Shown here one piece after another: positions 1-28,535 of a DNA stretch of 28,535 nucleotides; the stretch's first letter is position 1; every line of letters starts with the position of its first letter. Source of the DNA: a virus; IMG/VR virus record IMGVR_UViG_3300044623_000061, positions 1-28,535 of that record. One strand, written 5' to 3'. The position numbers and the translations under genes were made by a program. The notes under the pieces were generated by a model that saw only the letters and a list, made by a program, of their open reading frames with translations, was not told the origin of the DNA and did no database searches.

Positions 1-273
1 TGCCATAATTACTCATAAATTGATGATACTATTGGTCCTGATACTACCATCCTGCCCTCTTCAATCACTACTCCTGTAGAGTTAGCAATAGTTGGAGGTG
101 TGGTACTTGACTCATAGATGCTATATGTATACTGTCCTTTGATTAGTTCCAAATCTACAGGCTCATCTAGCTCAAACTGATTGAATCTTTCAGGATAAGC
201 TGATAGATCAGCAGTGTAGAATGTAATAGGTGCAGACAGCTTGTCCATTTCATTCTGAAAAACAAATAAATAA
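1..273. repeat. Terminal overlap, left copy
   Basis: This stretch recurs at the right end of the window (28263-28535) with six mismatches, at 106, 107, 120, 141, 143 and 146. It holds most of the 113-aa gene and the first two codons of the portal gene. The simplest reading is that the contig wraps around a circular or circularly permuted genome of 28,262 bp. The mismatches point to two strain variants, not sequencing error. Confidence 0.9.
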
Positions 274-350
274 TAAGGATTAGGCAGTGTACTTACCTCA
301 GTGAGTGTAAGGATAATCTGATTGACCTCATCTTTCTTTATGTATATCAT
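9..350 (-). CDS. Hypothetical virion-operon protein (113 aa)
   Basis: No function is recognised. The protein is about 113 residues, without a signal peptide or membrane segment. Its pattern looks beta-rich, with aromatic runs such as NPYYLFVFQ near residues 25-33 and GQYTYSIYE in the second half. It is the first gene after a terminator and directly follows late-type promoter A. Its stop lies two bases before the portal start when the genome is joined across the ends. Position between the major tail protein and portal suggests a small structural or head-tail joining role, but this is inference from synteny only. A second, slightly divergent copy of most of the gene is at the right edge of the window. 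Confidence 0.75.
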   Translation of the reverse strand: MIYIKKDEVNQIILTLTEVSTLPNPYYLFVFQNEMDKLSAPITFYTADLSAYPERFNQFELDEPVDLELIKGQYTYSIYESSTTPPTIANSTGVVIEEGRMVVSGPIVSSIYE

Positions 351-354
351 ATAA

Positions 355-384
355 CTATATTATACTAAGGTCAAAAAATGTTTA
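355..384 (-). promoter_or_regulatory. Late-type promoter A (TRAACA-N16-TAATATAG)
   Basis: On the minus strand TAAACA (384-379) is followed after 16 bases by TAATATAG (362-355), and the start codon of the 113-aa gene is at 350-348. The same two boxes occur at three other late gene starts. The upstream box begins where the T-tract of the preceding terminator ends, so the pair separates two transcription units. Confidence 0.6.
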
Positions 385-414
385 AAAAAAAAGCCCTAGT
401 ATTACTAGAGCTTT
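384..414 (-). terminator. Intrinsic terminator after the major tail protein gene
   Basis: Read on the minus strand, AAAGC-T-CTAG pairs with CTAG-G-GCTTT around a five-base TAATA loop. That gives ten pairs including one U-G wobble, followed by a run of nine T. The wobble is a C-A mismatch on the plus strand, which supports the minus direction. It would end transcription of the protease-capsid-tail tube unit. Confidence 0.85.
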
Positions 415-432
415 AATTATTAGGGTGTTAAA

Positions 433-966
433 TTACGATTGTACAGCAGGTGGAAAGTCTGTAGCATTTGTTGTAATTAGTGTGCTAAGTACTTCATAAG
501 CCAAGTGCTCTGACTCTGCAAGTAATGTAATACTGTACTTAGATCCATCAGCACGAGCTGTACCTGATCCCTCACCTGTAGCAGTAAGTTGTACATTCTC
601 AAAGTACCAATACTTGTCATTTGCATCCTGGATAAATACAGCTAAATACTGCTGACCTGATCCAAGTACATTGATAGCTTCTGACTTATCTTTGTCTCTA
701 CGATTGAACATTAGAGTAATAGTCTGAGTAACAAAGCTAGAGCCATTGATTAGGTCTACTGCAGTATCCTCAGTATAGTTACCTGTGTTTCTGTTAATAG
801 CAAAAGGTACACATGGAACACCTACAGTAATTGCAGATACTATCCAAGCTCCTCCTGATACTGTAACGCCTGATATCTCATCTTGTTGATTTACCCATAC
901 ATTTTTAATTCCTCCAATATTGTTGGAGCAGTTTTTTTGGATTGATTGTAATGCTTCACAGCTCAT
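433..966 (-). CDS. Major tail (tube) protein
   Basis: Likely subunit of the tail tube of a long-tailed phage. The 177-aa protein has a Cys-containing N-terminus (MSCEALQSIQKNC), then a glycine- and beta-rich body with no membrane segment. This matches in length and layout the tail tube proteins I associate with Bacteroidota siphoviruses. The middle (about residues 75-130) reads as alternating strands, ending in a Ser/Thr-rich tail. It lies directly downstream of the major capsid gene across a 52-base spacer with a hairpin, and is followed by a strong terminator. High expression would fit that arrangement. Assignment is by pattern and position; the alternative is another abundant virion protein such as a head decoration protein. 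Confidence 0.65.
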   Translation of the reverse strand: MSCEALQSIQKNCSNNIGGIKNVWVNQQDEISGVTVSGGAWIVSAITVGVPCVPFAINRNTGNYTEDTAVDLINGSSFVTQTITLMFNRRDKDKSEAINVLGSGQQYLAVFIQDANDKYWYFENVQLTATGEGSGTARADGSKYSITLLAESEHLAYEVLSTLITTNATDFPPAVQS

Positions 967-983
967 TGTATATGTTTTAAGTA

Positions 984-1003
984 AAGGGAGCTTTCACTCC
1001 CTT
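984..1003 (-). other. Hairpin between capsid and tail tube genes
   Basis: AAGGGAG and CTCCCTT form a perfect seven-base-pair stem with a six-base loop in the 52-base spacer between the two genes. No run of T follows on the minus strand, so it is a weak terminator at best. It may instead attenuate read-through or stabilise the 3' end of the capsid message. Confidence 0.5.
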
Positions 1004-1018
1004 AGATTTATAAATTAG

Positions 1019-1945
1019 TTAGAATTTGTATAATACAATCTCATCACCATTAACATGCTTAAATCCTACTTTCATATTAGCACGAGTTCTGATAACAGGT
1101 GTAGCTACAGTATCAGCTAAATTTACAGCACGCAATGCTTTAGAATCTCCTAATGCATCAAAAGCATAAATTAAGTTACCTCTTAGAGTAGCAACCATAG
1201 TAGAATCAGTACCCATTCCTGGACACAATACCATCTTAATACCTAAGTAAGTAAAGTCTAGAGCTTGTGTTAAGTTAGCCTGAGTATTAGATGCAGCAAC
1301 AGCAGCACGATAAGATGAAGCTACAGTTGGAGATACATAGATTCTCAATTCCTCTTGATTAGTAATTACAGCAGGAGGGATAGCAGCATAAACTAGAGCT
1401 AATTTAGCAAGTACATTAGATGGTGTGATAGCAGCAGGAGTTGCAATATCAATTACAGTAGCATCAGCTAACAATCCTTTTAGATATCCATCACATAAAT
1501 TTAATTGAGCAGATGCATCACCTGTATCACCTCTCCAACGTAACTTCTCAATGTTTTGTGCAATAGTCAAAGACATCTCATTCCAATAGTAATTCATGAA
1601 AGATGCTACAGTGAAATCACCATTAGATCCTGCTGTCATTTGTAAAGATACAAAAGACTGCTCCAAATCAAACTGACAAATTTCTGACATTGCAGATAAT
1701 CCACATACATCAATCTCTACAGATGCAAGAGTATCAGTAGATGCATTCCATCCACAGTTCTCAGCTTGCAATACTTGTCCAAAAAGTACATTTGAGATTT
1801 TAGTCTTACTTTTGATACCTGGTAGAGTACGGTAGTTATCTACTGTCTCTTCTGTTAAATAGGCTTTAGAATAGAAAGCCTCACTGTTAGCTTGTAATAA
1901 TGCACTGTTAGCAATATCCAAGTCAAATCTTAATTGTTTGCTCAT
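1019..1945 (-). CDS. Major capsid protein
   Basis: Predicted main shell protein of the head. At 308 aa it has the usual length for an HK97-fold capsid protein without a long cleaved delta domain. It follows the prohead protease gene directly (16-base gap), the classic pairing. Seen in the protein: a helical N-terminus (residues 1-35), a mid-region with a WNEMSLTIAQNIE helix near 120-132, a stretch typical of the A-domain (YVSPTVASSYRAAV), and a C-terminal strand region ending KHVNGDEIVLYKF. The start at 1945 is preceded by an A-rich leader instead of a Shine-Dalgarno site, normal for Bacteroidota. Late promoter B upstream of the protease gene would serve it. Fold assignment is by pattern and context. 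Confidence 0.8.
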   Translation of the reverse strand: MSKQLRFDLDIANSALLQANSEAFYSKAYLTEETVDNYRTLPGIKSKTKISNVLFGQVLQAENCGWNASTDTLASVEIDVCGLSAMSEICQFDLEQSFVSLQMTAGSNGDFTVASFMNYYWNEMSLTIAQNIEKLRWRGDTGDASAQLNLCDGYLKGLLADATVIDIATPAAITPSNVLAKLALVYAAIPPAVITNQEELRIYVSPTVASSYRAAVAASNTQANLTQALDFTYLGIKMVLCPGMGTDSTMVATLRGNLIYAFDALGDSKALRAVNLADTVATPVIRTRANMKVGFKHVNGDEIVLYKF

Positions 1946-1961
1946 TTTTTTTGTTTTTTAT

Positions 1962-2918
1962 TTAGTTATTATTGTTTAAAAATTTACTTACCATACTGAA
2001 TTTTTCATGGTGTGATAATTTAGTAGCTTCTACTTCCACTACTTCCTCACCCTCAGACATTACTTCCTCCATATGATTTCTTAAATCAGCTATCATTGCT
2101 ATAATAGCATTGATTTGCTCATCAATTACAGGTTGTACTATAGCTAAAATAGCTTCAGCATCAGCAGCAGGATCAATAGCCATCTCTTCTGTGGCAGGTG
2201 TCTCCTCTATTACTTCCTCTTCTACTACTGTCTCTAGTGCAATCTCTTCTGTCATTGCTTCTTCTTCAACAACAGGTGCATCTTTTATCTCAGTAACTTC
2301 TCCATCAACAACGATGTAGATCTTACCCTCGATTAGATGCTCTCCATCAGGTAACTTCATATTATATTTATTTATTTGATTACTTAGTTTTAAGCCTAAG
2401 AATCCCTCTATTGAGAATCCTATCTGCTCATTCTTTACTAGCTCATTATAGTACTCTTTATCAGTTACCTGAGCTGTCACCATTAATGTGCCTTTAGGTA
2501 CTTCAATACCATAGCTTGAGTAGGCTTTATCTTTCTTAGGATCTTCTACTATCCATGCCTCAAGTACATAAGCTGGCACTGTCTTATCAGTATCATGCTC
2601 TAGGTTAAATACATTCCTATTAGATAGGTCCTGCATAAACTTAGAATGAATCTGCTCAATAGTCTCAGCTGTAAATTGTACATAGTACTCTTCATCATTC
2701 TCATCATTCCTATATATCTCCATAGGTATCATGGCAGGTGCTACTACTCTATACTTTAAGTCATCTGAGAAAAACAATTTCTTGTGTTCATCAAATGCCA
2801 TACCTTTAGTAATAATGGCAGGAGTTGAGGTAAAAGCTATTTGCTCAATCCCTAACTCTTCACCATCTGAGTACTCAGGCTCTATAGTAATTTTATAGAT
2901 TGGTATGTCTTTTGTCAT
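1962..2918 (-). CDS. Prohead serine protease fused to acidic scaffold region
   Basis: Head maturation protease of the XkdF / Peptidase_S78_2 type. The N-terminal domain (about residues 1-185) carries the likely catalytic His in FNLEHD (H108) and the likely nucleophile in IGFSIEG (S169), with PKGTLMVTAQVTD between them. After about residue 205 the chain turns strongly acidic (runs of Glu, residues about 215-300) with a helical stretch. It ends in a Lys/Asn tail. No separate scaffold gene is seen, so this C-terminal half probably serves as the internal scaffold and is removed on maturation. The gene starts directly behind late promoter B and heads the protease-capsid-tail tube unit. It is divergent from the plus-strand pair at 2963. 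Confidence 0.8.
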   Translation of the reverse strand: MTKDIPIYKITIEPEYSDGEELGIEQIAFTSTPAIITKGMAFDEHKKLFFSDDLKYRVVAPAMIPMEIYRNDENDEEYYVQFTAETIEQIHSKFMQDLSNRNVFNLEHDTDKTVPAYVLEAWIVEDPKKDKAYSSYGIEVPKGTLMVTAQVTDKEYYNELVKNEQIGFSIEGFLGLKLSNQINKYNMKLPDGEHLIEGKIYIVVDGEVTEIKDAPVVEEEAMTEEIALETVVEEEVIEETPATEEMAIDPAADAEAILAIVQPVIDEQINAIIAMIADLRNHMEEVMSEGEEVVEVEATKLSHHEKFSMVSKFLNNNN

Positions 2919-2945
2919 AACTATATTATATTTTTTTTATATTTG
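2911..2945 (+). promoter_or_regulatory. Candidate host-type promoter for the plus-strand pair
   Basis: TATATTTG (2938-2945) matches the Bacteroidota -7 box TAnnTTTG and lies 17 bases before the start at 2963. A TTTG at 2911-2914 lies 23 bases further up, the long limit of the usual spacing, and falls inside the start of the divergent protease gene. The -7 box overlaps the upstream box of late promoter B on the other strand. Confidence 0.4.
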
Positions 2946-2949
2946 TTCA
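2921..2949 (-). promoter_or_regulatory. Late-type promoter B (TRAACA-N15-TAATATAG)
   Basis: On the minus strand TGAACA (2949-2944), 15 bases, then TAATATAG (2928-2921) and TTATG, where ATG is the protease start. Same boxes as sites A, C and D. Confidence 0.6.
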
Positions 2950-2962
2950 AAAATTAGAAATT

Positions 2963-3541
2963 ATGATAAAATTATTCGGCAAAGAAATCCCATCTAAGAT
3001 GGATGAATTAACATTAGAGCAGTTCCAAAAGATATCTGCTATCCATAATAATGAAGAGTATGATACTCTAGAAAAACATTGTAAAGTCTTTGAGTATCTA
3101 GGTATAACTGAGGAGGAGATGGATGTAGACTTTGACCTGTTCTTAGCTAATGTTAAAGAGTTTAATAATAATAACTATGATAAGAAAGATCCTGTAGAGG
3201 AGATAGAGATAGATGGCTATATCTATAGAGCTGAGATGAAGCTCTCAGTGAAAGATAGTAGGATTGTTGAAAAGATTGTTAAGAAAGATAATAAAGAATA
3301 TATATCAGACATCATGGCTCTAATGTTCAAACGAACTGACCTATCCAATACTGAGCATTATGATCCTGCACATCTTAAGCACAAAGCTAAACTATTCAGC
3401 AAGCTCAAAGCAGATATCTCTATCCCTTACCTTACCTTTGTAACCTACAAAATAACTAGCCATGCAGAATCTCAAGCTCCCAAAGAATTGGAATCAGATA
3501 TCAGTGGAGCAGTTCCTGGAGATCAGGAATCTGAGCAGTGA
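2963..3541 (+). CDS. Putative tail assembly chaperone-like protein 1
   Basis: This gene and the next are the only ones on the plus strand. The 192-aa protein opens with a short strand and a P-x(5)-LTLEQFQKI segment (residues 10-24). It is helical and acidic, has DIMALMFKRTD at 116-126, and ends in a polar tail that overlaps the next gene. The downstream protein shows the same layout (P...ISVEQFLEI, HILALLYRRTS), so the two look like diverged paralogues. They lie between head genes and tail-completion genes, close to where tail assembly chaperones (gpG/gpGT equivalents) are usually found. That role is inferred from position, size and acidic helical character; no family match was available. An 80-base overlap with the next gene suggests coupled translation. 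Confidence 0.6.
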   Translation: MIKLFGKEIPSKMDELTLEQFQKISAIHNNEEYDTLEKHCKVFEYLGITEEEMDVDFDLFLANVKEFNNNNYDKKDPVEEIEIDGYIYRAEMKLSVKDSRIVEKIVKKDNKEYISDIMALMFKRTDLSNTEHYDPAHLKHKAKLFSKLKADISIPYLTFVTYKITSHAESQAPKELESDISGAVPGDQESEQ

Positions 3542-4193
3542 GGATGGGATGTTCAACTATCAGATTGATGTACTTTCTGCTTTAACTGATAGCGATATCT
3601 CTGATTTTGAAGAGCTAGATATAGATGAGCTAAGTGAATTGACTAGTCAGATTAAATGGATTAATTCAGAGCCATCTAAGAGGTATAAGAATAAGCTAGA
3701 TAAGTATGTACTCAAGCCATTCACTAAGATTAGTCTAGGAGAGTTTATAGACCTAGAGCATTACTTCTCTAATAACTACCTAGACCACTTCTGCCACATC
3801 TTAGCATTACTCTACAGGAGAACATCTAAGAACATCTATGGTGATGATATCATTGAGCCATACAATTACAGCCCATCAGATAGATTAGATTGGTATTTAG
3901 ACTATAAGATTACTGATGTTTATGGTCTTATACCTGAGTATATTAAATTTAGGGAAAACTTTACTAATACCTATACTAATTTATTGGTAGATGTAGTACC
4001 TGATGATGAGGTGCTAGAGGATGCTGATGAGATTAAGGAGCAGAAGAGAGAACAGGAGAAGCAGAAATTTGCATGGGAATCTACTATCATGGCTCTATGC
4101 AATGATGACCTAAGTAAGTTCAATAGTATCTTAGATATGTCAGTAGTGTTAGTCTTTAATATCTTAGGGATGAAAAAAACTTTAGACAGTTAA
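3462..4193 (+). CDS. Putative tail assembly chaperone-like protein 2
   Basis: A 243-aa acidic helical protein and a likely paralogue of the preceding gene. Matching segments are LPKNWNQISVEQFLEI (6-21), HILALLYRRTS (112-122) and LDWYLDYKITDVYGLIP (142-158). A charged Asp/Glu/Lys/Gln segment around 185-208 precedes a hydrophobic C-terminal helix. It starts 80 bases inside the upstream gene in the +1 frame. Because the start has its own well-formed N-terminal motif, separate initiation is likelier than a programmed frameshift. Its 3' end overlaps the convergent minus-strand gene by 12 bases. A role as chaperone of the tape measure protein is inferred from context; the function is otherwise unknown. 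Confidence 0.6.
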   Translation: MQNLKLPKNWNQISVEQFLEIRNLSSEDGMFNYQIDVLSALTDSDISDFEELDIDELSELTSQIKWINSEPSKRYKNKLDKYVLKPFTKISLGEFIDLEHYFSNNYLDHFCHILALLYRRTSKNIYGDDIIEPYNYSPSDRLDWYLDYKITDVYGLIPEYIKFRENFTNTYTNLLVDVVPDDEVLEDADEIKEQKREQEKQKFAWESTIMALCNDDLSKFNSILDMSVVLVFNILGMKKTLDS

Positions 4194-4631
4194 TGGATAG
4201 TTAGGAGTAAATCCTGCAGGAGGATCTAGTGCATAGAATGTATAGGTCAATCTCTGATCACTTTCTAATATTTCAGCTACCTCTAAGATAGGATAGTTCT
4301 GAGATATCCATTCTACATACTGTCCATATATCTCATTAGTGATACCTGCAGCTGCTAGCTCTCTAGTAAAAGTATTTACATAATCTCTAGGAGTAATTAC
4401 TCCACCATTCCATAAGAAAGCACCGTTATTCAAAAAGATAAAGTAATACATGGCTACTATTTCAATCTCTAAGCTACCGAATCCTGTTACCTTAGCATTG
4501 ATTCTTATAGACTCTACTAGTGTACCATTATTCTCTACAATATCATTCCTTAAAATTCTCTTTAAGATGTTAGCCATTCTCCTACGAGTAGGATACTTTA
4601 CATTAAACTCACCTGTATTCTTATATGCCAT
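4182..4631 (-). CDS. Putative tail-completion / neck protein (HK97 gp10-like)
   Basis: The 149-aa protein begins with a basic helical segment (KYPTRRRMANILKRILRND, about 13-31). A beta region follows with YYFIFLNNGAF near residue 65-75, which resembles the Y-x-x-x-x-E/N-x-G-x segment of HK97 gp10-like neck proteins. The C-terminal half has a helix (about 86-120) and a Pro-rich end. It lies 16 bases downstream of the tail-terminator-like gene, behind late promoter C, and converges on the plus-strand pair. The neck or tail-completion role is inferred from this mix of features and position. The alternative is an unassigned minor virion protein. Confidence 0.5.
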   Translation of the reverse strand: MAYKNTGEFNVKYPTRRRMANILKRILRNDIVENNGTLVESIRINAKVTGFGSLEIEIVAMYYFIFLNNGAFLWNGGVITPRDYVNTFTRELAAAGITNEIYGQYVEWISQNYPILEVAEILESDQRLTYTFYALDPPAGFTPNYPLTV

Positions 4632-4633
4632 AA

Positions 4634-4663
4634 CTATATTATCTTAATTAGTTATTTTGTTCA
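4634..4663 (-). promoter_or_regulatory. Late-type promoter C (TRAACA-N16-TAATATAG)
   Basis: On the minus strand TGAACA (4663-4658), 16 bases, TAATATAG (4641-4634), then TTATG with the start of the 149-aa gene. The upstream box lies in the last codons of the preceding gene, so the site is partly under coding constraint and still keeps the consensus. Confidence 0.55.
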
Positions 4664-5091
4664 GGAATTTGGCAGTTGGTCCATGATGGAATCACTACTG
4701 ATATATTCATCTGCCACCCTGCAGCATAATCTAATAGATCATTATTCAATGGTATGAATGTAGGCTGTCCATCTATATCAAAGTCATAGTCATCACTGAA
4801 TGTAAACTCTAGATATAGATCCTGGAGTATCTGCTGAGTATCCGATAAGATAGTTGTGATGTTAGCTCTATCCATCTGAATGATATCAAAGCAATACAGC
4901 TCTAAATTAAAAATAGTGACATTCTCATAGGGAGTAACTCCTGTAGGTACTACATAGACTAATGGATACTTCTCATCTTTAGTAGCAAAGTTTACCATTT
5001 GCTCCTTAAAGTCTGAGCCTACCTTTTTAACCTGTAGGTGATTGTCATAGAATGTAGTAATCTTATCTACTATGGATTGATAGCTTATCAT
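4648..5091 (-). CDS. Putative tail terminator protein
   Basis: The 147-aa protein has the layout of tail terminator (gpU-like) proteins. A helical N-terminus (SYQSIVDKITTFYDNH) is followed by a KYPLVYVVPTGVTPYENVT strand-loop segment (about 37-58), a strand reading FNLELYCFDI, and a helix (ILSDTQQILQDLYLEF, about 82-97). A final strand pair follows (WQMNISVVIP). Its start overlaps the tape measure stop by four bases (ATGA), so translation is coupled, and the neck-like gene follows. Terminator proteins cap the tail tube and bind the head completion ring. The name is inferred from pattern and neighbours. Confidence 0.5.
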   Translation of the reverse strand: MISYQSIVDKITTFYDNHLQVKKVGSDFKEQMVNFATKDEKYPLVYVVPTGVTPYENVTIFNLELYCFDIIQMDRANITTILSDTQQILQDLYLEFTFSDDYDFDIDGQPTFIPLNNDLLDYAAGWQMNISVVIPSWTNCQIPEQNN

Positions 5092-7094
5092 AATACTGAA
5101 TTATTTTGTATGTTATTAATATGATTCTGTGATGCTGTTATCTCAGTCTCAGATACTATAGCTGTTACTGTTATGTTATTAGAGCCACCTCCTGCAGTCA
5201 CTTGACTACCTGTGTTAGCTTGACCAAATAGACTAGGACCTGATGCTGGAGCTACTGCTGTGGTAGATGTGCCACCCTCTGCAGTATTAGGTGCAGTACC
5301 TGATGGACCTCCTCCACTACCTAAGGCTGCTAGAGCTTTGCCACTACCTACAGCTATGCTTGCTATACCTAATCCTGCATTAATTTTATTAAGTGTCAAT
5401 TTACTTGCTAAATATGCTACTCCTGCAGGACCCATTAAAGCTGCTGCTGCTGTATCTGCTGCATTAGCTGCTGCAGTAGAAGATATAATCTTAGATATAC
5501 CCATAGCTGCATCAGCTATAATTACTGCTTTTTGTAATGCTTTACTTTTACCTGATACACTTTTTAATAAATTAATAGCATTGTTAGCTACATCAAATTG
5601 AGCAGCTGCAATGTCTTGCTGTCCTTTTACTACTGCATCATCTATAGCTTTTTGCTTATCTGCTTCAGTTTTCTTTAATGCTGTTATATCCTCTGCATAT
5701 TTTTTCTTTAAATTAAATAAAGCTAGTTCATTATCTGCAAATTTAATTAAATCAGCAGCATACTTATCATACAATTTCTGCTCTTCAGTATCAGTTAATG
5801 CAGCAAGTTCAGCATTATATGCATCTATCTTAGCTATATTAGCTGCATGAGATGCTGCCTCAGTAGCCTTAGATGCATCATCATATTTTTTCTTAATGGC
5901 TGCCTCCTGGATACCTTGAGCTTCTATTAATGCAGTAGTATCATTCTTATATTTAGTAGCTGTCTCTATCTTTATTTTATAGGTAGCAGCCAAATCATCT
6001 AGCTCTACCTGTTGAGCAGTCTTAGTAGAATCAGTTACTATCTTTCTAGCTGCAGCAATTTGTTCCATTGATGCTTTATCTGCAGCTGCATACTTATCAT
6101 TAGCAGCCTTTTGTCTAGCAGCAGCTTCTTTATTATCAGTATCTGTTTTAGTTTTAAGATCATCTACTTCTTTTTTATTAGCAGCATTTTTAGCTACAAC
6201 TTTTTCACTATTAGCATTCTTTATTATATCATTTTCAGCATCTACTTGCTTTTTTAATTCTATTCGTTTATCCTCATAAAATTTACCATCCAAAGCTTTA
6301 ATAGAATCTAATTCTTTTTTAGCTTCTTTCTTTCTTACATTAGCCTCTCTTATCTTAGTATTACTTACTTCCTCCTCTAGCTTAGTAGTATTTTCTCCTG
6401 CTGCTTTAAGTTCAGCAATCTCTCTACCCAAATCTCCTACTACCTGAGCCTCTCTTGCTTTAGATGAATCACTTACTCTCTTATTAGCTGCTGCAGTTTT
6501 CTCTGCATTATCTTCTGCTGCAAATGTTGTAAGTCCTAACCAATCGGTCATAGCTTTGAAGCCTGCAATCATAGCATTAACAGGAGCCATTAGTGCAGCT
6601 ATCACATCATCTAATTTACCAAAAGATTTCAATACTAAAGCTATAGCAGCTATAATAGCAACAATTAAAATAGGTATATAAAAAAATGGATTGATTAATA
6701 TTTGAGCTCCTAGTTTTAGGAATGCTTTACCCATAGTACCTACAGTATCAGTCAATCCTTTTAGTGACTTAGTGATATCAGACTTACTAATACCACCCAA
6801 AGCTGTAGCAAAAGTCTTAGACTTCTCTGCTGCCTCTTCAAAGTCCAATGACATCAATGAGTCTTTAATACCTCCAAGTCCATTGCTTACCTGTTCAAAT
6901 TTAGAGCCTGTAGCAAATACAGCCACTGCATCATTAGCATCCTTAATCTTATCAGATAGCTCACCTGCTTTCTGTGCAAGTGCAGCCATTTGTGCAGGAT
7001 CAGTAGCACTAGCTATAGATCCTTTTAATTCTCTTAACTCAGCTTTCATCTGAGCTATGCCTTGTATCTTAAGGGGTATTACTACTTCATTCAT
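5088..7094 (-). CDS. Tape measure protein
   Basis: Sets tail length and is ejected with DNA. The 668-aa chain has a helical N-terminus and a clear hydrophobic segment at about 132-156. A long Lys/Ala/Glu coiled-coil region (about 195-490) follows, then a second Ala/Gly-rich hydrophobic zone (about 520-590) and a Gly/Ser/Thr-rich tail. At roughly 1.5 angstrom per residue this predicts a tail near 100 nm. It is one of the longest late genes, overlaps the upstream structural gene by eight bases and the downstream terminator-like gene by four. Low complexity of Ala/Ser codons makes several spurious antisense open frames here. Confidence 0.85.
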   Translation of the reverse strand: MNEVVIPLKIQGIAQMKAELRELKGSIASATDPAQMAALAQKAGELSDKIKDANDAVAVFATGSKFEQVSNGLGGIKDSLMSLDFEEAAEKSKTFATALGGISKSDITKSLKGLTDTVGTMGKAFLKLGAQILINPFFYIPILIVAIIAAIALVLKSFGKLDDVIAALMAPVNAMIAGFKAMTDWLGLTTFAAEDNAEKTAAANKRVSDSSKAREAQVVGDLGREIAELKAAGENTTKLEEEVSNTKIREANVRKKEAKKELDSIKALDGKFYEDKRIELKKQVDAENDIIKNANSEKVVAKNAANKKEVDDLKTKTDTDNKEAAARQKAANDKYAAADKASMEQIAAARKIVTDSTKTAQQVELDDLAATYKIKIETATKYKNDTTALIEAQGIQEAAIKKKYDDASKATEAASHAANIAKIDAYNAELAALTDTEEQKLYDKYAADLIKFADNELALFNLKKKYAEDITALKKTEADKQKAIDDAVVKGQQDIAAAQFDVANNAINLLKSVSGKSKALQKAVIIADAAMGISKIISSTAAANAADTAAAALMGPAGVAYLASKLTLNKINAGLGIASIAVGSGKALAALGSGGGPSGTAPNTAEGGTSTTAVAPASGPSLFGQANTGSQVTAGGGSNNITVTAIVSETEITASQNHINNIQNNSVL

Positions 7095-9897
7095 ATACTC
7101 TGATTTCTAGGGTGTTTTTTTTAAGATGTGAATCATGATGTGCTGCAGTAGGGCTGTGTAAGTTGGTGGTGTCTATCTGAATAATATTACTATTTGCCCT
7201 ATCTGCCATTACTATACTATTAAGCTCTACTTGACTAAGCATTACATAGGTCTTATCTAAAGTAAAAACTCCTGTAAGTGTACCATAATATATCCCTGTA
7301 CTATTTCTAGTCCAAACTATTGGTCCTATTGTATTCTCTAGCTCTATGACTGTAGGTGCTGCAGTACCACTCTGACTAATCAAAGCTATGTACTTAGTGT
7401 AGGTAGGTAGGATATCACTTACTGCTCTACCATTGAGAGTGCTAGTTACTGTAAGATTAGTAGTAGCTATGCCATCATTCTCTATACTTAGACCATCTCC
7501 CACTACTAAGGCTCTAAGTCCATCACCTACCACATTACCTGAGCCTATGATTATAGAGTCATTGTTGTTAGTAGTGACATTAGTAGTACTTCTATAAGTA
7601 TTCATGATAGATTGAATCTGAGTACCATTACCTGGTCCTACAGGAGTGATAGTACCACCAAAGAATGGAGGTAGGTCTATCTCAGTCTCTAAGCTAATCA
7701 GCTCTACTTTGGTAGGTGTTGAATCATTAGCATTGTAATCTATAATCTTATTAATACTCCACCATGAATTGTCTATCCTTATCTTATCATTCAGCTCCAT
7801 GTATTGGATGTCAGTCTCTTTAAGATAAAAGTAGGCAGTCAATAGCTTACCACCATTTATCTGTGCTACTGTTCTCCTCCAATATGAATTGTAAAGATTG
7901 TTGTTAGTGTTTTGAGCTACCTGATAATAGTAGTATTGACATTCTGCAAAGTTAATATCAAAGATAGGATTGAATGGATCAGCTCCTCCAAAGTGTGAGA
8001 GGTAGGGATAGAGTCCATTTGTATTAGTTGTATCATCATAACCATGATGTATCATTACATCACTAGCAGTTACCTGTCCATTATCAAATAAGATTCTTAT
8101 ATTAGTCTTAGGTGCTGCACCATTTAATAATGGTAGGAATGCACCGAATGATGTAGGTTGTACAGGAGTAGGTGAGAAGATAAGCTCTTTGACATCTATG
8201 CCTTTCACATACTCATTCTCAAATGTTACCTCTACCTGCCCATAGATTTCTCTAGTGACATCAGTATAGACTGTATTAGGTGAGTCAGTATCTGCCTTAT
8301 AGCTGAGTCTTAGTTTCTTATTGTTAAGCTCAGGGATAAAGATCATAGACTGCTCTTTGTCTTTCATTAGTAGGTTGGTCCAATCTACTGCCTTACCTGA
8401 ATCATAGTATTCATCTCTAGCGATTAGTATTAGATTATTCTCACTATTAGGATCAGCAGTAGCATAAAGATTGTACATCATAAATACACTCTTAATAAAA
8501 TCTGATTGCTTAATCTTCTCAGGTACAAAGGTATTCATGGTAGTGATACCACTGTTCAATGGGATGTTATCAGATGGTCTGATTGTCACATCAAAATTAG
8601 TAATGTCTAAATCTATATTAGGAGTCTGAGGAGTAGTAGTAGTGCCTGGCTGCCAATAAACAAAAGTATTATATACATCACCTGTTATTGAAAAAGTATT
8701 AACTACATCTACTCCTATCTGCATTATTTGTATATCAGATACATCTATGCCTCCTCCTCCTGTACCATCAGTAGTAGCATTGAAAGTAAAGATATGATTG
8801 AATGTACCTAATGATATTACTGTAGGAGTAGCAAAATAATTAACATCATCATCATAAATTAAATCAGGTAAGTAACATTTTACATTTCCAAAACCTGCTA
8901 CTTTTACTCTTAAAAAAACTCTATAGGCAGCAATGCCATCAGGATATAGTCTTACTGATGTATTAAAATTTAAAGACAGTTCACCTGCCATTGATACCTC
9001 ATATATATAAGATTCAGCTGAGCCAATGCCTACCCATTGAGGAGTAGTGTACTGACCATTGGTAGTATTAAATAAATTTTGTTGATCTAATGTTTCAGAC
9101 CATCCTGTAGTTAAATCTCTAGCCTCCATAGGAAGCTGAGTTAAAGCAGTCCATGCTGCTGTTGCAAGTATAGTCTGAGTCTTTAATTCACTAAACGCTG
9201 CTTTTTCTGCTACTACCTTATAATCATTCCAATCCACTACATTCTGATCACCATTGTATGGAATCAGTAGCTTATCAAAGTTAGCAGCTTCTAGTCCTGC
9301 CCAAGTATAACTATATCCTGATGTAGCAAAGATTCTATCAAAGTAAGTCTTAGCATAGATGGCAGGCTTAAACCAATTAAACTGATATTGATCATCTATG
9401 TTAAATGGCATCACATACTTATAGCCATTATTAACTGTATGGTCAAAGCTATTGATTACTTCTGCAGGATCTACATAGTGATCTAAGTCTGAGAAATCTA
9501 AGTCAGTCAAATACTTATTAGAGATGTCAGTAAAGAATGTACCTCTATCCTCTTTAATCAATACCTCATACTCCACCATCTGCTCATAAGCTCCTGTCAC
9601 TTGTGACTTCTTAATGTTAATGAGCTGAAGAGTTGCATTTGTCATAACAGGGATACCATCCTGAATAACATCACAGCTAGTGAGAGTATTGATATTGAAA
9701 GTACCTGCTTGAATGTTTACATCATAATAATGATTGAGCAGGGTATTGTTATTGTTATTGCCTATCAGTGTAATGGTCTTACTAAAGTTACCTGTTCTCT
9801 TAGATATATCTCTAATATCCCCCACACTAAAGTTCAGAGGGAATGATGTACCCTCTTTGACATCTAGGTATCCTGTGCTAAGTTGTATCCTAACCAT
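7087..9897 (-). CDS. Large tail tip / adhesin-like structural protein
   Basis: Largest protein in the window (936 aa). The N-terminal ~110 residues (FPLNFSVGDIRDISKRTGNF, then NNNNNTLLNHYYDVN and an INTLTSCDVIQDGIPV segment) recur, as I remember them, in tail proteins of Bacteroidota phages next to the tape measure. The middle is beta-rich and Tyr/Asn/Asp-rich. The last ~190 residues hold a Gly/Ser/Asn repeat-like stretch (IIIGSGNVVGDGLRALVVGDG) and a His-rich end (SPTAAHHDSHL). Position just upstream of the tape measure fits a tail hub or central fibre protein with a host-binding C-terminus. It overlaps both neighbours by eight bases. The exact role is inference. Confidence 0.65.
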   Translation of the reverse strand: MVRIQLSTGYLDVKEGTSFPLNFSVGDIRDISKRTGNFSKTITLIGNNNNNTLLNHYYDVNIQAGTFNINTLTSCDVIQDGIPVMTNATLQLINIKKSQVTGAYEQMVEYEVLIKEDRGTFFTDISNKYLTDLDFSDLDHYVDPAEVINSFDHTVNNGYKYVMPFNIDDQYQFNWFKPAIYAKTYFDRIFATSGYSYTWAGLEAANFDKLLIPYNGDQNVVDWNDYKVVAEKAAFSELKTQTILATAAWTALTQLPMEARDLTTGWSETLDQQNLFNTTNGQYTTPQWVGIGSAESYIYEVSMAGELSLNFNTSVRLYPDGIAAYRVFLRVKVAGFGNVKCYLPDLIYDDDVNYFATPTVISLGTFNHIFTFNATTDGTGGGGIDVSDIQIMQIGVDVVNTFSITGDVYNTFVYWQPGTTTTPQTPNIDLDITNFDVTIRPSDNIPLNSGITTMNTFVPEKIKQSDFIKSVFMMYNLYATADPNSENNLILIARDEYYDSGKAVDWTNLLMKDKEQSMIFIPELNNKKLRLSYKADTDSPNTVYTDVTREIYGQVEVTFENEYVKGIDVKELIFSPTPVQPTSFGAFLPLLNGAAPKTNIRILFDNGQVTASDVMIHHGYDDTTNTNGLYPYLSHFGGADPFNPIFDINFAECQYYYYQVAQNTNNNLYNSYWRRTVAQINGGKLLTAYFYLKETDIQYMELNDKIRIDNSWWSINKIIDYNANDSTPTKVELISLETEIDLPPFFGGTITPVGPGNGTQIQSIMNTYRSTTNVTTNNNDSIIIGSGNVVGDGLRALVVGDGLSIENDGIATTNLTVTSTLNGRAVSDILPTYTKYIALISQSGTAAPTVIELENTIGPIVWTRNSTGIYYGTLTGVFTLDKTYVMLSQVELNSIVMADRANSNIIQIDTTNLHSPTAAHHDSHLKKNTLEIRVYE

Positions 9898-11329
9898 TGA
9901 TAGGAGTATTAAGAGCTAGCTTAATAGTTACTGATTGCTTAATTAGATTCTTATTACGCTGTCTAAAGTTCTCAAATCCTGTAGCCTCTACAGTGCAGGC
10001 TCTATAACCGTCAGTAGTGCCATCATAGTAGAATGCTTGAGGGGATGTCAGTAGCTCTTGGAATCTATTAGCATTGTATTGGTCCATCCAATTAGTATTT
10101 AAGTCTAAGCTATAAGATACATTAGTGTTATATGTTCTGTTACCCATAGCAGTTGTGCCGTATACCCATTTACTATTTACTACCTCTCCATCTACATGCT
10201 GATTATACATCTCTCTAGTTATCTGTCCTTTCTCATAAGTCCTTAATTGAAAGTTAAAAGACTGCCATGATCCCATTCTATCTAAGTAAAAAACCTGATT
10301 GTATTCATTGATAGGACATCTATCATCATACTGAAAGTAATATCTAAATACAGAGCCATTATCTCCTGTTATCTCTACATAGAAATCTTGATTTATATTA
10401 TTTAGAATATCCCATACAGCAACATTATATAAACCATCTGCACCTGCAAGACCATTACTAGATAATACATTATCACCTACAGTAGTATAATAGGTCACAT
10501 CATAAGTCACTCCATTATATATTCTAAACATTATCAAGTATTGTTCAATCTGAGATATACTTTTATAAAAAGTAGCAGCATTAGTAGCACTACTATAGTA
10601 AATAGCATTAGTAGGATTGCTTAATGATGTAAGTGCATAGCTAGGATCTGTAGTTCCTAAATAATCTGCAGATGGGAATGATCCCTGAGCATAGATGCCT
10701 ATGCTATAAGCTCCATTGAATACCTCTTTGTTAGTTATCAATGCATCATTCAATACCTGAGTCTTTCTTAAATCTGCATAGGTTACAGTGCCATTAATAG
10801 TGTCATCAGTAATAGTAGACCAAAGTACATTGACAGTAAACTGATTAGCATTATCTACAGTAATAACAGTATGCAATCCCTCAAGTGCAGGATTAGCATC
10901 TCCACCATCTGCCTGAGTAATTACTATCTGATCTCCTACTATAAAGCCATGAGCTGTATATTCAATTAAGGTATTTAATCCATCAGGTGATAAATCAGAT
11001 GTATAGTTTATATTATATATATACTCAAAGCCTAAGTCTACATCATATTGATACCATGATTCATTGGCTTGACCTGCTTCAAACTTCCATGTAACCAATG
11101 ACTGCATCAGCCTAGAGATATCCTGCTCACCATACCCTGTACTGAATACAGGTAGTACTCTATATTGAGCTACTACATTGGCAGGGATGTGAGATCCTGC
11201 TGCAGGATAGATGGTGAAGATGTATCTGAAGCCAGGCTCATTCTTATTAGTGTTATCTATGATATACTTAATAGGATTGTAAGCAGGCATTAACTGAGCA
11301 GGTTGTGCTATGATTGTAGTGCTAGGCAT
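9890..11329 (-). CDS. Tail structural protein of unknown function
   Basis: The 479-aa protein begins with a Pro-rich leader and a MPAYNPIKYIID segment, then GFRYIFTIY (about 34-42). Regions rich in Tyr, Asn, Thr and Asp follow, typical of beta-structured tail proteins. There is no enzyme motif, signal peptide or membrane segment. It sits one base after the Ig-domain protein and overlaps the 936-aa protein by eight bases, so all three are probably translated from one late message as parts of the distal tail. A baseplate or fibre-attachment role is likely; a more exact name is not supported. Confidence 0.6.
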   Translation of the reverse strand: MPSTTIIAQPAQLMPAYNPIKYIIDNTNKNEPGFRYIFTIYPAAGSHIPANVVAQYRVLPVFSTGYGEQDISRLMQSLVTWKFEAGQANESWYQYDVDLGFEYIYNINYTSDLSPDGLNTLIEYTAHGFIVGDQIVITQADGGDANPALEGLHTVITVDNANQFTVNVLWSTITDDTINGTVTYADLRKTQVLNDALITNKEVFNGAYSIGIYAQGSFPSADYLGTTDPSYALTSLSNPTNAIYYSSATNAATFYKSISQIEQYLIMFRIYNGVTYDVTYYTTVGDNVLSSNGLAGADGLYNVAVWDILNNINQDFYVEITGDNGSVFRYYFQYDDRCPINEYNQVFYLDRMGSWQSFNFQLRTYEKGQITREMYNQHVDGEVVNSKWVYGTTAMGNRTYNTNVSYSLDLNTNWMDQYNANRFQELLTSPQAFYYDGTTDGYRACTVEATGFENFRQRNKNLIKQSVTIKLALNTPING

Positions 11330-11330
11330 G

Positions 11331-12545
11331 TTATAGAGCTGTTATGTAAGTATTCCACGCTGCTACAAAAGCAGTATTCTCAGCTATCATACTTGCACCT
11401 GCAGCATAAGCTGCTACAGTGTGGTCAGCATAATTGGTAGTGTCTCTTAATATGTATAGATTGTCATTAGCAGAAGTAGTTGCAGCTGTTCTATTTGCTG
11501 AGGTAGTGCCATTAAATAAAGTAACATCAGTAGCACTTGTTCTATGTATAGACTTTGGATTTACTGTAGTAGTGTATTGAAAGGTAGATGATAATGATGT
11601 TGATGTATTAATCCTATGAGATGTACTATTGTTTAATAGCATCGTATTTCTACCACCTGAGCCATCCATAGGACCTGTACCACTAAAAGCAAAAGGAAAA
11701 AAATACCTAGATGCATTGTTTTGAGTAAAGTTTACTCCCGCAGTGCCGGGGTTAAATTTTGCATCAATATATGCAGGGATAGAGGCATCTCCTATAAATC
11801 CTTGAGTAGAATCAAAAACACAATCAATGTTACTGACTTCAGTTAATCTCTTCCAATCTAATATTGCATTGTTCTCACCACTTCCTCTAAACACACAAAG
11901 TACATCTAATTTAGCCCATACTCCTGCAGCTTTAATAGCTAACATAAATTGATTCTGTAGGATAGATTCAGCTTCAGCAGTATCTTCAGCATAGTAATAC
12001 ACTTGACCATAGTCATAGTCATAGATATAGAAAGCATTACTAGGCTCAGGAGTGCTAGAGCCACCTGCATTGATAGCTGTTACTTCACAGCTTATATACT
12101 TATCTACATCAGCAGCAGCTAATATATACTCATTAAGAGTTTCTCCACTTATAGGAGTTGCATCTCTATACCATTGGTAAGTGAATGATGTAGGGCTGTT
12201 ATCCCAAGTACCATCATCTGTATATACAGTCTCTCCCTCAAATCTATATCCATTTAAAACAGGAGGTGTAGTATTAACAGGTACAGGAGGAGTAGCTGTA
12301 ATAGCCTCCCATGCCTCCATCCAATTACCATTGACAGGCTCAGTGCCTCCGTATGCAATTACTATATCTTTGAGATAGTCAGTAGATTGAGCAGAATCAC
12401 CTCCAATATTGTTTAGTATATCTGCCATTATATCACTAGAGTTAGATATATCTATTCCTAATTCCTGTGCTATGCCATTAAGGTAACTGCCATTAACAAG
12501 ACCTGCCCCATAATTCTCTGCTATTTTTTTTAGTGTATCACTCAT
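11331..12545 (-). CDS. Ig-like domain tail protein, probable receptor-binding
   Basis: The 404-aa protein has three visible parts. Residues 1-85 are helical with two related segments (LKKIAENYGAG...YLNGIAQELGID and YLKDIVIAYGGTEPVNGNW). Residues about 90-175 form an Ig-like domain with the usual DGTWDNSPTSFTYQWYRDAT, ISGETLNEYILAAADVDKY and ISCEVTAINAGGSS stretches. The rest (about 185-404) is a Ser/Thr/Asn-rich globular region with NNAILDWKRL. Ig-like domains of this kind are common on phage tails and help hold carbohydrate surfaces. It is the first gene after late promoter D and heads the tail operon. Receptor binding is inferred. Confidence 0.65.
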   Translation of the reverse strand: MSDTLKKIAENYGAGLVNGSYLNGIAQELGIDISNSSDIMADILNNIGGDSAQSTDYLKDIVIAYGGTEPVNGNWMEAWEAITATPPVPVNTTPPVLNGYRFEGETVYTDDGTWDNSPTSFTYQWYRDATPISGETLNEYILAAADVDKYISCEVTAINAGGSSTPEPSNAFYIYDYDYGQVYYYAEDTAEAESILQNQFMLAIKAAGVWAKLDVLCVFRGSGENNAILDWKRLTEVSNIDCVFDSTQGFIGDASIPAYIDAKFNPGTAGVNFTQNNASRYFFPFAFSGTGPMDGSGGRNTMLLNNSTSHRINTSTSLSSTFQYTTTVNPKSIHRTSATDVTLFNGTTSANRTAATTSANDNLYILRDTTNYADHTVAAYAAGASMIAENTAFVAAWNTYITAL

Positions 12546-12547
12546 AA

Positions 12548-12577
12548 CTATATTACATTAAAGTTGCTTTTTGTTTA
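12548..12577 (-). promoter_or_regulatory. Late-type promoter D (TRAACA-N16-TAATATAG)
   Basis: On the minus strand TAAACA (12577-12572), 16 bases, TAATATAG (12555-12548), then TTATG at the start of the Ig-domain gene. The upstream box begins at the stop codon of the terminase gene. This would uncouple tail genes from terminase expression. Confidence 0.6.
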
Positions 12578-13726
12578 GAACGAATAGTAAGAGTCATCAG
12601 TGTAATACTCCTGCCTTATGTAAGTGGTAGCATATCGGATAGCATCCATAGCATCATCATATAATTTGACAGGCTCATCCATGATTTGGTCACCTATCTT
12701 TTTCCACTTATAATTCTCATACTCTTTCATTATCTGCTTATCCTCCTGACAAAATACTCCAAAGGTCTTTATGTTATCTATACCTTTTTTAACTACCTTG
12801 TTAGCATTATGGACATCATAGCCTGCAGTATTCATCTCGGCAATTATCTCAGGTCTAGAGTAATCAGCCATGATCTCTATATTCTTATCTACATTTAGTG
12901 CATCCATTCTCTCTATCAGCTGAGTAGTGGTAAGGTAGCTCTCATAGATAATCTTCTCAATGAAGATATCATTGTCACAGTAGTAGACTCTGACTAGAGC
13001 TGTAGGGTGGTTATATCCAAAGTCTAAGCCCATTACATACTTAACGAACTTAACAGGTCTATGAGCTATAAATGTCCAATTAGAATAGATGTTACTCTTA
13101 GAGATAGCTTTCTCCCCTAGAGCATATATCTGATACATTGCCTCATCAGTTCTCTTCAAGTCCTCTATTTGCTTTTTGATTGACTCAGGTAGGAATGGAT
13201 TATCTCGGTAGGTAGACTTGATTAGGATGCTCTCCTCAGTTGGTAGGTCATAGAGCCAGGAGGATGACTCTGATGGATTATAATCAAAGATTAGCTTGTC
13301 CTCTGTTCTCATGTTAAGCTGAGTAAAGTCATCATAGAATAATTCATTAGCCTCATTACACCATGCCACATCTCTTTTTCTACCCCTTATCTTCTGCTCA
13401 TCATCTACACTAAAGAACTCTACTATTGAGCCATTAGGGAATGAGTAGATATGCTCTGACTTGTTATGATTGCTAACCTCATAGATGTCCATGCTCTTCA
13501 TGATCTCTAAAAAGTCCCTCATCACTGTAGCTCTAAGTGCAGGGAATGTCTTACGAATAATTGACACTACCTTATTCTTATTCTGATAGCAGTAGACTAT
13601 TAGCATCTGACAAAGGCTGTAGGTCTTAGAGCTTCTACTCCCACCCTCATTGATAATGAATCTTAGTGCAGGATCAGTGAGAGCTGCATAGTTCTTTTGA
13701 AATATAACTGTACTATCTATCTCCAT
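12575..13726 (-). CDS. terL: Terminase large subunit
   Basis: DNA-packaging motor and nuclease. Numbered from an upstream ATG at 13744, the Walker A motif is GGSRSSKT (34-41) and the Walker B-like VAWCNEANE has catalytic Glu 131. The RNase H-like nuclease acids are D241 (GLDFGYNHPTA), D294 (IMADYSRPE) and the cluster D363/D364/D367 (LYDDAMDAIRYA). All key residues are present. The first codons upstream (MLMLMPM) come from a repeated ATGCTT and look like part of the preceding small gene. I therefore chose the ATG that gives MEIDSTVIFQ (13726); the longer form would start at 13744. It follows the small terminase and a 46-aa gene. Length is short but normal for phages of this type. Confidence 0.93.
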   Translation of the reverse strand: MEIDSTVIFQKNYAALTDPALRFIINEGGSRSSKTYSLCQMLIVYCYQNKNKVVSIIRKTFPALRATVMRDFLEIMKSMDIYEVSNHNKSEHIYSFPNGSIVEFFSVDDEQKIRGRKRDVAWCNEANELFYDDFTQLNMRTEDKLIFDYNPSESSSWLYDLPTEESILIKSTYRDNPFLPESIKKQIEDLKRTDEAMYQIYALGEKAISKSNIYSNWTFIAHRPVKFVKYVMGLDFGYNHPTALVRVYYCDNDIFIEKIIYESYLTTTQLIERMDALNVDKNIEIMADYSRPEIIAEMNTAGYDVHNANKVVKKGIDNIKTFGVFCQEDKQIMKEYENYKWKKIGDQIMDEPVKLYDDAMDAIRYATTYIRQEYYTDDSYYSF

Positions 13727-13853
13727 TGGCATAAGCATAAGCATAGGCTAGCATCTCCATCTGCCTACTATCACTGATAATTGCTATCCTGTTTATCTTT
13801 ACAGGCACTCCTTTCTTAGAATAGATGTAAGCCTCAACAGCTTGACACATCAT
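13713..13853 (-). CDS. Small hypothetical protein between terminase genes (46 aa)
   Basis: A 46-aa open frame starts one base after the small terminase stop and overlaps the large terminase start by 14 bases or more. The protein begins MMCQAVEAYIYSKKGVPVKI, reads as helix, strand, helix and ends in an AYAYAYANGDR stretch from a repeated GCTTAT. It fills the only gap between terS and terL and has tight spacing on both sides, which supports real translation. Function is unknown. It may help couple translation of the terminase subunits. Confidence 0.55.
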   Translation of the reverse strand: MMCQAVEAYIYSKKGVPVKINRIAIISDSRQMEMLAYAYAYANGDR

Positions 13854-13854
13854 T

Positions 13855-14280
13855 TCAATCCTTTGCACTAGTGATGATGTTCACCTTAATCTCAGAGATA
13901 TCCTTACCATTGGTAGTGATGTCTGACTTCTCGGTTAGGTTGTTTAGTCTCTGAGTGATGGATGGATTAAACTGTCCTACCATACCTCCACTGATTTGGT
14001 CGTTTCTGATTTCTCTCTTTATGTACGAACAGACTGTCTTATAATCTGAATATCTGTTATCAGCATTATCAAAATAGTTATGTACATCTGAGTAGTTCTT
14101 ATAGCAGAATATCTCAAATCCCTCATTAGTTAAAGGCACTCTCAAAGGCTCTGCCACCATCTCTGCAGTCTTTTGTGATAGCACCCATTTATGTCTAGGA
14201 TTGTCTAGAGTATAAGCTCTATACTCCTCAAATATCTCCATAAGTTTCTCAGGAGTCTCTATTAATTTTGTTCTACCCAT
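13855..14280 (-). CDS. terS: Terminase small subunit
   Basis: Recognises phage DNA for packaging. The 141-aa protein matches the small terminase layout I know from Bacteroidota phages. There is an N-terminal region with EIFEEYRAYTLDNPRHKW, then PLTNEGFEIFCYKN (about 49-62) and a helix with CSYIKREIRNDQISGGMVGQFN (about 84-105). The SITQRLNNLTEKSD segment and a beta-like end (ISEIKVNIITSAKD) complete it. The QxxGG...FN...I..RLN series is characteristic of the family. It lies directly before the 46-aa gene and the large subunit, as expected. Its start overlaps the upstream basic peptide gene by eight bases. Confidence 0.8.
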   Translation of the reverse strand: MGRTKLIETPEKLMEIFEEYRAYTLDNPRHKWVLSQKTAEMVAEPLRVPLTNEGFEIFCYKNYSDVHNYFDNADNRYSDYKTVCSYIKREIRNDQISGGMVGQFNPSITQRLNNLTEKSDITTNGKDISEIKVNIITSAKD

Positions 14281-14413
14281 TTCCTTGTCGTGTATAAAGT
14301 TTCTTATAATTCTTACTTGATTTCAGCTTAGAGGTCTTACTCTTAGCATGAATACCTGGTCTCTTTACCTTAGGCTTTCTGCAGAATGATATGCTACTCT
14401 GCTTCTGTGCCAT
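14273..14413 (-). CDS. Small very basic protein (46 aa)
   Basis: Begins MAQKQSSISF and carries CRKPKVKRPGIHAKSKTSK followed by KSSKNYKKLYTRQGNG. About a third of residues are Lys or Arg, with one Cys. Peptides with the same KRPGIHAKSKTSK...KSSKNYKK pattern are, from memory, common near terminase genes in Bacteroidota phages. The gene overlaps the 73-aa gene by 20 bases upstream and the small terminase by eight downstream. Such basic peptides may bind nucleic acid, but no role is established. Confidence 0.7.
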   Translation of the reverse strand: MAQKQSSISFCRKPKVKRPGIHAKSKTSKLKSSKNYKKLYTRQGNG

Positions 14414-14615
14414 CTTCTGTATCTACTACTACAGGCTCAGGTATTGGTCCTTTGACTGCTTTATACTTTACTACTTTAGGCTCAGATACCGTAGGCTCTT
14501 CAAACATATAGCCTAGACCTATAGACTCACAAAAAGTGTAATTCTCAGTTGAGACATTTACATTATTACCTTTGTGAGATACTTTTACTCCAATAAATTC
14601 ATCTTTAATTTTCAT
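14394..14615 (-). CDS. Hypothetical small protein (73 aa)
   Basis: Begins MKIKDEFIGVKVSHKGNNVN and reads as short beta strands up to about residue 40, then a Pro/Glu/Val-rich acidic tail (PEPVVVDTEDGTEAE). No enzyme or membrane feature is seen. It overlaps the sigma-like gene by 11 bases and the basic 46-aa gene by 20. The structured N-terminus with a flexible acidic tail is seen in small phage head or packaging accessory proteins, but no specific function can be named. Confidence 0.6.
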   Translation of the reverse strand: MKIKDEFIGVKVSHKGNNVNVSTENYTFCESIGLGYMFEEPTVSEPKVVKYKAVKGPIPEPVVVDTEDGTEAE

Positions 14616-15132
14616 CTCTTAGTTGTTTTAAATCGTTTTTAATCTCTTGTATCCAATAATGAGCAGATGTAACAGGTATTTTAAAATATTCTGCCATTGC
14701 TCTAGCTGTACTGTATCCTTTATCAAAGTAACATTGGAACACTATCAGCTTAATTCTATCTGTTATCCTCCCTCTATAAGTCTCTATCACTGCCATGTTA
14801 TTCTGATACTGCATATCATCTCTAATCTTATCCCATAGATCAGTATCATCATCCATCACTATTGGCATTGTACTATCAGTAGCTGTCACTCTCTCCTGTC
14901 TATTAGTTAGTGATGTACTCCATAGTATTTGCATCTTAATAGTGTTCAATAGATATGCTTTCACCTTACCAGGATCAGTCACCTCTATATCTATATTACA
15001 TAAATATAAAAAAGAGTTATTTATTACAGCATCGGCAGATATTGTAGACTTCATTCTTACTAGAAAATAGTTAGTATATTTCCTTATCTCTTTGTAGTGA
15101 GCTGATATGTAGTTATCAAGTATAGGTCTCAT
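14605..15132 (-). CDS. Phage sigma-70-like factor
   Basis: Probable transcription factor that redirects host RNA polymerase. In the 175-aa protein residues about 8-72 resemble a region 2-like helical bundle (YKEIRKYTNYFL, SADAVINNSFLYL, VKAYLLNTIKMQI). Residues 124-172 resemble region 4: DRIKLIVFQCYFDKGYSTARAMAEYF, then a recognition-like helix KIPVTSAHYWIQEIKNDLKQL. The size fits small ECF-like factors, which have only regions 2 and 4. It lies upstream of the terminase genes in the middle transcription unit, so it would accumulate before late expression. I infer that it reads the four TRAACA-N15/16-TAATATAG sites before late genes. A general HTH regulator is the alternative. Confidence 0.65.
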   Translation of the reverse strand: MRPILDNYISAHYKEIRKYTNYFLVRMKSTISADAVINNSFLYLCNIDIEVTDPGKVKAYLLNTIKMQILWSTSLTNRQERVTATDSTMPIVMDDDTDLWDKIRDDMQYQNNMAVIETYRGRITDRIKLIVFQCYFDKGYSTARAMAEYFKIPVTSAHYWIQEIKNDLKQLRDEN

Positions 15133-15319
15133 ACCATTGCTTGAAATCCTTAAGCCATATCTTTCTTCTCACACTACCACAAAAGCATTCTTTGTCAGGA
15201 GTATTTGTCAGTCTTACTTTAATAGGCTTGAGTTTTATTAGATTAATCTTATAAGACTGTTCTATCTCAGGCAGATTAAATACCTGTTGTATTATTACTT
15301 GCTCAGCTTCAGTAAACAT
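15116..15319 (-). CDS. Hypothetical small Cys-containing protein (67 aa)
   Basis: The chain has an N-terminal helix (FTEAEQVIIQQVFNLP) and ends with CFCGSVRRKIWLKDFKQWYE (about 45-64). That C-x-C-G..R..W...F..WYE pattern is, from memory, recurrent in Bacteroidota phage genomes next to sigma-like factors. Two Cys alone are not a full zinc site. It overlaps the sigma-like gene by 17 bases and the upstream membrane protein gene by 25. A link to transcription control is possible but not shown. Confidence 0.6.
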   Translation of the reverse strand: MFTEAEQVIIQQVFNLPEIEQSYKINLIKLKPIKVRLTNTPDKECFCGSVRRKIWLKDFKQWYETYT

Positions 15320-15546
15320 TCCTGTAATATAAACGATAGTAATGCCACAATAGTTGCTTCAATAAAGGACCAGGTGCAAATTAATGTTAGCCAAAAAGAT
15401 ATGCATTTGATACAGGTAGCAGATGAATGTAGATATAGTGATAGATTGCTAAACTTGATTTTCCTAAAGATTGAGTCAATCAGTAGCTGTAATGGCTCAA
15501 AGTTTACTATAAACCATGATATTGATATGTAGGTTAGTATATTCAT
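15295..15546 (-). CDS. Small membrane protein (83 aa)
   Basis: Read from MNILTYISISWF, the protein is hydrophobic. A segment at the N-terminus and two further down (around CIKCISFWLTLICTW, about 46-60, and IEATIVALLSFIL) could span or sit in the membrane. The CIKC pair before an FWLTLI segment is a pattern I recall from other Bacteroidota phages. The open frame extends 24 codons further upstream to 15618, but those codons lie across a terminator-like hairpin, so I chose the internal ATG at 15546. Function is unknown; superinfection or lysis timing are guesses only. Confidence 0.5.
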   Translation of the reverse strand: MNILTYISISWFIVNFEPLQLLIDSIFRKIKFSNLSLYLHSSATCIKCISFWLTLICTWSFIEATIVALLSFILQECLLKLSK

Positions 15547-15550
15547 TTGC

Positions 15551-15600
15551 CAAAAATAACAAAGGCAGCCATAAGACTGCCATAAAGTTATTAGTTTTTT
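15551..15600. terminator. Bidirectional terminator-like hairpin
   Basis: GGCAG (15564-15568) pairs with CTGCC (15577-15581). An outer AATAAC (15555-15560) pairs with GTTATT (15587-15592) across a small internal loop. T runs lie on both strands: five on the minus side below the outer stem and six on the plus side. It follows the small HTH gene and could partly end that transcript before the membrane protein, Cys protein and sigma-like factor. Confidence 0.6.
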
Positions 15601-15791
15601 AGATAATTTTTCCACCATTTGAGATAAAACTGCTCATTCACAGCCTTACCATTAGTGAATCTCCAAATACTACAGTAAGAGACTCCGATATCCTCAGCAT
15701 AATGGCTGAGCTTATATCTTTGGGTGAGCTTAGACTTAGTCTCTTCAATCATAAAGTCTTTTAAGCTCTGCCCTTTAGAAAGGGAGATCAT
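15591..15791 (-). CDS. Small HTH DNA-binding protein
   Basis: Read from MISLSKGQSLKDF the product is 66 aa. Residues about 20-52 form a Cro/C1-like helix-turn-helix (KLSHYAEDIGVSYCSIWRFTNGK), where the second helix would be SYCSIWRF. A Trp-rich helix (FYLKWWKNYLK) ends the chain. Two ATGs give longer forms up to 15812; the chosen one keeps the overlap with the SSB gene short (17 bases). It may act as a Cro-like repressor of the early or middle promoters. The dyad at 23934-23948 is one possible target, which is inference. Confidence 0.6.
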   Translation of the reverse strand: MISLSKGQSLKDFMIEETKSKLTQRYKLSHYAEDIGVSYCSIWRFTNGKAVNEQFYLKWWKNYLKN

Positions 15792-16104
15792 CTGCAGGAT
15801 TATCAGGTACATGAGCAGGAGCTGTTGCAGCTGCAGTCAATACTTCTATCTTCCATAACTCTAAAGAGTTGAAATGCTTATCCTGCCATTCTCTACCTCT
15901 CAGATTGAATGATGCCTCCACCTCTTCACCTACTCTACAGCCATCTAGTAGAGCTGTTTTATCTCCTGTAGCTTGCAAGCTGATGTGTTGGGGATATTTG
16001 CCATCCTCTACTGTTATTACTACTTCTCTCTTAGAGAACTTCTCAGTAACTTGTACTGTCTCACCTATCACTTTGATAAGTCCTTTCAATTTGTAATCAT
16101 TCAT
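15775..16104 (-). CDS. ssb: Single-stranded DNA-binding protein (DUF3127 type)
   Basis: Coats single-stranded DNA in replication and recombination. The 109-aa protein fits the DUF3127 OB-fold family of Bacteroidota: GLIKVIGETVQVTEKFSKREVVI, YPQHISLQATGDK, VGEEVEASFNLRGREWQDKHFNSLELWKIE. After an Ala/Pro linker it ends in an acidic DDLPF tip, like the protein-docking tail of bacterial SSB. Its start overlaps the 30-aa peptide stop by four bases (ATGA). Neighbours are the exonuclease, ERF and nuclease genes, which supports a recombination-replication module. Confidence 0.85.
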   Translation of the reverse strand: MNDYKLKGLIKVIGETVQVTEKFSKREVVITVEDGKYPQHISLQATGDKTALLDGCRVGEEVEASFNLRGREWQDKHFNSLELWKIEVLTAAATAPAHVPDNPADDLPF

Positions 16105-16193
16105 ATTATAGTTGTTATTAAATTATACATACCTAGTATTATCAATCCATAAATTATCAGCATCAGGATCATTGCCATTGTTTTTTCTGTCAT
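16101..16193 (-). CDS. Tiny hydrophobic peptide (30 aa)
   Basis: MTEKTMAMILMLIIYGLIIL leads into a short end, giving one probable membrane helix (about 6-28). Start and stop both sit in ATGA overlaps, with the 58-aa gene before it and the SSB gene after it, so it is positioned as a coupled translation unit. Function is unknown. It could exist mainly to keep ribosomes moving into ssb. Confidence 0.5.
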   Translation of the reverse strand: MTEKTMAMILMLIIYGLIILGMYNLITTII

Positions 16194-16366
16194 ACTACTT
16201 TGTCAGGGAATGGATTGTTGTACTCACCATAGTGTAGTGTCTCTAGCTCCATAGCATACTCCTTAGCTTTCTTAGCAGCAAACTTGGCACTGATGCCAGG
16301 ATTGTTATGTATTAGTGCTTGTAGTGCTGCAATTAATGCAGTCTTGTAAAAATCTTCTTGTTCCAT
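16190..16366 (-). CDS. Hypothetical small helical protein (58 aa)
   Basis: Begins MEQEDFYKTALIAALQALIH, then SAKFAAKKAKEYAMELETL, and ends NPFPDKVV. It reads as two amphipathic helices. The gene starts one base after the exonuclease stop and ends in an ATGA overlap with the 30-aa peptide. Codon pattern and tight packing support a true gene. No function is recognised; its place in the recombination module suggests an accessory role. Confidence 0.65.
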   Translation of the reverse strand: MEQEDFYKTALIAALQALIHNNPGISAKFAAKKAKEYAMELETLHYGEYNNPFPDKVV

Positions 16367-16367
16367 C

Positions 16368-16988
16368 TTATTTATTATTTAATTGATTAATATACTTAAC
16401 ATAATACTCAGTGCAGTGATGCAGTCTTACCTTTATCTCCTCCTCAAGCTCCAGGTCTCTCTCAAATGATAGAGTAGTGATTCTCTTCTCAGGAGCTATG
16501 TGATCTACCTGATGCAGTGATAAGTTCTCCCATTCATTCAATAGTGATGGATGAGTAGAGACCATGCAATAGACTAGACTAGCATAATTCTTATTATATA
16601 ACATCATGTATGCACGAAGCTGCCACTCATAGAGTTTCTCTATACCCTCTTCAGGAGTAGCAGGGAACGTTTCTAAGGACCATGAGGTCTTTATGTCTAT
16701 GATTTGGTCATCTAGTACTATATCAGCCTCTCCTGTGAGCCATTCGTTGTTTAGTCTCTCAGTGTTCTTAGAGTAGTTGCTAAACATTACAGAGTTGAAT
16801 AGAGCAATAGAATCATTCTCCTGTAGCTTACCCTTATTAATATACTTATTATTCAGCTCTACATTATAACCGTAGAAATCTTGCTTAGCTACACCTCTAA
16901 TGTAGCTCTTAGTAGTTTCAGATAGCACCTCAGACTTAGTCCGAGATGCTGTCATTAGTTTGCCGAGTGAAGATGGATGCCATTTCAT
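16368..16988 (-). CDS. PD-(D/E)XK recombination exonuclease (YqaJ-like)
   Basis: Probably resects DNA to give single strands for the ERF annealing protein, like lambda Exo. In the 206-aa protein, SSLGKLMTASRTK near the N-terminus matches the opening of the YqaJ family. The catalytic core is LTGEADIVLDDQIIDIKTSW (about 84-103), with D89 and the D98-x-K100 pair. YEWQLRAYMMLYN (120-132) supplies the helix with the conserved Gln. Its start overlaps the ERF stop by four bases, so exonuclease and annealing protein are translationally coupled, as in phage recombination pairs. Confidence 0.8.
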   Translation of the reverse strand: MKWHPSSLGKLMTASRTKSEVLSETTKSYIRGVAKQDFYGYNVELNNKYINKGKLQENDSIALFNSVMFSNYSKNTERLNNEWLTGEADIVLDDQIIDIKTSWSLETFPATPEEGIEKLYEWQLRAYMMLYNKNYASLVYCMVSTHPSLLNEWENLSLHQVDHIAPEKRITTLSFERDLELEEEIKVRLHHCTEYYVKYINQLNNK

Positions 16989-17524
16989 AGTAACATAAGT
17001 GCTTTAAGTTGTAAATCAGTTAGCTCAAAGGTCTCCCTTAGCTTAGGGATTGTAAACTTACCATCCTGAATAGATACTAATGCCTCCTCAAATCTCTCCT
17101 TAGATAGTCCAGGCTTAGCAGCCTTAACAGGTACACTAGCTAGATTAGCATCATCATCTACTGACTGTAGGCATAAGATACTGCTCAGAGTATATCTACG
17201 ATAGTAAGTAACTGCAGATCCTACTTGCTGAGGATTAAGTCCTGCAGGTAATTCCATACATGACTCTATTGATGCATTAGAATCTATGCAAATAATCTGA
17301 GTACATACTGAATTGCCTTGAATAGGCTGTAATAATAGTAGACCATTCTCTAATAAGATAGGCTCTACTGCCTCAGTGATTGCATTGATGTCACTGTATG
17401 ACTTTTTAAAGTGGGGATTGGTAGCATTCTTAGCTACTTTGCCGATTGACTGCTTAGCCTTGTGTAGCTTTTGGTGCAGGGTTAGTACAGGTGCTGGTAC
17501 TACAGCTTTTGTTTTTGTTTCCAT
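16985..17524 (-). CDS. erf: ERF family single-strand annealing protein
   Basis: Promotes annealing of single-stranded DNA in recombination and possibly genome circularisation. The 179-aa protein shows the ERF signatures: NPHFKKSYSDINAI (36-49), ENGLLLLQP (59-67), GSAVTYYRRYTLSSILCLQ (102-120) and the acidic DDDAN (123-127). The C-terminal part is a helical domain. Its own host-type promoter overlaps the end of the upstream nuclease gene, and the partner exonuclease is coupled downstream. No key motif is missing. Confidence 0.88.
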   Translation of the reverse strand: METKTKAVVPAPVLTLHQKLHKAKQSIGKVAKNATNPHFKKSYSDINAITEAVEPILLENGLLLLQPIQGNSVCTQIICIDSNASIESCMELPAGLNPQQVGSAVTYYRRYTLSSILCLQSVDDDANLASVPVKAAKPGLSKERFEEALVSIQDGKFTIPKLRETFELTDLQLKALMLL

Positions 17525-17548
17525 GTGTATAAATTTAAATTATTTCAA

Positions 17549-17578
17549 CAAAGATAATCAATTAATTCATATCTGCAA
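17549..17578 (-). promoter_or_regulatory. Host-type promoter before erf
   Basis: On the minus strand TTG (17578-17576), 19 bases, TATCTTTG (17556-17549) fits the Bacteroidota consensus. The sequence around the upstream box, TTTTATTGCAGATAT, and the ATTATCTTTG block are the same as in the early promoter at 23865-23894. The upstream part codes for the last residues of the nuclease gene. Confidence 0.7.
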
Positions 17579-18026
17579 TAAAATTATAATAAAATATCAT
17601 AAATTCATCAAAAGTTCTTGCAATAAAGTATGTACCCCCTGCAGCTTCTACTGATTCCTGATACCTCTTCTGCACTTCTGACTGCCTATCCTTACCATAC
17701 TTCACCTCAATCTTAACTGACCTACCTCTAATGGTGGCAGATATATCTGCTGAGCCTTTTGTACCTGTGCTAGGAGTATAAGTGCCTTTCAGCTGTCTAG
17801 TATTCTCACCTACCTGTATCTTTTTACCCTCTCTATACACTCCCATTGTATTAATTCTCTCAGCTTGAAAGCCTGAATAGGTTAGAAAGTGAATGATACA
17901 TTTAGTCAGTGCATTGGCAGAGTTATCATTCCAATCTGATGCTGTTATGTATGGCATGGTAGGGTGCTTAAGTGTGAGGTAGTTAATCTCTAAGGCTTTG
18001 AGTAGTTGCTTGTTTTCTTTGTTCAT
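17562..18026 (-). CDS. VRR-NUC-type nuclease / putative Holliday junction resolvase
   Basis: The 154-aa protein ends in a PD-(D/E)XK core of VRR-NUC type. GSADISATIRGRSVKIEVKYGKDR (about 91-114) gives D94, E107 and K109. QSEVQKRYQESVEAAGGTYFIART (115-138) is the family's Q...Q..F/Y......GG.y.i...d pattern. The N-terminal half (1-80) is less conserved. Stand-alone phage members of this family act as structure-specific nucleases, for example on branched replication intermediates. It overlaps the methyltransferase stop by four bases and lies before erf, in keeping with recombination. Confidence 0.75.
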   Translation of the reverse strand: MNKENKQLLKALEINYLTLKHPTMPYITASDWNDNSANALTKCIIHFLTYSGFQAERINTMGVYREGKKIQVGENTRQLKGTYTPSTGTKGSADISATIRGRSVKIEVKYGKDRQSEVQKRYQESVEAAGGTYFIARTFDEFMIFYYNFIADMN

Positions 18027-18673
18027 AATTTTAATCTATTATTAATTATAGAAATATACTTTTTATCTATTTCATAACTTATAGTATTATATCCTAAATC
18101 ATTTGCTACTTTGCTTGTAGTTCCCGATCCACCAAATACATCAATTATTGTTTCATTTGTTTCTGCAGTTATCAAAATAATTCTCCGTATTATTTCTTCA
18201 GGTATTTGACATGGATGTTCTGTTTTTTCTTTACTAACATTTTTAACTTGATTAATCTCCCACCAATCATAAATTTTAGCACCTGTTTTTCCTTCTGCTA
18301 TTCGTGCCATAATTCTCTTATCTTTTAAATTTTTATATTCTTGCCTTACTTTTCTAAAATCAGGCTTACATCCCCACCAAGTAATTAGTCTGCTTTGTTT
18401 TCCTGTATTAGAATTGTATACCCAAGAAACTACCTGCTCACATTTTACATTTAATGCTTTTGGCAGTAAATTGATTGTTTCTTCAGGATAATGTATAATT
18501 ACGCAAGGTATTGGTATTTTTGAAAGTAAAGTTATATAATCTTCCTCACTCATTTTATCTCGGTATTCATTGTAAGCATAGCCTTGATTATATGGAGGAT
18601 CAGTAATTACTAATCCTTTTGGTATTTCACATTCTCTAAAATCTTTATTTATAATTTTTATCATATCTATCAA
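18023..18673 (-). CDS. Orphan DNA methyltransferase, DPPY type
   Basis: S-adenosylmethionine-dependent DNA amino-methyltransferase. The catalytic motif DPPY is at residues 25-28 and the AdoMet-binding FGGSGTT at 180-186, with E201 following. This DPPY-first order is that of beta-class enzymes. HPCQIPEEIIRRII (153-166) gives the motif X helix. The region between is the likely target-recognition part. No restriction enzyme is adjacent, so protection from host restriction or regulation is likelier than a complete restriction system. Sampled by hand, 18061-18180 has 33 G+C in 120 bases, against 25/60 and 26/60 in flanking genes, so it may be a later acquisition. It is coupled by ATGA to both neighbours. 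Confidence 0.85.
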   Translation of the reverse strand: MIDMIKIINKDFRECEIPKGLVITDPPYNQGYAYNEYRDKMSEEDYITLLSKIPIPCVIIHYPEETINLLPKALNVKCEQVVSWVYNSNTGKQSRLITWWGCKPDFRKVRQEYKNLKDKRIMARIAEGKTGAKIYDWWEINQVKNVSKEKTEHPCQIPEEIIRRIILITAETNETIIDVFGGSGTTSKVANDLGYNTISYEIDKKYISIINNRLKL

Positions 18674-21030
18674 TTATAATTTATACTATCCCAAACATCA
18701 GGATCTCTTTGTGACTTAATCTCAAACCATCTAGCACCATTGCTAGATCCATCTACATACTCTTTACCATTATATTCTGCATACTTCTTACACCATTTAT
18801 TGAATGTTCTGTTGGTCAGGTATTTCTTTTGGTCAGTGTATTCTGCTATAAAGTTCTCAAACATTGATACCTTATTCAATCTTTGGTCAAATCCTAAATT
18901 CTTATTATCTACCCATTCAATAAAGTCTTGAGATGTCTCATTAATAAACTTTCTCAGCTCTAGATTCTTAGCCTCAGATTCTACTAGACCATTCTCTAGA
19001 TAATAATTTAAGCAGTTAATCATGTAATGGTCAAACCTTGCCCATTCCTGTTCATCCCAATCCTCAAATAGCATATAGCCAAATTCATCAAATGGAGTGT
19101 GATGTGTGCCAAAGTAACTACTTAGCTCCACCTCAAACATCCTCCTCTTAAATGAGCCACCATCTGCTTTGATAGTGTAGTTAGTAGAGATAAGGACTTT
19201 AGGTGAGTCTTTTACAGGTAGTTTAATTGCATCCCTACCTTTGTATTCAATAGTAAGACCTTCAGTGATTATACTAAATAAGCTCTCAAAATTAAAGTTC
19301 TTTCTTACATCATCAAATGCTAGGACCTGGCAGTCAGAAGAGACAGTCTGATAAGGAAATGATTTATTTGAGTCAAAGGTCTTACCATCAATGGTGCTAA
19401 CTTTTTTCATGTATCCAATAGCATTAATTAGAATCCCTTTACCACTACCTCCATTAGGATTATCTGAGATAGTTTCATCATTTAGAATGATTGCTTTGTT
19501 ATTAGCAGATGTCTTATAAGAATGTAGCATATAGCCTATAATGCTCTTCATAGTATCATATCTCTCTACCTCCTGCCCTGATATAAACCAAATGAAAGAC
19601 CTGAACATTGACTCATGGTGATCAGCATCTATTAAATCTCTTTCTATTATCTGATTAGCCCATACATATCCCTTTAGCTCTGAGTATTCATATATCTCAT
19701 GGTGCTTAGCAAATACTTTGACAGCTGCATTCTTATAGTAAATCATACCATAGTCTATCCCATCCCTTTCCATCTCTACATTAGCAGTATCTATCATGCT
19801 GAGGTATTGAGGAGTAAAGAGTTTAGACTTCTCAGCTACAGCATCAAATACAGGTATGCGATTTGATTGGACCAGGTACTCCATTACTCTATCCTTTATC
19901 TGAAACTCAGAGACATGATTAATAAAGTTCTCATTCTTAGTAATAAAAACAAAGGTCTTAGTATTAGCTACAGGATAGTACTTATAGTACTGTAGATTCT
20001 CTAGAAATAGCTTGAATCGGTATGGTATTATTAATACATCACCTTTAAAATCATATTTCCAAAACTCATCTACTTTTATTACCTCCTTAATAGTCTGAAT
20101 CTCTGACTCAATATTCTCTTTATTGTACTCTTTAAACTCTTCTAGGATAACAGCATCAGACTTGCCACTCAACACAAAGTTAATGAGCTTATCTTTTTTC
20201 TCTTTGTCTTCAAATTGCTTAGTATTAAAGTTAGCAGTCTTTTTATACGCAGAATTTATCAAAGCTAGTATCTCTACAGATCCAAAATCTTTCTGCTCAA
20301 ATCCTATCAGATAATTCTGACAAGTCATTCTATCCACTCCAAAGTCATTGAAAGCTGCTGCTAATTTGTAGAGTGAGGAGTTCCTATTTTGTGAATTATA
20401 CTTCTTTTTAAACCAAGTCATCAGCTTATTAGCTATCTCATCAGTATCTAGGACCTTAATGTTAGTAATACTACCTACCTCACTAGTCTCAAATGGGATA
20501 ACATCATAGTCAATGATATAATTCTCAGCATCTAAATTAACATAGATATCAGGATCATAAGATTCAAAGCAAGCTCTTGCAATATCTTTCCCTGATTCAT
20601 CTACTCCATTAAATACTGCAGATATCTGCTTAAAATATTCTTTATATTCTTTGTCATCCTGTACTATTGGTATTTTGACTAGAGCTTTCACTCCATTACC
20701 TGATGGTGATGTCCAACAGGCAAAGATAGATTTGTGAGCTTTCAGATCTACAATCAGAGCAGGTAGATCCTGCACATCATCAAAGTCTAAAGTCAGTAAT
20801 CCTGATGCCTTTCTTAGAGATGCATTGTTTCTCTTACTGAAATCACCTCCAAAGGTAACAACAGGCAGCTGCATCTTAATGGATTTCCTTTCCTCTTTAT
20901 CAGTAGAGAATCTTAGGTCCTTACATAACTGCTCAGACTTGCCATTCTTAATCCTGTCTAGGTAGAATCCTACATCCTTATTTTGATAAGGTGATACATC
21001 CTTAATTGATTTGTAAAAAGTTACTTTCAT
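18670..21030 (-). CDS. Primase with SF3 helicase domain
   Basis: Main replication initiator enzyme of the phage (786 aa). The N-terminal domain (about 1-180) resembles BT4734/VirE-N primase-associated domains: ASGLLTLDFDDV (75-86) and SPSGNGVKALVKI (108-120) are the typical blocks. The C-terminal half carries an SF3/D5-like helicase with Walker A GGSGKG (527-532), Walker B LAFDD (573-574 acidic pair) and a sensor-like VLISTNYTI, followed by FKRRMFEVEL. It starts the middle operon after a structured leader and a promoter box. With no DNA polymerase in the window, host polymerase must extend the primers. Confidence 0.85.
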   Translation of the reverse strand: MKVTFYKSIKDVSPYQNKDVGFYLDRIKNGKSEQLCKDLRFSTDKEERKSIKMQLPVVTFGGDFSKRNNASLRKASGLLTLDFDDVQDLPALIVDLKAHKSIFACWTSPSGNGVKALVKIPIVQDDKEYKEYFKQISAVFNGVDESGKDIARACFESYDPDIYVNLDAENYIIDYDVIPFETSEVGSITNIKVLDTDEIANKLMTWFKKKYNSQNRNSSLYKLAAAFNDFGVDRMTCQNYLIGFEQKDFGSVEILALINSAYKKTANFNTKQFEDKEKKDKLINFVLSGKSDAVILEEFKEYNKENIESEIQTIKEVIKVDEFWKYDFKGDVLIIPYRFKLFLENLQYYKYYPVANTKTFVFITKNENFINHVSEFQIKDRVMEYLVQSNRIPVFDAVAEKSKLFTPQYLSMIDTANVEMERDGIDYGMIYYKNAAVKVFAKHHEIYEYSELKGYVWANQIIERDLIDADHHESMFRSFIWFISGQEVERYDTMKSIIGYMLHSYKTSANNKAIILNDETISDNPNGGSGKGILINAIGYMKKVSTIDGKTFDSNKSFPYQTVSSDCQVLAFDDVRKNFNFESLFSIITEGLTIEYKGRDAIKLPVKDSPKVLISTNYTIKADGGSFKRRMFEVELSSYFGTHHTPFDEFGYMLFEDWDEQEWARFDHYMINCLNYYLENGLVESEAKNLELRKFINETSQDFIEWVDNKNLGFDQRLNKVSMFENFIAEYTDQKKYLTNRTFNKWCKKYAEYNGKEYVDGSSNGARWFEIKSQRDPDVWDSINYN

Positions 21031-21046
21031 AGTATAAATAAAAAGT

Positions 21047-21100
21047 GAGAGTCCCTGCTTAACACAACCGCCAGGAGGAATTGCAGGGATTTATACTCTC
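21047..21100 (-). ncRNA. Structured leader hairpin upstream of the primase gene
   Basis: On the minus strand GAGAGT (21100-21095) pairs with ACTCTC (21052-21047), and CCCTGC (21088-21083) pairs with GCAGGG (21058-21053). An ATAAAT bulge is on one side and the loop is 24 bases. The twelve pairs lie 16 bases before the primase start and about 30 bases after the expected transcription start. The loop contains TTCCTCCT, like the anti-Shine-Dalgarno end of 16S rRNA. No T run follows, so it is a leader and not a terminator. I do not recognise a named riboswitch. Confidence 0.55.
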
Positions 21101-21133
21101 TAATGTTTTTTATCATGGCGATTATGTTGTTTG

Positions 21134-21141
21134 CAAATGTA
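21134..21141 (-). promoter_or_regulatory. Promoter -7 box for the primase operon
   Basis: TACATTTG on the minus strand matches TAnnTTTG and overlaps a TTTGCAAA palindrome (21130-21137). No TTG box lies 17-23 bases upstream, so host recognition may be weak or helped by an activator. Transcription would begin near 21127 and include the leader hairpin. Confidence 0.45.
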
Positions 21142-21180
21142 ATAAATTAATTTATAATTGATACTAAAGTGCAAAAATAA

Positions 21181-21216
21181 ATTATTTGTGCTGTTTTGTG
21201 CTATTATTTGTGCTGT
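21181..21216. repeat. Iteron-like TTTGTGCT repeats
   Basis: TTTGTGCT occurs at 21185-21192, 21195-21202 and 21207-21214. The outer two are part of a 14-base repeat ATTATTTGTGCTGT whose copies start 22 bases apart, about two helix turns. An inverted copy, AGCACAAA, lies at 21426-21433. Spaced repeats like these are typical binding sites for an initiator or repressor. Confidence 0.6.
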
Positions 21217-21430
21217 CTTAACTCTTATTGTTATTGGGCTGTAGAAGATTAGAACGAAAAAACACTTTTTTTTTCCAAAAACTGTTCACCCCCCAATATG
21301 AAAATAAATTTTTTTTTTATTAAAAATATATTGTAAATAAAAATATATATATTATAGAGTATAGGGATGTGAATTGTACTTTCGTTCTAATTATCTGCAA
21401 GTCAATATCAGTAAGGGAATTATACAGCAC
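21217..21430. other. AT-rich control region, candidate replication origin
   Basis: No gene is seen between 21031 and 21450. This part has runs of nine or more T, a C6 run (21289-21294 region) and an almost pure A/T tract at about 21298-21357 suited to strand opening. It is framed by an inverted 12-mer, ATTAGAACGAAA at 21248-21259 and TTTCGTTCTAAT at 21380-21391. Beside it lie the iteron-like repeats, the primase gene and the DnaA domain-like gene. No clear DnaA box was found. Origin function is inference from layout. Confidence 0.45.
21371..21400 (-). promoter_or_regulatory. Weak promoter candidate
   Basis: TTGCAGATA (21400-21392) repeats the core of the two early promoters, and 19 bases below its TTG lies TACAATTC (21378-21371), a poor match to TAnnTTTG. 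The spacer contains ATTAGAACGAAA, one copy of the inverted 12-mer. It could be a regulated or decayed promoter for the primase operon. Confidence 0.3.
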
Positions 21431-21453
21431 AAAAAAAGCTCCGAAGAGCTTTA
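21431..21453 (-). terminator. Intrinsic terminator of the early operon (UUCG loop)
   Basis: On the minus strand AAAGCTC-TTCG-GAGCTTT forms a seven-pair stem with the very stable UUCG tetraloop, followed directly by TTTT. The stem overlaps the stop codon of the DnaA-like gene, leaving no room for another gene in this transcript. Confidence 0.9.
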
Positions 21454-21858
21454 AATTATTTCAGCTAGTTCTTTAGCTGTCATATATTCTTTAAATTTAT
21501 GGACCTTATCATAATCCCATGGCATCTGAATCCTCACATTGATGTAATTAAAGTTCTCTATTGCCGAAACTTTGTACTTATCCTCATAATCATTATTAAT
21601 AGCAGTCTGCACTAATGGCTCTATCTCATGGAGATATACTTTATCCTGTTGCCTGGACCATCTCCTGTGCATTTTGATACCATGAATAACAGTAGCATGA
21701 TGTCTATTCATCATCCTACCTATTTCACTAAGTGACAAGTTACATTTGTTCAGCCTGTACATTACATAGTATCTCTTATAGACATAGGATCTATTTCTAG
21801 AGTTATTATCTAACTGATACTTTTTGATTTGTTCTTTTAAAAATTTTAGTTCTGTCAT
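21451..21858 (-). CDS. DnaA domain IV-like DNA-binding protein
   Basis: The 135-aa protein contains LSLSEIGRMMNRHHATVIHGIK (41-62), closely following the DnaA signature in which the R-x-H-A-T-V segment contacts DNA. The preceding helix (RNRSYVYKRYYVMYRL) is basic. There is no AAA+ ATPase part, so it binds DNA but cannot act as a full initiator alone. It is the last gene of the early operon and abuts the candidate origin. It may bring host replication proteins to the phage origin or regulate transcription there. Its start overlaps the previous stop by four bases. Confidence 0.75.
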   Translation of the reverse strand: MTELKFLKEQIKKYQLDNNSRNRSYVYKRYYVMYRLNKCNLSLSEIGRMMNRHHATVIHGIKMHRRWSRQQDKVYLHEIEPLVQTAINNDYEDKYKVSAIENFNYINVRIQMPWDYDKVHKFKEYMTAKELAEII

Positions 21859-22061
21859 TGTTCTGATTTATATGTTTTGTTGTAGTAATTTTCTCCATGT
21901 CTATGTTCAAGACTCTCATAAGCATCAATTATCTGTTGCTTTTCAATATCCAAATACTTATGAAAGTGCTTGACAAATTCTCTACCCTCTACTGAGTGCA
22001 TATTGAATAGATGGGGCTGTAACTTTTCTAAGTCACTAAACACCTGCTGTACTGCTGTCAT
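21855..22061 (-). CDS. Hypothetical early protein (68 aa)
   Basis: A helical acidic-basic protein with FVKHFHKYLDIEKQQIIDAYE (about 29-49) and ENYYNKTYKSEQ at the end. The EK.QIIDAY...YYN.TY pattern is one I recall from many Bacteroidota phage early regions, always uncharacterised. It is coupled by four-base overlaps to both neighbours. No membrane segment or enzyme motif is present. Confidence 0.7.
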   Translation of the reverse strand: MTAVQQVFSDLEKLQPHLFNMHSVEGREFVKHFHKYLDIEKQQIIDAYESLEHRHGENYYNKTYKSEQ

Positions 22062-22300
22062 AATAACTTGTTTTGTGTTACTGACTTAAATAGATCAGAC
22101 TGAGACTCCATTACACCTGTAGCATTAATGAAATCTATCTCTACTTTAGCAGATTGAATTAGAGTACCTGCAAGCTGAGAGATAGCCTTAGCTTTATCTA
22201 CCTCCACATTCACCTGGTCTGTTGTTAATGTTTCATCGCTCAATCTCTCGAGAGCCATGAATAGATGATCTCTTAGATCACTTAATTTGTTGTGTGCCAT
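22058..22300 (-). CDS. Hypothetical early protein (80 aa)
   Basis: Begins MAHNKLSDLRDHLFMALERL and continues with VEVDKAKAISQLAGTLIQSAKVEIDFI (about 47-73). Proteins of this layout (KLSDLR.HLF..LE.L......KAKAI...A..LI.SAKVE.DF) are common in phages of several host groups and have no proven function. It reads as helical and probably oligomeric. It overlaps the HNH-like gene by 23 bases upstream and the 68-aa gene by four downstream. Confidence 0.75.
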   Translation of the reverse strand: MAHNKLSDLRDHLFMALERLSDETLTTDQVNVEVDKAKAISQLAGTLIQSAKVEIDFINATGVMESQSDLFKSVTQNKLL

Positions 22301-22889
22301 TGTTATTTATTTTTTTTATTAGTTTACATTTTAATCTCATTACCTGCTGTAATTCTTTAGGTAATCTTTGTATGGTATTTCTAGCCATATTCTCTTTCTT
22401 AGTTATCATTAGCAGATTGTTAATATCATTATTTAGATAATTACCATCCTTATACACTACCACCATCCCCTTAGGTATTGGTCCATTATGCTGCTCCCAA
22501 GTATACCTGTTCAGCAGCTGCCATTTACAATCTGCTAGCTTAATATACTGATACATCTTTCCTCCTGTATCTCTTCTTTGATGGATAGTACCTATAGGTT
22601 GAGTGTTCATAGGCTTAGAGCCTTTTTTAAACATAGTATGAGCCACTTTCTGATATACTTCTGTGGACATTTTTTGTCCTTTGTTAACAGGAGCATGACC
22701 TTTTTGAAATTGAGTAGCTTTACCACCTAGATATCCTGGAGGATATTGAGTAGACCGAAGATAAACAGGATCTTTCTTAATACCCATAGCAAATGCTCTA
22801 TTATAAACTGATGACTCTGATAATCCTAAGTCATCTGCTATCTTTTTAGTAGGCTCAAATGGATACCTTTCTCTTATGATGTCATTCAT
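22278..22889 (-). CDS. HNH endonuclease-like protein with N-terminal HTH
   Basis: Residues 1-35 contain a helix-turn-helix (TKKIADDLGLSESSVYNRAFAMGI). A linker with GHAPVNKGQ follows, then the HNH_3-like part at about 122-170: WQLLNRYTWEQHNGPIPKGMV, YKDGNYLNNDINNLLMITKKENMARN. The Asn-rich N..N..NL end is conserved. Asn 127 stands where HNH_3 enzymes usually have the first His, and Y-K-D replaces the D-H-x-D core. Nuclease activity is therefore uncertain and a DNA-binding role possible. It may be a free-standing homing-type element kept in the early operon, joined by ATGA to the upstream 50-aa gene. Confidence 0.7.
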   Translation of the reverse strand: MNDIIRERYPFEPTKKIADDLGLSESSVYNRAFAMGIKKDPVYLRSTQYPPGYLGGKATQFQKGHAPVNKGQKMSTEVYQKVAHTMFKKGSKPMNTQPIGTIHQRRDTGGKMYQYIKLADCKWQLLNRYTWEQHNGPIPKGMVVVYKDGNYLNNDINNLLMITKKENMARNTIQRLPKELQQVMRLKCKLIKKINNNGTQQIK

Positions 22890-23038
22890 ATCTCTTCAAT
22901 TAATAGAATTAAGTCATCATTCTTTTGTATGAGCTGCTTAACATGATCAGCATCATAAGCCTCTACTATTCTAGTCACTAACTTTACAGGACCATTCCAA
23001 TAGTCAAAGGTCTTAAACACTACTTTATATATCTTCAT
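22886..23038 (-). CDS. Hypothetical small early protein (50 aa)
   Basis: Begins MKIYKVVFKTFDYWNGPVKL, then VEAYDADHVKQLIQ and ends in an acidic hydrophobic tail. The strand-strand-helix pattern could be a small alpha/beta fold. Its stop lies in an ATGA overlap with the HNH-like gene and its start is 14 bases inside the 68-aa gene. The tight packing and sensible composition support a real gene. Function is unknown. Confidence 0.65.
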   Translation of the reverse strand: MKIYKVVFKTFDYWNGPVKLVTRIVEAYDADHVKQLIQKNDDLILLIEEI

Positions 23039-23231
23039 TGTCATTATTTTTAATCGGCACATCTAAGCCATACATTAAATCAAACATTGCAAAATCTCTA
23101 TTTGCATTCCTTTTACTACCCTCATAATTCTGAAAGTACCACTCTCTGAATCTCAGGTATTTTTGGTGAGTATAATCACCATTAGCTATAGCATTTTGTA
23201 CCTCAATAGCTAGCTGTGTAAACTCAGTCAT
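23025..23231 (-). CDS. Hypothetical small early protein (68 aa)
   Basis: MTEFTQLAIEVQNAIANGDY is followed by a Tyr/Trp/Arg-rich part (YLRFREWYFQNYEGSKRNANR) and an acidic end. It is predicted helical and soluble. It overlaps the 41-aa gene by eight bases and the 50-aa gene by 14. No homologue is recognised. Like its neighbours, it could be a host take-over peptide expressed soon after entry, which is inference from position. Confidence 0.65.
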   Translation of the reverse strand: MTEFTQLAIEVQNAIANGDYTHQKYLRFREWYFQNYEGSKRNANRDFAMFDLMYGLDVPIKNNDNEDI

Positions 23232-23349
23232 TGGATTTATTATTTATGACTTGTAAATACCTGAGGTAAAGAGGCAGATTAAATCCACCCCTTATCTCTT
23301 CTGCTGTTCTCCTGCTAGTCCAATACTTTATAATTGCGTTGATTGTCAT
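23224..23349 (-). CDS. Hypothetical small early protein (41 aa)
   Basis: A basic peptide, MTINAIIKYWTSRRTAEEIR then GGFNLPLYLRYLQVINNK. The second part (TAEEIRGGFNLPLYLRYL) has a helix-turn-helix-like rhythm, so DNA binding is possible. The start lies in an ATGA overlap with the 63-aa gene and the end overlaps the next gene by eight bases. Evidence for expression is the packing only. Confidence 0.55.
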   Translation of the reverse strand: MTINAIIKYWTSRRTAEEIRGGFNLPLYLRYLQVINNKSND

Positions 23350-23537
23350 AGCTTAGATTTAAGTAGGTTAAGATTTGCATCACTTAGAATAAACAGTGAC
23401 ATATCTCCATCATCAGTCTCTGTAGCATTGTAGGTAAATGGCTCAATAGTACCTGCTATGTATACATTACTATCATAGTCAGTAGTCCAATTAGAAAAAT
23501 AAGTATTGTCTCTTTTGTATAGGTCTATAAAATTCAT
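23346..23537 (-). CDS. Hypothetical small early protein (63 aa)
   Basis: Acidic protein, beta-like in the middle: NTYFSNWTTDYDSNVYIAGT, then a Thr/Asp stretch (ATETDDGDMSLFIL) and a Leu-rich helix at the end. No known motif. Coupled by ATGA overlaps to the membrane peptide before it and the 41-aa peptide after it. Small acidic early proteins in phages often block host enzymes by mimicking DNA, but nothing here shows that directly. Confidence 0.6.
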   Translation of the reverse strand: MNFIDLYKRDNTYFSNWTTDYDSNVYIAGTIEPFTYNATETDDGDMSLFILSDANLNLLKSKL

Positions 23538-23665
23538 AATATAAGTTCTAAGAAAGTGAATAAAAATAAGATTGATAATGTTACAGTTGTAACAATAAGC
23601 ATAGCTATAGCAAATGCTTTCTCTTCAGCTCCTACAGGAGTAAAATAATTAATTAGTTTTTTCAT
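23534..23665 (-). CDS. Small membrane protein (43 aa)
   Basis: MKKLINYFTPVGAEEKAFAI leads into a long hydrophobic helix (about 18-43, AMLIVTTVTLSILFLFTFLEL), giving one membrane segment with a basic N-terminus. It lies four bases after the 53-aa gene stop and ends in an ATGA overlap with the next gene. An early membrane peptide could act in superinfection exclusion, which is inference only. Confidence 0.6.
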   Translation of the reverse strand: MKKLINYFTPVGAEEKAFAIAMLIVTTVTLSILFLFTFLELIL

Positions 23666-23669
23666 TGTA

Positions 23670-23831
23670 TTATTTTTTAAATTGGTTAAATAAATTCTCA
23701 ATTTCCTGTAACTGTTCTTTGTTCAAAAATGTAGTTAAGGTCTGAATAATTAAATGCAGTTGATTTGTGTTTAGTTTGTCCTCCTGCTGTTGTACTTCTA
23801 AAAAATCTAAGACTTGATTAAATGTTTTCAT
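23670..23831 (-). CDS. First early gene, small helical protein (53 aa)
   Basis: Begins MKTFNQVLDFLEVQQQEDKL and continues with LHLIIQTLTTFLNKEQLQEI. It is almost entirely helical with Leu/Ile heptad-like spacing and many Gln, so a coiled coil or small helical bundle is likely. It is the first gene after the strong early promoter (predicted start of transcription about 25 bases upstream), so it should be made early and in quantity. Function is unknown. Confidence 0.65.
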   Translation of the reverse strand: MKTFNQVLDFLEVQQQEDKLNTNQLHLIIQTLTTFLNKEQLQEIENLFNQFKK

Positions 23832-23864
23832 AGTGTTTTAGTTTAATTGTTGATAACTATACGC

Positions 23865-23894
23865 CAAAGATAATAAATAGTTTTATATCTGCAA
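23865..23894 (-). promoter_or_regulatory. Early promoter (TTG-N19-TATCTTTG)
   Basis: On the minus strand TTG (23894-23892), exactly 19 bases, TATCTTTG (23872-23865) matches the Bacteroidota vegetative promoter. The surrounding TTTTATTGCAGATAT and ATTATCTTTG blocks recur in the promoter before erf. It feeds the early genes from 23831 to 21451. Confidence 0.8.
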
Positions 23895-23933
23895 TAAAAA
23901 AGAGTAATTTATATTCATTCTAAATAAGAATAG

Positions 23934-23948
23934 GTCGCAATTTGCGAC
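23934..23948. promoter_or_regulatory. Dyad operator upstream of the early promoter
   Basis: GTCGCAA-T-TTGCGAC is a perfect inverted repeat with seven-base arms and a one-base centre, about 40 bases above the TTG box of the early promoter. It is G+C-richer than its surroundings. No T run follows, so a repressor or activator site is more likely than a terminator. The surrounding gap (23832-24120) holds no gene that I can see. Confidence 0.5.
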
Positions 23949-24056
23949 TGCAACCTTAAAAATATCATGTAATTTTAAAGTATAACTTACAAAAGTATCG
24001 TTATTTGTAAACTTTATTTAGTGTTATTAGTCCCAAATCTTATCAATATATGGGAC

Positions 24057-24097
24057 AAAAAAAAGCAGCTGCGTGCTGGGGAGCTTACAACTGCTTT
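24057..24097 (-). terminator. Intrinsic terminator of the late operon
   Basis: On the minus strand AAAGCAG (24097-24091) pairs with CTGCTTT (24068-24062), with a shorter inner GCT/AGC stem around CCCC, followed by a run of eight T in all. It lies 24 bases after the exonuclease stop. A second, looser dyad, GTCCCA/TGGGAC (24030-24035 and 24051-24056), follows immediately and may back it up. Together they insulate the late operon from the early promoter. Confidence 0.75.
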
Positions 24098-24120
24098 CTA
24101 CACTATGGAACTATGCAAAG

Positions 24121-24924
24121 TTAGTGTTTATATTTGAATTTCAAATACTCTATGTAAGTTTTATTATTTATTTTAAAATGTTTTTTACAATCATTACACA
24201 ACATCCAATAGTGGATAGTCCCTGCTGCAGTTACTACCTGTTTATTATGTCTTACATTATAGTTAGTACATTCAGGACAGCAGAACTTCTCATCTCCCTC
24301 CATTACAGCATAATTAGTAGCAGGAGCTGCATAAGAATTTAGCTTATTGAATACAGCTTCTAGTACAGTGACATCCATTTTGCAATATGCTACCATCTTA
24401 TCCATTGCCTGCTGATCTTTCTTAAATACTATATCTTTCCACAGGTCTAGTCCTCCTGTATCCATCTTTTGACCTACTCCTAAATACTTAGCAATATAGT
24501 CTAATTTGTTTGAGTTAAAATTAAAGTACTTTCTAGCCCATTTAAGAGTATCTATAGTCTTAGGTGAGGGCATAACATCAAGTCCATGTATTATAGCTCT
24601 TGTACGCAACCATTTGAGATCAAATCTATCCCCATTATGAGCCACAATTTCATCTGCTTGAGCCATAACTTTAAGAAATGCTTTTATCATTGCCTTATCT
24701 GATTGCTTTTTATCCCAAGTTAGGAATTGTACATCACCATCTGACTCCCATTTGTAGCAGATGCAGATAATAGCTCTCTCATGGATGATATCACCTGGAT
24801 TGATTGTGAGGTTATATCCTGATCTCCAAAATATACCAACATTGAATGATGTCTCAATGTCAAAAAACAGTCTTTTTCTTACCATATATGGTGTAAACTT
24901 AGAACAAATATTTCTCTCTTGCAA
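24121..24924 (-). CDS. DEDD 3'-5' exonuclease with C-terminal zinc ribbon
   Basis: The 267-aa protein has the ExoI motif LFFDIET (D22, E24), ExoII AHNGDRFDLKWLR (D102) and ExoIII AYCKMDVTVLEAV (D184), the DnaQ/RNase_H_2-like set. At the C-terminus CCPEC (215-219) and CNDC (243-246) form a zinc ribbon that may bind nucleic acid. All catalytic acids are present. The start overlaps the spanin gene by 26 bases; an ATG at 24885 (MVRKRLFFDIET) would avoid the overlap and is a fair alternative. It lies at the end of the lysis cassette under late control, an odd place for a repair or proofreading enzyme. Late DNA processing or host DNA breakdown are possible roles. Confidence 0.8.
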   Translation of the reverse strand: MQERNICSKFTPYMVRKRLFFDIETSFNVGIFWRSGYNLTINPGDIIHERAIICICYKWESDGDVQFLTWDKKQSDKAMIKAFLKVMAQADEIVAHNGDRFDLKWLRTRAIIHGLDVMPSPKTIDTLKWARKYFNFNSNKLDYIAKYLGVGQKMDTGGLDLWKDIVFKKDQQAMDKMVAYCKMDVTVLEAVFNKLNSYAAPATNYAVMEGDEKFCCPECTNYNVRHNKQVVTAAGTIHYWMLCNDCKKHFKINNKTYIEYLKFKYKH

Positions 24925-25318
24925 ATTTAAAGAGATATGATAGCAGTAAGCCTATGCCTACTCCTACAAATAATAGACTAAGATTGCCATTAGCTCTAGG
25001 TCTTGTAGCCTTAGCCTGTGCTTTCTCAACTATCCTATCTTTGTAGATAGTTTTTACTTTAAGTTTATATTCTATTCTTTTATCCTGTCTAGTCTTAGGC
25101 ACATAGACTGTGTTATACTTTATAATAGTATCTTTAGTAGTGATGAATTTTTCCCACACTATGCTATCATGAATGATAACAGGGATAGAATCTAAAGTTG
25201 TTATCCTGATAGTATCTCCTGTTTCTTCACAGGTATATCCTTTCTTAATAGCTTTATTAAGATGATATTGTGCAGAGCAGCTGCTGAGTAGTAAGATTAT
25301 AACTAAGTATCTCATCAT
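24899..25318 (-). CDS. Putative unimolecular spanin
   Basis: Joins inner and outer membranes in the last step of lysis. The 139-aa protein starts with a lipoprotein signal, [14 protein letters not shown], with the lipidated Cys at 14. A charged periplasmic region follows (about 20-105, strand-rich with an [18 protein letters not shown] stretch). It ends with one membrane helix (113-131) and a basic end. An outer-membrane anchor at one end and an inner-membrane helix at the other is the hallmark of u-spanins such as T1 gp11. Its start overlaps the endopeptidase stop by four bases. The role is inferred from topology and cassette position. Confidence 0.7.
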
Positions 25319-25779
25319 TCTTTTATTTCAAAGTGCATCCAATCATAATTCTTCTCTCTACCCAAAGATATAAATCCATGCTTATAAAATATATCTATCA
25401 TTGCCTTATACTCAGGTCTTGCAAATCTAGCAGTCTTAGATGATTCTTTGAGAAGATTTCTTGCAGGATCTAAGTCTATTGCTATTCCCCATGAGTGCAT
25501 GGATAGTGCTGTGCCTCCCCTCATCTTTCTATAGTTGAAACATCCACCGAATAAATCAATCCCTAACTCCTTAATCTTATCATAGCCATAGGTAGCTAGA
25601 AGCTCATTAAATACAGCTGTAAAATTATCAGCTACTAACTTATGACACATCATAGTATTGACAGTGCTGTCTAAGTCCCAAGCTATTCTCATTGGATATG
25701 GTAACTTAATCTTTACTAAATATCCTGCACCTGTTACATTAGCTGTACCATATTTAGATGTAAGTTCCCATCTAGTCAT
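25315..25779 (-). CDS. Endolysin, M15 family peptidase
   Basis: Zinc peptidase that cuts peptidoglycan cross-links at lysis. In the 154-aa protein [12 protein letters not shown] (78-89) leads into [13 protein letters not shown] (93-105), which supplies zinc ligands H95 and D102. NYDWMHFE (144-151) supplies the catalytic acid D146 and the third ligand H149. These are the full set for VanY/M15_4-type L-alanyl-D-glutamate or D-Ala-D-Ala peptidases. There is no signal peptide, so export depends on the adjacent holin. It is coupled by ATGA to both holin and spanin. Confidence 0.88.
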
Positions 25780-26237
25780 TTCAGTTTGTTTAGGTCCTCT
25801 TTAATATCCTTAGCTCTAGCAAATAATAACTTCATTGATTGCCATAAGTCTATGCCTTTGACTACTTTATAATTCTCATTGATTGACATCACCTCAATAC
25901 TAGATAATACTAATGCCACTACTTTAGTAAGCATAAATGGTACACTAAAGAATGTAAGAATGATATCATTTAGTATGAATCTATCTATTAAAAAGAACAT
26001 AATCACAGTAAGCTCATAGAGTGCTAACTTACTAATGATAGATGAGAGCTTTCTGCTAGTTATTTTCTCCCCTATTTTATTAGCTTTCCAAATACCTGTG
26101 ATAGTATCAATAGATATTAGTACTCCAATCATTAACAGGATGCCACTTATTGGTAAAAAGAATGCAAAGCATATGGAGATAAGTGTCAAAAGTTCTGATT
26201 GTATTGATAGTGTTAATAGTGTTAGTTGTGCTTTCAT
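25776..26237 (-). CDS. Holin (phage holin 4 family)
   Basis: Forms membrane lesions that release the endolysin. The 153-aa protein has hydrophobic helices at about 15-42, 72-90 and 93-113. Between the first two is the family block [22 protein letters not shown] (43-64), which is typical of the toxin secretion/phage lysis holin group. A charged, Lys-rich cytoplasmic tail ends the chain (140-153). The gene is directly upstream of the M15 endolysin with a four-base overlap. Confidence 0.8.
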
Positions 26238-26395
26238 TCCTCTCCCTCCATTTGTAATGCTAGAATAAAAGTAAGATATCCTATTATACTAGCTCCTGCT
26301 AGCTTAAGATATAGAGCAGGCTCAAATACTAATGCTATGCCTGTTAAGTATCCTAAACTGAATACTATTATAGATAAGATGCCTGAGTGCTTCAT
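26234..26395 (-). CDS. Small two-TM protein before the holin (53 aa)
   Basis: MKHSGILSIIVFSLGYLTGI begins the chain, which reads as two membrane helices (about 4-26 and 30-48) joined by a short EPALYLK turn. It ends in an acidic EGEE tail. It is coupled by ATGA to both the head-tail adaptor upstream and the holin downstream. Size, topology and place suggest an antiholin or second holin. No sequence family is recognised. Confidence 0.6.
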   Translation of the reverse strand: MKHSGILSIIVFSLGYLTGIALVFEPALYLKLAGASIIGYLTFILALQMEGEE

Positions 26396-26958
26396 ATAAT
26401 TAAGATTGAATTGTTATAGCCATTATTACCTGCACCTCCACATAGACCATTACACTCTAGTAATCCATTAGATAAACAGCTACATCCATCAATCATAGGT
26501 CTAAGGTCAGTATCTCGGTTAGTTGTACCTGTGAATATTGGATACAAAGCTCTATTTTTAAGTAGGTATCTGATTAATCTTTGCTCAAAGAATGCAGCCT
26601 TTTGTGCATAGTGTTCCATACTGAATGCTATAGTACCTCTATCTACTGATGAGCTGTTATCTCCGAATTGAGTTTGCAATCCTTTATTCTTTAGCTGTAG
26701 AGATAGACCAAATACAGCATCTTCTGCAGCTCTCCATGCTATAATAGGCTGTATGAATGTAACTAATGTCTCCTCATCAGGATCTAATGTCTGATTATTG
26801 TACTTAGTTAGTAAGTCATTATAGAATGTAGTACCTAAGATAGGCATGATTCTCAGTTGAGCTTGAGTAGCTAAGTAAGGAGTAACATTGTTTACATCTA
26901 CATTTGCTGTGATGGGTGTGTTATTCTTTAGATATGTTTCTGTTATAAAGTATAGCAT
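26392..26958 (-). CDS. Head-tail adaptor-like protein
   Basis: The 188-aa protein resembles connector proteins of the DUF6712 kind in Bacteroidota phages. ITETYLKNNTPITANVDVNNVTPYL, QAQLRIMPILGTTFYNDLL (about 32-51) and TFIQPIIAWRAAEDAVFGLSLQL (67-89) read as the helical bundle of a head-tail connector. The end is Cys/Gly/Asn-rich (CSCLSNGLLECNGLCGG), which is unusual and might bind metal or form disulfides. Its start shares one base with the portal stop (TAATG). It lies directly after the portal, as expected for the adaptor ring. Confidence 0.65.
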   Translation of the reverse strand: MLYFITETYLKNNTPITANVDVNNVTPYLATQAQLRIMPILGTTFYNDLLTKYNNQTLDPDEETLVTFIQPIIAWRAAEDAVFGLSLQLKNKGLQTQFGDNSSSVDRGTIAFSMEHYAQKAAFFEQRLIRYLLKNRALYPIFTGTTNRDTDLRPMIDGCSCLSNGLLECNGLCGGAGNNGYNNSILII

Positions 26959-28268
26959 TATAGTATAGGTGTTTGTGCAATTTGTGATTTGCTTTTATCT
27001 CCTCCAGGTACAGGAGGTAGTGATGCTAAGGCTCTAATCTCATTCTCAGTCATAGTCTCAAGTACTTTAGTAGCTACCAATGGTGATAGGCTATTAAGTG
27101 CATCATTAGTCTTAGAGGTATCTCCCTCAAGCTCTACAATAGCCTCATTAATTATCTGATAGTTATTGATAGTGAAATCTGCATCTATCTTAGCTATGAA
27201 TAGTAGCTCATTAAAGATGTCAGATACCATATCTCTTAATGGCATTACTACATTTTTCTCAAATATGATATAAGCCTGCTTAATATCTGAGCCATTACCT
27301 AGTGAGCCTGTAGTACGGATTCCCATAAGTATAGGATCAATGGTGTGACTAAAGCAAATCTGCTCAGTGTTTAGCTGTGATGCCTCTTGAAATAGACTAT
27401 CATTATTATTTGTAGGTAAAGATTCTATCTTAGGTAATTGCTCTGCTGAGTTTGCAAAAAATGCGACACTTTTGCCTGCATTTTCTGCTCCTTTTAGCTT
27501 ACTCATGGTATTTCTTATCATGTTCTTCTCCTCCTCAGACTGAGGTCTTTTAGGGAACATCATAGCAAAGCTAGGAAAGACTGAATTTTGGATGTTACTT
27601 TTAGCAAAATAGCTAAGTTCACCGGATAGGAATGCAAAGTTTAGAGCTGAGGTATAGGAAGGTAATGGATAATAATCTTGACCAATACTCTCTACCTCAT
27701 ATACAAATAACTGCTCATAATCTCTACAGGTAGGAGTATATCTTTTAATCTCCTGTACTCCAATCCTACTAGCCCAATCATCACAAATATAATATCTCTT
27801 TCTATCTAAGTTTACTCTAAGTTTCTCAGGGGATAGATTGACTATCTTTGTGAGTTTCATCTTATCATCAAAGCATAGCTTAAAATATACTCTATTATGT
27901 AGAATGAGTTGCTGAGTTACTGCAGGAACTATCTTTTTAATGTTTAATTTTCTCTCTAATGTATATAGCTCTAGCTTATCTTCAAGTGTTAGTCTATCTG
28001 CTACTATATTAAATCCACCTCCTACAGCTGCATTCACTTTATACCCAACTATTGAGCCATGTAATGGTGATGAGTAGAAGATTTGATTGAGTAGCTCAGG
28101 GAATAGGTTATCCTGACCGAATGGAATATATCCATTAGTCTGATGTCTACCATTTACATAAGGTAGAGTTAAGTTAGCACCTCCTACCTTAAGGAATGGA
28201 GTAGAGAATGACTGATATCCCTCTACTATTTCATGCTTTACTGTTTTAAAAAAATCTTTTAATGCCAT
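26958..28268 (-). CDS. Portal protein
   Basis: Forms the dodecameric DNA entry ring of the head. In the 436-aa protein, FGQDNLFPELLNQIFYSSPLHGSIV (about 51-75) is the usual portal opening with the S-x-x-x-x-x-I helix. LILHNRVYFKL and LSPEKLRVNLDRKRYYICDDW form the wing and clip parts. TTGSLGNGSDIKQAY (about 325-340) and the following helix match the stem end of PBSX/HK97-type portals. The C-terminus is Pro- and Gln-rich. Across the joined ends it follows the 113-aa gene by two bases, and its first two codons are also present at 1-6. Confidence 0.85.
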   Translation of the reverse strand: MALKDFFKTVKHEIVEGYQSFSTPFLKVGGANLTLPYVNGRHQTNGYIPFGQDNLFPELLNQIFYSSPLHGSIVGYKVNAAVGGGFNIVADRLTLEDKLELYTLERKLNIKKIVPAVTQQLILHNRVYFKLCFDDKMKLTKIVNLSPEKLRVNLDRKRYYICDDWASRIGVQEIKRYTPTCRDYEQLFVYEVESIGQDYYPLPSYTSALNFAFLSGELSYFAKSNIQNSVFPSFAMMFPKRPQSEEEKNMIRNTMSKLKGAENAGKSVAFFANSAEQLPKIESLPTNNNDSLFQEASQLNTEQICFSHTIDPILMGIRTTGSLGNGSDIKQAYIIFEKNVVMPLRDMVSDIFNELLFIAKIDADFTINNYQIINEAIVELEGDTSKTNDALNSLSPLVATKVLETMTENEIRALASLPPVPGGDKSKSQIAQTPIL

Positions 28269-28535
28269 AATTACTCATAAATTGATGATACTATTGGTCC
28301 TGATACTACCATCCTGCCCTCTTCAATCACTACTCCTGTAGAGTTAGCAATAGTTGGAGGTGTGGTAGATGACTCATAGATACTATATGTATACTGTCCT
28401 TTAACTAATTCCAAATCTACAGGCTCATCTAGCTCAAACTGATTGAATCTTTCAGGATAAGCTGATAGATCAGCAGTGTAGAATGTAATAGGTGCAGACA
28501 GCTTGTCCATTTCATTCTGAAAAACAAATAAATAA
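28263..28535. repeat. Terminal overlap, right copy
   Basis: Repeats 1-273 with six differences at 28368, 28369, 28382, 28403, 28405 and 28408, all within 41 bases. The rest is identical, which indicates circular closure of the contig with allelic variation. Confidence 0.9.
28271..28535 (-). CDS. Partial second copy of the 113-aa hypothetical protein
   Basis: This is the same gene as at 9-350, cut by the window edge at its N-terminal side. An internal ATG at 28510 should not be taken as the start. Compared with the left copy four codons differ. Three are synonymous (Leu CTA/TTA, Ser AGC/AGT, Ser AGT/TCT) and one changes Ile (ATC) to Val (GTT). That pattern indicates selection on a real protein and a variant genome in the sampled population. 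Confidence 0.85.
   Translation of the reverse strand, partial: YLFVFQNEMDKLSAPITFYTADLSAYPERFNQFELDEPVDLELVKGQYTYSIYESSTTPPTIANSTGVVIEEGRMVVSGPIVSSIYE

Follow-up and report, generated by a model that had tools for sequence, protein, structure and literature searches.

Overlapping small genes behind a putative host-type promoter precede the replication genes of an uncultured phage

Main

An uncultured virus record encodes six small proteins, termed g1 to g6, at the front of a chain of overlapping genes that lies ahead of replication genes and behind a promoter of the host primary RNA polymerase type, the promoter being assigned from its motif and its conservation. In relatives of this virus the six frames are conserved, the overlaps between them are near-fixed and alleles are exchanged in a mosaic manner, while a sister group of phages carries a g4-like and a g6-like part within a single frame. 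Taken as a whole, these features are best explained if the chain is the head of the replication region, where tiny phage-specific genes, joined by overlaps and served by a host-type promoter, probably encode early accessory proteins, with g4 and g6 forming a two-part factor. As phage regions go, the array is of an ordinary type, and the families that make it up are not accounted for by the libraries searched.

A chain of small genes behind a host-type promoter

The window, by which we mean the whole stretch of DNA that was analysed, spans 28,535 bases and is the record of an uncultured virus. Its ends repeat each other (positions 1-273 and 28263-28535 are 98% alike), a pattern as in a near-complete genome, and library scans detected terminase, portal, head, holin and peptidase genes, which mark the virus as a tailed phage. 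Annotated phage DNA primases were matched in tblastn by a protein with a BT4734-like N domain, and 27 of the 43 records concerned come from phages of Flavobacterium or Cellulophaga; together with the Bacteroidota-type promoters, these matches lead us to infer a host among the Flavobacteriia. Scans of 29 window proteins, each compared with at least one library, revealed no integrase.

All six small frames that a sequence-only reading had placed at 22886-23831 (53, 43, 63, 41, 68 and 50 aa) were found, on the minus strand from 23831 to 22886, the last of them being 50 or 52 aa long depending on its start (Table 1). ATGA joins of the kind described by that reading lie at g2/g3, g3/g4 and g6/HNH. 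Elsewhere, g1 and g2 are separated by a 4-nt gap, g4 and g5 overlap by 8 nt, and g5 and g6 overlap by 14 nt, or by 20 nt from the upstream ATG. The chain is longer than had been claimed, continuing past 22886 through the HNH gene, g8, g9 and the DnaA-C-like gene, each of which overlaps its predecessor. Downstream of the array, the DnaA-C-like gene is accompanied by genes for the primase-like protein (the one with the BT4734-like N domain), a DNA methylase and ERF. An A occupies position -3 of the start in seven of the ten chain genes from g1 to the DnaA-C-like gene, the exceptions being g4, g5 and HNH; PMC6847099 gives A at -3 as the favoured start context in F. johnsoniae.

Two membrane or basic peptides had been expected in the chain. 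On reading of the sequences these appear to be g2, which looks like a single-span membrane peptide and begins MK[KR]LIxYFTPVG in most members, and the basic g4.

Table 1. Positions of the chain genes and neighbouring features in the window
Feature	Positions	Strand	Remarks
DnaA C-terminal-domain-like gene, 135 aa	21451-21858	-	Pfam Bac_DnaA_C 1.9e-11; end of the overlapped chain
g9, 68 aa	21855-22061	-	Highly variable chain gene
g8, 80 aa	22058-22300	-	PHROG 2044 family, 1.6e-19
HNH endonuclease gene	22278-22889	-	Pfam HNH_3 3.6e-15; PHROG 1891 4e-44
g6, 50 aa	22886-23038	-	52 aa if started at ATG 23044; corresponds to the C-terminal part of the sister 94-aa protein
g5, 68 aa	23025-23231	-	Three-helix model; separates g4 from g6; absent from the sister-group loci examined
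g4, 41 aa	23224-23349	-	Basic; weak likeness to the N-terminal part of the sister 94-aa protein (RG-x-F-x-L-x-LYL)
g3, 63 aa	23346-23537	-	Acidic; ATGA overlap with g2 at its start
g2, 43 aa	23534-23665	-	Short polar start, then one hydrophobic span
g1, 53 aa	23670-23831	-	Two alleles alternate here; the second is 57 aa and begins MDKEQIM or similar
Promoter TTG-N19-TATCTTTG, Bacteroidota primary-sigma type	23865-23894	-	Motif match and positional conservation
Hairpin	23932-23956	-	Lies upstream of the promoter and contains the perfect palindrome GTCGCAA-A-TTGCGAC; resembles a terminator or an operator
Exonuclease-subunit-like gene	24121-24924		Upstream of the array; library scans

A host-type promoter had been proposed before the chain, and this part of the reading gained in detail: the motif there is of Bacteroidota type and is conserved in place. 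Its -7 box obeys TAHHTTTG, which PMC6847099 gives as the refined -7 consensus for F. johnsoniae; a TAnnTTTG box is also described for F. psychrophilum in PMC9723704. Composite promoter matches number 8 in the window against a mean of 2.2 in Markov-simulated sequences, which makes the motif weak if taken alone. Of the distinct loci, 71 of 74 of type I (the window's type) and 50 of 61 of type II (the sister group) have a match no more than 350 nt ahead of their first gene; among the loci lacking a match, at least one (L019) has too little upstream sequence. The palindrome of the hairpin, with its arms at most 4 nt apart, recurs within about 300 nt upstream at 40 of the 75 distinct type I loci whose upstream regions were compared. 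At 17549-17583, ahead of the ERF gene, stands a related copy of the promoter (86% over 35 nt).

Purifying selection on all six frames

We assessed selection by codon comparison at 76 IMG/VR loci, collected with a scan for the primase-like protein at 95-100% identity, to which the window was added. Of these loci, 33 contributed g2, g3, g5 and g6, 28 contributed g4 and 12 contributed the window allele of g1. All pairs of distinct sequences were compared, and the resulting ratios are read as descriptive values, the pair counts being non-independent and carrying no significance test. The pN/pS values were 0.15 for g1, 0.53 for g2, 0.47 for g3, 0.27 for g4, 0.19 for g5 and 0.17 for g6, whereas the same alignments shifted by one or two bases gave 0.76-3.11. 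The margin was narrowest for g2, with 0.53 in frame against 0.76 and 1.40 shifted. Other genes of the region gave 0.15 (exonuclease), 0.22 (HNH), 0.04 (g8), 0.50 (g9) and 0.31 (DnaA-C-like), and the primase-like gene gave 0.05, a value to be read with the fact that the loci had been picked by similarity to this protein. These results show that all six frames are under purifying selection, which is weakest for g2.

The junctions were then counted over 83 distinct loci of the window's type, omitting loci in which a start did not fit the pattern (for HNH, 9 of 61). Among the measured loci, the overlap was 4 nt at g2/g3 in 82/82, 4 nt at g3/g4 in 80/81, 14 nt at g5/g6 in 81/82 and 4 nt (ATGA) at g6/HNH in 52/52. 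The g4/g5 junction is more varied, with an 8-nt overlap in 58 loci, an 11-nt overlap in 13 and a separation of 117 nt in 10; the seven gap loci that were read all hold an extra 44-aa frame with a hydrophobic span, which overlaps both neighbours.

Across the 83 distinct loci, and leaving out those without a near-full-length alignment owing to allele swaps or contig ends, the frames were open in 26/26 loci for g1, 58/58 for g2, 80/80 for g3, 51/51 for g4, 82/83 for g5 and 79/79 for g6. Openness as the sole evidence for genes was rejected, since 4 of 11 decoy frames stay mostly open too (59/64, 67/67, 72/75 and 3/3), the other seven less so; the gene claim rests on pN/pS and the overlaps. The individual scans confirmed 101, 97, 81, 104, 89 and 100 relatives, and our figures rest on at most 80 from each, among the matches listed; loci from the scan with 100 confirmed relatives enter the counts only where they had already been included.

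The sequence-only reading had named broken frames in close relatives as the observation that would speak against it. Apart from one locus with a broken g5, no frame was broken in the aligned loci, and with overlaps nearly fixed among the 83 distinct loci the observation held up. It had also pointed to frames below common length cut-offs. At 41 and 43 aa, g4 and g2 could indeed be missed by such cut-offs, yet the population data show that selection keeps them.

Exchange of single genes along the chain

The first place of the chain is occupied either by the window allele of g1 (MKTFN...) or by an unlike allele (MDKEQIM...), and hybrids exist whose tail resembles the second allele. Three forms of g4 were seen, beginning MTINAII... 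and MNNMITLFQQLDWW... in two of them, the third being a longer form. The two forms of g1 and the two of g2 are found in every pairing (A-a 22, A-b 10, B-a 27, B-b 23), as expected if short pieces recombine. Further along, the HNH gene is present in 61 loci, 58 of which also carry g8, and g8 was found without HNH in none; elsewhere other genes take the place of the pair, among them a MazG-like gene and a C5-methyltransferase, both named by reading of their sequences. Judged from these patterns, the array is one that trades single genes at its junctions. It can be regarded as a natural experiment in which genes are traded like beads at stop/start junctions.

A sister group carries g4-like and g6-like parts in one frame

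Scanning with the window allele of g1 revealed loci with a different block (48 matches, all taken in). The order there is g1, a 45-aa g2-like gene, a 110-aa gene, a 94-aa frame and the DnaA-C-like gene, the last following directly or after other small genes. In the 94-aa frame, a segment resembling g4B (DWWxRQxRGSFxLxLYLEICR) is followed by one resembling g6. Further scans, with the 94-aa protein and with the 110-aa protein, confirmed 104 and 89 stretches, of which 80 of 104 and 80 of 89 were kept. The sister group (type II) thus assembled holds 78 distinct loci, and the 94-aa frame is unbroken in 76/76 complete ones, the remaining two (L415 and L456) being cut by contig ends. Where complete, these phages (L240, L254, L256, L259, L260, L270-L272, L274, L352 and others) share with the window an order of promoter, g1, g2-like gene, g4-like and g6-like parts and DnaA-C-like gene. 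They differ from it in that the g4-like and g6-like parts are fused, the 110-aa gene stands in the place of g3, and g5 was absent from all 78 distinct type II loci examined. The 110-aa gene was considered as a relative of g3 or g5 and rejected (E 0.047 and 0.28, with probabilities of 1.1% and 0.2%).

In profile comparison, the g6 part of the 94-aa protein matches g6 from end to end (52 columns, E 4.6e-26), and the N-terminal part is clearly like g4 allele B of other loci. The match between this N-terminal part and the window's own g4, allele A, is weak (E 2.9e-4, 20 columns, probability 41%), and for the window the g4 half of the split claim rests on allele B as a bridge. Both alleles are found at one position, between g3 and g5, and RG-x-FNL-x-LY is common to most of their members. 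Thus g4 and g6 appear from these comparisons to be the separated halves of one sister-group protein, the g6 half being certain; one protein is whole in one phage group and apparently in two parts in another.

We noted two loci in which the tail of g6 belongs to the opposite group: the fused L369 has the tail seen in the window's group, and the split L076 has the tail seen in the fused group. These tails indicate that the two groups seem to exchange DNA within g6. A Met is present at the g6 start position in 76/76 fused genes, while the preceding residue varies (P in 37, E in 31, T in 7 and N in 1), and this conserved Met would allow free g6 still to be made. Fusion of two proteins in one lineage and their separation in another is a standard hint that the two work together. 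The fusion in relatives suggests, without proving, a joint function of g4 and g6.

Searches for relatives and the predicted fold of g6

Comparison of g1 to g6 with Pfam and NCBIfam yielded no family above cut-off, the best PHROG match had an E value of 0.072, and the sole PADLOC match was to g5 (0.048). By tblastn against 50,697 phage records, g1, g3, g5, g6 and the 94-aa protein had no significant match, the best E values being 0.3 for g3, 3 for g5 and 0.7 for the 94-aa protein, with no match at all for g1 and g6. Peptide-pattern scans in the genomes of 84,980 species returned 27 matches for g5 and 371 for g2, none of which was confirmed; such scans need short exact peptides and can miss distant relatives. 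Three weak matches were treated as chance: g1 to MinC_N_1 (E 0.005) and, for one sequence of the second g1 allele, FOXP-CC (0.005) and an anti-repressor PHROG (0.017). The PHROG 2044 title, which would make g8 an RNA polymerase beta subunit, was taken as a mislabel on an 80-aa protein.

A family signal was seen for g5. All 28 of 28 members match Pfam DUF7588 (PF24496) weakly, with E values up to 0.01 and a best of 2.9e-6; the window g5 scores 24.2 bits and the member from L039 27.2 bits, against a cut-off of 27. The match spans about 30 residues of what is, by its title, a domain of unknown function. DUF7588 was not found in 14 control genomes, and the literature searched contained no paper with this term.

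We examined structure models of g5 and of the sister 94-aa protein. The g5 model consists of three helices (pLDDT 71), and a fold search with it returned nothing (best E 8.0). The 94-aa protein is modelled as two helices followed by a beta-beta-alpha-beta arrangement that makes up the g6-like part (pLDDT 72). Fold comparisons for g6 used this C-terminal part, and the two-helix g4 part was barely tested. The C-terminal part aligns to YkzG/epsilon with Z 6.5 (rmsd 3.2, 53 residues), to T7 Gp2 (4lk0_M) with Z 5.4 (rmsd 3.5, 46 residues) and to ribosomal eL20/LX proteins, which tie with them, with Z up to 6.0; every match of the model lies below 8, the range of common arrangements. Foldseek ranked a ribosomal protein best (E 0.064) and gave YkzG an E value of 0.14. 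Two BFVD entries matched the 94-aa model below 0.001, neither with a named function: A0A6J5MZ48, from an uncultured Caudovirales phage (51% identity over 51 columns, E 2.2e-4), which at 50 aa is probably a stand-alone g6, and A0A1B1INW3 (7.6e-4). YkzG/epsilon and T7 Gp2 are weakly similar in fold to the small modelled g6 part and have no sequence match to it, epsilon and Gp2 being absent from profile matches among solved structures at E up to 10. No Pfam match of the chain proteins to polymerase subunit families was found at E up to 1. The model suggests that g6 may be a small binding domain.

Possible roles of the array

The position of the array, its overlaps and its promoter type suggest that the genes would share a single transcript, produced early and ahead of DNA replication, and would be translated one after another. 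Their products would be accessory proteins that bind host molecules, with g2 at the membrane, and g4 and g6 may act as one two-part factor, made as two frames here and as one fused frame in the sister group. Judged from sequence, an action of the array proteins on the host is plausible. None of g1 to g6 has a recognised function and the link from g4A to g4B is short, both of which count against this explanation. The hints of mechanism are confined to the membrane-like peptide, the weak matches to domains and folds, and the joining of g4-like and g6-like parts in relatives.

It is barely conceivable that the frames are spurious or decaying, overlapping reading frames that stand open by chance in AT-rich DNA. 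They are short and lack known function, and four of the eleven decoys were mostly open as well, but the contrast between 0.15-0.53 in frame and 0.76-3.11 shifted, overlaps nearly fixed in about 80 loci, and the retention of g1, g2 and g6 in the sister group at 38-96% identity, together with a g4B-like part, all argue for genes. We regard as doubtful the idea that the small proteins serve as helpers in the replication of the phage's own DNA and not as host inhibitors. Such a role would fit their setting: they share one overlapped array with the DnaA-C-like gene, the primase-like gene lies downstream of them, and the exonuclease-subunit-like gene stands immediately upstream of the array. However, alleles are swapped at g1, g2 and g4 while the primase-like gene hardly varies (0.05), which is less expected for replisome parts, and g2 looks like a membrane peptide.

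A more specific proposal is that g6, with g4, is a small RNA-polymerase-binding factor like T7 Gp2 or epsilon that turns host transcription phage-ward. This would draw on the model alignments to YkzG/epsilon and Gp2, two proteins described as structurally related in PMC7722741 and PMC7749165, Gp2 being the T7 inhibitor of host RNA polymerase (PMC3778932). We nevertheless consider it unlikely: the Z scores are all below 8 and tied with ribosomal eL20/LX, the best Foldseek match is to a ribosomal protein, the model has a pLDDT of 72, and neither profile nor Pfam searches linked the protein to epsilon, Gp2 or a polymerase subunit family. The 29 window proteins scanned include no recognisable phage RNA polymerase, and the phage would therefore seem to need the host enzyme throughout, which also weighs against the proposal. 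Host transcription as the target of g6 is accordingly offered as a testable, low-probability idea and not as a finding. More speculative still, and in our estimate a long shot, is that g4/g6 is a Bacteroidota phage host-transcription factor converging on the Gp2/epsilon fold, existing as two proteins here because g5 lies between them, with the fused form also yielding free g6.

The preferred reading, of early accessory proteins at the head of the replication region, has familiar counterparts. The class I genes of T7 and the host-takeover module of SPO1 are early or host-takeover regions of lytic phages. To our knowledge, little has been explored of the small phage proteins that target Bacteroidota hosts. 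The array, known here from sequence alone, is like the T7 and SPO1 regions in its short genes without known relatives, its host-type promoter and its place ahead of replication genes, and differs from them in being tightly overlapped and allele-swapping.

Promoter-like copies and inverted repeats

A promoter-like 35-mer occurs in the window in three related copies, the other two being 86% and 71% identical to the first; the three are perhaps a single family of early promoters.

Promoter-like 35-mer copies in the window
Position	Gene that follows
17549-17583	ERF gene
21134-21168	primase-like gene
23865-23899	g1 chain

Upstream of the g1-chain promoter lies a perfect palindrome (GTCGCAA-A-TTGCGAC, 23932-23956), a candidate terminator or operator; 40 of the 75 distinct upstream regions of type I loci, the relatives with a window-like array, carry a similar one. 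Some loci of the sister group, in which g4-like and g6-like parts are fused, have no promoter match near g1. Immediately 5′ of g1, four of these (L372, L448, L418 and L465), and L375 in part, have a common element that includes a short inverted repeat (GTGCG..CGCAC).

Gene content and record ends

An additional 44-aa frame between g4 and g5, overlapping both, was read in seven related loci (L018:5130-5248, L029:610-728, L110, L112, L118, L136 and L144), and has a hydrophobic span with the pattern M[RK]KYK..IGLxIGxxIG... Some relatives have, in place of HNH-g8, a gene (for example L012:5613-6521) whose predicted product reads as a C5-cytosine methyltransferase.

One end of the record is repeated at the other, with 98% identity between 1-273 and 28263-28535; it therefore probably represents a near-complete genome whose overlapping ends diverge slightly.
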